Source: a bacterium | GTDB lineage: Bacteria > Pseudomonadota > Alphaproteobacteria > Sphingomonadales > Sphingomonadaceae | NCBI GenBank assembly: GCA_030824575.1 | Contig: JAVBXL010000035.1 | Location: 1 to 64,000, forward strand | DNA: 64,000 nucleotides | Direction of reading: 5' to 3' | In this document: positions 1 through 64,000 of the stretch, one piece after another | How positions within the stretch are numbered: position 1 is the first letter of the stretch | Layout: each line of letters starts with the position of its first letter | Program-made: the position numbers and the translations under genes | Notes under the pieces: model-generated | The model's database searches: none | Seen by the model: the letters and a program-made list of their open reading frames with translations, nothing else | What the model was told of the DNA's origin: nothing

Positions 1-1904
1 TGCCCCACCTCAACCCCGGCCTGATGGACGCGGCCGACTATGCCCTGCTGCGCCCCCATGCCGCGTCGATGGGCATCATGCTGGAAAGCAGCGCAGATCG
101 GCTGTGCGCGCGTGGCGGCCCGCATTTCGGGTCGCCCGACAAGGAGCCGGTGCGCCGTCTGGCCACGATCGCCGAGGCGGGCCGCGCCAAAGTGCCTTTC
201 ACCACCGGGCTGCTGATCGGCATCGGCGAAACCCGCGACGAACAGGTCGACGCGCTGGTCGCCATCCGCGACCTGCATCGCCAATATGGCCATATTCAGG
301 AAGTCATCATCCAGAATTTCCGGGCCAAGCCGGGCACGCGGATGGCCGATCATGCCGAACCCGCGCTCGACGATCATCTCTGGACGATCGCCGCAGCGCG
401 GCTGATCCTGGGGCCGGAGATGACGATCCAGGCGCCGCCCAACCTGCACGATCAGGTCGATCTCGCCCCACTGATCCGGGCCGGGGTGAACGACTGGGGC
501 GGGGTGTCGCCGGTGACGCCCGACCATGTAAATCCCGAAGCGCCCTGGCCCCATCTGGAGACATTGGCGCAGGCCACCCGCGCCGCTGGCCGCACGCTTT
601 CCCAACGCCTTGCCATCGGGCCACGTTACGCGCTGGCGGCGCAGGATTGGGCCGCGCCTGCGGTCGCGACCCTTATCCTGCGCGCGATCGACGGACGCGG
701 CCTGCCCAAACCCGACGACTGGGCCGCCGGACATGGCGACGTCGCACCCGCGCTGATCGGCGGCGATGTAGGCCAGGCATCGGTGCAGGCGCTCCTGCGC
801 CACGCCGAAGCGGGCGGGCGCCTGAGCGAACGCGCCATTGTAACCCTGTTCGATGCGGAGGGGCCTGACCTTGCCGCCATCATCGCGCAGGCCGACCGGC
901 TGCGGCAGGAGACCATCGGCGACACGCTGACCTATGCCGTCAACCGCAACATCAACTACACCAATATCTGCCTCTACAAATGCGGCTTCTGCGCCTTTTC
1001 GAAGGGCAGTACGAAGGCGATGCGCGGCCCGGCCTACCGGCTCGACTATGCCGAAGTCGGACGGCGCGCGGCGGAAGCCTGGGATCGCGGCGCAACCGAA
1101 GTCTGCCTGCAAGGCGGCATCCATCCCGACTATGATGGCAACACCTATCTGGCGGTGCTGAAGGCCGTGCGCGACGCCGCGCCGGACATCCATATCCACG
1201 CCTTCTCCCCGCTGGAAGTGACCCATGGTGCCCAGACGCTGGGCCTGCCGCTGGAGGATTATCTGGCGCAGTTGAAAGCGGCGGGCCTCTCCACCTTGCC
1301 CGGTACAGCAGCCGAGATACTCGACCCCGAAATCCGCGCGCTCATCTGCCCGGACAAGGTCAGCGCCGACGAGTGGATCGAGGTGATGCGCGTCGCCCAT
1401 GGTATCGGCCTGCGCAGCACCGCGACGATCATGTTCGGCCATGTCGAGGGGTATCGCCACTGGGCGCGCCACCTGCTGCGCATCCGCGCCTTGCAGGAAC
1501 AGACCGGCGGCTTCACCGAATTCGTCCCCTTGCCCTTCGTCCATATGGAAGCGCCGATCTGGCGGAAGGGGCTGGCGCGCTCCGGCCCAAGCTATCGTGA
1601 GGCGGTGCTGATGCACGCGATCGCCCGCATCGTCCTGCACCCGCTGATCCCCAATATCCAGGTGTCCTGGGTCAAGATGGGGCCGGAGGGGGCGGCGGCA
1701 ATCCTGAACGCGGGCGCCAACGACATGGGCGGCACCCTGATGGACGAATCGATCACCCGCGCGGCGGGTGGCGTCAACGGCCAGGAATTTGGCCCCACGC
1801 AAATGCGCGCGCTCGCCGCATCGGTCGGCCGCCCGGCGCGCCAGCGCACCACCCTTTATGATCCGGTATCGCCCCGGCAAACCCACATCACGGAGTCCCT
1901 ATGA
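1..1904 (+). CDS. fbiC: FO synthase (CofG/CofH fusion), 5' truncated by window edge
   Basis: Makes 7,8-didemethyl-8-hydroxy-5-deazariboflavin (FO), the deazaflavin chromophore of coenzyme F420, in the cytoplasm. The frame is already open at base 3 and reads PHLNPGLM, matching the inside of the CofG half. About 634 residues are visible of roughly 850 usual for FbiC, so the first radical-SAM cysteine motif lies outside the window. The second radical-SAM domain (CofH half) is complete: NICLYKCGFCAFSKG carries the CxxxCxxC cluster, with Cys codons at 969, 981 and 990. The C-terminal GANDMGGTLMDESI block is typical of CofH. The stop overlaps the next gene's start (ATGA), so the two are probably translated together. 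Identification is firm. Whether the N-terminal half is intact cannot be seen. Confidence 0.93.
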   Translation, partial: PHLNPGLMDAADYALLRPHAASMGIMLESSADRLCARGGPHFGSPDKEPVRRLATIAEAGRAKVPFTTGLLIGIGETRDEQVDALVAIRDLHRQYGHIQEVIIQNFRAKPGTRMADHAEPALDDHLWTIAAARLILGPEMTIQAPPNLHDQVDLAPLIRAGVNDWGGVSPVTPDHVNPEAPWPHLETLAQATRAAGRTLSQRLAIGPRYALAAQDWAAPAVATLILRAIDGRGLPKPDDWAAGHGDVAPALIGGDVGQASVQALLRHAEAGGRLSERAIVTLFDAEGPDLAAIIAQADRLRQETIGDTLTYAVNRNINYTNICLYKCGFCAFSKGSTKAMRGPAYRLDYAEVGRRAAEAWDRGATEVCLQGGIHPDYDGNTYLAVLKAVRDAAPDIHIHAFSPLEVTHGAQTLGLPLEDYLAQLKAAGLSTLPGTAAEILDPEIRALICPDKVSADEWIEVMRVAHGIGLRSTATIMFGHVEGYRHWARHLLRIRALQEQTGGFTEFVPLPFVHMEAPIWRKGLARSGPSYREAVLMHAIARIVLHPLIPNIQVSWVKMGPEGAAAILNAGANDMGGTLMDESITRAAGGVNGQEFGPTQMRALAASVGRPARQRTTLYDPVSPRQTHITESL

Positions 1905-2731
1905 CCGATCTCTTGCACCCCCTGAAGGACAAGGTGGCGATCATCACCGGCGGCGGCAGCGGCATCGGCCGCGCCACCGCGCTGATGATGGCGCGGCGCG
2001 GCGCGAAGGTCGCGATCACCGGTCGCACCGAAGCGCGGCTCGCGCATGTCGTTGAAGAAATCGTGGCGCAGGGCGGGCAGGCGCTCGCCGTCGCCATGGA
2101 CGTGATGGAGGAAGCCTCGATCGCGGCAGGGATAACCAAGGTGGTCGATCATTTCGGCGGCCTCCATATCCTCCACAGCAACGCCGCCCAGACCGGCCTG
2201 ATGCATGAAGACGCGCTGATCGCCGACATGGACGTCGCCTTCTGGGATCGCACCTTCGCCACCAACCTGCGCGGGTCGATGCTGTGCGCCAAACACGCCA
2301 TCCCGCATCTGCTGTCGGCAGGCGGCGGGTCGATCGTCTTTACAGGTTCCGGCAAGGGGCTGGCGGGCGATGTCGACTATCCTGCCTATGGCACGACCAA
2401 GGCGGGGATGCTGGGCCTCTCCAAATATATCGCCACCCAATATGGCAAACAGGGCATCCGATCCAATGTCGTCGTGGTCGGGCTGGTGATGACCGAGGCG
2501 CTGGACGACAATATGCCGCCAGAGGCCCAGAAGCTGATGACCGAACATAATCTGGTCGATTATCTGGGCCGGCCAGAGGACATCGCCGAAGTCGTCGCCT
2601 TCCTGGCGTCCGACCAAGCGCGCTATGTCACCGGCGCATCGATCGTCGCCGATGGCGGCTTCACTTCCCATTCGGCGGTCTATGCGGACATGATGCGCTT
2701 TGCCGCGATGCAGACGGAGACACAGGCATGA
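1901..2731 (+). CDS. SDR-family NAD(P)-dependent oxidoreductase
   Basis: Classical short-chain dehydrogenase/reductase of 276 residues. The Rossmann motif TGGGSGIG is at about residues 16-23, and the catalytic YxxxK appears as YGTTK near residue 163, preceded by the FTGSGKG serine strand. The C-terminal VTGASIVADGG block is typical. The start overlaps the fbiC stop by four bases, and the stop overlaps the next gene (F420 reductase) in the same way, placing this enzyme in a tightly coupled F420 operon. The substrate cannot be read from sequence. Context suggests an alcohol/ketone step in the pathway served by the F420 enzymes, which is inference. Confidence 0.88.
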   Translation: MTDLLHPLKDKVAIITGGGSGIGRATALMMARRGAKVAITGRTEARLAHVVEEIVAQGGQALAVAMDVMEEASIAAGITKVVDHFGGLHILHSNAAQTGLMHEDALIADMDVAFWDRTFATNLRGSMLCAKHAIPHLLSAGGGSIVFTGSGKGLAGDVDYPAYGTTKAGMLGLSKYIATQYGKQGIRSNVVVVGLVMTEALDDNMPPEAQKLMTEHNLVDYLGRPEDIAEVVAFLASDQARYVTGASIVADGGFTSHSAVYADMMRFAAMQTETQA

Positions 2732-3384
2732 GCCTTCCCGCTATCGCCATCGTCGGCGGCACCGGCAATCTGGGCGCGGCGATCGCCTGGCGCCTCGCCC
2801 GTGCGGGCTATCCCGTGGTCATCGGATCGCGCAGCGCGGACGGCGCGCAACACGCGGCGGCAGAGCTTGGCCACGGCCTTTCGGGCGCGACCAATATCGA
2901 CGCAGTGGCGGGTGCCGACATCGTCATCGTCACCGTGCCCTTCGCGGCGCAGGACGCGACGCTGCGCGACATCGCGCCCCATGTTGTGGGCAAGATCGTC
3001 GTGGACACCACCGTCCCGCTGGTCCCGCCCAAGGTGATGCGCGTGCAACTCCCCGCCGAAGGATCCGCCGCGCTCCGCGCCCAGGCCGCGCTGGGCGAGG
3101 GTGTGACTGTCGTGTCCGCCTTCCACAATGTCGCCGCGCACAAGCTGGCCAAGGATGTCGATGTCGGCTGCGACGTGCTTGTCTTCGGCGATGACAAGGC
3201 GGCGCGCGGCCAAGTGGTCGCCCTTGCCGACGCGATGGGCCTGCGCGGCCTGCACGGCGGCGCACTGTGCAATTCCGCCGCCGCCGAAGCCCTGACCTCG
3301 ATCCTCATCTTCCTCAACAAGACCTACAAGGTCGATGGCGCGGGCATCCGCATCACCGGCGACCTGATCCCGCCGACCGATTGA
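2728..3384 (+). CDS. npdG: NADPH-dependent F420 reductase (Fno/NpdG-type)
   Basis: 218 residues with an N-terminal nucleotide-binding GGTGNLG motif (residues 10-16), the IGSRS segment expected to contact the NADPH 2'-phosphate, and the VDTTVPL and SAFHNV blocks of F420:NADP+ oxidoreductases. It would shuttle hydride between NADPH and F420, supplying F420H2 to the LLM enzymes that follow. It is coupled by ATGA overlap to the preceding SDR and lies two genes after fbiC, so cofactor synthesis and cofactor reduction are co-expressed. The length is normal for the family. An alternative reading as a generic NADP-binding F420-like reductase is possible, but the fbiC neighbour favours the specific call. 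Confidence 0.88.
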   Translation: MSLPAIAIVGGTGNLGAAIAWRLARAGYPVVIGSRSADGAQHAAAELGHGLSGATNIDAVAGADIVIVTVPFAAQDATLRDIAPHVVGKIVVDTTVPLVPPKVMRVQLPAEGSAALRAQAALGEGVTVVSAFHNVAAHKLAKDVDVGCDVLVFGDDKAARGQVVALADAMGLRGLHGGALCNSAAAEALTSILIFLNKTYKVDGAGIRITGDLIPPTD

Positions 3385-3468
3385 GCGCAACCCCTTCCGG
3401 GCGGAAGGTGCGACCGGTCCACCGGGCGCGCCATCCTGCCGGGCATAAACGATACAGGGGATAGAGGA

Positions 3469-4389
3469 ATGAAGCTCAACATCGGCGTGCCCAATTCGAT
3501 GCATGTGGCGGCGATGACCCAGCCATGGGAACATGCGCTTACCGGCGACGATATCGGCCGCGCGCTCAAGGTCGCCGACGATCTGGGCTTCAACAAATGC
3601 ATGTTGGGTGAACATTTCATCATCCCGCAGGAACATGTCGCGCTATCGGGCGACCATTATGTCCATGGCACGGTGGCGCTCGCCTTCCTCGCAGGGCGCA
3701 CGTCAAGGATGCGCGTCAGCTCGTCCGTCTCCATCCTGCCGCTGCAAAGCCCGATCGTGCAGGCCAAGGCCTGGTCCACGCTCGACTGGCTGAGCGGCGG
3801 CCGCGCGACCGCGCTGTTCGGCGTCGGCTGGCTGAAGGAGGAATTCGACATGCTGGGCGTCGATTTCCACAATCGCGGGCGGATGGCGGACGAATATGTG
3901 GCCGCGATCATCGAACTATGGACGTCCGACACCCCCACGTTCGAGGGCGAATTCGTCTCCTTCAAGAATGTCGGCTTCGCGCCCAAGCCGGTGCAGCAGC
4001 CGCGCCTGCCGATCTGGTTCGGGGGCGACGCGGAACCGGTATTGAAGCGCGTCGCGAAATTCGGCGACGGCTGGTCGCCCTTCCGCACCCCGCCGGAAAA
4101 ATTCCCAGCATGTCTCGACCTCATCCGCGCCCAGCCATCCTATGACGGTCGCCCGATCGACCTGTTCTTCGCGCTGGAAATGCTCAATGTCGGCGCCCAT
4201 CACGAAATTATGGACGATCCCCGCGCGCCCGGCACGCGCAATGCGCAAAAGATCATCGACCAGATCGGCTGGCTGAAGGATCTGGGCGTCAACGAAACTA
4301 TCGTGCCGCTGCCACCGGGCATGACGGGCCTCACCGAATATATCGAGCGCCTGCACTGGGTAGCCGAAGAGATCATGCCCAAAGTGTGA
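3469..4389 (+). CDS. LLM-class F420-dependent oxidoreductase
   Basis: 306-residue luciferase-like monooxygenase fold protein. The N-terminal strand MKLNIGVPNS, the ADDLGFNKCMLGEH helix-strand unit, the GVGWLKEEFDMLG segment and the LPIWFGGDAEP block match TIM-barrel flavin/F420 oxidoreductases of the family. The start is preceded by a purine-rich GGGGATAGAGGA. It follows npdG by 84 bases and is probably in the same transcript. In such enzymes F420H2 or F420 exchanges hydride with an organic substrate. The substrate here is unknown. FMN use rather than F420 cannot be excluded from sequence, but fbiC and npdG next door support F420. Confidence 0.87.
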   Translation: MKLNIGVPNSMHVAAMTQPWEHALTGDDIGRALKVADDLGFNKCMLGEHFIIPQEHVALSGDHYVHGTVALAFLAGRTSRMRVSSSVSILPLQSPIVQAKAWSTLDWLSGGRATALFGVGWLKEEFDMLGVDFHNRGRMADEYVAAIIELWTSDTPTFEGEFVSFKNVGFAPKPVQQPRLPIWFGGDAEPVLKRVAKFGDGWSPFRTPPEKFPACLDLIRAQPSYDGRPIDLFFALEMLNVGAHHEIMDDPRAPGTRNAQKIIDQIGWLKDLGVNETIVPLPPGMTGLTEYIERLHWVAEEIMPKV

Positions 4390-4424
4390 GCATTGCCCAC
4401 CTGCATAGTGAATCGGAGTAGATC

Positions 4425-6092
4425 ATGACCCAATATGATGTGGTCGTCGTCGGATCGGGCGCGGCGGGCCTGACGGCGGCGCTGCGGGCCGCGGCTGCGG
4501 GCCTGTCGGTGCTGGTGCTGGAAAAGGCCGCGCATTTCGGCGGCACCACCGCCATATCGGGCGGGGGCATCTGGGTGCCGGGCAGCCCGCAGGCGCAGGC
4601 CGCCGGGGTCGATGACAGCGCAGCCATCGCCCGCCAATATGTCCTCGACGTCATCGGGCCAAGCGCCGACCCGGCGCTGATCGACGCCTATCTGGATGCG
4701 GCACCAGCCATGGTCGCCTGGCTGGAACGCCACAGCGCGGCCCGCTTCCTCCTCTCGCCGCCGAGCAGTGACTGGTATCCCGACATTGCCGGGGCCGCCG
4801 ACCATGGCCGCCTGCTCTCGCCCCAGGAATATGACGGCAAGAAGCTGGGCGCGCATTTCAACGACCTGCGCCCCGCCCGCGAAGAGTTTAACGCACCCGG
4901 CGGCTTCATGATCGACCTGTTCGATCTGCCCTATCTGGCGGAGATGCCATCGGCAAAATCCCTGTTCCATTTCGGCAAGCTTGCCGCGAAATTCGGCGCG
5001 GACAAGCTGCGCCGCTACCCGCGTGGCACCCGGCTGACGATGGGCAACGCCCTCGTCGCCCGGCTGCTGAGGTCCGCGCTCGACGCGGGCATAACCCTGC
5101 GCAAGGACGCGGCGGTCGATCGCCTGCTGGTCGCCGACGGCCGCGTGACCGGCGTGCGCGTGGGTGGAGAGGATATCGCGGCCAAGGTCGGCGTGCTGCT
5201 GGCGGCGGGCGGCTTTTCCGCCAGCGAGCAATTGCGCAAGGCCTATATTCCGTTCGCGGAAGATCATGTGTCGATCCTCCCCTATGAAAATACCGGCGAT
5301 GGCATGAATATGGGGCTGGAGGCTGGCGCGTCGCTGGATGGCGACAACCTCGTCAACGCGGTCTGGGCGGTCGTATCCACCATGACCCGGCCCGACGGCT
5401 ATGTCGCCCGCTACGCCCATCTGATCGACATGTCGAAACCCGGCTGCATCGCCGTCAACGCGAAGGGCGAGCGGTTCGGCAACGAGGCGTCGGTCCATTT
5501 CGTCGAGGCGATGCACGCCACCGGCACCGTCCCCGCCCACATCATCGGCGACGCCCATTGCGTCAAAACCTATGGCATGGGCATGGTGCTGCCCGGCGGC
5601 GGCGGGCTGAAAAAGCTGATCGCGGCCGGCTATGTGATCGAGGCACCCACCCTGCGCGCACTGGCCGACAAGATCGGCGTCGATGGCGAAGGCCTGCTCG
5701 CAACCGTGGCCAAGATGAATCGCTATGCCGAAACCGGCAAAGACCCCGATTTCGGCAAGGGCGACACCCAGATCGACATCGAAATCGGCGATCCCAAGCA
5801 TAAGCCCAATCCGTGCCTGGGCCGCGTCGAAAAGGCGCCCTTCTACGCGATCAAGATCCACCCCGGCGATGGATCGACCACGGTGGGGCTGAAGATCGAC
5901 GCGCATTGCCGGGTGATTGGCACCGATGGCGCGCCGGTCGCGGGCCTCTATGCCGCAGGGCTGGATGCGAACTCGATCTGGCGCGGCAAGTCGCCCGCCC
6001 ATGGCTGCAATGTCGGTCCGGCGATGGTGACGGGCTATATTGCGGGTCAGGCGATGGGAGCCATGGGAGCGGGGGCGCTGGTTCCCGCCTGA
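4425..6092 (+). CDS. FAD-dependent dehydrogenase, 3-ketosteroid delta1-dehydrogenase-like
   Basis: 555-residue flavoprotein. The FAD dinucleotide motif GSGAAG is at about residues 9-14, followed by LEKAAHFGGTTAISGGG, the pattern of the fumarate reductase / KstD / 3-oxosteroid dehydrogenase superfamily. The C-terminal AGLYAAGLDANSIW and KSPAHGCNVGPAMVTGYIAG segments complete the FAD site. These enzymes introduce a C=C bond next to a carbonyl or reduce an enoyl bond. Steroid specificity is not proven, and the surrounding Rieske, LLM and SDR genes fit degradation of a cyclic lipid-like or xenobiotic compound. A Shine-Dalgarno-like GGAG precedes the ATG. Its stop lies in a palindrome shared with the convergent LLM gene. 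Confidence 0.85.
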   Translation: MTQYDVVVVGSGAAGLTAALRAAAAGLSVLVLEKAAHFGGTTAISGGGIWVPGSPQAQAAGVDDSAAIARQYVLDVIGPSADPALIDAYLDAAPAMVAWLERHSAARFLLSPPSSDWYPDIAGAADHGRLLSPQEYDGKKLGAHFNDLRPAREEFNAPGGFMIDLFDLPYLAEMPSAKSLFHFGKLAAKFGADKLRRYPRGTRLTMGNALVARLLRSALDAGITLRKDAAVDRLLVADGRVTGVRVGGEDIAAKVGVLLAAGGFSASEQLRKAYIPFAEDHVSILPYENTGDGMNMGLEAGASLDGDNLVNAVWAVVSTMTRPDGYVARYAHLIDMSKPGCIAVNAKGERFGNEASVHFVEAMHATGTVPAHIIGDAHCVKTYGMGMVLPGGGGLKKLIAAGYVIEAPTLRALADKIGVDGEGLLATVAKMNRYAETGKDPDFGKGDTQIDIEIGDPKHKPNPCLGRVEKAPFYAIKIHPGDGSTTVGLKIDAHCRVIGTDGAPVAGLYAAGLDANSIWRGKSPAHGCNVGPAMVTGYIAGQAMGAMGAGALVPA

Positions 6093-6105
6093 CCGGTCAG
6101 GCGGG
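6084..6105. terminator. 22-bp perfect palindrome across two convergent stops
   Basis: A perfect 11+11 inverted repeat (CCCGCCTGACC and its complement). It contains the last codons and TGA stop of the flavoprotein on the + strand and, by symmetry, of the LLM oxidoreductase on the - strand. Probably a bidirectional hairpin terminator or transcript-end stabiliser. There is no U-tract, so termination strength is uncertain. Confidence 0.55.
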
Positions 6106-7170
6106 TTCGGTGACCCCGGCCCGCGCCTTTGCGGTCGCCACCAGCCGGTACAGACCGGCATTATAGTCGGTCATCTGCTCCATCGTCAGGTCGCGATAGG
6201 GCGTCATCGGACAGAGCGAATCCACCACGTCCCAGAAGGGCTCGATCTTCTCCAGCACCTCGTCCACCGGGCCGCAGGTCACGAACGCCTCGACCATATC
6301 GTCCGACACATTGCCGATCACCTTGGCGATGTCGCCATGTTCGCCCAGGCTCAGTTGGCAGGCCCGCGCCTGGTCGCCAAAGCCGATCGCCTCGAAAAAC
6401 GGCTCATATTCCTTATAGCCCGAATAGGCGGCGACGGTCGCGCGGCTGTCGTCGATCGCCTTTTGCTTGTCGTCGTTCACAGCGATCCACGGCCAGGCGT
6501 TAATCTCTATGTCGCTGCGCGCGCGCCCATATTTCGCCAGCGTCGCTTCGATGAAGGGCAGCTTGCTGCGCGTATAGGCCGCTGACCACAACGCATGAAC
6601 CATCAGCCCGTCGCCGACTTCCAGCGCCAACGCGGTCATCTTGTCCTGCAACGCAGCGATCCAGATCGGGATTTCCGCACGCACCGGGGGCGCCGTCAGC
6701 ATCATCTCGCCAAAATCGGCGGAGAAATATTCCCCCTCGATCGGGTCGAGGCCGATATGCGCGTTGGCGATGACATAGCGAATCACCTTCACGCTTTCGC
6801 GCAAATGGGTCAGCAATTTGCGCTCCGGCTCACCATACATGCCGGTGACGCAACTCTTGATGCTGGACCCCAGCCCCAGCACGAAGCGCCCGCCCGAAAT
6901 CCGGTCCACGTCCATCGCCGCGTAGGCGGTTTCCACCGGGCTGCGGGTGCCCGCGATGGCAACGCCGGTCCCGACCTTCAGGCTGCTGGTCAGCGCGGCC
7001 GTGGCGGCCATCGGCACAAAGGGCGGGCCATAGATCTGGAGCGAAAAACAGCCCTCGAAGCCGACCTGCTCCATCTGCTGGCCGATCCCGCCCATCATGG
7101 GGGCTGGCAGGGTCGGCATGACCCCCCACCAGCGGCGTTCGCCGCCGACGGCGTTGACGAGCTTTGGCAT
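6097..7170 (-). CDS. LLM-class F420-dependent oxidoreductase
   Basis: 357 residues from the chosen ATG at 7170, with the protein beginning MPKLVNAVGG. Family signatures are GFEGCFSLQIYG near the N terminus, VGTGVAIAGTRSP, the GGRFVLGLGSS phosphate-binding region, and IPIWIAALQDKMTALA. It belongs to the same luciferase-like superfamily as the enzyme at 3469-4389 but is a different subfamily by sequence. An in-frame ATG at 7200 would add ten residues. I reject it because it lies inside a hairpin plus T-tract that ends the upstream oxygenase operon. The gene lies on the - strand downstream of the Rieske pair, so it may be expressed by readthrough or from its own promoter. Substrate unknown. Confidence 0.85.
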   Translation of the reverse strand: MPKLVNAVGGERRWWGVMPTLPAPMMGGIGQQMEQVGFEGCFSLQIYGPPFVPMAATAALTSSLKVGTGVAIAGTRSPVETAYAAMDVDRISGGRFVLGLGSSIKSCVTGMYGEPERKLLTHLRESVKVIRYVIANAHIGLDPIEGEYFSADFGEMMLTAPPVRAEIPIWIAALQDKMTALALEVGDGLMVHALWSAAYTRSKLPFIEATLAKYGRARSDIEINAWPWIAVNDDKQKAIDDSRATVAAYSGYKEYEPFFEAIGFGDQARACQLSLGEHGDIAKVIGNVSDDMVEAFVTCGPVDEVLEKIEPFWDVVDSLCPMTPYRDLTMEQMTDYNAGLYRLVATAKARAGVTEPA

Positions 7171-7181
7171 GAAGCATCCCG

Positions 7182-7212
7182 AAAAAACCGGGCGGACCAT
7201 ATGGGTCCGCCC
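7182..7212 (-). terminator. Rho-independent terminator after the Rieske pair
   Basis: Read on the - strand: stem GGGCGGAC (7212-7205), seven-base loop, stem GTCCGCCC (7197-7190), two bases, then six T residues (7187-7182). It lies 19 bases after the stop of the Rieske-less oxygenase gene. It also decides the start of the following LLM gene, because an upstream in-frame ATG falls in the hairpin loop. Confidence 0.75.
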
Positions 7213-7230
7213 TTCAGGGGGAGGGGGAAA

Positions 7231-8304
7231 TCAGAACTGGAACAGTTCCTTGCGCAGGCCGATGATGTCGCTGCAATCGGCGCTCACATTGTCGCGATAG
7301 GCAAAATCGCCCTTCGCCTGACGATCGGCCAATTCCATCATCGCCATGCGATAGCGCTGCCCGGCCTGGTCGAACTTGCTGTGCAAATCCTTACGGTCGG
7401 TATGGCGCATGTAACGGGGGCTTTGCGGGGAGGTCATATAGCTGTCCTGCCGCGACACCTTATAGCCGGCCTTTGGCATGACATAGCTGAACATGCGCCC
7501 GGCATTACTGGTGTTCATCACCATCTCCATCCGCGTGCGATCGCGCGTTTCAGGGGTGCAGGGGTGGAACAGCGGCACGTCGTCGCCGGGGCTGAACCGG
7601 CCATAGGCGATCGCGCAATGCGACCGCAGATAGATGCGGATCACCTGCCGCACATTCTGGGTCGGCTGCTTGATGCCGCTGAAAAATTTCATCACCGGTG
7701 CAACCGACTTGTTGACGCAGGTGCGGACCATGGTGACAGTCTCACTGTCATAATAGGTCTCGATCGTCTCGCTGTCCGACCGCTCGTCGCCCACCACGTC
7801 GGCATGCAGAAAATCGGCATGGGTCAGGTCGATGAGGTTCTCCAGGCTGATCGGCGCGGAGCTTTCGAAACGTACCGTCGCCGTCATGTGCCGGGGCAGG
7901 CCACCCTTGGGCGGCAGGAAGGGCAGGCTGGGCAAATGGCGCGGATCGGCAGCCAGCGGATTGCCCAGCCAGATCCAGACCACGCCATAATGTTCCATCA
8001 CCGGATAGCGGCCACGCGCGTCGGTATAGTCGCTCTTGTCACGCACCACGCGCTCATTGGGGTGGAACTCGCTCGCCACGACCACGCCATTGTCGCGCCA
8101 CAGGAAGATAGGGTTGGAATAGACGGCGCGGCGCACCGGCTTGCCCGTCACCGAATAATCATGGGCGACCGGGAACCAGCTGTCGCGCATCACGATATTG
8201 TGCGGAACCCAGCGGTTGACGACATTCATGGCGATCGGGCTGCCACCGGCTGGCGGCGCGCTGTTGTCGTCATGGGATGTGGGGCGATCGGCTATGTCTA
8301 ACAT
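7231..8304 (-). CDS. Rieske-type oxygenase alpha-like subunit lacking the Rieske domain
   Basis: 357 residues, ATG at 8304 preceded by a strong GAAGGAGG. The sequence follows vanillate O-demethylase-type oxygenases: AHDYSVTGKP, IFLWRD and YPVMEHYGVVWIWLGNP, then the mononuclear iron motif NLIDLTHADFLH (residues 156-167: Asn156, Asp159, His162, His167). The [2Fe-2S] Rieske motif CxH...CxxH expected between IFLWRD and YPVMEHYG is absent. Only about 30 residues join the two flanks and they contain no Cys. The frame is uninterrupted, so this is not a frameshift artefact. The immediate upstream neighbour supplies exactly the missing cluster. Inference: the two polypeptides form one oxygenase in which electrons pass from the partner's Rieske centre to this subunit's iron. 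Substrate unknown. Confidence 0.82.
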   Translation of the reverse strand: MLDIADRPTSHDDNSAPPAGGSPIAMNVVNRWVPHNIVMRDSWFPVAHDYSVTGKPVRRAVYSNPIFLWRDNGVVVASEFHPNERVVRDKSDYTDARGRYPVMEHYGVVWIWLGNPLAADPRHLPSLPFLPPKGGLPRHMTATVRFESSAPISLENLIDLTHADFLHADVVGDERSDSETIETYYDSETVTMVRTCVNKSVAPVMKFFSGIKQPTQNVRQVIRIYLRSHCAIAYGRFSPGDDVPLFHPCTPETRDRTRMEMVMNTSNAGRMFSYVMPKAGYKVSRQDSYMTSPQSPRYMRHTDRKDLHSKFDQAGQRYRMAMMELADRQAKGDFAYRDNVSADCSDIIGLRKELFQF

Positions 8305-8318
8305 GGTCAAATCCTCCT

Positions 8319-9257
8319 TCAGGCCGCTACGGTCTGGTCGTGGGTGTCCTGCGGCGCGTCGAGCAGGGCGTTGCGCAAATCCTCGCCATGCAGCGATACG
8401 GTTGGCTTGGTGGTCCGCAGCTTCGATCCGTCGATGGACGACAGGACGGTCAGCGGATTGACCCCGCGCAGCATCGCGCCACGCAACCCCGGCCGACGCA
8501 CGCCCAGTTCCGCGCGCCAGCGCACGGCGGTCACGCCGCGCGCTGCTGGAACGGGGGACAGGACGGCATGGAGTAGGTCGTTGAAGGCGTCGTCGCGCAG
8601 CGTCAGATGCGTCTCGCCGGTCAGCGGATGGGTGCGGGTCTGCAGCGTCAGCGGAAATTCTGCGACGAAATGCGACGGCCAGTGCAGCGGATGCCATTGG
8701 CAACTGCGCTCCATCACCAGCATCCCGCCCTCTTCATGTAGTTCGGACATGATATAGGGGCTGAAACGAACGCCCCGGATCGCCAGGATCAGCGCGGGGT
8801 CGTCATAGAGCGCATCCAGATATTCCTGGTGACTGCAACTGACGTTGACCGTGCCGATATAGCTATATTTGGGTTCCGCGCTCAGCGGCGCTTCCGCCTT
8901 GGGGTTCAGGCAGACGCGCACGAAACCCGCCTGCTCGCTCACGCCAAAGGCGTTGGCCTTGTAAAGCGGCGGAAATTTCTGCTGATCCTTCATGTTGGGG
9001 ATCTCTTTCAGCCGCCCCGTCTCACCATCATAGCTCCAGCCATGATAGCCACACTGGATCAATCCATTATCGCGGATACAGCCCAGCGACAGCGGCGCGC
9101 GGCGGTGGGGACAGCGGTCCTCCAGCGCGCGGGCAATGCCCTGATGGTCGCGCCACAGCACCACCGGCTGGTCGCCAATGTCCACCGACAGCGGCTTTTT
9201 GGACGTGACTTCCTCAGACCGGGCGACGGCCCACCAAAGATCGGTATCGAGACTCAT
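8319..9257 (-). CDS. Rieske [2Fe-2S] subunit lacking the oxygenase iron site
   Basis: 312 residues, ATG at 9257 preceded by GCAGGAGTAAGGAT. The Rieske motif is intact: RCPHRRAPLSLG and CGYHGWSYDG give Cys49, His51, Cys69 and His72, in the fold of aromatic ring-hydroxylating oxygenase alpha subunits. The second half aligns only loosely with an oxygenase catalytic domain, and I find no NxxDxxHxxxxH motif, so the mononuclear iron site appears lost. It ends 14 bases before the partner gene at 7231-8304, whose Shine-Dalgarno overlaps this region, so the two are an operon. It may act as the electron-delivery subunit of a split oxygenase. An alternative is a dead paralogue, though the conserved ligands argue for function. 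Confidence 0.82.
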   Translation of the reverse strand: MSLDTDLWWAVARSEEVTSKKPLSVDIGDQPVVLWRDHQGIARALEDRCPHRRAPLSLGCIRDNGLIQCGYHGWSYDGETGRLKEIPNMKDQQKFPPLYKANAFGVSEQAGFVRVCLNPKAEAPLSAEPKYSYIGTVNVSCSHQEYLDALYDDPALILAIRGVRFSPYIMSELHEEGGMLVMERSCQWHPLHWPSHFVAEFPLTLQTRTHPLTGETHLTLRDDAFNDLLHAVLSPVPAARGVTAVRWRAELGVRRPGLRGAMLRGVNPLTVLSSIDGSKLRTTKPTVSLHGEDLRNALLDAPQDTHDQTVAA

Positions 9258-9285
9258 AGCGGTTATCCTTACTCCTGCGATTAAA

Positions 9286-9311
9286 TTGACGTATGACAAT
9301 TTATATGTCAA
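9286..9311. promoter_or_regulatory. Candidate TetR operator between the Rieske operon and tetR
   Basis: AT-rich inverted repeat in the 66-bp divergent intergenic space: arms TTGACGTA (9286-9293) and TATGTCAA (9304-9311), one mismatch, ten-base spacer. A nested TGACA/TGTCA pair (9294-9298, 9306-9310) shares the right arm. Its position between the divergent regulator and target genes is typical for autoregulated TetR proteins. Confidence 0.55.
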
Positions 9312-9323
9312 CGTCTTTTCACT

Positions 9324-9989
9324 ATGGATCAGCAGATGCTCGATCGACCCCAGCGCGCCCGTGGCCGCCCCGCCCTCAATGCCGTCCAGGCCTTGGATGA
9401 GGACCAGTTGCTTGGGCTTGCCTTCGCGACCTTCGCCGAACGCGGCTATGAAGGGACGACGCTGCGCGACCTGTCCAAGCGGCTGGGCGTCAGCCATAAT
9501 CTGCTCAACGTCCGCTTCGGGCGGAAGGAGGATTTGTGGGTCCGCGCAGTCGATTGGCGCATGGCGCAGGCATCGCCCTTCGTCGAAGCCGCGTTCGACG
9601 AACCAGCCGATGCCGAAGTCCGCCTGCGCCACCTGATCCAGCGCTTCTGCCTCTGGGCGACCCGTAATGGCGACATCGTCTCGCTCACCAATGTCGAAGG
9701 ATGCCGCTCGACCTGGCGGCTCGACCATATCGTCGAACATTTCGTGCTGCCGTTCCAGCGGCGACTGGACGATCTGCTGGACGCGGTGCGGCGGCGGCGG
9801 CCGGTGCATGACCTGTCGACCCCGGCGCTGATGGCGCTGCTGGTACAGGGGGTGGGCTTCTACTTCTCCGCCGTGCCGATGCAACAGCGGCTGGGTGCAG
9901 GGGGCGAAGTCGATGACGCCCATGCCGCCGCGCAGGCCGATCGTCTCGCCGGCTTCCTGCTCGCCGCGCTGCTGCCGCCGACTGGATGA
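9324..9989 (+). CDS. TetR/AcrR-family transcriptional regulator
   Basis: 221 residues. The N-terminal TetR helix-turn-helix is GTTLRDLSKRLGVSHNLL, followed by NVRFGRKEDLW (about residues 44-75). The C-terminal ligand domain is not recognisable at the family level. It is divergent from the Rieske pair and separated from it by the palindrome at 9286-9311, so it most likely represses that operon and itself until a substrate or CoA intermediate binds. That is inferred from position. The basic RARGRPALNA segment just before the HTH core is common in the family. Confidence 0.88.
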   Translation: MDQQMLDRPQRARGRPALNAVQALDEDQLLGLAFATFAERGYEGTTLRDLSKRLGVSHNLLNVRFGRKEDLWVRAVDWRMAQASPFVEAAFDEPADAEVRLRHLIQRFCLWATRNGDIVSLTNVEGCRSTWRLDHIVEHFVLPFQRRLDDLLDAVRRRRPVHDLSTPALMALLVQGVGFYFSAVPMQQRLGAGGEVDDAHAAAQADRLAGFLLAALLPPTG

Positions 9990-10001
9990 CCCGCGCCGCC
10001 C

Positions 10002-10319
10002 TCAATCTTCGGGTGCGATGGTGACGGTCATGCCCGACAGGGCCTGCGTCAACATGATTTGGCACGACAGGCGCGAAAGGTCGTTGCGATGCGACGATCC
10101 GTCGAGCAGGTCGCTTTCATCTTCCGTGACCGGCGGCAGGCTCGCGGCGACCGCGGGGTCGACATAGACATGGCAGGTCGCGCAGGAACAGCAACCGCCA
10201 CATAGCGCCAGCAATTCGTCGAATCCGGCATCGCGTATGGCTTCCATCACCGAAATGTCGGCGGGCGCATCGATCGTCTTGCTGGTGCCGTCGCGGGTGA
10301 TGACGTTCAGTTCGGGCAT
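10002..10319 (-). CDS. Adrenodoxin-type [2Fe-2S] ferredoxin
   Basis: 105 residues. The cluster-binding pattern C-x5-C-x2-C is seen in [16 protein letters not shown], with the fourth ligand in RLSCQI, matching vertebrate-type/putidaredoxin-like ferredoxins. The length is normal. It lies just outside the Rieske operon, convergent with tetR, and could donate electrons to the split Rieske oxygenase or to a cytochrome P450 elsewhere. No ferredoxin reductase is visible in this window, so electron entry must come from another locus. Confidence 0.92.
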
Positions 10320-10409
10320 GATATTCCTCGTCTGGAATCGGAATGATCGACCAGCCCTATGCGCACGGACGCGCCGCCCTGCCTGCCGAAAGACAGGGCG
10401 CGACGCGCT

Positions 10410-11699
10410 CTATTTCACTTCGACCGCGACTGGAAACCGATCGAAATAGAAGCCGAAGAGCCGCCGCAATTCTTCGGCGGTGACATGGAAATCACGCTCC
10501 AGGTCATAGACGATCTTGCCCTTCGTCTGCTCACCATGCTCGGCCAGATAGACATGCAGGTCGGCCAGCGCCTCGTCGGTCAGGGGAATGTCGGCGATGC
10601 GGTAGATTTCCTTCAGGATCGGATCGGGATTTTTGATCCAGTCATGGAAATAGACGTCGATCGTCTGATCGGGCGGCAATATGTCGCGGTCCCGCACGCA
10701 GGCGCGCAGCAGCTTTTCATAGCGATCGGGCCAATAGCCCAGCGGCTCCTGTATATCGACCGACTTGCGAAACATCCGCGCTGCGTAAGTATACATCGTC
10801 AGTTGCGACCGGATCGACCCCACCGGATCGCGATGGGTGATGACGAAAGTGGCGTCGGGGAAAATCTTATATAGCGCGGGCAATTGCTCCATATGCTGCG
10901 GACATTTGATGACCCAGCGATTGGGGCCGTTCAGGAATGTCAGCACCTGCAAAGCCTTCTTCAGATAGGCATAGGTGCCCGACTGGTCGTGGCTCAGATA
11001 ATAGTCGCGCCAGCGCGGCACCATTGCCAGCCATTCGATCAGGTAGGAGGAGAAATTGGGCGCCTGCAACTCGATATCCTCGCTGATATGGTCGGGCGAA
11101 AATTCATGCATGATCGCCATGTGCGGCAGGATAGACTCCATCATCCGCCACCCCTGTTCCGCCTTGGTCCAGCGGGGATTGGCGTCGTCGCTCGTCGGCA
11201 CCTCGTCGGGCGCAGGCACCGGCGCGATCGCCTCCCACCAGGGCAGCGACCGGAAACGGCGATCGGCCGACAACAGCCCCAGCAGGTGCGTCGTGCCCGA
11301 TCGCGGCAGGCCAGCGACGATGATCGGCCGTTCGATCGGGATGTCCACTATCTCCGGGTGGCGCCTGACGATATCCTCGATCCGCAGGCGCGTCGCGGCA
11401 TAGCGGATCATCATCTGGAACAGGTTGGCGCGGGTGACGGCGGACGCATTGGCATCCTCGTCGATCGCCTGGCACCACACCGCCAACCGTTCGCGAAAAT
11501 CCGCCGCGCCGAAATCCGACAGGCCAGTCTGCGCCTGCGCCGCGCCCAATATGAAAGCGGGCTGGAAGACGATCTGGTCCGCCGCCGCTTCGGCCCCGGC
11601 CATCACCTGTTTCTGAACCTCGGTCAGCACCGGATGATGCAGATCGGTGATATCGATGATGTTCCGGCGTGCGGCCACCTCTTGCGCGGGACTGCCCAT
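10410..11699 (-). CDS. Sulfotransferase-family protein
   Basis: 429 residues from the ATG at 11699, which has AACAGGAGAGC upstream. An ATG 27 bases earlier lacks a ribosome site. The PAPS 5'-phosphosulfate loop is seen as GLPRSGTTHLLGLL, and the 3'-phosphate region as FVITHRDPVGSIRS. Bacterial proteins of this type sit in steroid, terpene and xenobiotic clusters of actinobacteria and sphingomonads. Their true reaction is often unproven, and some act on substrates other than sulfonate acceptors. Here it lies beside the ferredoxin and an AraC regulator in the F420 island. Family call is firm, role is open. Confidence 0.85.
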   Translation of the reverse strand: MGSPAQEVAARRNIIDITDLHHPVLTEVQKQVMAGAEAAADQIVFQPAFILGAAQAQTGLSDFGAADFRERLAVWCQAIDEDANASAVTRANLFQMMIRYAATRLRIEDIVRRHPEIVDIPIERPIIVAGLPRSGTTHLLGLLSADRRFRSLPWWEAIAPVPAPDEVPTSDDANPRWTKAEQGWRMMESILPHMAIMHEFSPDHISEDIELQAPNFSSYLIEWLAMVPRWRDYYLSHDQSGTYAYLKKALQVLTFLNGPNRWVIKCPQHMEQLPALYKIFPDATFVITHRDPVGSIRSQLTMYTYAARMFRKSVDIQEPLGYWPDRYEKLLRACVRDRDILPPDQTIDVYFHDWIKNPDPILKEIYRIADIPLTDEALADLHVYLAEHGEQTKGKIVYDLERDFHVTAEELRRLFGFYFDRFPVAVEVK

Positions 11700-11833
11700 G
11701 TCGCTCTCCTGTTTTTGATGGCGCATCTAATCGCGCCGACCCTGTCGTCGGCAAGGTGCGGGGCCATCGCCGCTGCGCCAATTGCTACGCCATCGCGCCA
11801 AAGGGTCGGGCCAGGCTCAAGCGGAGAGGATGG

Positions 11834-12697
11834 ATGGACGCTGCTTCCCAAGTCTATGACCTGCCCGTCACGTCGGCTATGGATTGCACGGTCAACGGAC
11901 GGATCGCCTTGCCCGGCGTCGTGATGGAACTGCATCATTACCGCTTTCGCGGGGCGCAGGCGGGCGTCTTCTCCTCGCCCCGCAGCTTTCTCGACCTGGC
12001 GCTGTCGCCTCGTCCCGGCCAGCCCTGCGGCGGCTATGACGCGCCCAGCAGCGCTCTGGGCGACATCCTCTACATCCCGGCGGGCACACCGCTGCACACC
12101 GCCTGGGGGGCGGGGGAACAGACGTCGATCTGCTGCGGCTTCGACGGCGCGGCGTTCGACGGCGACGACCTCCCCTTGTCGGACACGGCGTTGCAGGCGT
12201 CGCTCGACGTCCGCAGTCCGGCCGTGCGCGACGCGCTGCGCCGGATCGCGGGCGAAATCGCCGCACCCGGCTTTTGCAGCGACATGCTGGCGCAGGCGAT
12301 ATGGGTGCAGGCCTGGATCGACCTGCAACGCTATCTGCGCCTGTCAGTGAAGGAAGACGGCACGCGCACGGGCCTGTCCCGCGCGCAACTGCGGCGGATC
12401 GCCGATCGCATCGAACAGCCGGGCAAGCCCCCGTCCGTGGCCGATCTGGCGGCCGACTGCGGCCTGTCCACCCGCCATTTCTTTCGCCAGTTCCGCGCCG
12501 CCACCGGCCAGACGCTCACCCATTATGTCACCGATCGCAAGATCGACCGGGCCAGGCAGTTGCTGCGTCAGGCGGAACCGGCGATCAAGGTGATCGCCTG
12601 GGAATGTGGCTTCGACAGCGCCGCTGCCTTCTCCGCCGCCTTCCGCAAGGCGACCGGATCGACCCCGCGCCACTATCGGGAGGCGGTTTCGCGATGA
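11834..12697 (+). CDS. AraC-family transcriptional regulator
   Basis: 287 residues from ATG 11834, which has GCGGAGAGGATGG just upstream. Longer in-frame starts run back into the divergent sulfotransferase and are not favoured. The C-terminal third carries the two AraC helix-turn-helices: SVADLAADCGLSTRHFFRQF, then IKVIAWECGFDSAAAFSAAF with KATGSTPRHYR. The N-terminal part is an effector domain without a family match I can name. It is divergent from the sulfotransferase and upstream of the SDR-VOC-phosphatase run, either of which it may control. Confidence 0.88.
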   Translation: MDAASQVYDLPVTSAMDCTVNGRIALPGVVMELHHYRFRGAQAGVFSSPRSFLDLALSPRPGQPCGGYDAPSSALGDILYIPAGTPLHTAWGAGEQTSICCGFDGAAFDGDDLPLSDTALQASLDVRSPAVRDALRRIAGEIAAPGFCSDMLAQAIWVQAWIDLQRYLRLSVKEDGTRTGLSRAQLRRIADRIEQPGKPPSVADLAADCGLSTRHFFRQFRAATGQTLTHYVTDRKIDRARQLLRQAEPAIKVIAWECGFDSAAAFSAAFRKATGSTPRHYREAVSR

Positions 12698-12796
12698 CAT
12701 TGGCGGTATCGCGAAAGCCGGGCTGCTTGTCCCGATGCGCCGTCCCGCGCTCTATGTGGCCAAAGCGCCGAGCCAACGGCTAATAGGAGACGCACC

Positions 12797-13582
12797 GTGC
12801 CCGAAAACCTGTTCGACCTCAGCGGCAAGGTGGCTCTGGTCACGGGCGCCAATTCGGGATTGGGCTTCGGCTTTGCCCGGGGCCTCGCCCGCGCGGGCAG
12901 CGACATCATTCTGTGGGGCCGCCGCGCCGACAAGAATGAAGAGGCCGCGCAGGCGCTGCGCCACTATGGCGTCCGGGTCTTCGCCGACAGCGTGGACGTC
13001 GCCAGCGAACCGGCGATCGTCGCTGGTTTCGCCCGCGCGCTCGACGCGATGGGCCGGGTCGATACGCTGGTTGCCAATGCCGGCATCGCCAGCCAGGTCG
13101 CCTTCACCGACATGGACGTAGCCACCTATCGCGCGCTGATCGACGTCAATCTGGACGGCGCGGTCTTCACCCTGCGCGAAGCCGCCCGCCATATGAAGGC
13201 GCGCGCAGAGGCGGGCGATCCGGGCGGATCGCTCATCCTCTGTGGCAGCGGATCGATCTTTCAGGGCGTGCCGACCATGGCCCATTATGGCATCGCCAAG
13301 GGCGCGCTCAATTCGCTGGCCAAGGCGCTGGCCGCCGAACTGGGGCCGATCGGCGTGCGCTGCAACGTCATCGCGCCCGGCTTCATTGAAACCGAAATGA
13401 CCTTCGCAGACCCCGCCATCGGCCAGATGCTCGCTGACATGGTCGCGGCCAAAGCGCCACTGGGCCGCGCGGGCAAACCCGCCGACCTGGAAGGCGCCGT
13501 CGTCTATCTCGCCAGCGACATGGCCGCCTATCACACCGGCGACACGCTGGTCATCGACGGCGGCAAGCTGTTCGCCAACTGA
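12797..13582 (+). CDS. SDR-family oxidoreductase
   Basis: 261-residue classical SDR: TGANSGLGFG nucleotide motif (about residues 17-26), VANAG strand motif, catalytic Ser in LCGSGS, and YGIAK (YxxxK). The C terminus GDTLVIDGGKLFAN is normal. It is about 100 bases after the AraC gene and in line with the VOC, phosphatase, DUF1214 and NTF2-like genes, so it is probably the first catabolic gene of that run. It differs clearly from the SDR at 1901-2731. Substrate unknown. Confidence 0.88.
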   Translation: MPENLFDLSGKVALVTGANSGLGFGFARGLARAGSDIILWGRRADKNEEAAQALRHYGVRVFADSVDVASEPAIVAGFARALDAMGRVDTLVANAGIASQVAFTDMDVATYRALIDVNLDGAVFTLREAARHMKARAEAGDPGGSLILCGSGSIFQGVPTMAHYGIAKGALNSLAKALAAELGPIGVRCNVIAPGFIETEMTFADPAIGQMLADMVAAKAPLGRAGKPADLEGAVVYLASDMAAYHTGDTLVIDGGKLFAN

Positions 13583-13646
13583 CCGTCCGGCAGGTGCCGG
13601 GCCAGCCGCGATGCGGCTGATCGGGCACATCCTACAGGAGAAGCGC

Positions 13647-14165
13647 ATGTTCGCCCGGCCCAACAGCCACCATAGCCAGATCGCCTATGTCACCAACGAT
13701 CTGGCCGCCGCCATGGCGCGGCTGACCGCTGACTATGGTACGCCGGGCTTTTTCGAAATGTCGAACATCCAGCCGGGCGAAGACCCGGCGGGCAAGCCGG
13801 TGCTCAAGATCGCGCTGGCGCTGGTCGGCGGGGTCGAGGTCGAACTGATCGAACCGGTCGGCGACACCGCGCCGCTGTTCAGCGATGTCCTGCCCGGCGG
13901 CGATGGCCTGGCCATCCGCTTCCATCATATCGCTGCCCGCATCGACGGGCCGCTCTCCAACTGGGACGCGCATGTCGCCTCGCTCGACCTGACCACGCAT
14001 CCGGTCGTGTTCGAAGGCGCGATCGGCGACATGCTGCGCTACATCTATACTGACGAGCGCGCGATGCTGGGCCATTATGTCGAACATGTCTGGATGTCGC
14101 CGGACCTGCTGGCCCAGATGCGCGGCATCGTGCCTGCCTACCCTCCATTGGAAAGCCCATCATGA
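13647..14165 (+). CDS. VOC (glyoxalase/dioxygenase)-superfamily protein
   Basis: 172 residues from ATG 13647, preceded by CTACAGGAGAAGCGC. An earlier in-frame ATG at 13611 has no such site. The N-terminal HSQIAYVTNDLAAAMARL is the typical first betaalphabeta unit with a candidate metal His. The VELIEP and RFHHIAARIDG segments supply further conserved Glu/His positions of the vicinal-oxygen-chelate fold. The stop overlaps the phosphatase start (ATGA). Members act as glyoxalases, epimerases, lyases or ring-cleavage dioxygenases, and which of these this is cannot be told from sequence. Confidence 0.78.
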   Translation: MFARPNSHHSQIAYVTNDLAAAMARLTADYGTPGFFEMSNIQPGEDPAGKPVLKIALALVGGVEVELIEPVGDTAPLFSDVLPGGDGLAIRFHHIAARIDGPLSNWDAHVASLDLTTHPVVFEGAIGDMLRYIYTDERAMLGHYVEHVWMSPDLLAQMRGIVPAYPPLESPS

Positions 14166-14932
14166 CCCTTGCCCTGTCCCGCCTCAACTTCCGCGATATC
14201 GGCGGACTGCCGACCCGCGATGGCCGGCAGGTGCGACCCGGCATCCTGTACCGGTCCGAAGGCCCGGCCAGTTTTCTCGCGGACCATCATGCCGAACTGG
14301 CCGAACTGGGCTTTCGCACCGTCGCCGACCTCCGCTCGGACATGGAGCGCGAAAAGGCGCCGCACGACTGGTGCGGGGCCGATTGCCGTATCCTCGATCT
14401 CGACATGAACACCGACCTGCGCGCGCAGGGCGAAGATATGTGGATGACGCTGGGCCGCGACCCGACACAGGCCCGCGCCATCGCCGTGATGACCCATAAT
14501 TACGGCCTTATGCCCCAGGCGTTCCTGCCCCATGTCGCGCCGATGGTCGACGCGCTGCTGGCGGGCGACACGCCGATGCTGGTCCATTGCACAGCGGGCA
14601 AAGACCGCACTGGCGTCGTCATCGCCCTGATCCTCGACCTGCTCGGCGTCCCGCGCGACGTGATCGCGGAAGATTATCGCAAGTCCGACGTCTTCGGCCA
14701 GAATCTGGCGATGTCGGGCCATCTGAAGGCTGATCTGGAAAAGACGTTCGGCTTCGTGCCCCCTGACGACATGGTCGCGGTGCTGATCGGCGTCCACGCC
14801 GATTTCCTGAATCGCGCGCTCGATGTCGTGGCGTCGCAATGGGGCGATATCGACGGCTATTTCCAGGCCGCGGGTGTGGATGCGGATCGCCGCGACGCGC
14901 TGCGGCAGATTCTCGTTACTGGCGGAGAATGA
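14162..14932 (+). CDS. Tyrosine/serine-type protein phosphatase (DSP-like)
   Basis: 256 residues. The Cys-phosphatase signature HCTAGKDRTG (Cx5R) is complete, and the N-terminal LNFRDIGGLPTRDGRQVRPGILYRS block, here cited only in part, matches bacterial secreted-type tyrosine phosphatases. No signal peptide is seen. It is coupled by ATGA overlap to the VOC gene and followed one base later by the DUF1214 gene. A phosphatase inside a catabolic operon is unusual and may act on a phosphorylated small molecule rather than a protein. That is inference. Confidence 0.86.
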   Translation: MTLALSRLNFRDIGGLPTRDGRQVRPGILYRSEGPASFLADHHAELAELGFRTVADLRSDMEREKAPHDWCGADCRILDLDMNTDLRAQGEDMWMTLGRDPTQARAIAVMTHNYGLMPQAFLPHVAPMVDALLAGDTPMLVHCTAGKDRTGVVIALILDLLGVPRDVIAEDYRKSDVFGQNLAMSGHLKADLEKTFGFVPPDDMVAVLIGVHADFLNRALDVVASQWGDIDGYFQAAGVDADRRDALRQILVTGGE

Positions 14933-14933
14933 G

Positions 14934-16127
14934 ATGACGGACACGGCAATCTACGAATGGGAACAGTTGCTCGACCAGCTGCGCCCGCTGGGCCAGCAGA
15001 TGCGCGATCGCATCCCGGCGCGGCTGCATGACGACCCGCAGGTGATGCAGGAGGCCATGCGTCTGCTGCTGTCGGGCGTCCTGCGCACCACCAACGACGC
15101 GATCCTGCATGACCGCAGCCATCCGATCTTCGTGCCCGAACTCAATATCTGCCAGAATATCTTTCAGCCCAATGCCGACACCATCTACAAGGCGGCGTTG
15201 ATCGAGAAGGGCGGCACCTACCGCATCCGGGGCGATCGCGGCACCGTGCGGATGCTGATCCTGGCGCAGCTTGGCCCCGACACGCTGCGCACCGGCCAAC
15301 ATCACCCCGCGCAGGACGCCAATGATTTCGACGATCTGGCGATCGGCCCGGATGGCGCGTTCGACGTCATCCTCTCGCCGACCCGGCCGGAGGGCCACAG
15401 CGGCGACTGGTGGGAACTCAAGCCCGACACCGAAAAGCTGATGGTCCGTATCGTCGGCTGCGACTGGGGCGTGGAGCGCGAACCGCGCCTGGGCATCGTC
15501 CGGCTGGACGCGGACAAGGCCGCCAAGGGCCGCCCGACGCTGGCGCAACTGGCGCATCGCTTCGCCGAAATACCGAAAACAGCTGCGGTCTGCGCCCTGG
15601 CCTTCCCCGACAAGGTGCAGAAACTGCGCGACGAAGGGCTCATCAACACGCTCAAAGTCGTGGACTTCTCGCAGATGACCGGCCTTGCCCGCCAATCCTA
15701 TTATGAGGGCGCCTATGATCTGGCCGACGATGAAGCGCTGATTACCGAAGTACCGATCCCGGCCGATGTCGCCTATTGGTCGCTGATCCTGACCAATGAC
15801 CTTTATGAAACGACCGACTGGTATCATAATCAGTCGAGCCTGAACGATGCGCAGGCGGTGGTTGATGGCGACGGCGTGTTCCGCGCGGTCATTGCCGCGC
15901 GCGATCCGGGTGTCCACAACTGGCTCGACACGGCCGGCTATGCCAGCGGTGCGATACAGGGGCGCTGGTTCAACAGCGACACGCGCCCGACGCCGACGAT
16001 GCGCAAGGTCAAGCTGGCCGAGGTGCGCAGCCATCTGCCCGCCGACACGGCGCTGGTGACGCCAGAAGCACGCGACGCCGCGATCCGCGAACGCACATTG
16101 CGCGCCCATATGCGCGTCATCTGGTAA
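14934..16127 (+). CDS. DUF1214-domain protein
   Basis: 397 residues from ATG 14934, set directly after the phosphatase stop with GGCGGAGAATGAG upstream. The C-terminal part has features of the DUF1214/DUF1254 group: VAYWSLILTNDLYETTDWYH, WLDTAGYASGAIQGRW and the Thr/Pro-rich NSDTRPTPTMRKV. The N-terminal region resembles a family-specific extension. Many sphingomonad genomes carry these proteins in steroid, alkane or aromatic clusters, but no biochemical role is established. It is in the same operon as the VOC and phosphatase genes. Confidence 0.75.
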   Translation: MTDTAIYEWEQLLDQLRPLGQQMRDRIPARLHDDPQVMQEAMRLLLSGVLRTTNDAILHDRSHPIFVPELNICQNIFQPNADTIYKAALIEKGGTYRIRGDRGTVRMLILAQLGPDTLRTGQHHPAQDANDFDDLAIGPDGAFDVILSPTRPEGHSGDWWELKPDTEKLMVRIVGCDWGVEREPRLGIVRLDADKAAKGRPTLAQLAHRFAEIPKTAAVCALAFPDKVQKLRDEGLINTLKVVDFSQMTGLARQSYYEGAYDLADDEALITEVPIPADVAYWSLILTNDLYETTDWYHNQSSLNDAQAVVDGDGVFRAVIAARDPGVHNWLDTAGYASGAIQGRWFNSDTRPTPTMRKVKLAEVRSHLPADTALVTPEARDAAIRERTLRAHMRVIW

Positions 16128-16141
16128 GGGAGTAAGCGATC

Positions 16142-16597
16142 ATGAGCGACGCACTGGCCATGCTGCTGGATTATGAGGCGATCCGCCAGGTGAAGGCGCG
16201 CTATTGCCGCCTGCTCGATACCAAGGATTGGGACGGCTTCATCGCCCTGTTCACGCCCGACGCCGTCATGGACGTGCAGGAAGATACCGGAAACCCGCCG
16301 ATCACCGGCCATGCCGCGATTCTGGAGCAGGTCCGCTCCGCCGTCATCGACGCGCAGACCGCGCATCAGGTCCACTCGTCCGAAATCACCCTGCAAGGCG
16401 ACAGAGCTGACGTCGTCACCGCCATGCAGGACCGGGTGGTCTGGGCGCCAGGCAAATGTCCCATCCCCGGTGGCCAGTCGATCACCGGCTTTGGCCACTA
16501 CACCGAACGCTATGTGCACGTGGACGGTGGATGGAAGATCGCTTTTCTCAAACTCACCCGCCTCACTGTCGAAGTGCATCCCACGCCTGTCCTTTGA
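16142..16597 (+). CDS. NTF2-like (SnoaL/ketosteroid-isomerase fold) protein
   Basis: 151 residues. The opening IRQVKARYCRLLDTKDW, then the FTPDAVMDV strand and the closing DGGWKIAFLKLTRL are hallmarks of SnoaL-like small isomerase/cyclase/dehydratase proteins of the NTF2 fold. It lies 14 bases after the DUF1214 gene and is the last intact gene of the run. Such proteins act as isomerases, hydratases or accessory binding proteins. The active-site residues are not diagnostic enough here to choose. Confidence 0.83.
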   Translation: MSDALAMLLDYEAIRQVKARYCRLLDTKDWDGFIALFTPDAVMDVQEDTGNPPITGHAAILEQVRSAVIDAQTAHQVHSSEITLQGDRADVVTAMQDRVVWAPGKCPIPGGQSITGFGHYTERYVHVDGGWKIAFLKLTRLTVEVHPTPVL

Positions 16598-16668
16598 CAG
16601 GTTGCGAAGCGTCCCGCGCGCGGCAATCCTGTCCCTATAGATTTGAGAGGGCAGGATAGACGGTAGCA

Positions 16669-16942
16669 ATGGAACCCGGTGCGCAGGCGTTGTTCGACAA
16701 GTTCGGCACCTATATCCTGCCCGGACGGGGTCAGCGATCCGCGCCGGGGCATAGAGGAAGCGCAGGAGGCCGAGCATATCGGCCTTGGCTGCGTGTGAAT
16801 TTCCGAACGCTATGCGCTGAAGGAACCCGCCGTCCTTGCGGGCGCGGTGTCGCAGGCAACGTCCAAGATCCGCATCACCGGCACCATGTACGCGACGATG
16901 CGCCATCCCCTCGTCACCGCCAGCGTCGCGGACCTGATGCAG
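16669..16942 (+). pseudogene. Broken 5' part of an LLM-class oxidoreductase
   Basis: Starts MEPGAQALFDKFGTYILPGR in the first frame. After about 21 codons homology jumps one frame (near 16730) to VSDPRRGIEEAQEAEHIGLG, then meets a TGA at 16794-16796 where family members have Trp (GCVW becomes GCV-stop). It continues as ISERYALKEPAVLAGAVSQ, KIRITGTMYATMRHPL and VTASVADLMQ, ending abruptly near 16942. Downstream, the sequence belongs to an antisense TonB receptor remnant. One frameshift, one nonsense codon and loss of the C-terminal two thirds show it is dead. It is a third member of the LLM class in this island. Confidence 0.8.
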
Positions 16943-17361
16943 GATTCGTCAGCGAAATTCTGCCATTGACCAGATGGCGCGGGGCACCGGTAATGTCGTC
17001 ATTATAGGGCGTGCCGGTGGTCGTGGGGTGATAATAGATTTTCGTCCGATAATCATAATCGCCCCGGATCGACAGCCGTCCGATCGACAATTACGCTACG
17101 TCCCATTGCGCAGATGCGCTGACCGTCGTTGTCGCGCCGACCAGGAAGCGGGCGCTGCCCTTTACGTCCACAATCTGGTTGGTGGTCGGATCGAGGATCA
17201 GGAACTGCTTATATTTGCGGTTGGTGTAGTCCAGATTGGCGCTCAGGGTCTGGGCATCGACCGGCTTGGCGGTGAGCTCGGCCTAATGCGCCTTGCCCGC
17301 ATTGACGGTGAAGCCGACCAGGCCCGAATTGCTGTCCAGATCGTTGTGCGACTGTGCGTAC
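16943..17361 (-). pseudogene. C-terminal remnant of a TonB-dependent receptor
   Basis: Read on the - strand the bases encode SHNDLDSNSGLVGFTVNAGK, a stop, then AELTAKPVDAQTLSANLDYT, KYKQFLILDPTTNQIVD, a second stop (Glu codon to TAA, near 17092), LSIGRLSIRGDYDYRTKIYY and GTPYNDDITGAPRHLVNGRI. These are outer-membrane beta-barrel strands of TonB receptors. The N-terminal plug and most of the barrel are missing, and the final strands are cut where the + strand LLM fragment begins. It abuts the P-type ATPase remnant, so at least one deletion or rearrangement joined unrelated genes. Confidence 0.75.
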
Positions 17362-18014
17362 TCCGTCAGATCGCAACCACAATTCGGTGAAGGACATGCG
17401 TTTTCGGTGGGCGTGGCGGCCTTTTTAGCGGATAATATGGTCGCCGACCTCGATGTCTAGATTGCTGCGGCGCGCCGAGTAAGCACGCCTATCCTGCCGA
17501 TCCGCCATGCGCCATCGCCAGGAAAATGGTCAATGCAATTGGAAATTCTTCTGGGGGCATCGACATGCCGATCGTGCTCCTGGCGAGCACAGCCTCGATC
17601 CAACCGCCGCGCCGTAGCGAACAACATTATGACGAGCAATGCGACAGCGCCGCCCTCGATCGCACACCAAGTAACAATCCGCGTCGTTCGCGTCGCAGGC
17701 GCGGGGCTTCGACATCAAGCGTTGCCCGGCGCTATCACGACCTTGCCGACGGGGGGAGCTTCTCCGGCCAACAGGGATTCATCGGTCTGGAATTCAGCGG
17801 CCTCGAGCAGTAATGCGTCAGCCGCAACTCGGTTGCCCCGTTCAAGGACGAGCAGGTCTTCGCGCACCACCTGCCACCCGGCGATGCGAATGCGCACGCC
17901 ATCGTGAATGACGAGCGCGCACGGAGCCGAAAGGTCGCGCAATGCTTCCAGCACATGTTTGGTGCGCGTCTCCTGATGACGGCTATAGCGATCGAGAAAT
18001 GTGCAGATGCACAT
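17362..18014 (-). pseudogene. Remnant of a P-type cation-transporting ATPase
   Basis: The - strand encodes an actuator-domain stretch: VLEALRDLSAPCALVIHDGV, IAGWQVVREDLLVLERGN and AADALLLEAAEFQTDESLLA (TGES-like loop altered to AGEA). Then, in shifting frames, come GGAVALLVIMLFATARR, GGWIEAVLARSTIGMSMPPE, EFPIALTIFLAMA and GAWRIGRIGVLTRRAAAI, which are membrane helix 4 and its flanks. The phosphorylation motif expected as DKTGTLTEN reads AKKAATPTEN, so the catalytic Asp is gone. After a last frameshift RMSFTELWLRSDG closes the match. Several frameshifts, stops and the mutated active site make it non-functional. It follows fabI on the same strand, where low-oxygen operons of related bacteria often carry such an ATPase. 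Confidence 0.78.
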
Positions 18015-18057
18015 CGACCATTGTCATATATCCTTTGCTGTAAGGCTTTATGCCGCG

Positions 18058-18831
18058 TCAGGCCAACAGATGCTGGCCCCCGTCGACCGGAATGATCGTT
18101 CCGGTTATGTGACGCGCCGCATCACTGACCAGGAAAGCTGCCAAAGCACCGACATCGGCTATATCGACCAGGTGGCGTGAAGGCGTTGCCGCAGCAGCCC
18201 GGTCGAGCAATTCATCGAACCGATCGATGCCGCTGGCGGCGCGTGTCCTGATCGGCCCCGGCGAGATGGCGTGAACACGGATGCCGGCCGGTCCCAGCTC
18301 TGCTGCGAGATACCGCGTGGCGCTTTCCAAGGCGGCCTTGACCGGCCCCATCAGATTATAGTTCTCGACCACCCGTTCCGATCCGTAAAACGTGACGGTC
18401 AGGAGGCAGCCGCCCTGCGTCATCAATGGCTCAACGAGTTTGGCGGCGCGGATGAAGGAATGGCAGGAGACATCCATCGCCATGGCAAAGCCCTCCGACG
18501 AGCAATCAACGACGCGACCGTGAAGATCGTCCTTTGGCGCATAGGCGATCGAATGCAGGAGAAAATCGAGGCCGCCCCATTCGGAACGGACCTGGTCGAT
18601 CAAGGCCTCAAGCTGGCCGGGCACACGCACGTCGCAAGGTGCCACCCAATCAACTTTCAAGCGGTCGGTCACCGCGCTCACGAACGGCTTGGCCTTCTCG
18701 TTCACATAGCTTGCCGCCAAAGCGGCGCCAGCGTCAGCAAAGGCGCTTGCGCACCCCGCAGCGATGCTGCTCTCATTGGCAATACCGATGATCAGCCCGC
18801 GCTTGCCTGCGAGATTCACTATCCCCGTCAT
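18058..18831 (-). CDS. fabI: Enoyl-[acyl-carrier-protein] reductase, FabI type
   Basis: 257 residues. The atypical SDR nucleotide motif GIANESSIAAGCA, the HSIAYAP strand, and the FabI catalytic spacing Tyr-x6-Lys in YNLMGPVKAAL distinguish it from classical YxxxK SDRs. It reduces enoyl-ACP with NAD(P)H in fatty acid synthesis, though its place here hints at a specialised copy. Its ATG overlaps the stop of the frameshifted acetate kinase tail (ATGA), making it the last intact gene of the alternative oxidase/PhaC/Pta/AckA operon. Homologous gene orders are common in low-oxygen regulons of alphaproteobacteria (general knowledge, not checked here). Confidence 0.85.
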   Translation of the reverse strand: MTGIVNLAGKRGLIIGIANESSIAAGCASAFADAGAALAASYVNEKAKPFVSAVTDRLKVDWVAPCDVRVPGQLEALIDQVRSEWGGLDFLLHSIAYAPKDDLHGRVVDCSSEGFAMAMDVSCHSFIRAAKLVEPLMTQGGCLLTVTFYGSERVVENYNLMGPVKAALESATRYLAAELGPAGIRVHAISPGPIRTRAASGIDRFDELLDRAAAATPSRHLVDIADVGALAAFLVSDAARHITGTIIPVDGGQHLLA

Positions 18832-20040
18832 TCCCTTGCACTCCCTGTTCTGGCTTGGTCGATCAGGGCGCAGCTATGCGTGGCGATCATATGCTCTTCA
18901 TCAGTCGCAATGACGCGAACCTTGATAGCGCTCTGCGGCGTACTGATGACAGCGGCACCGCGCGCGTTAGCCTCGGGGTCAAGTGCGACGCCAGGACAGG
19001 CCCCGGCACACATCGGCGCGCACGGCCGCCGAATGTTCGCCGATGCCGCCAGTAAAAGCGAACCCGTCCAGGCCGCCCATCACGCTTGCAAGCGCGCCGG
19101 CTTCACGCACGATCCTGTATACGAACAGCGCGATCGCTTCGCAGGCGGCGGGCAGGTCGGGCCTCGCCTCAAGATCGCGCATGTCGCTCGAAAGCCCAGA
19201 GACCCCGAGCAAACCGGACTGTTCATAAAGCAGATTCTGGACCTGCGCGGCGTTGAGCCCTTTGGTCTGTTGGAGATACAGAATTACCCCAGGATCGAGC
19301 GCGCCGCAGCGCGTTCCCATCATCAATCCATCAAGGGCCGTAAATCCCATCGTTGTATCGATGCTTTGGCCATCGCGGATCGCGCACAGGCTTGCGCCAT
19401 TGCCAAGATGCGCGACCACGAGCCTGCCGCTGGCCATGTCCGGGTCGATCTGCGCCAACAGCCGTGCGCCATACTCGTAAGACAGGCCATGAAAGCCGTA
19501 GCGGCGCACGCCTTCGGCCGCGAGCGCACGCGGGATGGCGAACCGGGTCGCCACGGCAGGCTGACCCGCGTGGAAGGCGGTATCGAAACAGGCGACCTGG
19601 GGAAGTTCGGGCCGCACGGCCCGAATTGCCCGGATCGCCGCCAGATTATGCGGCTGGTGAAGCGGCGCGAGCGGGACGAGTGCCTCAAGAAGATCGAGAG
19701 TGGCGGCATCCACAAGCACCGGCTTGGTGAAATGCTGTCCACCATGGACGACGCGATGCCCGACCCCGATAAGACGATCTGGCCCGATTTGCGTATCGAC
19801 CCAGTCGAAAAGGGCGGTCAGGAAGACGTCGTGATCCTCTTGCCGCGTCTTGTCCCAATGCCGTTCGTTCAGGATATGACCTTTTGTGTCATGCACCACC
19901 ATATGGGGGGCGGTGCCAATGCCTTCGATCAAGCCGTGAGCGGTTCGCACCGGCGCGCTTCCAGGAAGCACTTTCGCCAGGGCGAATTTGAGGCTCGATG
20001 AGCCCGCGTTGATGCTCAGGACCATGTCGGCCATTCTCAC
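18828..20040 (-). pseudogene. ackA: Acetate kinase with a C-terminal frameshift
   Basis: The frame from 20040 (GTG, overlapping the Pta stop as GTGA; ATG alternative at 20034) encodes a near-complete acetate kinase: SINAGSSSLKFAL, GVGHRVVHGG, CFDTAFH, YGFHGLSYEYGA, AHLGNGASL, MMGTRCGALDPGV and TGGIGEHSAAVRADVC. After GLSW it runs into RRT-stop at 18979. The expected ending GVALDPEANARGAAVIS... continues in another frame from about 18993 to the TGA at 18828-18830, which overlaps the fabI ATG. A small deletion near 18993 (five bases would restore the usual WLGVALD) explains this. It would remove about the last 55 residues, including the final helix region. Real pseudogene or assembly error cannot be decided here. 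Confidence 0.82.
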
Positions 20041-21452
20041 GTAGCGCCTTGAGCGGCAATCAGCCGGCGACGGGCCATCAGCACAGCCAGAGCGCAGGAC
20101 GCGATCCGTGTGCGCTCGCTATCGGCGCGACTGGTCAGTATGATCGGGACGCGCGCGCCCAGCACTATGCCAGCGGCGTCGGCTCCGGCCAGGAAGGTCA
20201 GTTGCTTGGCGAGCATATTGCCTGCCTCAAGATCAGGCACGACCAGGATGTCAGCGCAGCCGGCTACGGGTGAGACAATGCCTTTCCCATGCGCCGCCTC
20301 GGGGCTGACCGCATTGTCGAATGCAAGTGGGCCATCGATCAGGCCGCCAATGATCTGGCCGCGGTCGGCCATCTTGCAAAGCGCGGCCGCGTCCAGGGTC
20401 GAGGGCATGTTGGGATTGACCGTTTCGACGGCGGCAAGGATCGCCACGCGCGGGCAATCGATTCCGATCGCATGCGCCAGGTCGATTGCGTTTCGGATGA
20501 TGTCGGCCTTGTCCGCCAAAGTCGGTGCGATATTGATTGCGGCATCGGTGATCAGCAACGGCCGCGGGTAGGATGGTACATCCATCAGATAGATGTGGCT
20601 CAACCGCCGATCGGTGCGCAGGCCCGTGTCGCTGGCCATTACCGCGCTCATCAGCTCGTCTGTATGGAGCGAACCTTTCATGAGGAGTTGGGCTTCTCCC
20701 GAGCGTATCATGGCTACCGATTGGGCGGCAGCGGCATGACTGTGGGGCGTATCGACGAGACGGTAAGGCGAAATATCCAGGCCGCCCGCTATTGCCGCAG
20801 CCAGAATTTTCGCGCGTGGACCGACCAGGATCGGTGTGATCATGCGGCGGCGCGCGGCGTCGATCACCGACGAGAGGGAGAACGCATCGCAGGGATGGAC
20901 CACCGCTGTCGGGATTGGTTCGCCATGGGCAACCGCCGCCAGAAGTGCGCGATAGCGATCATGCCGCGCGATCTTCACGTCCGGCAGGTTCATCCGGGGC
21001 CGCCGAACCTTCTGGGTAGGCGCCTTCACTTCGGCCTGGCCGACGATGACATCCTCTCCATGCTGATTGGTGCACAGGCAGTCCAATATCACGACATGAT
21101 GGTCGGCGCGCTTTTCCTTCACCGTCACGGTTGCCGTTATCGTATCGGCAACGCGAACGGGTGCCAAGAAGCGCAGGCTTTGGCTCAGATAAATCGTACC
21201 GGGGCCGGGCAGCTCCATTCCCAGAACGCTGGAGATAAGGCCGCCGCCCCACATGCCGTGGGCGATGATCGACTGGAAGATGTCGGTCCGCGCAAATGCC
21301 GGGTCCATATGCGCCGGATTGACATCGCCAGATACCAGCGCAAACAGTTCGATATCCTGCTCGGTCAGGGTTTTTGAAACGCGCGCCGTATCACCAACGG
21401 CAATCTCATCGAACGTCCGGTTTTCGATCATGATCTCACCCGGCACGATCAA
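20037..21452 (-). CDS. pta: Bifunctional MaoC-like hydratase / phosphate acetyltransferase
   Basis: 471 residues from a TTG that overlaps the PhaC stop (TTGA). An ATG at 21431 is the alternative. The N-terminal domain (to about residue 140) is a MaoC/hot-dog hydratase: LFALVSGDVNPAHMDPAFA and HGMWGGGLISSVLG. The remainder is a Pta/Ptb acyltransferase with HPCDAFSLSSVIDAARRR, SEGEAQLLMKG-type and GCADILVVPDLEAGNML segments. It would interconvert acyl-CoA and acyl phosphate, feeding acetate kinase to make ATP under low oxygen. The hydratase domain could act on short (R)-3-hydroxyacyl-CoA shared with the PHA synthase next door. Order PhaC-Pta-AckA-FabI supports that link, which is inference. Confidence 0.87.
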   Translation of the reverse strand: MIVPGEIMIENRTFDEIAVGDTARVSKTLTEQDIELFALVSGDVNPAHMDPAFARTDIFQSIIAHGMWGGGLISSVLGMELPGPGTIYLSQSLRFLAPVRVADTITATVTVKEKRADHHVVILDCLCTNQHGEDVIVGQAEVKAPTQKVRRPRMNLPDVKIARHDRYRALLAAVAHGEPIPTAVVHPCDAFSLSSVIDAARRRMITPILVGPRAKILAAAIAGGLDISPYRLVDTPHSHAAAAQSVAMIRSGEAQLLMKGSLHTDELMSAVMASDTGLRTDRRLSHIYLMDVPSYPRPLLITDAAINIAPTLADKADIIRNAIDLAHAIGIDCPRVAILAAVETVNPNMPSTLDAAALCKMADRGQIIGGLIDGPLAFDNAVSPEAAHGKGIVSPVAGCADILVVPDLEAGNMLAKQLTFLAGADAAGIVLGARVPIILTSRADSERTRIASCALAVLMARRRLIAAQGAT

Positions 21453-23131
21453 TGCTCCAGCACATACTGGCCCGGCGCATTGCCAAGCGAGGGCTTAGGC
21501 ACAGGCGGCAGGCGATCCTGTACGCTCGAATGGTCTGCCAACCAAGCTTCCCAGGCCAGCCACCAGGAGCCTTCTGTCTCCGGGGATTGGTCAACCCAGT
21601 CGTCCGGACCGACATAGCTCTCGCCCTTGGCCCTGGTGCTGGCGCGATAATGCCGGTGGCGATGGCCCGGTTCGCTGATGATGCCTGCGTTATGGCCGCC
21701 CGATGTCAGGACGAAGGTCATGTCGCCGGCATTGAGCAGATGGATTTTGTAGACAGATCGCCAGGGCGCCACATGGTCGGTCTCAGTGCCAACGACAAAG
21801 AAGGGCACAGTGATGTCCGCGATCGAAACAGGCCGACCGCCAACTTCGTATCGCCCCTCGGCAAGATCGTCCCGCAGATACATGGCACGCAGATATTCGC
21901 TGTGCATGCGTGCGGGCATGCGGGTGGTATCGGCATTCCAGGCCATCACATCGTTCGGCTTGTCTGTCTTGCCAAGCCAGTAGACATTGAGGAGGCGCGA
22001 CCAGATCAGGTCACGCGAGCGCAGGAGGGTGAAGGCACCCGCCATCTGGGATCCGTCAAGATATCCCTCGACCGCCATCAGATCTTCCAGAAAGGCGACC
22101 TGTGCTTCGGTCGTGAAAAGCTGGAGCTCTCCTGCTTCGTCGAAATCGGTCTGCGCGGCGAGCAAGCTGATGCTGGCCAGGCGTTCGTCCCCGTCCCGCG
22201 CCATGGCCGCCGCGCCAATCGCGAGGAGGGTGCCGCCAAGGCAATAGCCACAAGCATGGATTTTGGTGTCGGGGCATATCGTTTCGACCACATCGAGCGC
22301 CGCCATCAGCCCCTCGCTACGATAGGCGTCGAATGGCATGGCCGCCATCTCCTCCCCCGGATTGCGCCAGGATATGCAGAACACCGTATGGCCCTGCGCG
22401 GTAAGATATCGGATCAGCGAATTGTGCGGGGAGAGGTCGAGAATATAATATTTCATGATCCAGGCCGGCGTGATCAGCACCGGCTCCGCCCGAACCGTGT
22501 CGGTTGCAGCGTCATATTGGATCAGTTCGATCAACGCATTGCGGAAGACAACCCTGCCTGGCGTGATGGCCACATCCTCGCCCGGCACGAAATGATCGCT
22601 GCCAATGGGTTTGGGCGCGCCAGCCGCAATCGCCGCGTCGGCCAGGAAGTTTTGGAATCCGGTTGCCAGGTTCAAGCCGCCCGTCGACCAGCTTTCGGCA
22701 AGGACGCTTGGGTTCATCCAGGGCACATTTGTAGGCGAAGCGACATCGAGCCACTGATCGGCGAGGTAGCCGACGATGCGCTCATTGGCGGGACTGACGC
22801 CTGGCAATCCCCTCACCGCATGCTGCGTCCATTCCTGGGCCAGCAAAAATGCCTGGGCGAACCACGCAAAGGGCATCTCTTGCCAGGCGGGGGCAGCGAA
22901 GCGATGGTCACCAATGGCGGGCGTGATCGTCTCGCCGCCCAGCGCCGCTGCGCCAAGCCTGTTTAGTCGTGTCACGGCGTCCATCGCAAGTTCGACCTGG
23001 CGGAACGGCGCATTGGCATAGTGGGACGACCAGTCGAAAAGGGCGCTGCCGATCGCAATGGGCGAAATGCCGCCTGTAAGTTTGGCTTGGGCGCCATGCA
23101 GGCTACGGTCCATTGCGGCAAAGCTGGTCAA
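21449..23131 (-). CDS. phaC: Class I-type poly(3-hydroxyalkanoate) synthase
   Basis: 560 residues from a TTG overlapping the alternative oxidase stop (TTGA). ATG 23113 is the alternative. The alpha/beta-hydrolase core carries the lipase-box-like GYCLGG with the catalytic Cys at about residue 297, [20 protein letters not shown] before it, [12 protein letters not shown], and [13 protein letters not shown] with the catalytic His. It polymerises 3-hydroxyacyl-CoA into storage polyester on granules. Placement between an oxidase and phosphotransacetylase suggests a sink for reducing power and acyl-CoA when oxygen falls. Shorter than many class I enzymes only at the N terminus. Confidence 0.9.
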
Positions 23132-23853
23132 GATGCAGCCCGCAATTGGCTGTCATGTTGCGGATAGGGCGCAATCGGTCGATCGATGGCAATATCGCCG
23201 ACAAGGGTACTCGCAAAGCTGTGATTGACGTCGCGATGATGGGCCTCGTCGTCGCGAACCACCAGGACGACATCGCGCAACGTGGCATCGTCAGCCAGTT
23301 TCCAATAATGGCGGGCAATTGCAGGCGCAGCGACGTTCGGCGACCGGCCCTCGTCAATTTCCTGAAGATAGAGCGTGTAGCTCGTCACGGCCTCTTCCTC
23401 GAAATAGCCGACAACCCGGTGCGCCGTGCGGCGCGAGAGGAGATATAAAACGGAAAAACCGATGAGGAAGACGCCCTGAACCCCAAGGATCACCATGCGC
23501 TCGAACCAGGTCGGCCTGGCGATCTCGATGAAGGTCATGAGGTGCATGCGCTCGTTTTCCGCTTCCTCCATCAGCGTGCGGATCCAGCCCTCGTCGTCGC
23601 GCATCCGGCGCAGGCAGTGCAGATGGGTAAACATAGCGCCGACCATCCCAGGTACTGCGGCTACGGTTTCGAGCACGATCGCGCGATGACCATAGCGTTT
23701 TGCGAAGAAAGTATCGGCGCTGAACCGAAGCAGCTTGGTAAATCCAAGCGCGAAACGATCCGAAAATCCTCGCGGCACGTGGTGAATCGCAGGTTCGGCG
23801 GCACGTTCATAGGCAAGCGCAAGCGCATCGGGCACCAAAATCGAATTGGTCAC
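23128..23853 (-). CDS. aox: Alternative (cyanide-insensitive) ubiquinol oxidase
   Basis: 241 residues from GTG 23853, with AAAGGATAAGAT upstream. The di-iron ligand motifs of alternative oxidases are all present: LETVA (Glu62), ENERMHL (Glu101, His104), YFEEEA (Glu152-154) and [11 protein letters not shown] (Glu203, His206). A hydrophobic segment [20 protein letters not shown] fits membrane-surface insertion. It oxidises ubiquinol and reduces O2 to water without pumping protons. It is the second gene of the operon divergent from fixLJ, three bases after the GNAT gene and overlapping phaC. This oxidase is uncommon in bacteria and its link to an oxygen-sensing FixL pair is notable. Confidence 0.92.
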
Positions 23854-23856
23854 ATC

Positions 23857-24462
23857 TTATCCTTTTACAGCAGGCGCCTTTAGCGGCGGCTGTAGATATG
23901 TTTTCAGTATGAGGAGCGTGGAATCGCCGGGGCAGGGCGTAGCCTTCCAGCCCATGTCCCGTTCCAGCTCAATGGCTTGGTGATTGTCGCGGTTCTCGAC
24001 CGATTCCAGCGAGCGGATGCCCTTGGACGCGGCAAACCTCGCGACATGCTCCAGAAGCATCCAGCTGATGCCCCGGCGCTTGAAGTCGGACCTGATGGCA
24101 ATCGCCACCTCCGCGCTTTCCATCATTTTGTCGGCCGCCATCATGGCGGTTGCGAGGATGCGCCCTGTTCCAGGTTCAATCGCCAGGAAATTCTCCGTGC
24201 TGTTGTGGTCGACCATGACCAACGCTTCCAGCTGGCTATGTCCCACCTTCTGAACGGCCGATAAAAAGCGGAAGCGCAGATCTTCCTTCGCCACGCCTTC
24301 GAAAAACGCACCGAGCGCTGTCTCATCTGCTGGCCCAGCGGGGCGAACATGGAATGCAAAGCCGCCACGCGCTACCATGTCCACATCCCAGCAGGGTGCG
24401 GGCAGGTTCGCTGGCGTCTTGGTGATGGTGCCGGGGCGTGGGGTGGCAACGGTCTTAGTCAA
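23857..24462 (-). CDS. GNAT-family N-acetyltransferase
   Basis: 201 residues from TTG 24462, which has AAAAGGACAAGCA upstream. An ATG at 24495 lacks a ribosome site. The GNAT core is visible: VRPAGPADETALGAFFEGV, LRFRFLS, the AEVAIAIRSDFKRRGISWML acetyl-CoA loop (R/Q-x-x-G-x-G/A pattern as RRGISW), and NRDNHQAIELERDMGW. Proteins of this group often occur as domains in acyl-CoA synthetase-type (Pat) enzymes and as stand-alone partners in low-oxygen gene clusters. Here it leads the oxidase operon. A role in lysine acetylation of acetate-metabolism enzymes is an inference. Confidence 0.82.
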   Translation of the reverse strand: MTKTVATPRPGTITKTPANLPAPCWDVDMVARGGFAFHVRPAGPADETALGAFFEGVAKEDLRFRFLSAVQKVGHSQLEALVMVDHNSTENFLAIEPGTGRILATAMMAADKMMESAEVAIAIRSDFKRRGISWMLLEHVARFAASKGIRSLESVENRDNHQAIELERDMGWKATPCPGDSTLLILKTYLQPPLKAPAVKG

Positions 24463-24537
24463 TATGCTTGTCCTTTTGTGGCGTGCTGGAGCCATGGCGC
24501 AAGGAGCGTCGGATGGCTGTTTAGAGCATCGGCGCGA

Positions 24538-24555
24538 TCCCGATCAGAATCGGGA
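24538..24555. promoter_or_regulatory. Palindrome in the divergent GNAT-fixL space
   Basis: Arms TCCCGAT and ATCGGGA separated by four bases in the roughly 280-bp space between the oxidase operon and fixL. It could be a binding site for the FixJ-type regulator or another factor. No FNR/FixK-type TTGAT-N4-ATCAA box was found in this space. Nothing else recognisable lies in 24463-24739. Confidence 0.25.
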
Positions 24556-24739
24556 AACACGTATGGCGGGCAGGGCACGCACGTATATGCGCGTCAAAGT
24601 CCTGACGCACGCCGAACATGGCTCTGCAAAGAGAGCCGAGAAGGTTCTGGACACAGGCTACCGCACGCATGTTGCGGCAAACCACAATAGAAATGCCAGC
24701 GCGCAGGGCGCATCCGCAGCATTTGATCAAGGGAAATTG

Positions 24740-24865
24740 ATGATGCGCGTGGCACTCGGTAAGCATCTGCGATCTTTAGGACGACTGAATCCAAGACTTG
24801 TGGTTGGGGCCGGTGGGCTGCTCATGATCGTCATGACGCAGGCCACATTCGCCTATGTCAGCTAA
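24740..24865 (+). CDS. Possible small membrane protein overlapping fixL
   Basis: 41-codon frame beginning MMRVALGKHLRSLGRL with a GATCAAGGGAAATTG ribosome site. It has a basic N terminus and one hydrophobic helix (LVVGAGGLLMIVMTQATFAYV) running to the stop. Its last eleven bases overlap the fixL ATG at 24855, which has no ribosome site of its own, so translation of this frame could drive fixL translation. It is too short for a family match and is not proven. Confidence 0.38.
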   Translation: MMRVALGKHLRSLGRLNPRLVVGAGGLLMIVMTQATFAYVS

Positions 24866-26567
24866 TTGGTGTAGGCTGGCTCAAACCTGCTCGCCGCAGT
24901 CCCAGGATGACGGCGCAGGGATCTCACGTGCGATCGACGATGAACCAGCAGGAGCATGTGGTGCACCATTGCCAAACGGAACGAGCGACCGCCCCACCCG
25001 CATGAAAAGCGGGTTGCCCCATACGCCGCCCCAGGCCGCTGACATCATTGCCCGCAGAAATGCCGCGATGGCCGAGGAATTGGGGCTGCTGATCGACGGT
25101 GCCACAAACTATGCAATCTATATGCTGGACCCGGAAGGCAGGGTCACGATCTGGAATCGCGGTGCAGAACGCATCAAGGGCTGGACCGAGGCGGAGATAG
25201 TCGGACGAAGCGCAACTCTATTTTACTCGCCCGGCGATGTGAAGGCCGGCAAGCCACAAGAGGATCTTGATCGCGCCAGTGCGCTTGGCCGGATCGACGA
25301 GGAGAGTTGGCGCATCCGCAAGGATGGCTCCGAATTTCTTGCCAGCGTCACCATCACCGCGCTCAGGGACGAAACCGGCGCACTTCGCGGCTTTGGAAAG
25401 GTCATTCGTGACATTACCGATCAAAAAGCCGCTGAGGCTGCGGTGACGCGGCGCGAATCGCACTTGCGATCGATCCTGGCGACTGTGCCTGACGCGATGA
25501 TCGTGATGAATGAACAAGGAATCGTCTCGTCCTTCAGTGCTGCTGCCGAAATCCTTTTCGGTCACCAGCAGGCGGCCGTCGTTGGCCGGAATGTCTCGAT
25601 GCTGATGCCCCCCGACGACCGCCCTGCCCATGACGGATATTTGCAGACCTACCGACAGACCGGCGTGCGTCACATCATTGGCAGTGTCCGCATCGCGACC
25701 GCACTGCGGCAAAACGGAGAGACATTTCCGATCGAGCTTGCTGTCGGCGAGACGGAGGTCGGCGGGGAGCGTATTTTTACAGGCTTCATTCGCGACATTT
25801 CACGGCGACAGGAGACCGAACGTCGCCTCAAGGAACTCCAATCGGAACTGGTTCATGTGTCGCGCGTCAGCGCGATGGGAACGATGGCCTCGACATTGGC
25901 CCATGAGATCAACCAGCCCTTGACCGCCATTGCCAACTATCTCGAGACCGCGCTTGCCATGATTGGCGAAAATGGCGAACGCGACGATGAACTGCTTCGC
26001 GATGTCGCAGAGGCCATGGAACTGGCCGCAGGCCAATCCTTGCGGGCGGGCATTATCGTTCGCCGCCTTCGCGCCTTCGTCGAGTGTGGGGACACAGGAT
26101 TTTGTGTCGAGCGGCTCGATATGATTGTTGAAGAGGCGACCAGCCTTGGACTTCTCGGTGCCCACGAAGCGGGTATCAAGGTCACCATGACCATTGCGGC
26201 GGGTCTGGATCGGGTGATGGTCGACCGGGTCCAGATACAACAGGTACTGGTGAACCTCATACGCAATGCCATCCAGTCGATGAGTGCTGTATCCATCAAG
26301 GAACTCACCATTGCTACGGCACCTGATCGCGCCGGGTGGGTTAAAGTGACCGTCTCCGATACGGGTTCTGGCATAGATCCGCAGGTCCGGGACCATTTGT
26401 TCGAGGCCTTCTCGACAACCAAGGAGGATGGCATGGGCCTCGGCCTGTCGATCTGCCGAACGATCGTCGAGGCACATGGGGGTCGTATCTGGGCCGAAGC
26501 GGCCGCTGGCGGGGGCACAGCCTTCCATTTCTGCGTCCCTCTGGCTGAGGACGCCGAAAATGCTTGA
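24855..26567 (+). CDS. fixL: Oxygen-sensing heme-PAS histidine kinase, FixL type
   Basis: 570 residues, no membrane helices. PAS 1 spans about residues 75-195 (TNYAIYMLDPEGRVTIWNRG) and PAS 2 about 200-325. In PAS 2, HDGYLQTYRQTGVRHIIGSVR places a candidate proximal heme His at about 259 and the signalling Arg at about 279, as in FixL proteins. The ELVHVSRVSAMGTMASTLAH segment leads to the phospho-acceptor His at about 350, and the ATPase domain has NLIRNAIQSM, DTGSGID and GMGLGLSIC. When deoxygenated, such kinases phosphorylate FixJ. The stop overlaps fixJ by eight bases. The start at 24855 is taken because of overlap with the small upstream frame. ATG 25002 (MKSGLPHT) is an alternative. Confidence 0.88.
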   Translation: MSANWCRLAQTCSPQSQDDGAGISRAIDDEPAGACGAPLPNGTSDRPTRMKSGLPHTPPQAADIIARRNAAMAEELGLLIDGATNYAIYMLDPEGRVTIWNRGAERIKGWTEAEIVGRSATLFYSPGDVKAGKPQEDLDRASALGRIDEESWRIRKDGSEFLASVTITALRDETGALRGFGKVIRDITDQKAAEAAVTRRESHLRSILATVPDAMIVMNEQGIVSSFSAAAEILFGHQQAAVVGRNVSMLMPPDDRPAHDGYLQTYRQTGVRHIIGSVRIATALRQNGETFPIELAVGETEVGGERIFTGFIRDISRRQETERRLKELQSELVHVSRVSAMGTMASTLAHEINQPLTAIANYLETALAMIGENGERDDELLRDVAEAMELAAGQSLRAGIIVRRLRAFVECGDTGFCVERLDMIVEEATSLGLLGAHEAGIKVTMTIAAGLDRVMVDRVQIQQVLVNLIRNAIQSMSAVSIKELTIATAPDRAGWVKVTVSDTGSGIDPQVRDHLFEAFSTTKEDGMGLGLSICRTIVEAHGGRIWAEAAAGGGTAFHFCVPLAEDAENA

Positions 26568-27192
26568 AGATCAACGCATCATCCATGTGGTCGATGACGA
26601 TGAAGCCATCCGGCACTCGGTAGGATTCCTTTTGCGCAAAGCAGGATTCCATGTCGAGACATATGTATCGGGCACGCAGTTCCTAAAGGCGGTGGACCGT
26701 GAAACAAAAGGCTGCGTGCTTCTCGATGTCCGCATGCCTGAGATCGACGGACTTGAAGTCCAGGCCCGTCTGGCGGTGCTGGGGATATGCATGCCCATCA
26801 TCATCCTGACCGGGCATGGCGATGTGACCCTGGCCGTTCGCGCGGTCAAAGCAGGGGCCATCGAATTTCTGGAAAAACCTTTCGAGCGATCGGCGCTGTT
26901 AAAGGCCATAGACGAGGCGCTTGACCATGCCGCGCGCGGCGAACGCAGCCATCTCGCCGCGGCGGATGCCGTTGTTCGCCTGAGCGCCCTGACGGCGCGG
27001 GAGCGGGAAGTCCTCAACGGGATGGTGCTCGGCCGCCCAAACAAGCTGATCGCCTATGATCTCAGCATCGCGACGCGGACCGTCGAGGTTCACCGGGCAA
27101 ATTTGATGGAGAAGCTGGGTTCCCGCAGCCTGTCGGATGTCCTGAGGATCGCCTTCGCTGCGGGCCTTGGCGAAGCGGCCCCGTCAAGCTGA
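26560..27192 (+). CDS. fixJ: Response regulator, FixJ type
   Basis: 210 residues starting MLEDQRIIHVVDDDEA. The receiver domain has the acidic pocket VVDDDE, phospho-acceptor Asp56 in LLDVRMPE, Thr84 in ILTGHGD and Lys106 in LEKPFE. The output is a LuxR/NarL HTH: LTAREREVLNGMVLGRPNKL and RTVEVHRANLMEKLGSRSLS. It overlaps fixL and forms its cognate partner. The likely targets are the divergent oxidase operon and a FixK-type regulator elsewhere. No FixK is encoded in the window. Confidence 0.92.
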   Translation: MLEDQRIIHVVDDDEAIRHSVGFLLRKAGFHVETYVSGTQFLKAVDRETKGCVLLDVRMPEIDGLEVQARLAVLGICMPIIILTGHGDVTLAVRAVKAGAIEFLEKPFERSALLKAIDEALDHAARGERSHLAAADAVVRLSALTAREREVLNGMVLGRPNKLIAYDLSIATRTVEVHRANLMEKLGSRSLSDVLRIAFAAGLGEAAPSS

Positions 27193-27260
27193 CCTCGTCT
27201 ACTACGTACAGACGCGGTGCCTGCGATGTGCGACCCGCAGGGAAACGCAAAGGTAAACTG

Positions 27261-27662
27261 ATGGCAAATGCTTCAATCCCGTCCTCGCGCGAAGAGGCAG
27301 GTGTATCGCTCGTCGATGGCAACGCATCCATCCGGCACGCGCGACAACTTATGCTCCGGTCTGAGAATTACGACGTGCGATCTTATGCGACATGTGCGGC
27401 GCTGCTCGCCGACCCACGCTCCAGGGACTATCCGTGCATAGTCCTGGATGTTGAGATGGAGGATATCGACGGCATCGATCTCCTCGCCCAAATGCGCGCG
27501 AGCGGGTGGCGGGGTAGGGCAATCCTGCTAGATGGCTTTGCGCCTGGCGACGCTTTGCTTCGCCAAGTCCTGCAGAATGGCGATCGAATAGAAGGACGCT
27601 CAATCGGGGATAGTTCACTCCTGGCTGCGATCGCCGCATCTTTGTGTCATGGTCCAGTTTGA
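27261..27662 (+). CDS. Stand-alone receiver-like domain with degenerate active site
   Basis: 133 residues from ATG 27261 (AAAGGTAAACTG upstream). It resembles the FixJ receiver: RHARQLMLRSENYDVRSYAT and CIVLDVEMEDIDGIDLLAQM, keeping the phospho-acceptor-like Asp. The acidic pair before alpha1 is replaced (SLVDGNAS where FixJ has VVDDDEA), the conserved Thr is replaced (AILLDGFAP versus IILTGHGD), and the conserved Lys-Pro is absent. It has no output domain. It lies 68 bases after fixJ. It may be a phospho-independent decoy or FixL modulator (like FixT in principle, though sequence similarity is to receivers) or a decaying duplicate of fixJ. Confidence 0.7.
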   Translation: MANASIPSSREEAGVSLVDGNASIRHARQLMLRSENYDVRSYATCAALLADPRSRDYPCIVLDVEMEDIDGIDLLAQMRASGWRGRAILLDGFAPGDALLRQVLQNGDRIEGRSIGDSSLLAAIAASLCHGPV

Positions 27663-27832
27663 GAATGCGCGGCAACGACCGTGTGCCATCAAGAATATGT
27701 CTTAAGAATGCCGTTATTAAGCAGCGTATCGATCATCGGGCGGAGGTCGCTGTGACTAAGCCAGCGAACCTACACCAAATTGTGGGGACGATCCTCTTCC
27801 GCGGTTGCCGGGGTGGCATTGCTGCGGTTTGA

Positions 27833-27982
27833 TTGGTCCCTACCGCATACGACTTGCATATTGTTCTTGTCATCAAAGGGCGTCTGGTCAGCGTGTTGGA
27901 AGACTGGACGTCGCCACGCGCGCCTTTGTATCGATATTATCCCAATCGACAAAATCCCTATGCAGCGTTCAGGCCGGTGATC
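27833..27982 (+). pseudogene. C-terminal remnant of a LysR-type regulator
   Basis: In the 540-base gap after the receiver gene one frame reads VIKGRLVSVLEDWTSPRAPL, then YRYYPNRQNPYAAFRPVI, the usual end of LysR effector domains (G.LV.VL.DW.....LY..YP.R.......F). No helix-turn-helix or upstream effector-domain sequence remains, and the frame continues as unrelated residues. The rest of 27663-28199 shows nothing I can identify. Confidence 0.5.
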
Positions 27983-28199
27983 GGTCTTTCGTGCGCGTTC
28001 GTGGGTTCCACCAAAGCATCCACGCGGCTAGAATCCGGCCGAAAAGCACGATGGCCGGACTGGATCGTCTGCGGGTCGAGGCGGTCATTGTGGAACGGGC
28101 GCGGGCAAGGCCGCGGCATCATCGTGCGATTTTTGCGTGGGTGGCGATCCCTTCAAGGGCGGTCGTCGCGATAGCGCCCGGCTGGATGAGCGCCTGCGG

Positions 28200-29192
28200 T
28201 TACAAAAGCGCGACGACCGCCAGCCTGTTCGATGACGTCATGAACAGGCTTTTGCCATTTGGCCCAAAGCAACAATTGGCGACGGCCTTGCCGGTGCCCA
28301 CAATACCCAGCAACGTACCGTCCGGCGTCAAGATATGCACGCCGCCAGGACCGGTCGCAAAGACATGGCCATCGGGCGCGACCTTGATCCCGTCGGGCAG
28401 GCCCGGCAGCCCTTCGGCGCGTTGCTTTCGCATGTCGTGAAATAGGCGCTGGCCGGTGGGGCGACCATTTGCGTCGAGCGTATAGGCGCGAATTTCCGGC
28501 TGTTTCTCGTCGGACAAGGCCAGATAGAGGGTGCGTCCGTCGGGCGACAGCGCCACGCCGTTGGGACGGCGGTGGCTGCCATCGACCAGCGCAACATCGC
28601 CATCCGGCGTCAGCGCATAGAGGCCATTATGGTCGATTTCGCGCAGCGACGACGCATCGCCATCCTCAAAACCATAGGGCGGGTCGGTGAAATAAATGGC
28701 GCCCGATGGCGCGATGCACAGATCATTGGGGCTGTTGAACCGCTTGGACCCGAATCGGTCGGCCAGGATGGTGCGTTTGGTCGTTTCCAGGTCGATCCGG
28801 ACGATCGCGCGCGTGCCGCTGTCGGCGGCGATCAGCTGACCGGCCGTGTTGATGGCAAGGCCGTTGAGGCCGGCTTCGCGCACGCCGGCGGGTATGGCCG
28901 TTTGCAATCCGGCGGGCGAGAGGAAGGGCTTTGCGCCTTGCCCGGCCTGCCAGCGATAAAGGATATTGGCGGGGGGATCATTGAACAGCAAATAGTCGCG
29001 CTGCGCCACCCACACCGGCCCTTCGGCCCAGCGAAACCCTTCGGCCAATATCTCGATCGACGCGGACGGCGCGATGATCCGGTCCAGCGCTGGATTTAGG
29101 CGCGTAATGCTTCCAATCTGCGTCGGCCCCGCCGCAAGCGCGGCGACCGGCATCGCAGCCAGTGACGCCAGCACGGTCCGCCGGCCGATCAC
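28200..29192 (-). CDS. Secreted SMP-30/gluconolactonase-family protein
   Basis: 330 residues from GTG 29192, which overlaps the stop of the upstream oxidoreductase (GTGA). The N terminus VIGRRTVLASLAAMPVAALA is a signal peptide with a twin-arginine-like RR. Propeller motifs include GFRWAEGPVWVAQRDYLLF with the metal Glu, FNSPNDLCIAPSGAIYFTDP with metal Asn/Asp, and HRRPNGVALSPDGRTLYLA. Family enzymes hydrolyse sugar lactones with a divalent metal. Coupled to a Gfo/Idh/MocA oxidoreductase and next to gluconate transport and kinase genes, it probably opens glucono-lactone (or a related lactone) in the periplasm. An in-frame palindrome lies near its 3' end. Confidence 0.87.
   Translation of the reverse strand: MIGRRTVLASLAAMPVAALAAGPTQIGSITRLNPALDRIIAPSASIEILAEGFRWAEGPVWVAQRDYLLFNDPPANILYRWQAGQGAKPFLSPAGLQTAIPAGVREAGLNGLAINTAGQLIAADSGTRAIVRIDLETTKRTILADRFGSKRFNSPNDLCIAPSGAIYFTDPPYGFEDGDASSLREIDHNGLYALTPDGDVALVDGSHRRPNGVALSPDGRTLYLALSDEKQPEIRAYTLDANGRPTGQRLFHDMRKQRAEGLPGLPDGIKVAPDGHVFATGPGGVHILTPDGTLLGIVGTGKAVANCCFGPNGKSLFMTSSNRLAVVALL
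28222..28254 (+). terminator. Intragenic hairpin, terminator-like on + strand
   Basis: Inverted repeat AGCCTGTTC (28222-28230) and GAACAGGCT (28242-28250), whose loop contains the palindrome ATGACGTCAT, so the whole block is nearly symmetric. On the + strand it is followed by TTTT. It lies within the last codons of the lactonase gene and may stop + strand transcription coming from the fix region. Confidence 0.45.
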
Positions 29193-30292
29193 GCGCCGAT
29201 CCTGACGCTGCGTCCTTGCGCTGCGGATTGGTAAATCGCCTCGATCACGCGCAGGTCGGCCAAGCCTTCTTCGCCCGGCACAATCGGGGTCTTGTCCGAC
29301 ATAATGCATTCGGCCAGATGATCGAGTTGCCCCACAAACTGGTTCTTCGCAGGAGCAGGCAGGGTGCGGGGCGCTGTCACGCCGTCCTTGCGGATCGTCA
29401 TGCTCTGGCCCGCATAGGGGGTCGCCGGCTCCATCCCGATCCAGCCCTGGGTTCCGTTGATCCGATAGCTGTTATGCCCCGTGCTGTAGCTGGAGATACA
29501 GTCCGCGACGATCCCCGACGGAAAACGCAGCAGAAAGCTGATCCGGTCCTCGACCGTGCGGAAACGCGGGTCGGCCCGGTCGGTGGATTCGACCGCGGTC
29601 ACCTCGACCGGTTCCTCGCCGGTCAGGTAACGGGCCGCGTTCAGGCTGTATATGCCGATATCCATCATTGATCCGCCCCCCGACAAGGGCTTGTCGAGCC
29701 GCCATTGATCCGGTTTGATCGGGAAGCCATGTTCCGCCGTTATCAGTCGCGTCGGACCCACATGCCCGCCGCGCGCCAGATCGATAGCCAGGCGGTTATA
29801 GGGCTCGAAGCGCGACCGATAACCGATCATCAGCTTCTTGCCCGCTTTTTTGCAGGCCGCGATCATCGCTTCGCAATCCGCGACCGATGTCGCCATCGGC
29901 TTTTCGCACATCACATGCTTACCGGCCTTTGCGGCGCGAATGGCATATTCGGCGTGCAGGCTGTTGGGCAAGATGATGTAGACGGCGTCGATGTCAGGAT
30001 TGTCTCGGATGCGGTCGAAATCGGCATAGCTGTAGCGATGCGTTTTGGGGACGCCATATTGGTCGCCTAAGCTGTCGAGCTTGGCCGGGGTGCCGCTGAC
30101 CAGCGCCGTGATACGGGCATAGTCGCAACCGGCAAAATTCGGCATGATCTGGCGCGTGGCATAGGAGCCCAGCCCGACGATCGCATAGCCAATCTTGCGC
30201 GTCGGGGCTGCCGACACGCCGCTGCCGACGGAGGCCAGTATCAATCCCGCGCCCAAGCCGCCCATCACCTCACGCCGCGAACCCATCGCCAT
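29189..30292 (-). CDS. Gfo/Idh/MocA-family oxidoreductase, Tat-exported
   Basis: 367 residues from ATG 30292 (ACATGGGGAGGGTAAT upstream). The N terminus MGSRREVMGGLGAGLILASV has a twin-arginine signal followed by a cleavable-looking SAA. The Rossmann motif AIVGLGSYA, CEKPMATS (catalytic-type Lys in EKP), and GGGSMMDIGIYSLNAARYLTG (His/Asp region replaced by IGIYS) match glucose-fructose-oxidoreductase-like proteins, which keep tightly bound NADP in the periplasm. It probably oxidises a sugar to its lactone, passing product to the coupled lactonase downstream. The exact sugar is unknown. Confidence 0.86.
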   Translation of the reverse strand: MAMGSRREVMGGLGAGLILASVGSGVSAAPTRKIGYAIVGLGSYATRQIMPNFAGCDYARITALVSGTPAKLDSLGDQYGVPKTHRYSYADFDRIRDNPDIDAVYIILPNSLHAEYAIRAAKAGKHVMCEKPMATSVADCEAMIAACKKAGKKLMIGYRSRFEPYNRLAIDLARGGHVGPTRLITAEHGFPIKPDQWRLDKPLSGGGSMMDIGIYSLNAARYLTGEEPVEVTAVESTDRADPRFRTVEDRISFLLRFPSGIVADCISSYSTGHNSYRINGTQGWIGMEPATPYAGQSMTIRKDGVTAPRTLPAPAKNQFVGQLDHLAECIMSDKTPIVPGEEGLADLRVIEAIYQSAAQGRSVRIGA

Positions 30293-30338
30293 ATTACCCT
30301 CCCCATGTGTCGAACAATTTTGCCGTCCGTGGGACAGG

Positions 30339-30623
30339 TCAACCGGGCGTCGCACGGAGCCAGCCCAGATTACGGGCGGCGATGGCGGCCTGTGTGCGAT
30401 TGCGGACGTTGAGCTTGCGCATCAGGGCGGTCATGTGGACCTTCACCGTCGCTTCGGCCATGCCCAGTTCGTATGCGATCTGCTTGTTCAACAGGCCCGA
30501 ATGGACGCAGCGCAACACTTTCATTTGCGTGGGGGTCAGCGCAGGCGGTTCCTGGCTCCTTGCGGGCGGATGGCGAAACTCCCGTTGATCGGAACTATTG
30601 TGCAGGTCCAGCGCAATGAACAT
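30339..30623 (-). CDS. Single-domain LuxR-type HTH regulator
   Basis: 94 residues with a clear ribosome site (AACAGGGAGAGGACGG) before ATG 30623. Almost the whole protein is a GerE/LuxR DNA-binding domain: LTPTQMKVLRCVHSGLLNKQ, AYELGMAEATVKVHMTALMR and KLNVRNRTQAAIAARNLGW. There is no receiver or ligand domain, and the upstream DNA contains no fused frame. It could act constitutively or through an unlinked partner. Divergent from gntP with a LacI-type palindrome between them. Confidence 0.8.
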   Translation of the reverse strand: MFIALDLHNSSDQREFRHPPARSQEPPALTPTQMKVLRCVHSGLLNKQIAYELGMAEATVKVHMTALMRKLNVRNRTQAAIAARNLGWLRATPG

Positions 30624-30690
30624 CCGTCCTCTCCCTGTTCGATCCCACTCGAATCAGCCGGCCTGTTGGCCTGCCGGCTTGATTAATATC

Positions 30691-30702
30691 GTTAGCGCTA
30701 AC
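30691..30702. promoter_or_regulatory. LacI-type operator, perfect 12-bp palindrome
   Basis: GTTAGCGCTAAC in the 310-base space between the LuxR gene and gntP. It matches the TGTTAGCGCTAACA-like operators bound by many proteobacterial LacI-family sugar regulators, and recurs in variant form at 48076, 55429 and 59560. Outside this box, 30624-30933 shows no gene I would support. Confidence 0.7.
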
Positions 30703-30933
30703 AATAACGGGATTGGTCAGACAGGTTCAAGTCAAAAATGCGATATACGACCCCAACTGGGTGGAATATCGGAAAATGACGCGATATCTGTCTAACAGCT
30801 TTAAGCGGGCGCTGCGCCAAATGCCGGAATGGCGGCGAGCGAGAAGGGGGAGAAGGATGACGTTAACATCGCGTCGGACGGCCATCGCCGTCCATGTCCC
30901 GGCCGGGTTGCCCGATGACGGAGTCGCGTCCCG

Positions 30934-32280
30934 ATGACACCAGCGGATTATCGACTGATCCTGGCGGCGGTGGTCGGCATAGCGCTGTCCATCATCCTCA
31001 TCATCCGGGGCCGATTACACCCCTTTGTCGGCCTGCTCTGCGGCGCCTTCACCGTGGGCCTGCTCGCGGGCCTGCCGATGGAAGAAACGGCCAAGGCGGT
31101 CGAAAAGGGTGCAGGCGCCATCCTCGGCGGCACTGGTCTGGTCGTCGCGCTGGGCCTTGGCCTTGGCGCGATGCTGCAACTGTCCGACGGCGCGGGTGGC
31201 ATGGCGCGCGCCGCGCTGCGCCTGTCGGGCGTGAAGGGCGCGCCATGGGCCAGCCTCTTCACCGCGATCGTTATCGGCCTGCCGCTCTTCTTCGAAACGG
31301 GCCTCGTATTGCTGTTGCCGATCGTCGCATCGGCGGCGGCGGCGTTACCAACGGGGCAGAATGGCGACACGGCCAAGCTGCGCCTGATGCTGCCTGCGCT
31401 GGCAGGGCTGTCGGTGGTCCATGCGCTGGTGCCGCCGCATCCTGGCCCGCTGCTGGCGGTGAACGCGCTGGGGGCCAATCTCGGCCTCACCCTGCTCTAT
31501 GGTCTGATGATCGGCATCCCGACCGCAATCATCGCCGGGCCGCTGCTCGCGCGCTTCACCGCGCCGGGCGTCACGCTCAACCCGCCGCTGCTGGATCCGG
31601 TAAAGATCGACGTCGCCACGCCGTCGGTCGGCCGCGCGCTGGCAGCGGTACTGTTGCCGGTCGTGCTGATTGCCGCGGGGCAGGCGGTGGCGCTGCTGCC
31701 GCCAAGCGTTGCGGTGCATTTCCACTGGCTCAGCTGGGTCAGCGATCCGGTGGTGGCGCTGCTGGTGGCGGTCCTTGCCGCCTTGCCGCTGCTGTTCGGC
31801 CGCCGCATAACGGACCGCACGATCCAGAATGCGATCTGGACCGAAGCGATGACGCCGGCTGGCGGCATCATCCTGGCGATCGGTGCGGGTGGCGCGCTCA
31901 AACAGGTGTTGGTGACGGCCGGCCTGTCGGACATGCTGGTGCGGATCGCCGATGGCGGCGCGATTTCGCCGCTCATCCTCGCCTGGGGCGTGTCGGTCTG
32001 CATCCGCCTGGCCACCGGCTCCGCCACCGTGGCGACGATCACCACGGCCGGCGTGATGCAGGGGCTGGTCGCCGCGTCGGGGGTGGAGCCGGAATGGATG
32101 GTGCTGGCGATCGGCGCAGGCTCGCTCTTCTTCTCCCACGTCAATGATCCTGGCTTCTGGCTGGTGAAAAGCTATCTGGGCACGGATATGGCGGGCACCT
32201 TCAAGACATGGTCTATCATGGAAACCGTGGTCGCGATCGTCGGCCTGTTGCTGGTGCTGCTCGCCAGCAGTATCTTTTGA
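30934..32280 (+). CDS. gntP: Gluconate:H+ symporter, GntP family
   Basis: 448 residues with about twelve hydrophobic segments. Family hallmarks include RLHPFVGLLCGAFTVGLLAG, EKGAGAILGGTGLVVALGLG, GLPLFFETGLVLLLPIV, LVPPHPGPLLAVNALGAN and LATGSATVATITTAGV. It imports gluconate or a similar sugar acid across the inner membrane. A GACGGAG site is upstream of ATG 30934. It is followed directly by a GntR regulator and convergent gluconokinase, and sits beside the periplasmic lactone-forming pair, completing a gluconate route. Confidence 0.93.
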   Translation: MTPADYRLILAAVVGIALSIILIIRGRLHPFVGLLCGAFTVGLLAGLPMEETAKAVEKGAGAILGGTGLVVALGLGLGAMLQLSDGAGGMARAALRLSGVKGAPWASLFTAIVIGLPLFFETGLVLLLPIVASAAAALPTGQNGDTAKLRLMLPALAGLSVVHALVPPHPGPLLAVNALGANLGLTLLYGLMIGIPTAIIAGPLLARFTAPGVTLNPPLLDPVKIDVATPSVGRALAAVLLPVVLIAAGQAVALLPPSVAVHFHWLSWVSDPVVALLVAVLAALPLLFGRRITDRTIQNAIWTEAMTPAGGIILAIGAGGALKQVLVTAGLSDMLVRIADGGAISPLILAWGVSVCIRLATGSATVATITTAGVMQGLVAASGVEPEWMVLAIGAGSLFFSHVNDPGFWLVKSYLGTDMAGTFKTWSIMETVVAIVGLLLVLLASSIF

Positions 32281-32320
32281 GATGGCGACCCATGTCTTCC
32301 CCCGACAGGGCAATAGTCCG

Positions 32321-32998
32321 ATGAGCCAGACGCGGCTGTCCGATCATGTCTATGCGGCGATCGTGGACGTCATCACGGGCGAAGGGCTGGAGGTGGGCGG
32401 ACGCCTGCCGGCCGAAGCGAGGCTGGCCGAGATGTTCGGCGTATCGCGCGCCATCGTCCGCGAAGCGCTGATGCGGCTGGCGTCGGATGGTATTACGGAG
32501 GCGCGGCGCGGCGCCGGCTCCTTCGTCAAAAGCCGCCCGTCGGACCGGCTGGCGGCGTTCATGCCATCCACGGAGTTGCCGACCACCCTGGGCAGCTACG
32601 AAGTGCGCTTCGTGCTGGAGGCGGAGGCGGCGCGGCTGGCGGCCAATCGCCGGACGCCACAGGACATGGCCGATGTCGAGGAGGGCATGGAATTGCTGCG
32701 CGCGGCCCTGCTATCGAGCGAACCGGCGCATGTGGAGGATATGGAACTCCACCGCCGCATCGCGCAGGCAACCGGCAACCCCGCGTTTCTGGTCGCCTTC
32801 GACGCGCTGCATGCCGATGTCGACAAAATCATGCGCGCGGGCGTAGACATCAGCCGGTCGCGCCCGCCCGAAGTGATCGCGACAATGCTGCGCGAACATG
32901 ACCAGATTGTCGACGCCATTCGCGCGCAGGATGCCGAAGGCGCGGCGCTCGCGATGCGCTGGCATCTATGGGAAGGCCGACGGCGGTTGATGCCCTGA
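32321..32998 (+). CDS. FadR-subfamily GntR transcriptional regulator
   Basis: 225 residues from ATG 32321 (protein starts MSQTRLSDHVYAAI). An ATG at 32282, two bases after the gntP stop, would add 13 residues. The winged helix is RLPAEARLAEMFGVSRAIVR, EALMRLASDGITEARRGAGS. The all-helical FCD effector domain includes VRFVLEAEAARLAANRR, DMELHRRIAQATGNP and REHDQIVDAIRAQDAEGA with metal-ligand-type Asp/His positions. It is co-transcribed with gntP and probably senses gluconate or a 6-phospho derivative. Confidence 0.88.
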   Translation: MSQTRLSDHVYAAIVDVITGEGLEVGGRLPAEARLAEMFGVSRAIVREALMRLASDGITEARRGAGSFVKSRPSDRLAAFMPSTELPTTLGSYEVRFVLEAEAARLAANRRTPQDMADVEEGMELLRAALLSSEPAHVEDMELHRRIAQATGNPAFLVAFDALHADVDKIMRAGVDISRSRPPEVIATMLREHDQIVDAIRAQDAEGAALAMRWHLWEGRRRLMP

Positions 32999-32999
32999 C

Positions 33000-33536
33000 T
33001 TATTGGCCGCTATGCAGCCAGCTAAGTACTTGATCGCGAAGCTCTTTTGGTGAAGCATCCGTCGTCAGAACCAACGCTGCTTCGTCCAAGGTAGGCCGTT
33101 CCAGCGTCACGAGCTGGCTGTCGAGCAGGCTGGCGGGCATATAATGGCACGGCCGGTTTTGGAGCCGCGTCAAAAGCCGTTCGCGGCTATTGTCCAGCAG
33201 GACGAAGCGCACCGGCGCGCCGATCCCCGCACGCAGCCGATCGCGATAGCTATGCCGCAGAGCGGAGCAGGCCGTGACAACCGAAACAGATGTCTCCATC
33301 GCTGTCGCACTGGCCTGCGCCAACCGGTCGAGCCAGGGCCAGCGATCCTCATCCGTCAGCGGATCGCCGCGGCGCATCTTCTCGACCGCGTCGGGCGCAT
33401 GATAGTCGTCGCCTTCCAGAAACGGGCAGGCGAAAGCATCGGCCAGCAAAGCCCCCAATGTCGATTTGCCACAGCCGCTGACGCCCATCACGATCAGGGC
33501 CAGGGGGGACGGGACAGGGGCGGCAGATGGCGGCAA
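33000..33536 (-). CDS. gntK: Gluconokinase
   Basis: 178 residues if read from TTG 33536, which has CAAGGGACGCAA upstream. The open frame runs 40 codons further but without family-like sequence. The P-loop is GVSGCGKST, then FLEGDDYHAPDAVEKMRRGD, PLTDEDRWPWLDRL and CSALRHSYRDRLR, all standard for thermoresistant gluconokinase. It phosphorylates gluconate to 6-phosphogluconate for the Entner-Doudoroff pathway. Its stop is one base from the GntR stop on the other strand, so the two genes converge tightly. Confidence 0.92.
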   Translation of the reverse strand: MPPSAAPVPSPLALIVMGVSGCGKSTLGALLADAFACPFLEGDDYHAPDAVEKMRRGDPLTDEDRWPWLDRLAQASATAMETSVSVVTACSALRHSYRDRLRAGIGAPVRFVLLDNSRERLLTRLQNRPCHYMPASLLDSQLVTLERPTLDEAALVLTTDASPKELRDQVLSWLHSGQ

Positions 33537-33705
33537 ATTGCGTCCCTTGCAGAACAGGCGATGCCCCGACGGGCATCGCAATGGTGCGTTCCCCTGTACC
33601 AGCCGGGCAAAGGCCCTGAACACTACGACCTTCGTCGCAAGTGCCAAAGCCCCCACCGCCTTCTAGCCATGCAATGCAGCAAGATAACAGGAGGGAAGGT
33701 CGGCT

Positions 33706-36700
33706 ATGATCGGACGCAGCATGATGGCGGCTTTGTTGGCGGCGACCATTTTGGCAACGCCGGCCTGGGCGGCGACGGTTTCGGTCTTCCCGGTTGCACC
33801 TGAAGAACCTACCGCCATAACGGTACAGGCCAAGGGCGATGGGCGCTCGGACGATAGCGCCGCGATCCAGCAGGCGCTGGACCAGGCGCGCGACAAGACC
33901 GGCCATGGCATCGTCTTCCTGCCGTCGGGCAGCTATCGCATCAGCCGGACGCTGGTCGTGCCTGCGGGCGTGCGCATCTATGGCGTCGGGCCGACACGTC
34001 CGGTGATCCTGCTGAGCGCCAATACGCCGGGCTTCCAGAAGGGCGTGTCCACCATGATCGTCTTTGGCGGCGGCGATCAATATCAGGTGGGCAAGGTGCC
34101 GGTCCCGGTGGCGACGGTCGTGCCCCGCGACAAGGTGGTGCGCGACGCCAATTCCGGCACCTTCTATTCGTCGATGAGCAATGTCGATATCGAGATAGCG
34201 CCAGGCAATCCGGCGGCGGCGGGCGTGCGCTTCCGCATGGCGCAACATGCCTTCCTCAGCCATATGGAATTTCGCCTGGGCACAGCCTTCGCCGGGGTCT
34301 ATCAGGCCGGCAACGTCATGGAGAATGTCCATTTCCAGGGCGGTCGCTATGGCATCGTCACCGAAAAGACATCGCCCGCCTGGCAGTTCACCCTGCTCGA
34401 TTCCAGCTTTGATGGACAGAGCCAGGCGGCGATCCGTGAGCATGAGGTTGACCTGACCCTGGTCAATGTCGCGATCCGCAATACGCCGGTCGGGATAGAG
34501 ATCGACCGCGGTTACAGCGACAGCCTGTGGGGCAAGGATGTCCGCTTCGAAAATGTGTCGAAGGCGGGCGTTATCATCTCGAACGAGAAGAATGTCTTCA
34601 CCCAGATCGGCTTCGACAATGCGCTGGCCGTGAACAGCCCGGTCTTCGCCCGCTTCCGCGACAGCGGCAGGACGATCGATGGCAAGGGCAAGGCCTATAA
34701 GGTCGCGTCCTTCTCCCATGGCCTCGCCATCCCCGACCTCGGCCATACCGGCGACTATAAAACCGACGCGGACATCCAGCCGCTGTCCGCCATGCCCGCC
34801 CGCCGTGCGCCCGCCATCCGCGACCTGCCCGCCATGACCGACTGGGTCAATGTCCGATCGCTGGGCATCATGGGCGACGGCAAAGCGGACGACACCGCCG
34901 CGATCCAGAAAGCGATCGACGGCCACCGCATCCTCTATTTCCCCGTCGGCTTCTACAAGGTGACGAACCGGCTGACGCTGCGCCCCGACAGCATCCTGAT
35001 CGGCCTGCACCCCGCCATCACCCAGCTTTACATTCCCGACGACAACCCCGCCCATGCTGGCCTCGGACCAGTGCTGCCGATTCTGGAAAGCCCCAAGGGC
35101 GGCGACAATATCCTGTCGGGCCTTGGCCTCTTCACCGGCCGGATCAATCCGCGCGCGTCCGCGCTGCTGTGGCGGTCGGGCGAAACGAGCCTGGTCGAGG
35201 ACGTCAAGATCATGGGCGGCGGCGGCACGCCCACGGCGGATGGCAAGATGCTGGGTGCTTTACGGGTCAACACCGGCGATCCTGTCACCGACGGGCGCCT
35301 GGATGCGCAATATCCCAGCATCTGGGTGACGGACGGCGGCGGCGGCACCTTCGCCAACGTCTGGAGTCCCAACAGCTTCGCGCAATCGGGCCTGCACGTC
35401 ACCAACACCAGTACACCCGGCCATGTCTATGAAATGTCCGTCGAACATCATGCCCGCAATGAAATTGTCCTCGACAATGTCCAGAATTGGGAGTTCCTGG
35501 CCCCCCAGACGGAACAGGAGGTCGATGACGGTCCCGACGCCATCTCGCTCGACATCCGCAATTCGAAAAATCTGCTGTTCGCCAACTATCACGGCTATCG
35601 CGTGACCCGCACCTACGCGCCGGAAAAGAGCGCGGTCAAGCTAACCAACTCCAGCGACATCCGCTTCCGCAATGTCCACATCAACGCCGAAAGCGGCTTT
35701 GCCACCTGCGACGATGAAGGCTGCGGCACCTTCCTGCGCGCCAGTAAATATCCGTTCGATAATGCGATCGAGGATGTGACCGGCAAGCGCTTCGTGCGGG
35801 AACGCGAGTTCGCCAGCCTGGACATCGGGGCGGCGGATCGCGCCATCCCGCCCGTCTCGCCCAGCAGCACGCCGGTCGAAAAGCTGGAAGACGGCTTCTG
35901 GTCGATCTCCGGCGCGGCCGTCGATGCACAGGGCGCGCTCTATTTCATCGACCGGCGATTCCAGCGCATCCATCGCTGGAGCGAGGCCAAGGGGCTGGAA
36001 ATAGTGCGCGACCAGGCGCTTGATCCGGTCAATCTGGCGATCGATGGATCGGGGCATCTGCTGGTGCTGTCTTCGCTGGGGCCGAAGGCGGGGGTCTATT
36101 CGATCGACCCAAACAGCGCGCCAGACAAGATGACCCTGATCCAGCCGACGCCGGTGCGGGCGAAGGGCGCGGCCAGGACGCTGCTGCCGGTCAACTGGTG
36201 GAACAATGGCGAGTTCAGGGACCAGCTCGACCCCCAAACCTATGCGTTCACGACGTTGGCGGAGATGTTCGCGCGCGACGCCGGTACGCCGAAGGCGCGC
36301 GAATATGTCTCCCCCGACGGCAGCCTGTCGCTGCCCGCCTTCCGCGTCTGGCAGCAGGGACCGATCGATCATGTCGGCTGGCGCTGGTCGGACAGCCTGA
36401 ACGCCAATGGCTTGGTCGGCGGCAAGCCGGGCGATCGTCTCTTCGTCACCAACGGGTCGGAAAATATCACCTATAGCGGCACGGTCGGCGCGGGCGGCAC
36501 GCTGACGAACCTCAAGCCCTTTACCAACCGGGGTGGCGAAAGCGTCGCGGTGGACGGGCAGGGGCGCGTCTTTGTCGCGAACGGCCAAATCTTCGTCTAT
36601 GGCGCGGATGGCCGGGAAACGGGCAAGATCGACGTGCCCGACCGGCCCTTGCAGATCCTGTTCGGGGGTGCGGACAAGCGAACGCTTTTCATCCTGACGC

Positions 36701-36729
36701 ATCACGCTTTGTACGCCGCCAGGCCCTGA
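33706..36729 (+). CDS. Secreted GH55-like double beta-helix glycan enzyme with propeller
   Basis: 1007 residues with a signal peptide (MMAALLAATILATPAWAA). Two pectate-lyase-3-type beta-helix domains follow: the first opens with GDGRSDDSAAIQQALDQA (about residue 44), the second with GDGKADDTAAIQKAIDG (about residue 390). This tandem layout is that of GH55 beta-1,3-glucanases, though GH28-related proteins share the fold. From about residue 715 a propeller resembling SMP-30/NHL repeats follows (DAQGALYFIDRRFQRIHRW, LAIDGSGHLLVLSS, VAVDGQGRVFVANG). It is the first gene of a block with a TonB receptor and a paralogue at 39915-42959. AGGAGGGAAGG lies upstream. The substrate is inferred only. Confidence 0.78.
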   Translation: MIGRSMMAALLAATILATPAWAATVSVFPVAPEEPTAITVQAKGDGRSDDSAAIQQALDQARDKTGHGIVFLPSGSYRISRTLVVPAGVRIYGVGPTRPVILLSANTPGFQKGVSTMIVFGGGDQYQVGKVPVPVATVVPRDKVVRDANSGTFYSSMSNVDIEIAPGNPAAAGVRFRMAQHAFLSHMEFRLGTAFAGVYQAGNVMENVHFQGGRYGIVTEKTSPAWQFTLLDSSFDGQSQAAIREHEVDLTLVNVAIRNTPVGIEIDRGYSDSLWGKDVRFENVSKAGVIISNEKNVFTQIGFDNALAVNSPVFARFRDSGRTIDGKGKAYKVASFSHGLAIPDLGHTGDYKTDADIQPLSAMPARRAPAIRDLPAMTDWVNVRSLGIMGDGKADDTAAIQKAIDGHRILYFPVGFYKVTNRLTLRPDSILIGLHPAITQLYIPDDNPAHAGLGPVLPILESPKGGDNILSGLGLFTGRINPRASALLWRSGETSLVEDVKIMGGGGTPTADGKMLGALRVNTGDPVTDGRLDAQYPSIWVTDGGGGTFANVWSPNSFAQSGLHVTNTSTPGHVYEMSVEHHARNEIVLDNVQNWEFLAPQTEQEVDDGPDAISLDIRNSKNLLFANYHGYRVTRTYAPEKSAVKLTNSSDIRFRNVHINAESGFATCDDEGCGTFLRASKYPFDNAIEDVTGKRFVREREFASLDIGAADRAIPPVSPSSTPVEKLEDGFWSISGAAVDAQGALYFIDRRFQRIHRWSEAKGLEIVRDQALDPVNLAIDGSGHLLVLSSLGPKAGVYSIDPNSAPDKMTLIQPTPVRAKGAARTLLPVNWWNNGEFRDQLDPQTYAFTTLAEMFARDAGTPKAREYVSPDGSLSLPAFRVWQQGPIDHVGWRWSDSLNANGLVGGKPGDRLFVTNGSENITYSGTVGAGGTLTNLKPFTNRGGESVAVDGQGRVFVANGQIFVYGADGRETGKIDVPDRPLQILFGGADKRTLFILTHHALYAARP

Positions 36730-36865
36730 AAACCCGCCTGCCGACCGCATCTACGACCTATGTCTTAAGTGCGACGGACGCAGGCACCGACTAACTTAAA
36801 AACAACAGCCCATCATGCGGCGTGGCGGCTCTGGGAGGGGTCGCCGATATAAAAGGGGAAGATGA

Positions 36866-39838
36866 ATGAAAGCGACGATCGCAATCCATCGGCACATGGC
36901 CGGCGTCAGCCTGGCCGCGATGGCTGCCTTTGGACTGACGGCCCCCGCCCTTGCGCAGGCTGCACCGGCACAGCCGCAGGCCGTCGCGCCGCAGGTGCAG
37001 ACCGATGACGCCGGCGCGCCGCGTAGCGCCGACATCATCGTCACCGGGTCACGCATCACCACCAGCGGTTTCAATGCCCCCACTCCGACCACGGTGATCG
37101 GCGAGGAGCAGATCGCCAATAATGCGCAGCCCAATATCTTCACAACCATCGCGCAGCTGCCCTCGCTTCAGGGATCGACCGGCGCATCCACCGGCACGTT
37201 CAGCACGTCGAGCGGCCAGCAAGGGCTCAGCTCCTTCTCGCTGCGCGGCCTGGGCGCGATCCGCACCCTCACTTTGCTCGACGGCCAGCGCGTCGTCGGT
37301 GCCAATGTCACCGGCGTGCCCGACATCAGCATGTTCCCGCAATTGCTGGTCAAGCGCGTTGATGTGGTGACCGGCGGCGCGTCGGCATCCTATGGCTCCG
37401 ACGCGGTCGGCGGCGTCGTCAATTTCATCACGGACACCCATTTCGAAGGGTTCAAGGGCAATATCCTGGGCAGCATCACCAAATATGGCGATGATGAAAC
37501 CGCGCTGGTGCAGGCGGCCTATGGCAAGGCGTTCATGGACGATCGCCTGCATGTCGTGTTGAGCGGCGAATTTGACCATGAGGGCGGCGTTGGCGCAGGG
37601 GATTTCGGCACGGACCTGGCCGGTAGCCGCAACTGGTATCGCGCCACCACGCTCATGAATACCGGCGTGACCAACAACGGCCTGCCCCAGTTCAATTATC
37701 GCGACTTTGCGCAGCCCTATCAATATGCCCGTTACGGCTTGATCAACAACGGCCCGCTTCAGGGCATCGCTTTCGACCAGAATGGCACGCCTTATAATTT
37801 CAACTATGGATCGGGTGGCCAGCCGACCGGCACCGGCGCGGTCACCAATTGCTATCGCGGCAACAGCTTCTGCGAAGGCGGCGATTTGTCGGGCGCGCCG
37901 GGTTCGGGTGCCTCGCTCAAGTCGGCATTGGAACGCATCAACGGCTATGGTCGGATCGGCTACGAATTTGCCGACAACAGTGAAGCCTATGTCACTGTCA
38001 ACATCGCGCAGGTGAAGACCAGCAACCAGCCCAGTCCCGGCTATAACCGGTCCAGCCTGACCGTTCAGTGCGCCAACCCTTACCTGCCCCAATCGGTTCG
38101 CGACCAATGCGCCGTGGCGGGCATCACCCAGTTCGGTTTCGGGTCGAGCAACGCATCCTTCCCCGATCCCAAGGTCGAGACGGACCGGCGGCAATATCGC
38201 TTCGTCGGCGGGCTGAAGGGTAAGTTCGGTCTGGGCGGCACCGACTGGAACTATGACGCCTATTATGAACATGGCATCACCATTTCCGACATCCGGGTTC
38301 AGGACATCGTCCTCCAGAACCGCTATGTGGCGGCGACCAATGCAATCTCGCTCAACGGCGCGATCGTCTGCGCTGACCCGGCCGCCCGCGCTGCCGGGTG
38401 CCAGCCGATCAATATCTTCGGCGGCGCCAAGCCATCTTCGGCTGCGCTCGCCTATGTGGCACCGCATGAAAACGGCCCGTTCCAGCATACCAAGCTGACG
38501 CAGGACGTCGCCAGCGTCAACGTCTCGGGCAATCCGTTCGAACTATGGGCGGGACCGGTGTCGGTCGCTTTCGGTGGCGAATATCGCCGCGAATTTTACC
38601 GGGTGAACGCCGATCCCTATGGCGCGGGCGTGTCTCCGCTCAGCCCCAACAGCCCCGAATATCCGGCCGACCCGCTGCTCAACTCCACACTGGGCAGCAA
38701 TTGGGCAGCGGGCAATTACAAAAATGGGCGCGGCAAATATGAAGTCTATGAAGGCTATCTCGAAGTCGATCTGCCCCTGTTCAACAGCGACTCGATGGGC
38801 CGTGCGAACCTGAACGCGGCTGGTCGCGGCACCCATTACAGCACGTCGGGCACAGTCTGGACATGGAAGGTCGGCGGCACTTGGGATACGCCGCTCAGCG
38901 GCCTGCGCCTGCGGGCGGTGACGTCGCGCGATGTGCGCGCGCCCAATCTGTCGGAATTGTTCGCGGCACCGACGGTCACGACCCTGCCGAACTTCAACGA
39001 CCCGTTCCGCAACCAGGCGGTGCAGGTATTCCAGAACACGATCGGCAACACCGCCCTCAAGCCCGAAGTGGCCCGGAATACCGAACTGGGCATCGTGCTG
39101 GCGCGCCCGGAATGGATGCCGGGCCTTAGCCTGTCGCTCGATTATTATGACATCAAGCTCAAGGGGGTGGTATCAACCCTCTCCGCAGATCAGATCGTCC
39201 GCTTCTGCTTCGAAGGCAATCAGGCCTTCTGCGGCGGGTTCCAGCTTGATGGCGCGCAGGGCACCAACTTCGTCAACGTCCAGCCGTTCAACCTGGCGTC
39301 TTGGCGCACGAGCGGCTTCGACATAGAGGCCAGCTATCAGTGGCAGCAGCCGCTGGGGCTGCCGGGCAGCTTCACCGTCCGCGCGCTGGCGACCCACATC
39401 CGCAAATTCATCGTCAGTGCGGGCATTGCCGGTGTCGATCCGGTCGATCAGGCGGGGGCCAATACCGGTAACACGCCCGATTGGAAATGGCTGGCCGTGC
39501 AGACCTATGACAGCGGCCGGTTCATTCTGACGGTGCAGGAACGATGGATCAGCGATGGCGTGTTCGGCAACCAATATGTCGTCTGCCAGACGGCCTGCCC
39601 CGTATCGACCGGCAACCATCCCACGATCGACCGCAACAAGATGAAGGGCGCTTTCTACGTGGATGTAGGCGCGACGTTCAAGATCCGCGACAATATCTCG
39701 ATCTATGGAAAAGTGGACAATCTGTTCGACAAGGATCCGGTGGCATCGCCCCAGACCAATACCGGTCTGGACGTCAATCCTGCCTTGTACGACACATTGG
39801 GTCGTATCTATCGGGCAGGTGTCCGCTTCAACTTCTGA
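36866..39838 (+). CDS. TonB-dependent outer-membrane receptor
   Basis: 990 residues. Signal peptide ends at ALAQA. The plug opens DIIVTGSRITTSGFNAPTPT and contains FSLRGLGAIRTLTLLDGQRV and DVVTGGASASYGSDAVGGVV. The barrel ends with IYGKVDNLFDKDP and the C-terminal aromatic RAGVRFNF. It transports a large ligand, probably an oligosaccharide released by the two flanking GH55-like enzymes, across the outer membrane using TonB energy. It is the middle gene of that trio, 136 bases after the first. Four Cys residues in extracellular loops (NCYRGNSFCEGG; VVCQTACP) could form disulfides. Ligand unproven. Confidence 0.92.
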   Translation: MKATIAIHRHMAGVSLAAMAAFGLTAPALAQAAPAQPQAVAPQVQTDDAGAPRSADIIVTGSRITTSGFNAPTPTTVIGEEQIANNAQPNIFTTIAQLPSLQGSTGASTGTFSTSSGQQGLSSFSLRGLGAIRTLTLLDGQRVVGANVTGVPDISMFPQLLVKRVDVVTGGASASYGSDAVGGVVNFITDTHFEGFKGNILGSITKYGDDETALVQAAYGKAFMDDRLHVVLSGEFDHEGGVGAGDFGTDLAGSRNWYRATTLMNTGVTNNGLPQFNYRDFAQPYQYARYGLINNGPLQGIAFDQNGTPYNFNYGSGGQPTGTGAVTNCYRGNSFCEGGDLSGAPGSGASLKSALERINGYGRIGYEFADNSEAYVTVNIAQVKTSNQPSPGYNRSSLTVQCANPYLPQSVRDQCAVAGITQFGFGSSNASFPDPKVETDRRQYRFVGGLKGKFGLGGTDWNYDAYYEHGITISDIRVQDIVLQNRYVAATNAISLNGAIVCADPAARAAGCQPINIFGGAKPSSAALAYVAPHENGPFQHTKLTQDVASVNVSGNPFELWAGPVSVAFGGEYRREFYRVNADPYGAGVSPLSPNSPEYPADPLLNSTLGSNWAAGNYKNGRGKYEVYEGYLEVDLPLFNSDSMGRANLNAAGRGTHYSTSGTVWTWKVGGTWDTPLSGLRLRAVTSRDVRAPNLSELFAAPTVTTLPNFNDPFRNQAVQVFQNTIGNTALKPEVARNTELGIVLARPEWMPGLSLSLDYYDIKLKGVVSTLSADQIVRFCFEGNQAFCGGFQLDGAQGTNFVNVQPFNLASWRTSGFDIEASYQWQQPLGLPGSFTVRALATHIRKFIVSAGIAGVDPVDQAGANTGNTPDWKWLAVQTYDSGRFILTVQERWISDGVFGNQYVVCQTACPVSTGNHPTIDRNKMKGAFYVDVGATFKIRDNISIYGKVDNLFDKDPVASPQTNTGLDVNPALYDTLGRIYRAGVRFNF

Positions 39839-39866
39839 TACTCTTCGTTTCGATCTCCCCAACCTC

Positions 39867-39900
39867 GTCCCGGCCCTGCACGGCCGGGACATCTTCTTTT
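39867..39900 (+). terminator. Terminator after the TonB receptor
   Basis: Stem GTCCCGGCC (39867-39875), six-base loop, stem GGCCGGGAC (39882-39890), then a T-rich ATCTTCTTTT. It sits 28 bases after the receptor stop and just before the second GH55-like gene, so it may lower expression of that gene relative to the receptor. Confidence 0.65.
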
Positions 39901-39914
39901 CTGGAGCCTGCCGG

Positions 39915-42900
39915 ATGTATCGTGGATTGCACGGAGCCTGTCTCACCATCCTGCTGGGCTTGGCGGCGGCGCAACCGGCGTTCGCCTCGCCTTCCGTCTA
40001 TACGACCGCGCCGGACGAACCCCGCGCGGTGACGGTCAAAGGCGTCGGGGACGGTCGCGCCGACGATGGACCAGCGATCCAGCAGGCGATCGACAAGGCG
40101 GCGGACAAGGGCGGCGGCGGTATCGTATTCCTGCCGGCCGGCACCTACCGCATCAGCCGGACGCTCTTCCTATGGCCCGGCGTCCGCATCTTCGGCATCG
40201 GCCAGCAACGGCCCGTCATCCTCTTGGGCATGGATACGCCGGGTTTTCAGCGCGGCGTCGCGCATATGCTGATGTTCACCGGTGCCAAGCGCCAGACCGA
40301 CAAGGACAGCCCACCCGCTGCCTTCCCGCCTGCTGGCAGTGTGCCATTCAACAAGACGATCGCCGACGCCAATCCCGGCACATTCTACACCGCGCTCGGT
40401 AACATCGATTTCCGCATACTGGATGGCAATCCCGCCGCAACCGCGATCCGTTTCCATTCCGCCCAGCATAGCTTCGTCAGCCATGTCGATTTCGACATCG
40501 GGTCGGGTCTGGCGGGCCTCTATCATGTCGCGAACGAAGCGGAAGACCTCCATTTCAAGGGCGGGCGATACGGCATATTGGCGGAAAAACCTTCCCCGGC
40601 ATGGCCTTTCGCGCTTGTCGACGCGACGTTCGAAGGGCAGCGCGACGCCGCTATTCGGGAGCATGAAGCCGGGCTGACGCTGGTCAATGTCGCGTTCCGC
40701 AACGTGCCGGTCGGGATCGAGATCGACCGCGGCTATGGCGACTGGCTCTGGGGTCAGGACGTGCGGTTCGAAAATGTGTCGAAGGCGGCCGTTATCATCT
40801 CGAATGAGAAAAACGTCTATACGCAGATCGGCTTCCAAAATGTCCTGGCGGCCAATACGCCTGTTTTCGCACGCTTTCGGGAAAGCGGCCGGACGGTCGC
40901 GGGCAAGGGTGCGGCCTATAAGGTCGCGTCCTTCACCCACGGCCTCATTTTGCCGGGGCCAAGCCAGATCGGCGAATATAAGACCGATATGCAGGCGGAA
41001 AATATCGCCAGCCTGCCAGCGCCCGCCGCGCCGGCCATTCGCGCCCTGCCAGCCGTTGCGCAATGGGTCAGCGTCCGCACGCTGGGCGCGAAGGGAGACG
41101 ACAGCACGGACGACACCGCCGCCATCCAGAAAGCGATCGATACCCATAAGGTGGTTTATCTGCCAGCCGGCTTCTACCGCGTCAGCGATACGCTGCGCCT
41201 GCGCCCGGACACAGTGCTGCTGGGCCTGCACCCCAGCCTGACGCAGATCGTCCTGCCTGACGGCACGGCGGCGTGGCAGGGTGTCGGCGCGCCCAAGGCG
41301 CTGGTCGAAAGCGCGCAAGGCGGCGATGCGATCGTCGCGGGCCTCGGCCTCAACACCAACGGCGCCAATCCGCGCGCGACCGCCCTGCTGTGGAAGGCCG
41401 GCGCCAATTCCATGGTCAATGACGTGAAATTCCAGGGCGGCCATGGCACCAACCGCTTCGACGGCAGCACGATCAACCCCTATAACAACAACGCCACGGC
41501 CGACCCTGACGCCGCGCGCCGCTGGGCCGGACAATATGCCAGCCTGTGGGTGACGCAGGGCGGCGGCGGCACCTTCGCCAATATCTGGAGCCCCAGCACC
41601 TTCGGCCATCCCGGCATCCTGATTTCTGACACGCAAACGCCCGGCCGTTTGATCCAGGCGTCGGTCGAACATCATGTCCGCAGCGAAATCACGCTCAACC
41701 GGGTCGCCAACTGGGAATTGCTGGCACCCCAGACGGAGGGAGAAGCCGGTGAGAGCGGCGATGCCGTGGCGCTGGAAATCCGCAATTCCCGCAACATTCT
41801 GGTCGCCAATTTCCATGGCTATCGCGTCACGCGCACGCGCGACCCTGCACCTGCTGCCGTTACCCTTTATAATTCGCATGATATCCGTTTCCGCAACGTC
41901 CATGTGAACGGCGAAAGCGGCGTCGGCACCTGCGATGAAAATGGCTGTGCGACCTTCCTGCGCCTCACCAAATTCCCGTTTGAAAACGCGATCCGCGATG
42001 TGACCCACGGTCTGGATGTGCGGGAACGGGAATTTGCCGTACTCGACATTCCCGCCAAACCAAATCCCGTGGCTCCGGCGACCTTCCTGGGCAGCAAGGT
42101 CGAAAAGCTCGCCGACGGCTTTCATTCGGCGGGCGGCGGCGCCGTGGATGCGCAAGGGCGGCTCTATTTCATCGATCGCAAGTTCCAGCGCATCTGGCGC
42201 TGGTCTGACGCGGGCAAGCTGGAGATGGTCCGTGACGCCACGCTCGACCCCGTCAATCTGACGGTCGACCGTTCGGGCAACCTGCTGGTCCTGTCGTCCT
42301 ACGGTCGCAACGGCACGGTGTATAGTATCAAGCCCGACACGCCAGATAGCGACATCGCCATCATTCCGGCGACGCCGACCGCGTCCCATGATGGCGCGGC
42401 CACGGTGCTGCCGGTCAATTGGTGGAATAATGGCGAGTTCAAGGATCAGATCGACCCTGCGACCTATCAGTTCACCACCCTGGCCGAGATGTTTGCCCGC
42501 GACATGGCGCGGCGTAACGCGCGGGAATATGTCTCGCCTGATGGCAGCATTGTCCTGCCGGCCTGGCGCGTTTTTGCGCAAGGACCGGCTGACCATCGCG
42601 GCCTGCGCTTCTCGGACTCGCTCGATAGTTACGGCTTCATCCAGGGGCGGTCAGGCGAGCGCATCTATGTCACCAATGGATCGGAAAACCGGACATATAG
42701 CGGCATCGTCGGCGCAGGAGGCGCGCTCGGCGACCTCAAACTCTTTGCCGAACGCGGCGGTGAGGGGGTGACCACCGACGCGCAGGGGCGCGTCTATGTC
42801 GCCAACGGCCAGGTCTTCGTCTACGACGCCAATGGCCAGGAGATCGGTCGCATCGATGTACCCGACCGCCCCTTGCAAATCCTGTTCGGCGGGCCGGATC

Positions 42901-42959
42901 GGCGCACCCTCTTCATCCTTTCGCATCACAGCGTTCATGCTGTGAAATTGGATATGTAA
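39915..42959 (+). CDS. Secreted GH55-like double beta-helix enzyme, paralogue 2
   Basis: 1014 residues from ATG 39915 (GGAGCCTGCCGG upstream, signal peptide ending PAFAS). The open frame extends further upstream into the receptor gene but is not coding there. Architecture equals the protein at 33706-36729: GDGRADDGPAIQQAIDKA (first helix), GDDSTDDTAAIQKAIDTH (second helix) and a propeller with DAQGRLYFIDRKFQRIWRW. Many blocks are almost identical between the two, such as VRFENVSKA-VIISNEKNV and YKVASF-HGL. Differences concentrate near residues 130-140 and in a 40-residue stretch around 510-550 (a GTNRFDG and Asn-rich insert), suggesting specialisation after duplication. Confidence 0.78.
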   Translation: MYRGLHGACLTILLGLAAAQPAFASPSVYTTAPDEPRAVTVKGVGDGRADDGPAIQQAIDKAADKGGGGIVFLPAGTYRISRTLFLWPGVRIFGIGQQRPVILLGMDTPGFQRGVAHMLMFTGAKRQTDKDSPPAAFPPAGSVPFNKTIADANPGTFYTALGNIDFRILDGNPAATAIRFHSAQHSFVSHVDFDIGSGLAGLYHVANEAEDLHFKGGRYGILAEKPSPAWPFALVDATFEGQRDAAIREHEAGLTLVNVAFRNVPVGIEIDRGYGDWLWGQDVRFENVSKAAVIISNEKNVYTQIGFQNVLAANTPVFARFRESGRTVAGKGAAYKVASFTHGLILPGPSQIGEYKTDMQAENIASLPAPAAPAIRALPAVAQWVSVRTLGAKGDDSTDDTAAIQKAIDTHKVVYLPAGFYRVSDTLRLRPDTVLLGLHPSLTQIVLPDGTAAWQGVGAPKALVESAQGGDAIVAGLGLNTNGANPRATALLWKAGANSMVNDVKFQGGHGTNRFDGSTINPYNNNATADPDAARRWAGQYASLWVTQGGGGTFANIWSPSTFGHPGILISDTQTPGRLIQASVEHHVRSEITLNRVANWELLAPQTEGEAGESGDAVALEIRNSRNILVANFHGYRVTRTRDPAPAAVTLYNSHDIRFRNVHVNGESGVGTCDENGCATFLRLTKFPFENAIRDVTHGLDVREREFAVLDIPAKPNPVAPATFLGSKVEKLADGFHSAGGGAVDAQGRLYFIDRKFQRIWRWSDAGKLEMVRDATLDPVNLTVDRSGNLLVLSSYGRNGTVYSIKPDTPDSDIAIIPATPTASHDGAATVLPVNWWNNGEFKDQIDPATYQFTTLAEMFARDMARRNAREYVSPDGSIVLPAWRVFAQGPADHRGLRFSDSLDSYGFIQGRSGERIYVTNGSENRTYSGIVGAGGALGDLKLFAERGGEGVTTDAQGRVYVANGQVFVYDANGQEIGRIDVPDRPLQILFGGPDRRTLFILSHHSVHAVKLDM

Positions 42960-42986
42960 GCGCCCGCAGTCCCCGATGCCCGTATG

Positions 42987-43033
42987 AAGGCCGCCCCATT
43001 GACGCGCAATCGGCACGTCAATGGGGCGGCCTT
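42987..43033. terminator. Bidirectional terminator hairpin
   Basis: Perfect 18-bp stem: AAGGCCGCCCCATTGACG (42987-43004) and its complement (43016-43033), loop of eleven bases. It fills the space between the convergent GH55-like and esterase genes. No clear T-tract on either side. Confidence 0.7.
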
Positions 43034-43037
43034 ATCG

Positions 43038-44000
43038 CTATTTGCTGGCCGGTTTGAGCATCCCGTGCATGTCGAGCCAGCGCACGAAGGCATCGAACCA
43101 CCCCGTGCTGGTCGTCGCCTTGGGGTACATGCCAAAGCCGTGGCCGCCGCGTTCATAGAGGTGAAATTCCACCGGGCGCTTGGCGGCGCGCCAATCGTCG
43201 ATCAGCTTGAAATCGCGATCGCCGAACAGCGGATCGTCCGCCGCGATGGCCGCGAACATGGGCGGGGCGTCCTGCGGCACCGTCATACTGCCGAGCGGTC
43301 CATAGATATTGCCGATGAAGGCCGGCTTGGCGTCCGTCGTGGCCAGCGTCGTCGCCATCGTCAGCATGGCCCCTGCGGAAAAGCCGATCATGCCGATCCG
43401 GTCGGGGTCGACATGCCATTGCGCCGCACGGCTGCGAATCAGGCGAAAGGCTGCGGTGGAGTCGGCGAGTTGCGGTGCCAGATCCGTGGCCGCGTTGTTG
43501 GCAGCCGGGAGCGGGGCGCGCGCAGCGCCAGAAAACATTTCCTGCATCGATTTTTCAAAAGCGGGCATGCCGGCCGGTGTTTGTCGCAGACGATATTTGA
43601 TGACGAAGGCGGCGATGCCTTTGGCGGCGAGAGCGCGCGCGACGTCATAGCCTTCATTATCCATGGACAGCGTGCGGAAGCCACCGCCCGGCGCAACGAT
43701 GATCGCCGCGCCTGACGCCTTTGCCGGGTCCGGCAGGAACGGGGTCAGCGTCGCGACGGTCACGTTGCGGGCGAAGAGGCTGCCATATTGGCGGTGCCAG
43801 CTTTCCTGCGCCGTCGCGCCGGGCAGGGGACCGGTGCCCAGTTCGATCGCGTCCGGCTGCGCCGGCGACGCGATCGGCGTCATCTTCTCCTTATCTTCCT
43901 GCGCCTGGACAAAATTCGGCATCAGGCAAGCAGCAACAGAAATCGCCAAAAGATGCTTGAGGCGAAATCGTAGCGTAACAGTCTTCATTGGCATTTTCAT
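43038..44000 (-). CDS. Secreted alpha/beta-hydrolase, acetyl (xylan) esterase-like
   Basis: 320 residues, ATG 44000 with GGAGAGGATAGATT upstream. A signal peptide runs to FVQAQ. The hydrolase fold shows IIVAPGGGFRTLSMDNEG (oxyanion HGGG-like as PGGG), nucleophile elbow GFSAGA, Asp in AAIAADDPLF and His in ERGGHGFGM. This subgroup (BD-FAE/axe-like) removes acetyl or feruloyl groups from plant polysaccharides. It lies on the - strand with the interrupted GH3 gene upstream and a convergent terminator downstream, so it is probably co-expressed with GH3. Confidence 0.83.
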   Translation of the reverse strand: MKMPMKTVTLRFRLKHLLAISVAACLMPNFVQAQEDKEKMTPIASPAQPDAIELGTGPLPGATAQESWHRQYGSLFARNVTVATLTPFLPDPAKASGAAIIVAPGGGFRTLSMDNEGYDVARALAAKGIAAFVIKYRLRQTPAGMPAFEKSMQEMFSGAARAPLPAANNAATDLAPQLADSTAAFRLIRSRAAQWHVDPDRIGMIGFSAGAMLTMATTLATTDAKPAFIGNIYGPLGSMTVPQDAPPMFAAIAADDPLFGDRDFKLIDDWRAAKRPVEFHLYERGGHGFGMYPKATTSTGWFDAFVRWLDMHGMLKPASK

Positions 44001-44043
44001 GGAATCTATCCTCTCCTGACTGACGATGGCGGGGTATCGAATA

Positions 44044-44136
44044 TTATCGCAGATTGAGAACGACTACGGATTTTGCCGGTAGGGTGATGGTCAACCCGTC
44101 GTCGCTGGTCTTACGACGGAGGAGGCGTCGCCTCAT
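44044..44136 (-). pseudogene. C-terminal scrap of a glycoside hydrolase
   Basis: A 30-residue frame overlapping the GH3 stop reads MRRRLLRRKTSD, then DGLTITLPAKSVVVLNLR. The second half has the form of the last beta-strand of arabinofuranosidase/xylosidase (GH51- or GH39-type) proteins. Nothing upstream in that frame belongs to it, so most of the gene seems deleted at the GH3 junction. It could be coincidental. Confidence 0.35.
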
Positions 44137-46772
44137 TTTGGCAGCGGGACCGAGCGGGAAATGGTATAGGCGGCGGTCTGGACCGGGCTGTCTGTGCCGG
44201 GCTGTCCGCTGCCGATACTGAGTTGATATTTGCCGGGGATAAGGCCGCGGTCGCCCGCCATGGTGACGAAGCTCAGGTCGCGCGGCGACAAAGTGAATGC
44301 GATCGCCCGGCTTTCCCCCGGCTTGAGCGAAACCCGCTGGAACCCGCGCAGCGCAATGCGCGGCGCACCGTCGAACGTCGGCGGGGTGATGTAAAGCTGC
44401 GCGACATCGTCGCCGGTGCGCTGCCCGCTGTTCGTAATCTGTGTACGGACCCTGATTCCATTTTCCACGGTGCCATTGATGGGTTCGATTACCGGCGGGG
44501 CATAAGTGAAGCGCGTGTAGCTCAGGCCATAACCGAACGGATAGACCGGCACGCCCTTGAAATAGCGATAGGTGCGGCCATCCATGCCATATTCGGTAAA
44601 GGGCGGCAGGTCGTTCACGCTTTTGTAGAGGGTGAGCGGCAGGCGGCCGCCCGGATCGGCCTTGCCGGACAGGACGTTCCCCACGGCGCGGCCACCGGAC
44701 TGGCCCGGATACCAGGCCTCCAATATAGCGGACGCATTGTCCTTCGCCCAGGACAGATCGATTGCGCTGCCATTCATGGCGATCACCACGAGCGGCTTGC
44801 CCAAAGCCTTTGCTTTTTTCAGAAAAGCGCGCTGGTCGGCAGGCAGGTCGAGCGTCGTCTTGTCGCCGCCCTCGAAGCCTTCGACCTTAACCGGCATTTC
44901 CTCGCCTTCCAGGTCGGAGGTGAGGCCAACGACAGCGACGACGACGTCGGCGTCTTTCGCGCCTGCCGCCAGATCGTGGTCCAGATTGTCGGTGACGCGC
45001 TTCCAGAAGATCGCAGGCGCGGCGGGAATCCCGCTCTGTCCCTGGAGGCGGATGGCGTAACGCTCGCCCTTGATCATGGAGACTTGGGTAAGCTTCAGCG
45101 GCTCGGCCCAGCCCGAATAGTCGGTGGCGGTGACGACTGGCTTGCCGTTCAGCGATATTACGCCTTTCACGCCTGTCAGCGCCAGCCGCTAAAGGCCGGT
45201 TTCGGGCGCAACAAGATAGCCGGTCCAGACGATCCTGTTATCGGTCGCGACCTGTTTGAATTCCGCGGCACGGGACGTGATGCTGTCTTCGGTGCGGGTA
45301 AGCACCGGCTTGCCCGCAAACTCGTCCCGCGCGATGGCGTTATAATATTCGGCCTTGATGCCGGGCTTACCGTCGGGCGTGCGCAGCGCGGTGCCGGGGA
45401 CCAGGTCGCCATCGGTGATCGACGGCGAAAATGGGATCAAAGTGATGGTCGATCCCGGCATCGCCTGCTTGAGGCCATCGGCGACGGAGACGGGCGGCGC
45501 GCTCTTGGCCGAACTATAATTGGCGCGCAGCACGCGGGTGGCGTCCGCCAAAGGCCCGACAAGCGCGATCCGGGTGCCGGGCTTGAGTGGCAGGACGCCG
45601 TCATTCTTGAGTAGCACAAGGCTTTTTTCGGCCGTGTCGAGGGCAAGAGCCTGATGATCGGCCGTGCCGATCGCCGTGATCGGCATCGCGTTGGGTTTGC
45701 GGCCTGAAAGTCCCGGCAGGTCACCGTTGCGCAGCCGCGCCGAAAAGAGGCGAACCAGCGCGGCATCGATATCCTCGACGCTGATATGCCCCTTCGCCAG
45801 CGACTCCGTGTAACGGTCGCCAAGGCCTGCTTTGCCGCTCAGGGTCGCACCGTTGCATTCGCTGTCGACCCCGCGGCGCAGGGCAACGGCCACGCCCGTA
45901 GCGGCGTCGGGCGCATATTTATGATGATCGTAAATATCGACCACGGCGTCGCAGTCGGACACGACATAACCCTTGAAGCCCCAGGCGTCGCGCAGATAGT
46001 CAGTCAGCAGCATAGGGCTGCCACAGGCCGGTTCGCCGTCTACGCGATTATAGGCGCACATGATGGAACCCGCCTTGCCCTCCACGATGGCGGCCCGAAA
46101 GGCGGGGAGGTAGGTGTCCTCCAGGTCGCGTTTGGTCGCAAAGATATTGTCGGTGTGGCGACTTGGTTCCGGGCCGGAATGCACGGCATAATGTTTGGGG
46201 GTGGCGACGACATCGGGCAGGTCTGGATTGTCGCCCTGCATCCCCTGGATGAAGGCAACCCCGATATGGGCGGTCAGAAACGGATCTTCGCCATAGGTTT
46301 CCTGGCCCCGGCCCCAACGCGGATCGCGAAAGATATTGATGTTGGGCGACCACGTGTCGAGTCCGGTGCCGATGCGACCCAGATGCCCGGTATGTCGCCC
46401 AAGGGTGTGTAGCGCGCGGACTTCGGTGCTGATGGCGGCCGCGACGGTCTTGATCAGGGGGGCGTCGAAGGTCGCGGCAAGACCGATAGGCTCGGGGAAA
46501 TTGGTGGTGGGCACCGCGCCGATCGCGCCATGCAGCGATTCCGTCCACCAATTATAGGCCGGAATGTCGAGGCGCGGGATGGCAGGCGCTGTGTTCAGCA
46601 ACTGCGCGACCTTCTCATCCAGCGTCAGATTACCGACGATGGCGCGCGCCTTGGCATCGGCCTCGATCCAGACGTCATTTTTTGGGATGGCGGCTGCTTG
46701 AGCATGGGCTAGGCCGGATGTCGAAAGACACAGCATCATGCTGGCCGCGCGCAGGAAAAAGTCGGTATGCAT
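44133..46772 (-). pseudogene. GH3 beta-xylosidase/glucosidase interrupted by one amber codon
   Basis: One frame of 879 codons encodes a secreted GH3 enzyme except for a TAG at 45189-45191. Upstream part: signal peptide ending HAQA, then VATPKHYAVHSGPEPSRH, KGYVVSDCDAVVDIY (candidate nucleophile Asp), SLVLLKNDGVLPL and the start of a PA14 domain ending GYLVAPETGL. Downstream part resumes in the same frame: RLALTGVKGVISLNG, VVVAVVGLTSDLEGEE, FPYG-type VYPFGYGLSYTRF and a FnIII domain ending LSIGSGQP. The amber codon sits where family members commonly have Tyr. The truncated 527-residue product would keep the TIM barrel but lose most of the second and third domains. It could be a recent nonsense mutation, suppressor readthrough or sequencing error. 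Confidence 0.85.
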
Positions 46773-46850
46773 AGTGTCTCCCCTTTGACGGAGCGCCGTT
46801 TTCCGACGTCACCTTATTGTGGGGAGGGATCGCCTCACCCGGATGGACGT

Positions 46851-46888
46851 AAAGAGGGGCGCGGGGAGAGGGCACTCCCCCCGCGCCC
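46851..46888 (-). terminator. Terminator after the GH43 gene
   Basis: On the - strand, stem GGGCGCGGGGGGAG, four-base loop, CTCTCCCCGCGCCC with one internal mismatch, then CTCTTT. It starts nine bases after the GH43 stop and separates it from the GH3 gene. Confidence 0.65.
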
Positions 46889-46896
46889 AGCGCGCC

Positions 46897-48030
46897 TCAC
46901 TGGGCTGCGCTGTCTCGGCCGCTCTTGGCGACGAGGGGATTGATCGTCTGGATGGTGCCGTCTGGATTATAGCGCAGTTCCGTCACCTTGACATTGCGCA
47001 GGCGGGTCTGCCCGGACAGCTGCGTATCGGCATAGAAGAGCCACCAGCGGCCATTCCATTCGACGATCGAATGATGCGTCGTCCATCCTTCGACGGGCTC
47101 TAGGATGCGGCCCTTATAAGTGAACGGGCCATAGGGTGAATCGCCAATCGCATAGGCCAGATAATGGGTGTCGCCGGTCGAGTAGCTGAAATAATATTTG
47201 CCCTTATATTTGTGCATCCACGATGCCTCGAAGAAGCGGCGATCATGGTCGCCGCCCAGCAATGGCTTGCCCTTATCGTCCACTATCTCCACCGCCTTGG
47301 GCGTTTCGGTGAACTCCAGCATGTCGCCCGTCAGTTTGGCGACGCGCGGCGCGAGTGCGGGCTTGTCGTCCTGACCCAAGTCGGTCTTCGACCCATTGGC
47401 ATCATATTTTCCATCGACATTGCGTTGCAGTTGCCCGCCCCAAATGCCGCCAAAATAGACATAGCTCTGTCCGTCATCGTCAGTGAAGACGGCCGGGTCG
47501 ATCGAATAGCTGCCCTTGATCGGCTGGGGCTGCGCCTTGAACGGACCCATCGGGTTCTTCGACGTCGCCACGCCAATGCGGAAGGCGCCTTCCTTGTCCT
47601 TGGCCGGGAAGTAGAGATAATAGGTGCCGTTCTTGTAGGCGGCATCGGGCGCCCACATCTGCTTGTCGGCCCAGGGCACATCCTTGACGTCCAGGGCGAC
47701 CGGTCCGACCGTCACCGGCCCGCCAATCTTGTCCATCGACAGGATGCGATAGTCGCGCATCTCGAAATGCGCGCCCAGATCGTCTTCGGGCGTCGGTCCG
47801 TCGATATCATGGCTGGGATAGACGTAGATTTTGCCGTTCCATACATGTGCGGACGGGTCGGCGGTATATATATCTTTCACCAAGGGTTGAGACAGATATT
47901 CGGCTCCGTCGCGTCTGCTGTCGCCGGCTTCCTGTGCTTTATTTTCCGGCTGCGCCGATGGCTGGCAAGCGGTCGCGAGCAAGGCTGTGGTAAGCGCAAG
48001 CGGCGCCAGTTTTCGCAATGACATGGGCAT
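46897..48030 (-). CDS. GH43-family lipoprotein (arabinofuranosidase/xylosidase-like)
   Basis: 377 residues. The N terminus LALTTALLATAC is a lipobox with Cys22, so the protein is anchored in a membrane. The five-bladed propeller of GH43 shows DIYTADPSAHVWNGKIYVYP with the catalytic base Asp, GSYSIDPAVFTDDDGQSYVY with the pKa-modulating Asp, and RRFFEASWMHKYKGKYYFSY with the acid Glu. The usual length for a single-domain GH43. It removes arabinose or xylose from hemicellulose oligomers. CAGGAGAGGACAGGC precedes the ATG. Divergent from GH9, with operator-like palindromes between them. Confidence 0.88.
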   Translation of the reverse strand: MPMSLRKLAPLALTTALLATACQPSAQPENKAQEAGDSRRDGAEYLSQPLVKDIYTADPSAHVWNGKIYVYPSHDIDGPTPEDDLGAHFEMRDYRILSMDKIGGPVTVGPVALDVKDVPWADKQMWAPDAAYKNGTYYLYFPAKDKEGAFRIGVATSKNPMGPFKAQPQPIKGSYSIDPAVFTDDDGQSYVYFGGIWGGQLQRNVDGKYDANGSKTDLGQDDKPALAPRVAKLTGDMLEFTETPKAVEIVDDKGKPLLGGDHDRRFFEASWMHKYKGKYYFSYSTGDTHYLAYAIGDSPYGPFTYKGRILEPVEGWTTHHSIVEWNGRWWLFYADTQLSGQTRLRNVKVTELRYNPDGTIQTINPLVAKSGRDSAAQ

Positions 48031-48075
48031 GCCTGTCCTCTCCTGTTATGCGACAATCATTTTATTGAGTTCATA

Positions 48076-48087
48076 GATAGCGCTATC
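48076..48087. promoter_or_regulatory. LacI-type operator between GH43 and GH9
   Basis: GATAGCGCTATC, a perfect 12-bp palindrome in the divergent space, 46 bases upstream of the GH43 start and 115 bases upstream of the GH9 start. A degenerate copy, GATAGCGCAAAC, lies at 48175-48186, just before the GH9 start. Both resemble the box at 30691. Confidence 0.68.
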
Positions 48088-48201
48088 ATGAATTTCGCGC
48101 AATCCCCGTCATGCAGCTTGTATCGCGAATAAATCTGATGATAAAATCGCTGAAAATAAGCGTCATGTCTATTTGATAGCGCAAACAAGGAGGGGATTGC
48201 C

Positions 48202-50718
48202 ATGCGTCGAAGGTTCACTGTAGCGACGAGCATCGCGATAATGTTGAGCAGCGCCAGCGACTTGGCGATCGCGCAAGAGGATCGCGCGTTGGTTTTGAAT
48301 GACAAGGGATATTTCGAAGGCCCAGCGGTCAACATACTCGCTTTTTCGAACTGGTATGACGGCTTGTTCGCCGACGCCAAGATTGGTGGGATAGAGATCA
48401 TCCAGCGTGGCGTGCGCAGCGCCACCAATGGCGATGTACGGCTGGCCGCAACGCCGGGGCAATGGGACGCTGCGGCCGCGCTCGTAAGCCGCAAGGTCGA
48501 TGCGGCCACCGGTGTTGTGGAGACGACGCTGCGCTACGCGCAATATGACTGGCAATATGTAGTGCGGGCGGAGCGAGACGGGAGTGGCGCGCGCCTGACC
48601 GTGATCCTAGACAAGCCCTTGCCCAAGGCGCTGGAGGGGAAGGCCGGGTTCAACCTAGAGTTTTTGCCGTCCGCCTATTTTCATCATGCCTATATGACGG
48701 ACGACCGTTCGGGCATTTTCCCGCTCTACCCCGCCGACGCGATGACACTCACGAAGGAACGCAACGCAGCGAGCGGGCGCAGCGAAGGGCCGGGCGCGGA
48801 GCCGCTGCCGATCGCAAGCGGTCGTCGGTTCGTGCTGGCGCCCGAAGATCCCGCACGCCGGATCGCCATTGCGGGCGACGCGTCCATTGCGCTCTATGAT
48901 GGTCGTAACCAGGCGCAAAATGGCTGGTTCGTACTGCGGTCGATATTGCCCGCAGGCAAAACCGGCACAGTGTTGCAATGGACGGTAACGCCGCAGGGGG
49001 ATGCGACATGGCTGCGCACCCCGGTAATCGCCCATTCGCAACTGGGCTATGCCCCCGCCGGGCCGAAGGTCGCTACGGTGGAACTGGATCGCAATGACAA
49101 ACGCAGGCCGCCGCTGCGGCTAGTCCGCATCGCCGCGGACGGGACGGAAACCGCTGTGCCGACGCCAGCAGCGCGCGAGTGGGGCGATTATCTGCGCTAT
49201 CATTATCTCCAGATGGATTTCAGCACCGTGCGCGAACCGGGCCTCTATCGGCTGGATTATGGCGATGTGCGCACCGCAGCTTTCCGCATTGCCACAGATG
49301 TTTATGCCGATGCGTGGCATCCCACCAATGATGTCTACTTCCCTGTCGCAATGGACCATGTTTCGGTCAATGAGGCCTATCGCAGCTGGCATGGCGATTC
49401 CCATCGTGACGACGCGCGGCAGGCGCCGGTGAACCATGAACATATCGACCTGTATCGGCAGGGACCGACCACCGACACGCGCTTTCAGCCGGGCGCGCAT
49501 ATTCCTGGCCTCAATGTCGGCGGTTGGTATGATGCGGGCGATTTCGACATCCGTACCCAGTCGCAATATCAGGTGATCCGATCGCTGGCCGACGCGCAGC
49601 AGCGCTATGGTCTGACCCGCGACACGGTCAGTGTCGATTGGGCGCGGCGGCATGTTGAAATGCATGTGCCCGACGGCAAGCCGGATATGGTGCAGCAGGT
49701 GGCGCATGGTACGCTGCAATTGCTGGCGCAGTTCGACGCGGTGGGCCACGCCATCCATGGCATTGTCGAACCGGACGTGGCGCAATATACCCATCTGGGC
49801 GACGCGGTGAACAAGACCGACGGGCTGCCGTACGACCCTTCGCTCAAACCCGGCGAGGTCAAGGATGGCCGCAGCGGCGCGCCCGACGATCGCTGGGCCT
49901 TCACCAGCAAGGCGTCGGCGCTCAACTATGGCTCGATCGCCGGGCTGGCGGCGGCAGCGCGGGTGCTCAAGGGGCAGGAGGATGCACTGGCCCGCCGCGC
50001 GCTGGAAACGGCGGAGCGCGTGTGGTTGGAGGAACAGGGCCATGCGCCCGACACGTTCAGCCATGGCAACACGACCGGCGGGCCGCTGGACGCAGAGATG
50101 TTTGGCGCAGCGGTGGAATTGCTGCGTACGACGCGCAACCCCCTTTATGCCAAGGCGGTGATGGCGCTGTGGCCCAAGGTCGAAAAGGGCTTTGGCTTCA
50201 ACGCGCAAACCGCTGTGGCCGCCATCCCGTTCATGCCCGCCGCCTATCGCAAGGCCATGCTCCCGGCGGCGCGGCGCTGGCAGGCCGAAAGCGAGGCAGG
50301 GGCAAAGGCCAACCCGTTCGGCGTGCCGATCACCACCGGCGGCTGGGCGGGGTCCGGCACGGTGCTGGGCCATGCGCTGACCGGCGAAGCGCTCCATCGC
50401 GCCTTCCCGGAAATCGTCGGGCCGGATGCGACGTTGCGCGGCGTGGCGTTCCTGACCGGGCATCATCCCGGTTCCGATATCAGCTTCATATCGGGCGTCG
50501 GTACGGTGTCGAAGGAAGTCGCCTATGGCAATAACCGCGCCGATTTTTCCTTCATTGCGGGCGGTGTGGTGCCGGGCGTGCTGGTGGTGAAGCCGGACTT
50601 CCCCGAAAATCATGAGGATTGGCCGTTTTTCTGGGGTGAGAATGAATATGTCATTCCCGAAGGCGCAGCGTGGATCGAACTGGCCAATGCGGCGAACCGG
50701 CTAAGCGGCGGTCAATGA
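48202..50718 (+). CDS. Secreted GH9-family glycoside hydrolase
   Basis: 838 residues with a signal peptide ending LAIAQ. A family-unassigned N-terminal region (to about 270) precedes an Ig-like CelD_N domain (about 272-365) and the (alpha/alpha)6 barrel. Catalytic base candidates Asp444 and Asp447 lie in GGWYDAGDFDIRTQ, and the acid Glu is near the C terminus in ENEYVIPEGAAWIELANAA. GHHPGSDISFISGVG matches the loop that carries conserved His/Arg in GH9. Endo- or exo-beta-glucanase action is expected. The long N-terminal part suggests a non-cellulose glycan. ACAAGGAGGGGATTGCC precedes ATG 48202. Confidence 0.88.
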   Translation: MRRRFTVATSIAIMLSSASDLAIAQEDRALVLNDKGYFEGPAVNILAFSNWYDGLFADAKIGGIEIIQRGVRSATNGDVRLAATPGQWDAAAALVSRKVDAATGVVETTLRYAQYDWQYVVRAERDGSGARLTVILDKPLPKALEGKAGFNLEFLPSAYFHHAYMTDDRSGIFPLYPADAMTLTKERNAASGRSEGPGAEPLPIASGRRFVLAPEDPARRIAIAGDASIALYDGRNQAQNGWFVLRSILPAGKTGTVLQWTVTPQGDATWLRTPVIAHSQLGYAPAGPKVATVELDRNDKRRPPLRLVRIAADGTETAVPTPAAREWGDYLRYHYLQMDFSTVREPGLYRLDYGDVRTAAFRIATDVYADAWHPTNDVYFPVAMDHVSVNEAYRSWHGDSHRDDARQAPVNHEHIDLYRQGPTTDTRFQPGAHIPGLNVGGWYDAGDFDIRTQSQYQVIRSLADAQQRYGLTRDTVSVDWARRHVEMHVPDGKPDMVQQVAHGTLQLLAQFDAVGHAIHGIVEPDVAQYTHLGDAVNKTDGLPYDPSLKPGEVKDGRSGAPDDRWAFTSKASALNYGSIAGLAAAARVLKGQEDALARRALETAERVWLEEQGHAPDTFSHGNTTGGPLDAEMFGAAVELLRTTRNPLYAKAVMALWPKVEKGFGFNAQTAVAAIPFMPAAYRKAMLPAARRWQAESEAGAKANPFGVPITTGGWAGSGTVLGHALTGEALHRAFPEIVGPDATLRGVAFLTGHHPGSDISFISGVGTVSKEVAYGNNRADFSFIAGGVVPGVLVVKPDFPENHEDWPFFWGENEYVIPEGAAWIELANAANRLSGGQ

Positions 50719-50741
50719 AGCAATAGGCGATAAGGTCGTGA

Positions 50742-50772
50742 GGGTTGCGGCCGGTCAAACCGGCTGCAACCC
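50742..50772. terminator. Convergent terminator between GH9 and halogenase-like gene
   Basis: Stem GGGTTGCGGCCGG and CCGGCTGCAACCC (13 pairs including one G-U type), loop TCAAA. It overlaps the last codons of the - strand flavoprotein and lies 24 bases after the GH9 stop. Confidence 0.6.
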
Positions 50773-52299
50773 GTGCGCCACGATCTTCTCAATGAGGTCG
50801 CGATGGCGCGGCAGGCCCGCGCGCAATTTGGCGGTCATGGCAGCGTTCTCCCGCCGCGCCCGACTCGCCAGGTGGGTATCGCGCGCCAGTCCGGGCGTAT
50901 CCACCTGCGTCTTGAAGCCCATGCCGTAGAGGACATATTGGTAGCTGGCCGCTGGGAAGACTTCCTCGACGCGATCGAACTCATCCAGAAAACCGGGCGA
51001 CTGATAGCGCCAGAGCAATAGCAAGTCCTTGAGCCGATCCGGTATGCTGTCATTGCCCACATTGTCACGCCAGAAATCACTGTCGGTGCGCTGCGTCAGC
51101 ACATAATGGAGCTTGAGGAAATCGATGATCCGGCCCCAGCGATAATGGGTCGTCGCGTTGAAGCGGGCCGCAAGGATGTCCATCACCTCACGGCAGGCGG
51201 GCATCTGTTCGGAGATGATCTTGGCTGATAGTTCAACGAGTACGATGGCGGAGGCTTCAAGCGGTTCGAGGAAGCCGGCGGCCAGGCCCACCGCGACGCA
51301 ATTGCCCTTCCAGAATGTTTCGCGATGCCCAGACCGGATCTTGATCTTGCGGGCGTTCAGCCCATCGGCCGCTGGGCCGATATAGGCACGTAATTCGCGT
51401 TCGGCCGCTTGATCCGAAATATGGTTGCTGGAGTAGACATGGCCGATGCCCCGGCGCGTCTGGATGCCGATGTCCCAGATCCAGCCTGCGCTCTGCGCCG
51501 TGGAAATGGTGTGCGATGCGATCGGGCTGTCCGGGCGCTCATAGGGCACCTGCATCGCCAGCGCCGTGTCGCAGAACAGCACGTCGTTGCAATCCTTAAA
51601 CGGCACCTGCATCGCGCCTTCGATCAGCAGCGCTTTAAAGCCCGTGCAATCGACGAAAAGATCGCCTTCGATCTCGCCCGCCTGTATGGTGCGGATGGCG
51701 CGGATATCGCCATTCTCACGCATCAGCACCGCTTCGACATCGGCCAGCACATGGCGCACGCCCAGCTTTTCGCAGCAATGGCGTTGCAGGAAAGGCGCGA
51801 ATTTGCCCGCGTCCAAATGATAGGCATAGTTGGCGAGCGCATCATATTCGGCGGTCGCGATCGTCTTGGGCGCCAGCCCGTCGTCGCAGATCCGGCCCTG
51901 CGAACAGACGCTGTCGCAAAAACTCTCTGCACCGTCGTCCGCCAGCCAATGCGGGGCAAGATTCACCTGCCCGAAATTCTGGGGCAACATCAGCGGATGA
52001 TAATAGCCATCGTCAGGCGCGCCGGTCGTCCAGCGGGCAAAACGCGCGCCTTGTTTGAACGATGCGTCGCATTCGCGGAAGAAATCGGTTTCGGACACGC
52101 CCATGCGTGACAGGGTTGTGCGCAACGTAGGCCAGGTGCCTTCGCCCACGCCGATGATCGGAACATTGGGGGATTCGACCAGTGTGACGGTGAAGTCGCG
52201 CCCGATGCGGCTTTGATGCCGTGCCGCGATAACGCCTGCGGTCAGCCAGCCTGCGGTCCCGCCGCCGACGATAACGATGTTGCGGACGGGGCTGACCAT
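50755..52299 (-). CDS. Tryptophan-halogenase-family flavoprotein, TonB-locus type
   Basis: 514 residues from ATG 52299 (MVSPVRNIVIVGGG). Longer starts fall in or next to a hairpin. The FAD motif GGGTAGW is at about residues 12-18, VGEGTWPTL follows, and the halogenase catalytic-Lys position is kept (DASFKQGARF, Lys82). The family WxWxIP motif reads WIWDIG, so Pro is lost. GLAAGFLEPLEASAI matches the chloride/FAD loop region. Homologues sit next to TonB receptors across sphingomonads, Caulobacter and Xanthomonas. Some tested relatives halogenate free indole-type compounds, but the native substrate is unknown. It follows the receptor at 52380 on the same strand across an attenuator-like hairpin. 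Halogenation activity is not certain. Confidence 0.88.
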   Translation of the reverse strand: MVSPVRNIVIVGGGTAGWLTAGVIAARHQSRIGRDFTVTLVESPNVPIIGVGEGTWPTLRTTLSRMGVSETDFFRECDASFKQGARFARWTTGAPDDGYYHPLMLPQNFGQVNLAPHWLADDGAESFCDSVCSQGRICDDGLAPKTIATAEYDALANYAYHLDAGKFAPFLQRHCCEKLGVRHVLADVEAVLMRENGDIRAIRTIQAGEIEGDLFVDCTGFKALLIEGAMQVPFKDCNDVLFCDTALAMQVPYERPDSPIASHTISTAQSAGWIWDIGIQTRRGIGHVYSSNHISDQAAERELRAYIGPAADGLNARKIKIRSGHRETFWKGNCVAVGLAAGFLEPLEASAIVLVELSAKIISEQMPACREVMDILAARFNATTHYRWGRIIDFLKLHYVLTQRTDSDFWRDNVGNDSIPDRLKDLLLLWRYQSPGFLDEFDRVEEVFPAASYQYVLYGMGFKTQVDTPGLARDTHLASRARRENAAMTAKLRAGLPRHRDLIEKIVAHGLQPV

Positions 52300-52320
52300 G
52301 CGGAAATTACCCATAAAAGT

Positions 52321-52348
52321 GGAGGGGATGTCAACCGACATCCCCTCC
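52321..52348 (-). terminator. Attenuator-like hairpin between receptor and flavoprotein genes
   Basis: Perfect 12-bp stem on the - strand: GGAGGGGATGTC, loop GGTT, GACATCCCCTCC, followed by ACTTTT. It lies 32 bases after the receptor stop and ahead of the flavoprotein start, so it probably sets a lower level of the downstream gene. Confidence 0.68.
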
Positions 52349-52382
52349 CAGGCGAGACAGGGTTACAGGCGAGACAGGGTTA
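52349..52382 (-). repeat. 17-bp exact tandem repeat containing the receptor stop codon
   Basis: Two abutting copies of TAACCCTGTCTCGCCTG on the - strand (52382-52366 and 52365-52349). The first copy begins with the TAA stop of the TonB receptor, so the stop plus trailer has been duplicated. It directly precedes the hairpin. Confidence 0.85.
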
Positions 52383-55280
52383 GAAGCGGTAGCGTGCGCC
52401 CGCCGTGAAGCGGCGGCCATAGGCGTACACGTCAAGCAGTTGGTTCGAGAAGCGCCCATGGGTGCTGATCGTTTCGTTGGTGACGTTCAGCGCTTCACCG
52501 AAGACGCTGATCCGCTCGTTGATCTGGTAACTGGTGCTCAGATCAACCTGCAGGCTGGAATTGACGAAGGTCGGTTCCGCACCAAAGGCCGAGTTGTTCT
52601 GCGCCTGGCCAAATTCACGCAGATATTTGTCGCGCCAGTTGACCGCGGTTCGGAATTGGAAGCCGTTTTTGTCATAGAAGGCGACCAGGTTCGCCGAATT
52701 GGCGAGGCCGGTAACCGCAAAGCCGCTCTGCGACAGATTGTCTTCGTCATAAGGCTTGTTCGTTTCGACGAAGGTGGCGTTGGCGTTGAAGCCGAAGCCG
52801 CTGTCGCCGAAGACATGCTGCCATGCCAGCTCGACCCCCTTGATCACCGCGGATGGTCCGTTGACCCGCTGCGATACGGTGAAGACTGCGGCCGCGCCTG
52901 TCGTCGGGTCGATCACGCCGTTGATCGATTGACGCTGCGTGCCTGCAACCACGAAGTTCGACACATCCTTGATGAAGAAATTGACGGATGCGTAAGAGTT
53001 GCGCTGATAATACCATTCTGCCGCAAGATCGAAATTGTCGGCGAGATAGGGTTGCAGGTTCGGATTGCCCCCGGTCGCGGTCAGTGCGCCGACGCGCTGG
53101 CCGACACCTACGTTCAGAACCGGCGTCAGCGTGTTCAATGCAGGGCGCGTCAACGTGCGCGACGCATCGAAGCGCAAGTGCAGCTTGTCCGTCAGTTCCA
53201 GTTTCATGTCGAGGCTGGGCAGAAAGTAGGAATAGCTGCTCCTGGTCGAGATCGGTTGCGATTCTCCGAAGCCGACCGTCAGCAGCGTCGGATCCGCCGT
53301 GCTTCCGGTGATGGACGTCGGCAAGCGTCCGATGCCCGCCGACACCAGCTTCGTGATTTCTTCTCGCGCGCCGGCATTGAAGTGGAACGGCATACCGGCC
53401 ACGTCCGCTTCGAAATTCACCCGGACATAGGCCGACCAGGTTTTCTCTCGCACATTCTGAACGCTGCCAGGGTCGAGCAGCAGGTCGAACATCCCCGTAT
53501 AGGCAGTGCCACAGCAGCCATAGTTGTAACCGGGAATATTCTGCGCCTGGGGATTACCCAAGCCTTCTAGATAACGCTGATATTCCCTGGCATCAAATTT
53601 CAGCAGGCCCGGTGGCAACGTGCCGGAAAAACCAGGAATGAAATTATTGGTGCCGATCGTACCCTGAAGCAGGCTGGACGGGATCAATACGCCGCTGCCC
53701 TGACCGGACGGACCGCCATAGCCGGCATAAGCCTGCCAGAAATTGTTGGTGAAGGTGCTGCTATTCTGGAGCTTGAACACGTCCTCCATATAACGACCAC
53801 CAAATTTGATGGTTAGATTATCCTGTTCCCATGTGGCGCCAAGGCGGAACTGCTTGATCTCATCGCTATTGAGCTGCTGCTGCCGCACGGTAACGTGGGA
53901 TCCAATGATGCTCGTGTCGATCCAGCGTGAGGCATCGCCATTGGGACCGTAAGCGGTCAGTTCTGGAAACGCGCTGCTGCTGCTTCCGTTAACGCGGATG
54001 CCGTTGGCGGTGCCGAGCAAGCCGCCATAGCCGATATCGCCATTTTCGCTGCTGATTTCACCGCCCGGATTCTGGCGGCTCTTCGAATAGCTGGCATCGG
54101 CCTCGATCTTCAGATTGGGGGTTGCGTCCCATTTCAGGTTCAGGCCGACCTGGTTGGTCTCCAGTACTCGGGTGTCGGTGCCGGCGGTAAAGTCGGTCGG
54201 CGATCCCTGCTGCACGAAATCGATCGTGGTCCCGTTTTCATCCTGTTCGACATTGCGCATCGAACCCTGGTTGAACCAGACGCCGAAGCCGGAAATGTCG
54301 GTGACGATCTTCTGCCGGGAATAATTGTCGTCCAGCGTCAGGACGACGTCGTCGGACGGCGCCCATTGCAGAGCGATGCGGCCGTCGATGCGTTCATCCT
54401 TGGTGTAACGCTGGTCCGCGCCATATTGCTGGCCATACCAGCCGACGACGCTTTTGCGGTCGCTTGCTGCGGCGCTGGCAGCGTCGGAGGGGTTGCAACT
54501 CGCAGCATTACTACCCGCCAACTGGCACGGTGCGAACAGACCGCCCTGCCAGCCCGAGACGAAGACGCGGTTCACCTGCGTATCGCGACGGGTATAGATG
54601 CCATCGACCAGGATACCGATCGTATCGTCGGCGAAGGTCTTGCTGAACAGCGCGCCGATCGTTGGCACCACCTTTCCAGCATCGTCCTGCACCGAACCCG
54701 ACGCACTGAAGGCGACCCTCGTGCCAGGGCTGTCAAACGGCTTTGGATAGGAAATATTGACGGTCGCGCCGATCGAGCTGCTGGACAGAGAAACATCCGG
54801 AGTCTTCAGCACGGCAAGCTGGCCGACGAAATCGGCGCCGACCGACGAAAAGTCGACCGAACGACCACCCGTTGCGGTCGAGATGCGGCGGCCGTCGATC
54901 AGCGTTTCGTTGAAATCGCCGCCGAAACCGCGCACGGTGATGCCGTCCGGCTCGCCACGCGATCCCGACCGATTGATCGACACACCCGGCAGGCGTTGCA
55001 ACGATGCCGCGACGTTCGAATCCGGAAACTTACCGATATCTTCCGCCGAAATGACGTCAACGACGCCCGCCGACGTGCGTTTGATATCGAGGTTCCGCTG
55101 CAATGATCCGCGAATACCTGTGACGACAATATCGGGCTCACTGGTCGGCGACGTGATCGTGGCTTGCCCGGTTTCCTGACCTATGGCCGGAACGGTAATC
55201 GCCACGGCTAGCAAGCTGGCGGTGGACGCAAGCGTAACGCGGCGACGCGATGCGCGAATTTTATGAAAATTGTACTTCAT
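52380..55280 (-). CDS. TonB-dependent outer-membrane receptor, Caulobacter type
   Basis: 966 residues from ATG 55280, with CTTGGGGAGGATC upstream. The signal peptide ends near VPAIGQ. The plug reads DIVVTGIRGSLQRNLDIKRT, VVDVISAEDIGKFPDSNVAA and SLQRLPGVSINRSGSRGEPD, the pattern of the large Caulobacter/sphingomonad receptor family. The barrel ends FGEALNVTNETI, then YAYGRRFTAGARYRF. It takes up an oligosaccharide, probably a product of the neighbouring glycoside hydrolases. It heads the receptor-flavoprotein operon and diverges from sapC/cupin genes, with a LacI-type operator in the shared promoter region. Confidence 0.93.
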   Translation of the reverse strand: MKYNFHKIRASRRRVTLASTASLLAVAITVPAIGQETGQATITSPTSEPDIVVTGIRGSLQRNLDIKRTSAGVVDVISAEDIGKFPDSNVAASLQRLPGVSINRSGSRGEPDGITVRGFGGDFNETLIDGRRISTATGGRSVDFSSVGADFVGQLAVLKTPDVSLSSSSIGATVNISYPKPFDSPGTRVAFSASGSVQDDAGKVVPTIGALFSKTFADDTIGILVDGIYTRRDTQVNRVFVSGWQGGLFAPCQLAGSNAASCNPSDAASAAASDRKSVVGWYGQQYGADQRYTKDERIDGRIALQWAPSDDVVLTLDDNYSRQKIVTDISGFGVWFNQGSMRNVEQDENGTTIDFVQQGSPTDFTAGTDTRVLETNQVGLNLKWDATPNLKIEADASYSKSRQNPGGEISSENGDIGYGGLLGTANGIRVNGSSSSAFPELTAYGPNGDASRWIDTSIIGSHVTVRQQQLNSDEIKQFRLGATWEQDNLTIKFGGRYMEDVFKLQNSSTFTNNFWQAYAGYGGPSGQGSGVLIPSSLLQGTIGTNNFIPGFSGTLPPGLLKFDAREYQRYLEGLGNPQAQNIPGYNYGCCGTAYTGMFDLLLDPGSVQNVREKTWSAYVRVNFEADVAGMPFHFNAGAREEITKLVSAGIGRLPTSITGSTADPTLLTVGFGESQPISTRSSYSYFLPSLDMKLELTDKLHLRFDASRTLTRPALNTLTPVLNVGVGQRVGALTATGGNPNLQPYLADNFDLAAEWYYQRNSYASVNFFIKDVSNFVVAGTQRQSINGVIDPTTGAAAVFTVSQRVNGPSAVIKGVELAWQHVFGDSGFGFNANATFVETNKPYDEDNLSQSGFAVTGLANSANLVAFYDKNGFQFRTAVNWRDKYLREFGQAQNNSAFGAEPTFVNSSLQVDLSTSYQINERISVFGEALNVTNETISTHGRFSNQLLDVYAYGRRFTAGARYRF

Positions 55281-55428
55281 GATCCTCCCCAAGTTCAGAC
55301 ATTGTCTCGCCTGAACACCGAAGCACGATTGCTACGGCGATCATTATTATTGATCCGGGTGGACATTGGCCCCTGCCTATCTGGCAGATCGACATCCCCA
55401 ACCGGTCTTCTTTTTTTCTATGGGAAAT

Positions 55429-55440
55429 GTTAGCGCTATC
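55429..55440. promoter_or_regulatory. LacI-type operator upstream of receptor and sapC
   Basis: GTTAGCGCTATC in the 285-base divergent space between the TonB receptor (start 55280) and the SapC gene (start 55566). It combines the half-sites of the boxes at 30691 and 48076, preceded by an AAAT as in TGTTAGCGCTA-type operators. No other element is evident in 55281-55565 besides the two ribosome sites. Confidence 0.7.
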
Positions 55441-55565
55441 TAAACGAGCGATCAAGAGAAATTGTAGGTGTAATTGTCACAGCCCGCCAAAGGGCGCAGG
55501 TACGTGGCAAAATAGGCGATTTTTCGTGATGATCGCGGATCGGGGAATAGATAGGAGGAGAGGTT

Positions 55566-56249
55566 ATGGCATCGCTCGAACGGGTGAATAGTGACACACA
55601 TGCCACAGTGCGGCTGCGCCCGGCCAATGCGGGACGTGCGCCGTTCGTCCGCGTGGTGCTCAGCGAATTCGCGGCGGCGTCCGTCGCCTGTCCGTTATTA
55701 TTGTCCAAACGATTGGATACGGGCGCCTTTTACGTGGGCGCGTTGCTGGGATTCAAGCCGGGGGAGTGTCTGATCGACTCGCCCGACGGCAAGCCGGCTT
55801 TTTCTCCCCTGGAAAGCGCGCGAGAGGGATTTTTCGCGGTCGAAGATGATATCGCGCTGGATAGCGCGCATGATCGGTTCGCGTCGGCTGGCGGCGAATC
55901 GCTGTTCGATGGCGAAGGGCGTCCGACTGCGGCATTGAAGGCTGCGCAGTCGGCCCTGGGGCGATTGATGGCCGGCGAGGAGGCAACGGAAGCCTTTATT
56001 GCAAAGCTACTTTCCTATCGGTTGGTCGAACCGATCGACGTCTCGCTCACGTTCGATGACGGTGAAAAACTGCGCTTGGAAGGATTGTACACCGTCAGTC
56101 TCGATGCCTTGGGCGAATTGGACGATGCCGCTGTGCGCGATCTCTTCCGGGCCGGGCATATGCAATGCGCCTATGCCATGATCACTTCGCTGCAACATAT
56201 TGCCCTCATGGCCCGCCGGCGCAACGAACGGCTGGCGTCGACGCTGTGA
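55566..56249 (+). CDS. SapC-family protein
   Basis: 227 residues, with AGGAGGAGAGGTT before the ATG. The match to SapC-like proteins is in FVRVVLSEFAAASVACPLLL, TGAFYVGALLGFKPGECLID and GFFAVEDDIALDSAHDRFA, plus the C-terminal LYTVSLDALGELDDAAVRDL helix. The family was named from a Campylobacter S-layer secretion locus, but in sphingomonads and Caulobacter it occurs next to TonB receptors and halogenase-like flavoproteins with no established role. No signal peptide or membrane helix. Its stop overlaps the cupin gene start (GTGA). Confidence 0.85.
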   Translation: MASLERVNSDTHATVRLRPANAGRAPFVRVVLSEFAAASVACPLLLSKRLDTGAFYVGALLGFKPGECLIDSPDGKPAFSPLESAREGFFAVEDDIALDSAHDRFASAGGESLFDGEGRPTAALKAAQSALGRLMAGEEATEAFIAKLLSYRLVEPIDVSLTFDDGEKLRLEGLYTVSLDALGELDDAAVRDLFRAGHMQCAYAMITSLQHIALMARRRNERLASTL

Positions 56250-57268
56250 CCGTGGCGAATGGCGCTTGTTGCCTTCAGGAACGCAATGCATCGGATATCT
56301 GCGATTCCGCTGGCCTGCGGGCGCTGGCTCTGGCCTGCCAACCGGCCGTCATTCGCGGCCATTGCATTAACTGGCCAGTAACAAGGGCGGCGGCGCGGGG
56401 GATCGATGCGGCGATGGCCCATCTGGCGCAATATGATGCGGGACTGACGGCGGAATATTTCTCCGCGCCAGCAGCGCTTCAGGGGCGCTATCATTATGGC
56501 GAAGGCATAGGCGGCTTCAATTTTTCGCGGGAAACGATCAATGTCCGCGAAGCGCTCTCGCGGATCTGCGCCAATGCCCTTGGCGGGCGCGAAACGGGCT
56601 ATATGGGATCGTTACCGACGGAGCTTTGTTTCCCCGGTTTTGCCACCGATAATCCCAGTACGATTGTGGAAGGCCATGTTCGCCCGCGCCTATGGGTTGG
56701 GAACCGATCTACCGTCGCCTGCCACTATGACAGCTATGATAACCTGGCCTGTGTCGTGGCAGGCCGCCGTCGTTTTACGCTCTATCCGCCTGACGCGATC
56801 GGCGACCTTTATATTGGGCCAATCGATCACACTCTGTCGGGGCAGCCCGTGTCCATGGTGGCGGGAATGGACGGAGGCGATGACTATCCACGGTTCGCTG
56901 CGGCGCAGGCCAAAGCCATCATCGTTGACCTGGGTCCGGGCGACGCGCTCTATCTGCCTAAATTATGGTGGCATCAGGTCGAAGCGCTCGATCCCGTCAA
57001 CATCCTTGTGAATTATTGGTGGGACGGCTTTTCGGCCGGGCCTGATTCGCCCTATGCGGCCCTACTTCTTGCGATGATCGCCATTGCCGAACGGCCGGTG
57101 CCCGAACGGGCGGCGTGGCGCGCCTATTTCGATCATTATGTATTCCGTGCCGACGGGCATCCGCTGGCGCACCTCCCCGAAGCGAAGCACGGCGTCCTGG
57201 GGCCATTGGCGCAGGGCAATTATGGCCGCATCCGGGCATTGGTGATGCGGATGCTGCGGGGCGGCTGA
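56246..57268 (+). CDS. Cupin-like (JmjC-type) Fe(II)/2-oxoglutarate oxygenase candidate
   Basis: 340 residues from GTG 56246, overlapping the sapC stop. An earlier in-frame ATG lies inside sapC. The cupin_8/JmjC core is seen: GNRSTVACHYDSYDNLACVV with the metal pair His160 and Asp162, GRRRFTLYPPDAIGDLYIGP, and LGPGDALYLPKLWWHQVEAL with the second His at 243. These residues are those of protein hydroxylases such as FIH-like enzymes. It may hydroxylate a protein or small substrate of the linked receptor system. It is cytoplasmic by sequence, and its partners sapC and the flavoprotein recur with it elsewhere. Confidence 0.87.
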   Translation: MTVANGACCLQERNASDICDSAGLRALALACQPAVIRGHCINWPVTRAAARGIDAAMAHLAQYDAGLTAEYFSAPAALQGRYHYGEGIGGFNFSRETINVREALSRICANALGGRETGYMGSLPTELCFPGFATDNPSTIVEGHVRPRLWVGNRSTVACHYDSYDNLACVVAGRRRFTLYPPDAIGDLYIGPIDHTLSGQPVSMVAGMDGGDDYPRFAAAQAKAIIVDLGPGDALYLPKLWWHQVEALDPVNILVNYWWDGFSAGPDSPYAALLLAMIAIAERPVPERAAWRAYFDHYVFRADGHPLAHLPEAKHGVLGPLAQGNYGRIRALVMRMLRGG

Positions 57269-57570
57269 ACAGTCTTAAAAGCATAATCTATCGCGCAGCG
57301 GAGAGGCTGGCATGAAGCGGGCAACGGGAAACACGGCGTTTTGGGGGGGCGATCATACCAGTCGGGTGGCGTGGCGTTTTCAGGATCAGATAATGCCGTT
57401 TTTCGACCTCCACCTCGATTTTGCGACAACGAGATAGACAGTTGTATCGCGTTTTGCCGATCCGTTCATTTAAGGTAGCGATAACAAAATCATTGTTGCG
57501 CGGATAGAATCGGTTATGCCTGCGGCAACGGTCCGGCACAGGGCTGACCCATTGGGAGGAGCGGACGGCC
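57269..57570. other. Intergenic stretch with a weak operator-like site
   Basis: About 300 bases between the cupin and acetylesterase genes. I see no gene here. At 57474-57485, GGTAGCGATAAC matches nine of twelve bases of GTTAGCGCTAAC and sits 86 bases before the esterase start, so it may be a degenerate copy of the recurring operator. The esterase ribosome site TTGGGAGGAGCGG is near the end of the stretch. Confidence 0.35.
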
Positions 57571-59535
57571 ATGTTTTCGCGCAATCATTCGAGACGCCTG
57601 GCGGGCCTGATCTTCGGCGGCGCGGCGCTCATGCCGTTGTCCGCAGGGGCCGCGCCGCAGTTCGATCCGATGTTCAGCGATCATGCGGTGGTCCAGCGCG
57701 ATCATCCCGTCACGGTGACCGGCCGCGGCGTCCCGCAGGAAATCATTGCGATAATATTCGGAGCCGAAACCCGCGAAGTGCGGGTCGATAAAGATGGTCG
57801 GTTCGAGGCGCGTTTCGCACCTATTGGCACGACGGGACCGGTGAAACTGGAAGCGCGTGCGGCGTCGGGCAGCGTCGTGGCGCAGGATGTGGCTGTAGGG
57901 GATGTGTTCCTCTGTTCGGGCCAATCGAACATGGAACTGGAAGTGCGCAATGCGCAGGATGCGATGACGCAGATTCGCGCGTCTGCCGACGATCAATTGC
58001 GGTTGATGCTGGTGCCGCGCGCCGTGGCGGATAATCCGCTGCGTGATTTTCCGCAGTCGCCGACCTGGCGTCCCGCCGGACCGGACAGCGTCGCCGACTT
58101 TTCCGCCGCCTGCTTCTATATGGCGCGCGAATTGCGCAAGACGGCGAAGGTGCCGATCGGCGCGATCGCCAGCAGTTGGGGCGGATCGCGGATCAGTCCA
58201 TGGATGGGCGCGCAGGCGCAGGTTGCGGTCGGCCAGGGCGCACAATCGGCGCTGGTGTTGTTGCATGGGCGCGATCCGTTTGCGGCGGAGCAGGCCGCCA
58301 GCGCGGAATGGGAAAAATGGTGGCGCAAGGCAACGGGCGACGTCCCCGGCAAGGAGCCATGGCAGCCCGATAGCGGCATCACCTTGACCGATGCGCCGCG
58401 CATCGGTCCATGGGAGCAATGGGGCGTGCCTGGTCTGGCCGATTTCAATGGCATGGTCTGGTATCGGCGCGAGATCGATTTGACGGCGGCGCAGGCCAAG
58501 GCGAGCGGGACATTGTCGCTGGGGCTGCTGGACGATGTCGGCCGGGTGTGGATCAACGGCAAGCCCGTAGGCATGAGCGCGCGCAGCTGGCAGCCGAGCA
58601 GCTTCGACGTGCCGCCTGGTGTGTTGCAGCCGGGGCGCAATGTGATCATCGTCAATGTTCTGGACAATTATGCCAATGGCGGGCTGTCAGGCCCGGCGGA
58701 AGCGATGGCGCTGTCGTTGGGGCAAGCGGGGCATGTGCCACTGGGCGACGAATGGCGCTATGCGGTCGCGACCCGATCGCCGCCGGGCGCGCCGCGCGTG
58801 CCATGGGGCGACACGACCGGCACCGGGACACTCTATAATGGGATGATCGCGCCGCTGGGGGCGATCGGGTTGAAGGGGGTTGCCTGGTATCAGGGCGAAT
58901 CCGATGTCGACCTGCCCGGCTATGCCGACCGGATGACGGCGATGATGGCTGATTGGCGGCGGCAGTTCGGGTCGCCCGACCTGGCTTTCGTTGCGGTGCA
59001 ACTGGCGGGCTATGGCGATCCGGTGACCACGCCCACGAACAATGGTTGGGCGGCGATGCGGCAGGTGCAATATCAGGCGATGGCGCAGGACGATCATGGC
59101 GGCCTGGCGACTGCGATCGACCTGGGCGATCCGTTCGATATCCATCCGGGTGAAAAGCAGGAGGTAGGCCGTCGATTGGCGCGGGCGATGCGCGCGGTCG
59201 CCTATGGCGAGGCGGTGTCGCGCACCGGGCCGCAAGCGTCGCGGGTAACGGCAACGAGCGATGGTGGCGCGGCGATCGATTTCACCGGGCTGAGCGGCGC
59301 GTTGCACACGCGCAGCGCGGCGCAAGCGATCGGCTTTGAACTGTGTGGCGCGGGGGTGGGCAGTTGTCGCTTCGTGGCAGGCAGAATCGAGGGCGGGCGC
59401 GTGATCCTGACCGAGGATGGGCAGCCTGCAACGCGGGTGCGTTATGCCTGGGCGGGGTCGCCAGTGGTAAACCTCTATGACGAAGCGCCGCTGCCGGTCG
59501 GTTCCTTCGAATTACCGATCGTGCCGATGCGCTGA
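57571..59535 (+). CDS. Secreted sialate O-acetylesterase-like (SASA) enzyme
   Basis: 654 residues with a signal peptide (FGGAALMPLSAGAA). The SGNH-type catalytic serine is in CSGQSNMELEV, the Gly/Asn oxyanion region in WYQGESDVDLPGY, and the catalytic Asp-His in DIHPGEKQEVGRRL. Between the halves of the domain lies a jelly-roll-like insert (WYRREIDLTAAQAKASGTLS, VWINGKPVG), typical for this family. In polysaccharide loci these enzymes deacetylate xylan, xyloglucan or pectin rather than sialic acid. Neighbours GH27 and GH95 support a plant or algal glycan. Confidence 0.88.
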   Translation: MFSRNHSRRLAGLIFGGAALMPLSAGAAPQFDPMFSDHAVVQRDHPVTVTGRGVPQEIIAIIFGAETREVRVDKDGRFEARFAPIGTTGPVKLEARAASGSVVAQDVAVGDVFLCSGQSNMELEVRNAQDAMTQIRASADDQLRLMLVPRAVADNPLRDFPQSPTWRPAGPDSVADFSAACFYMARELRKTAKVPIGAIASSWGGSRISPWMGAQAQVAVGQGAQSALVLLHGRDPFAAEQAASAEWEKWWRKATGDVPGKEPWQPDSGITLTDAPRIGPWEQWGVPGLADFNGMVWYRREIDLTAAQAKASGTLSLGLLDDVGRVWINGKPVGMSARSWQPSSFDVPPGVLQPGRNVIIVNVLDNYANGGLSGPAEAMALSLGQAGHVPLGDEWRYAVATRSPPGAPRVPWGDTTGTGTLYNGMIAPLGAIGLKGVAWYQGESDVDLPGYADRMTAMMADWRRQFGSPDLAFVAVQLAGYGDPVTTPTNNGWAAMRQVQYQAMAQDDHGGLATAIDLGDPFDIHPGEKQEVGRRLARAMRAVAYGEAVSRTGPQASRVTATSDGGAAIDFTGLSGALHTRSAAQAIGFELCGAGVGSCRFVAGRIEGGRVILTEDGQPATRVRYAWAGSPVVNLYDEAPLPVGSFELPIVPMR

Positions 59536-59559
59536 ACCATGATAGGAAGGATGATTGAT

Positions 59560-59571
59560 GATAGCGCTATC
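59560..59571. promoter_or_regulatory. LacI-type operator upstream of the antiporter
   Basis: GATAGCGCTATC, identical to the box at 48076, located 25 bases after the esterase stop and 25 bases before the antiporter ATG. It would place antiporter expression under the same regulator as the glycan genes. Confidence 0.68.
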
Positions 59572-59596
59572 AAGATGAAAATGGGGAGGGCCCGAT

Positions 59597-60937
59597 ATGG
59601 GCGGCGATATTCTATCCATGTTGACGGGCATATTGGACCCGCACGGCCCGGCGGCGGCCGCGAAAACGGTCAGCTACACGCCTGCCGACTATAGCGTTCA
59701 TTTCTTTCTGCAACTCATGCTGATCATCGCCGCTTGTCGGGCGGTGGGCTGGCTGGGCCGAAAATTGCTGGCGCAACCGCAGGTGGTGGGCGAAATGATC
59801 GCCGGCGTGATCCTGGGGCCGTCGCTGTTCGGGATGGTCGCGCCCGACCTGCACGCCATGATCTTTCCCAAGGAAACCAGCAGCGTCCTGTATGCCGGGT
59901 CGCAACTGGGCGTGTCCCTCTACATGTTCCTCGTCGGCCTGACCTTGAGGCTCGATCATTTTCGGTCGAAGGCGCGCAACGCCGCCATGGTGTCGGCAGC
60001 GGGGTTGCTGGCGCCGTTCCTGATGGCGGTGTTGATCACGCCCTATATATTGCAGGTTCCGGGCTTGTTTGCCGAAGGATTGGGGCAGGGGCAGGCAACC
60101 CTGTTCATGGGCGCTTGCATTGCGCTGACCGCTTTTCCGATGCTGGCGCGCATCATCAACGAGCGTGGTCTGGCGAATAGTCCGCTTGGCACATTGTCGT
60201 TGACGGCAGGGGCATTTGACGACGCGGCGTCCTGGTGCGTTCTGGCCTTGGTACTGGCCCTGGCGGGGGGAGACGACGCGATCGCCGTTGTCGCGATCGG
60301 GGGTGCGGTTTTGTACGTTGCATTTCTGCTACTGTTCGGCCGAAAACTGTTGGCGCCACTCGGCCGAGCCGTGGAGGCGCGGGGCGAAATGAGCGCCACG
60401 ATATTGGCCATGACGCTGTCCTTATTCTGCCTGTCCGCTTTCATCATGGACGCCATTGGTATTCACGGGATTTTCGGCGGCTTCATTTTGGGCGTATTCA
60501 TGCCACGCGGCCTCTTCGTTCAACAATTCAAGGCGAAGATAGAGCCTATAGCGGTCGTTCTCCTGCTGCCGATGTTCTTCACTTATTCCGGGCTTAACAC
60601 GCGGTTGGACGTCATGAGTTCGGTTCCCTATCTTTTGATTGCTTTGGGGATATTGTTCGTCTCCATCATCGCCAAATTTGGTGCCTGTTATCTGGCCGCG
60701 CGCGTGTCGGGTGAAGATAATCATACCGCCCTGGGCATCGGCGCATTGATGAATTCCCGGGGCCTGATGGAATTGATCATCGTCAATATCGGCATACAGA
60801 AGGGGATTATTCAGCCGGCGCTGTTTTCGATGCTCGTGCTGATGGCCGTCGTGACCACCATGATGGCTGGTCCGCTGTTCGAGCTGTTCTACGGTCGGCG
60901 CGCGCGGGCGCTTGGACAATTGGCGCCCAATATTTGA
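59597..60937 (+). CDS. Cation:proton antiporter, CPA2 family
   Basis: 446 residues with about twelve hydrophobic segments and GGGGAGGGCCCGAT before the ATG. Family motifs include QPQVVGEMIAGVILGPSLFG, ALTAFPMLARIINERGL, the ion-site TAGAFDDAASW with paired Asp residues, GIHGIFGGFILGVFMPRG and GALMNSRGLMELIIVNIG. It exchanges Na+ or K+ for protons at the inner membrane and has no cytoplasmic TrkA/KTN domain. Its place inside the glycan locus behind a shared operator is unusual. It may relieve proton or cation load linked to sugar-acid uptake, which is inference. Confidence 0.9.
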   Translation: MGGDILSMLTGILDPHGPAAAAKTVSYTPADYSVHFFLQLMLIIAACRAVGWLGRKLLAQPQVVGEMIAGVILGPSLFGMVAPDLHAMIFPKETSSVLYAGSQLGVSLYMFLVGLTLRLDHFRSKARNAAMVSAAGLLAPFLMAVLITPYILQVPGLFAEGLGQGQATLFMGACIALTAFPMLARIINERGLANSPLGTLSLTAGAFDDAASWCVLALVLALAGGDDAIAVVAIGGAVLYVAFLLLFGRKLLAPLGRAVEARGEMSATILAMTLSLFCLSAFIMDAIGIHGIFGGFILGVFMPRGLFVQQFKAKIEPIAVVLLLPMFFTYSGLNTRLDVMSSVPYLLIALGILFVSIIAKFGACYLAARVSGEDNHTALGIGALMNSRGLMELIIVNIGIQKGIIQPALFSMLVLMAVVTTMMAGPLFELFYGRRARALGQLAPNI

Positions 60938-60990
60938 CAGGCATTGCTCAAAAATCCTGCCTGCATCATCAGCGCGCCGCGCGCTCCTTG

Positions 60991-62904
60991 TCAGCGGCGC
61001 AGGGCCGCGTCGCCCCATGTCACGGGGACGGCGTTGCCCGTCATACCGTCGGCGCGGGCGACCAGTTCGAGGATGGCGACCCCCTTCACATTGGCTTCCA
61101 GCGGTTGGGCAGGCGCACCGCGGCGCAGCAGCGGCGTGCTGGCGAGCGCCTTGCCGTCGCCATAGAGGAAAAAGCGCACCGGCTGATCGCTATCGCGCGC
61201 GCTGTCGTCCACGCCGACCGATGCGGTGAAGCGGGCAAAGCCCTTGTTGCGCACCTCCAGCCGGGAATTGGCCAGGATGCCCACGCCCGAAGCGAAGGTG
61301 TGTCCGGCAACGACAAGCGCCTGATTATAGGGGGTCGCATCAGCCATCGCGCCGCCCCATCCGGCGTACATGGGGCGCTCGCCAATCCCGCGCGTGCCGC
61401 GCCAGCCGGGTATCGACCGATAGATGGTGGGATCGGGTTCGGGCTGGGTCACCCCATCGACCGCCGGGTTCACGGCGCCGGGCTGTTCCGACAGATACAG
61501 GCCATCGGGCAAGGTGCGGTCGCCCTTCGCGCGGAAAACTAGGGTCTGATGCGGTTCGACACGCAGCTTTATTTCTTGGGTGAAGTCGCTCTTCGCGCCC
61601 GTCCACAGATCGGACAGGGCGACCGGGCGATCGGGGCGGAACTTCAGATGATCGGCGGTCAGCACGGCGTCCACGGCGGACAAGCCCCGGTTGAACAGCG
61701 CGACGGCCTTGTCGCCGTTCGCTAGTGTCTTGACCAGAATCTGGAAGCCATCGCTATCGAAGGCGACGGTCGCCTGATTGCCGGCCGCGTCCTGGTTGAG
61801 CGCGATCAGTTCTGCATTGCCGAAAATATCGAGCAGCGGCTGAGGCGTGGTGCGCAGGTCCGAGCCGATCAACAGCGGCGCGTTCATCATCGCCCAGAGC
61901 GCGAAATGCGACCGGGCTTCGGTCAGATGATCGGCATCGAAATCGCCCTTGCCGATGAAGAGCATATCGGGATCGTTCCAGCTGCCCGGATGCGCGTAGA
62001 GCGCGCGGCGCACGGCGCTGTCATAATTGGTGAGCATTCGGCCCCAATCGGGGGAGATGTCGTCGCTGGTGCGCGATATGCTGCCAACATCCTTGCCCCA
62101 GGATCGGACATTGGCGCTGCCCCAGATGCAGAGCGAGAGCATATAGTCGCCGTCGGGATTATATTTGGCGAGCGACTGGTTGATGTCGGCAAAGAGCGAT
62201 TTGACGGCCGGGATGTCCGATCGGGTGATGCTATGCTGGTCGATCAAAGGGGGGAGGGCGCGGAACTGGCCGCCGCGGACGCGTTCTGCGTCGGCGGCGA
62301 AGGCGCGGATGCCGCAGCCGTCCACCTTGATCGCGTCGAAGCCCCAGTCGGCGAAAAAGAGGCGGATATCCTGGTCGCTATGGCCGTACAGGCCGACTTC
62401 CCGCTCGGCCATCGTGCCTTCGGGCAGTTGGGCGGGTCCGTCCGAATAGGCCTGCGAGCAGCTATTGCGGCCGAGGTCGGAATAGATGCCCGCCTTGAAC
62501 CCCATGGCATGGAGTGTGTCGGTCAGGGGACGGAAGGAGGGATCGCCCTTCCCGGTGCGGGCCGAGGGAAATTTGTCGGCGCGGATGATGAGCTTGTTGT
62601 CGCTGGTGCGGCGTTTCAGCCACCATCCATCGTCGATATTGATGAAGCGATAGCCCTTTTTGGCAAGGCCGGTGTCGATGATGCGCCGGGCGGAGCCGAG
62701 CAGTTTCTCCTCATCGATCTCGGTGAAAAAGGCGTTCCAGCTGTTCCACCCCATCGGGGGCAACTGGGCGCTGCCGACCTGATAGGCGCTCCAGCGGCCG
62801 GTGGGGGCCAGTAGATCGACCGCGTTGGAGGCAGGGGTTTGCGCCCACAGACTGGTGCTGGCGCACAGCGCGATCACAGGCAGGAGATAATGGCGGAGGG
62901 TCAT
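60991..62904 (-). CDS. Secreted GH27 alpha-galactosidase-like enzyme with C-terminal NPCBM
   Basis: 637 residues from ATG 62904, overlapping the GH95 stop (ATGA). The signal peptide ends at SLWAQ. GH27 motifs are PPMGWNSWNAFFTEIDEE, FINIDDGWWLKRR and IKVDGCG with the nucleophile Asp195, plus DPDMLFIG near the acid Asp. The C-terminal 140 residues form an NPCBM-type carbohydrate-binding domain (YNQALVVAGHTFASGVGILA, FTASVGVDDSARDSDQPVRF). It removes alpha-galactose, or possibly beta-arabinopyranose, from side chains. A second copy of the operator motif was not found on its 5' side within the window. Confidence 0.9.
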   Translation of the reverse strand: MTLRHYLLPVIALCASTSLWAQTPASNAVDLLAPTGRWSAYQVGSAQLPPMGWNSWNAFFTEIDEEKLLGSARRIIDTGLAKKGYRFINIDDGWWLKRRTSDNKLIIRADKFPSARTGKGDPSFRPLTDTLHAMGFKAGIYSDLGRNSCSQAYSDGPAQLPEGTMAEREVGLYGHSDQDIRLFFADWGFDAIKVDGCGIRAFAADAERVRGGQFRALPPLIDQHSITRSDIPAVKSLFADINQSLAKYNPDGDYMLSLCIWGSANVRSWGKDVGSISRTSDDISPDWGRMLTNYDSAVRRALYAHPGSWNDPDMLFIGKGDFDADHLTEARSHFALWAMMNAPLLIGSDLRTTPQPLLDIFGNAELIALNQDAAGNQATVAFDSDGFQILVKTLANGDKAVALFNRGLSAVDAVLTADHLKFRPDRPVALSDLWTGAKSDFTQEIKLRVEPHQTLVFRAKGDRTLPDGLYLSEQPGAVNPAVDGVTQPEPDPTIYRSIPGWRGTRGIGERPMYAGWGGAMADATPYNQALVVAGHTFASGVGILANSRLEVRNKGFARFTASVGVDDSARDSDQPVRFFLYGDGKALASTPLLRRGAPAQPLEANVKGVAILELVARADGMTGNAVPVTWGDAALRR

Positions 62905-64000
62905 GCAAAGTCCTTGAGCGTCAGGGAAACCGACGTACCGGCTTTGAGTGTCAGGATGTGGCGTTTGTCGGCGAGACGCACGGTGCGCGGGCCGGACAGT
63001 TCGGGGTGCAGAATCGCGCGATCGAGGCCGCCGTCCCGCCAGTAGAGGTCGATGCAACAGCGACCGCGCGCGCGTAGCCCGGTGACCCTGCCAGTCGGCC
63101 AGGCCTTCGGCAGCGCGGGCAGCAGATCGATGACGTCGCCATAACTGTCCATCAGCATGGCGACGATGCCCGCCGCGCCACCGAAATTGCCGTCGATCTG
63201 GAACGGGGGATGGGCGTCGAACATATTGGGATAGGTGCGGTCCGGGCCGAGCAGGAAGCGCAGGATGTCATGCGCATGGTCGCCTTCGCGCAGGCGCGCC
63301 CACAGGTTGATGCGCCAGGCGGTCGCCCAGCCGGTCGCACGGTCGCCGCGTATTTCCAGTGTGCGGCGTGCGGCGGCGGCAAGCGCGGGCGTGCCGTTGG
63401 GCGTGATCTGGCGCGACGGGTGCAGGCCGTAGAGGTGGGAGACATGGCGGTGGTTCTGTTCGGGCGCGTCGGCATCCCAATCCTGCTGCCATTCCTGAAG
63501 CTGGCCCTGATGACCGATTTTATAAGGCGCGAGCTTGTCGTGCGCGGCGCGCGCTTCGGCGACCAGGGAGGCGTCGATATTCAAGAGGGTGGCGGCTTCG
63601 ATCGTCTGTGTGAAGAGATCGCGCAAAATGCCCATGTCCATCGTTGGCCCCGCGCAGAGCGTGCCGCCATGGCCATGCGGATTTTCAGGACTCATCGACG
63701 GGTTGGTGACGAGGAAGCCGGTGGTCGGATCGCGCTGGAGCGTGTCGAGGAAGAAACGCGCCGCTCCTGCCATCAAAGGATAGATGGACGTCAGATAATC
63801 CTGATCGCGGCCATAATCATAATGGTCCCACAAATGGGTGCAAAGCCACGCCCCGCCGGTGGGCCAAAGGCCGAATTGCGCGCCGTCGATCGGTGCGGTG
63901 GCGCGCCACAGGTCGGTGTTATGATGCGCGACCCATCCGCGTGCGCCATACATGGTTCTGGCGGTGCGTTCGCCCGTAATGGCGAGGTCGCGGACCATCT
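62901..64000 (-). CDS. GH95-family alpha-fucosidase-like enzyme, 5' part outside window
   Basis: The C-terminal 366 residues are visible. GARGWVAHHNTDLWRATAPI, NPSMSPENPHGHGG, LQEWQQDWDADAPEQNHRHV, LYGLHPSRQITP and GWATAWRINLWARLREGDHA are characteristic of GH95 alpha-1,2-L-fucosidases (or alpha-L-galactosidases), including Asn and Asp residues of the inverting active site. The last 80 residues form the C-terminal beta-sandwich. It overlaps the GH27 gene by four bases, so the two are translated together and probably trim the same side chain. Confidence 0.9.
   Translation of the reverse strand, partial: MVRDLAITGERTARTMYGARGWVAHHNTDLWRATAPIDGAQFGLWPTGGAWLCTHLWDHYDYGRDQDYLTSIYPLMAGAARFFLDTLQRDPTTGFLVTNPSMSPENPHGHGGTLCAGPTMDMGILRDLFTQTIEAATLLNIDASLVAEARAAHDKLAPYKIGHQGQLQEWQQDWDADAPEQNHRHVSHLYGLHPSRQITPNGTPALAAAARRTLEIRGDRATGWATAWRINLWARLREGDHAHDILRFLLGPDRTYPNMFDAHPPFQIDGNFGGAAGIVAMLMDSYGDVIDLLPALPKAWPTGRVTGLRARGRCCIDLYWRDGGLDRAILHPELSGPRTVRLADKRHILTLKAGTSVSLTLKDFA

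What the first reader, a model, noticed from the sequence alone, without database searches (positions are those of the whole stretch)
7231..9257. Complementary split Rieske oxygenase: one subunit keeps the Rieske centre, the other the catalytic iron
Seen: two adjacent genes, 14 bases apart, both resemble oxygenase alpha subunits. The first product has CxH/CxxH ligands (Cys49, His51, Cys69, His72) but no NxxDxxHxxxxH. The second has NLIDLTHADFLH but no Rieske Cys/His, with the cluster loop cleanly removed and the frame intact. Known: in ordinary trimeric enzymes electrons cross from the Rieske centre of one subunit to the iron of its neighbour, and NdmC of the caffeine pathway lacks a Rieske domain that NdmD supplies. 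Inferred: this pair is a two-gene oxygenase with the metal sites divided between unlike subunits, possibly alternating in one ring.
Basis: partly seen in the sequence, partly recalled or inferred. Interest (0 to 1): 0.82.

Follow-up and report, generated by a model that had tools for sequence, protein, structure and literature searches.

The report
Rieske oxygenase split across two subunits
Two neighbouring bacterial genes look like two halves of one oxygen-using enzyme, one keeping the electron-delivering iron-sulphur centre and the other the reactive iron, and related bacteria keep the same division of labour.

Summary
R (9257-8319, 312 aa) has an intact Rieske motif and no two-histidine iron motif. 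F (8304-7231, 357 aa) has NLIDLTHADFLH, an invariant Asp287 and no Rieske motif. The split is conserved: 30 of 34 loci fetched with F carry the tandem pair with the same complementary motifs, as does a Massilia plasmid; the other four are one-gene oxygenases. Among 396 sampled Sphingomonadales genomes, F and R's C-terminal domain occur in the same 8. F is about 31 residues shorter than one-gene relatives before its iron motif. R is predicted as a complete two-domain alpha subunit, like dicamba monooxygenase (Z 22.0), so its catalytic domain looks like a shell. Constraint is complementary: strongest on R's Rieske half and F's iron half. Most likely R and F form one heteromeric oxygenase with electron transfer across the R-F interface; binding, assembly and activity are untested. 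Precedents exist: Micromonas chlorophyllide a oxygenase is found in two polypeptides, and NdmCDE carries the Rieske domain on the reductase. New variant of a known kind.

The parts
8319..9257 (-). R: Rieske-bearing alpha-like subunit, 312 aa
   Evidence: Pfam PF00355 E=3.5e-25; AlphaFold2 model pLDDT 84.5, pTM 0.83; dicamba monooxygenase 3gke_A Z 22.0, rmsd 3.9, 282 aligned, model 1-303
9042..9113 (-). Rieske ligand region C49-x-H51 ... C69-xx-H72 of R
   Evidence: the four ligands are invariant in 24 of 24 aligned R rows
7231..8304 (-). F: iron-bearing alpha-like subunit, 357 aa, without the cluster region
   Evidence: Pfam PF19112 VanA_C E=5.7e-32, no Rieske family; 24-row alignment
7804..7839 (-). 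two-His iron motif N156-LIDLTH-ADFL-H167 of F
   Evidence: present in 30 of 30 loci and in Massilia; N156, D159, H162, H167 invariant in 24 of 24
7444..7446 (-). Asp287 of F, probable third iron ligand (QD motif)
   Evidence: invariant in 24 of 24 aligned rows; role assigned by analogy with other Rieske oxygenases (recalled)
8305..8318 (-). 14-base gap with ribosome-binding-site-like AGGAGG between R and F
10002..10319 (-). [2Fe-2S] ferredoxin (Fer2), candidate electron donor
   Evidence: PF00111 E=5.5e-8; found in 24 of 30 pair loci within the held flanks
6097..7200 (-). LLM-class (luciferase-like) oxidoreductase directly downstream of F
   Evidence: PF00296 E=7.5e-50; best NCBIfam matches are F420-dependent LLM families but below their cut-offs; found in 25 of 30 loci
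9324..9989 (+). TetR-type regulator, divergent from R
   Evidence: homologue annotated TetR/AcrR on pSA2; found in 23 of 30 loci
10410..11726 (-). Sulfotransferase-family protein
   Evidence: PF13469 E=1.3e-37; found in 23 of 30 loci
4425..6092 (+). FAD-binding dehydrogenase of the 3-ketosteroid-dehydrogenase type
   Evidence: PF00890 E=4.6e-83; NCBIfam best hits below their cut-offs; found in 22 of 30 loci
3469..4389 (+). F420-dependent LLM oxidoreductase (TIGR03619)
   Evidence: 192.6 bits, over the cut-off 166.9; found in 12 of 30 loci
2728..3384 (+). NADPH-dependent F420 reductase (npdG)
   Evidence: TIGR01915 181.1 bits, over the cut-off 149.8; found in 9 of 30 loci

Best explanation
R and F are the two unlike alpha-type subunits of one Rieske oxygenase. 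Both descend from complete alpha subunits: R kept the Rieske [2Fe-2S] centre and lost the iron site, F kept the mononuclear iron site and lost the cluster region. A ferredoxin, probably the one encoded upstream beyond the divergent TetR gene, reduces R's cluster; the electron then crosses the R-F interface from a cluster histidine of R through F's Asp159 to F's iron, where O2 is activated. In ordinary homotrimers this step already runs between subunits, so reciprocal loss after duplication leaves one usable interface per R-F pair. Shown here: motifs, conservation, co-occurrence, predicted fold of R, complementary constraint. Inferred: complex formation, metal binding, electron path, ferredoxin partner, and that the substrate is a hydrophobic catabolic compound.
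For: Complementary motifs in 30 of 30 tandem pairs and in Massilia putida. The same 8 of 396 sampled Sphingomonadales genomes hold F and R's C-terminal domain, nine copies each, side by side. R is predicted as a full two-domain alpha subunit; in the helix where I place the lost iron motif (143-152, by order in the fold) no row has a His pair. F keeps the first strands of the Rieske domain by profile alignment but lacks the cluster region; the window's F has no Cys before residue 196, and the few single Cys of relatives do not form a Rieske motif. dN/dS is lower in R's Rieske half than in its C-terminal half in 9 of 10 comparisons, and lower in F's C-terminal half than in its N-terminal half in 9 of 9 computable. 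The genes lie 10-33 bases apart in 29 loci, overlap by 8 in one and by 4 in Massilia. Review text: cluster and iron about 12 A apart between subunits, 45 A within one (PMC12445004 section 6).
Against: No direct evidence of binding, metal content or activity. The fused read-through model had pTM 0.70, low confidence around F's iron helix (476-505), and no coordinates were available, so the interface was not measured. Characterised Rieske oxygenases are consistently C3-symmetric according to the review, and it is unclear how a 1:1 pair fits that. R's C-terminal half shows no significant sequence similarity to F. The ferredoxin was not found within the held flanks in 6 of 30 loci. R keeps D152, D153 and E183 (31 of 31 rows) and H143 and H192 (28 of 31), so a different metal site in R is not excluded.
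Confidence: 0.77

Rival explanations
1. R is a ferredoxin-like electron carrier that meets F only transiently (or serves several oxygenases), rather than a stable subunit; F is a stand-alone iron oxygenase, similar in logic to NdmC fed by the extra Rieske cluster of NdmD.
For: R's Rieske half is under the stronger constraint in 9 of 10 comparisons and its C-terminal half is the less conserved part; NdmCDE shows that the Rieske domain can sit on another component (PMC4408171 passages).
Against: R retains a whole alpha-subunit fold with some 190 further residues under purifying selection (dN/dS 0.06-0.25), which a mere carrier would not need; at the thresholds used R's C-terminal domain was not found without F in 396 genomes.
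Confidence: 0.13
2. F takes electrons directly from the ferredoxin or from a neighbouring flavin/F420 enzyme, and R is an accessory or regulatory pseudo-subunit.
For: Ferredoxin and LLM oxidoreductase homologues lie near the pair in 24 and 25 of 30 loci.
Against: R's four cluster ligands are invariant in 24 of 24 rows and its Rieske half has dN/dS 0.03-0.14, which fits a working cluster; F keeps D159 in 24 of 24, the position of the bridging Asp in ordinary enzymes (role recalled).
Confidence: 0.06
3. Local decay or assembly error: one alpha subunit broken in two, or two decaying paralogues.
Against: Complementary pair in 30 loci across several sphingomonad genera and in Burkholderiales; low dN/dS. 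A simple break would leave R without a catalytic domain and F without Rieske-domain strands; neither is the case.
Confidence: 0.01

Closest known systems
Micromonas pusilla chlorophyllide a oxygenase (CAO) in two polypeptides
   Same: One Rieske oxygenase found in two polypeptide chains (PMC9615114 figure legend). From recall of Kunugi et al. 2013 (not held), one gene has the Rieske motif and the other the iron motif, and both are needed for chlorophyll b synthesis.
   Different: Eukaryotic alga, chlorophyll substrate; here bacterial, in gene clusters that look catabolic, closest in predicted fold to dicamba monooxygenase. Sequence kinship with CAO was not compared.
NdmCDE methylxanthine N7-demethylase
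   Same: NdmC, like F, is a non-heme iron monooxygenase without a Rieske cluster (PMC4408171 passages).
   Different: There the Rieske domain is fused to the reductase NdmD and a GST-like NdmE is required; here it sits on an alpha-like subunit with its own empty catalytic domain.
NdmA/NdmB alpha3 alpha-prime3 demethylases
   Same: Listed as alpha3 alpha-prime3, i.e. two unlike alpha subunits (PMC12445004 table).
   Different: [quoted passage not shown] R and F each lack one site.
Dicamba monooxygenase DdmC and relatives (GdmA, SxtT, GxtA)
   Same: Nearest solved sequences for both R and F and nearest solved folds for R.
   Different: Listed in the review as alpha3 enzymes; ordinary alpha subunits carry both sites.

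Membership tests
Rieske non-heme iron oxygenase alpha subunit | Rieske CxH...CxxH ligands in the N-terminal domain | tested here: met
   R: met, invariant in 24 of 24. F: not met in 30 of 30.
Rieske non-heme iron oxygenase alpha subunit | 2-His-1-carboxylate iron site in the C-terminal domain | tested here: met
   F: met, two-His motif in 30 of 30, D287 in 24 of 24. R: two-His motif not met.
Rieske non-heme iron oxygenase alpha subunit | Both metal sites in one polypeptide | tested here: not met
   Not in R or F of 30 of 30 pairs; each is alpha-like, not a classical alpha subunit.
Rieske non-heme iron oxygenase alpha subunit | Two-domain alpha-subunit fold | tested here: met
   R: Z 22.0, rmsd 3.9 to 3gke_A over 282 residues, model 1-303. 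F: catalytic half by Pfam VanA_C, first strands by hhalign; F was not folded or searched alone.
NdmCDE-type split oxygenase | Rieske domain fused to the reductase | tested here: not met
   R holds a Rieske domain plus an alpha-type C-terminal fold; no FMN or NAD domain matched.
NdmCDE-type split oxygenase | GST-like third component | tested here: inconclusive
   None among the annotated neighbours on pSA2 or the Massilia plasmid; a distant or unannotated gene is not excluded.
Two-polypeptide chlorophyllide a oxygenase | Rieske and iron sites on two separate polypeptides | tested here: met
Two-polypeptide chlorophyllide a oxygenase | Sequence kinship with CAO and chlorophyllide substrate | not tested
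   CAO sequences were not fetched; activity cannot be tested here.
Heteromeric Rieske oxygenase complex | Stable R-F complex with the cluster near the iron | not testable with these tools
   Only a fused single-chain model could be made, pTM 0.70, without coordinates.

The most novel reading that the evidence does not exclude
A bacterial Rieske oxygenase family in which the active site shared between neighbours in an ancestral homotrimer became obligately heteromeric through reciprocal loss in two paralogues, and which no longer assembles as a C3 trimer but as an open R-F dimer or an even-membered alternating ring, with exactly one electron path per catalytic iron.
Probability: 0.3. Interest if true: 0.8.

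Novelty: new variant of a known kind. Interest (0 to 1): 0.63.

Why it matters
In ordinary Rieske oxygenases every alpha subunit holds both centres, so donor and acceptor cannot be altered separately without mixing mutants. Here nature has apparently put the two centres on different polypeptides that can be expressed, mutated, metal-loaded and mixed apart, which would make the electron step between subunits and its gating directly testable. It also looks like reciprocal degeneration after duplication making a complex obligatory. And annotation hides the pairing: in the plasmid records seen the two genes are named separately, 'Rieske (2Fe-2S) protein' or 'Rieske 2Fe-2S domain-containing protein' and 'oxygenase' or 'aromatic ring-hydroxylating dioxygenase subunit alpha'.

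Tried and rejected
Decay or assembly error: rejected by conservation in 30 loci and dN/dS. Simple gene break into two domains: rejected, because R keeps an empty catalytic domain and F keeps Rieske-domain strands. NdmCDE membership: rejected, R is not a reductase. Iron motif in R of L023 and L027: loose pattern matches at residues 133-134, off the expected place. Trees of the Rieske and catalytic domains of six pairs with 25 one-gene relatives: the six F rows form one clade (100/100); the six R rows needed two changes (one change in 0% of bootstrap trees), a very long-branched own-genome row (L003) falling among them, a place the tool flags as unsure. Whether R and F stem from the same one-gene ancestor is unresolved. 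Assignment of the pathway from papers gave nothing that names this pair; of those papers I saw listings only. No paper describing this bacterial pair turned up in the searches; the library lacks most subscription journals. Passages seen in PMC7911964 and PMC7794896 did not describe the algal split. The structure lists were filled by the R part of the fused model. Limits of the dN/dS test: synonymous differences were high (pS 0.26-0.77), the pairs are not independent, and the split at residue 118 was set by hand. The genome-contig scan uses six short peptide patterns and 80 stretches matched, so distant relatives can be missed.

Full report
What is there. Both genes are on the minus strand. R runs 9257 to 8319 (312 aa) and F 8304 to 7231 (357 aa); an AGGAGG-like site sits in the 14-base gap. 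Pfam gives R a Rieske domain (PF00355, E 3.5e-25) and F a VanA_C domain (PF19112, E 5.7e-32); at E<=1 F has no Rieske hit and R no oxygenase catalytic-domain hit. The best NCBIfam match of both is 4beta-methylsterol monooxygenase SdmA, R by its N-terminal part and F by its middle, both far below the cut-off of 600 bits (61.3 and 25.6). In the Protein Data Bank the nearest sequences are dicamba monooxygenase and saxitoxin oxygenases for both, and the guaiacol demethylase 7qwt for F. In the same genome the two other VanA_C matches lie in open frames that also carry a Rieske match, so F is the exception there.

Relatives. A pattern scan of contigs from one genome for each of 84,980 species with F returned 34 loci. 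In 30 of them (L011-L040) an R homologue lies directly upstream; the other four (L041-L044) encode one-gene oxygenases with both motifs. L011 and L012 are near-copies of the window (99-100% identity of F). All 30 R have CxH...CxxH; all 30 F have NL[IL]DLTHADFLH and none has the cysteine-histidine motif. The 30 come from records labelled Sphingobium, Novosphingobium, Sphingomonas, Sphingorhabdus, unclassified sphingomonad bins, single bins labelled Altererythrobacter, Hirschia and Paraburkholderia, and Trinickia fusca (39% and 49% identity). L037 (the bin labelled Paraburkholderia) has a frameshift in F. A further pair lies on a Massilia putida plasmid, with F at 42% identity; its R was not reached by the tblastn search with R's C-terminal half and was recognised from the annotation and its motif. 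Three other plasmid records hold both genes side by side. In 396 sampled Sphingomonadales genomes (own included), F at E<=1e-40 and R's C-terminal domain at E<=1e-5 are found in the same 8, nine neighbouring copies each; one R match, in G298, has a TGA within the matched stretch. In 398 genomes sampled from the phylum only the own genome holds R's C-terminal domain at E<=0.001; with F, 20 of 299 give some match at E<=1e-12, but the score falls from 712 bits (own) to 63 bits.

Anatomy. Invariant in 24 of 24 R rows: C49, H51, C69, H72. Invariant in 24 of 24 F rows: N156, D159, H162, H167 and D287; D287 is the likely carboxylate ligand and D159 the likely bridge to the cluster histidine, by analogy with other Rieske oxygenases (recalled). 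F's residues 39-78 align with R's 1-44 at 35% identity (probability 67%, E 5e-5): the first strands of the Rieske domain remain. From the N-terminal Trp motif to the iron motif F has 113 residues in 29 of 30 loci and 111 in one; one-gene relatives have 143-145 in the 18 of 25 that could be measured. About 31 residues, the part that should hold the cluster, are gone. The window's F has no Cys before residue 196; relatives have at most three scattered Cys before the iron motif, most often one 8 residues ahead of it. R's AlphaFold2 model (pLDDT 84.5, pTM 0.83) matches dicamba monooxygenase 3gke_A along 1-303 with Z 22.0, rmsd 3.9 A, 282 aligned. The helix at 143-152, where I place the lost iron motif by its order in the fold, runs into ALYDDP; it has one widely kept His143 (28 of 31 rows) but no His pair. 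So R looks like a whole alpha subunit with an empty catalytic domain, although invariant D152, D153 and E183 leave a different metal site possible.

Selection. Between pairs of loci (10 comparisons among 14 loci, Nei-Gojobori), dN/dS was 0.03-0.14 for R's Rieske half, 0.06-0.25 for R's C-terminal half, 0.05-0.17 for F's N-terminal half (one not computable) and 0.03-0.07 for F's C-terminal half. R's Rieske half was the lower one in 9 of 10 (the exception is L013-L014, 0.077 against 0.059), F's iron half in 9 of 9. Each protein is held tightest where it keeps a metal, and the emptied domains are still under purifying selection, as structural parts would be. Synonymous differences are high, so the values are rough.

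Surroundings. Within the held flanks (6 kb or less), homologues (>=45% identity) of the ferredoxin occur in 24 of 30 loci, the downstream LLM oxidoreductase in 25, the TetR regulator in 23, the sulfotransferase in 23, the FAD dehydrogenase in 22 (lower bounds, as flanks end). On Novosphingobium resinovorum plasmid pSA2 the same block is followed by cofC, npdG and cofH, with TonB receptors and a P450 in the stretch. This looks like a catabolic island using coenzyme F420 for a hydrophobic, perhaps alicyclic, compound (inference); the substrate is not identified. The ferredoxin is the natural candidate donor, as in three-component monooxygenases (inference). The Massilia pair has a different neighbourhood.

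Mechanism. In known enzymes the cluster of one subunit sits about 12 A from the iron of the next, against 45 A within a subunit (PMC12445004, section 6 read). Dividing the two centres between unlike subunits therefore need not change the active site: R can supply the cluster and F the iron. A three-membered ring cannot alternate. The possibilities are an open R-F dimer, an even ring, or a mixed trimer with one productive interface; F's missing region suggests that interfaces in which F would be the donor are weakened (inference). A fused single-chain model gave pTM 0.70 and no usable interface measure, so this is open.

Prior art. [quoted passage not shown] 2013, which is not held; from recall that paper shows Rieske and iron motifs on separate genes and a need for both. 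PMC4408171 (passages read) describes NdmC without a Rieske cluster and NdmD carrying the extra one. The principle is thus known. What appears new, within the searches, is a bacterial family with reciprocal loss in two alpha-type subunits.

Noticed in passing
window 24-6092 and L064: A block with cofGH (its start seems to lie before the window), an NADPH-dependent F420 reductase and F420-type LLM oxidoreductases, i.e. F420 use in a sphingomonad island; plasmid-borne in Novosphingobium resinovorum (pSA2, with cofC).
   Followed up: partly
L024 and L038; G211: Sphingobium fontiphilum holds two copies of the R-F pair on two contigs; their F proteins are 91% and 78% identical to the window's. The unnamed same-genus genome G211 also has two copies.
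   Followed up: no
L037: A contig binned as Paraburkholderia carries a sphingomonad-like pair with a frameshift in F; its neighbourhood matches that of N. resinovorum L039, so the bin label may be wrong.
   Followed up: no
L063 11227-13238: The Massilia plasmid pair lies near an ordinary ring-hydroxylating dioxygenase alpha/beta pair and a DUF1329-YCF48-MMPL block.
   Followed up: no
window 8319-9923, strand -: R's reading frame stays open far upstream of its start (ORF 8319-9923 minus, 534 aa), overlapping the divergent TetR gene; alignment with relatives supports the start at 9257.
   Followed up: partly
R (window 8319-9257), residues H143, D152, D153, E183, H192: Strongly kept acidic and His residues in R's otherwise emptied catalytic domain (31 of 31 for D152, D153, E183; 28 of 31 for H143 and H192); structural or another metal site is unknown.
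   Followed up: no
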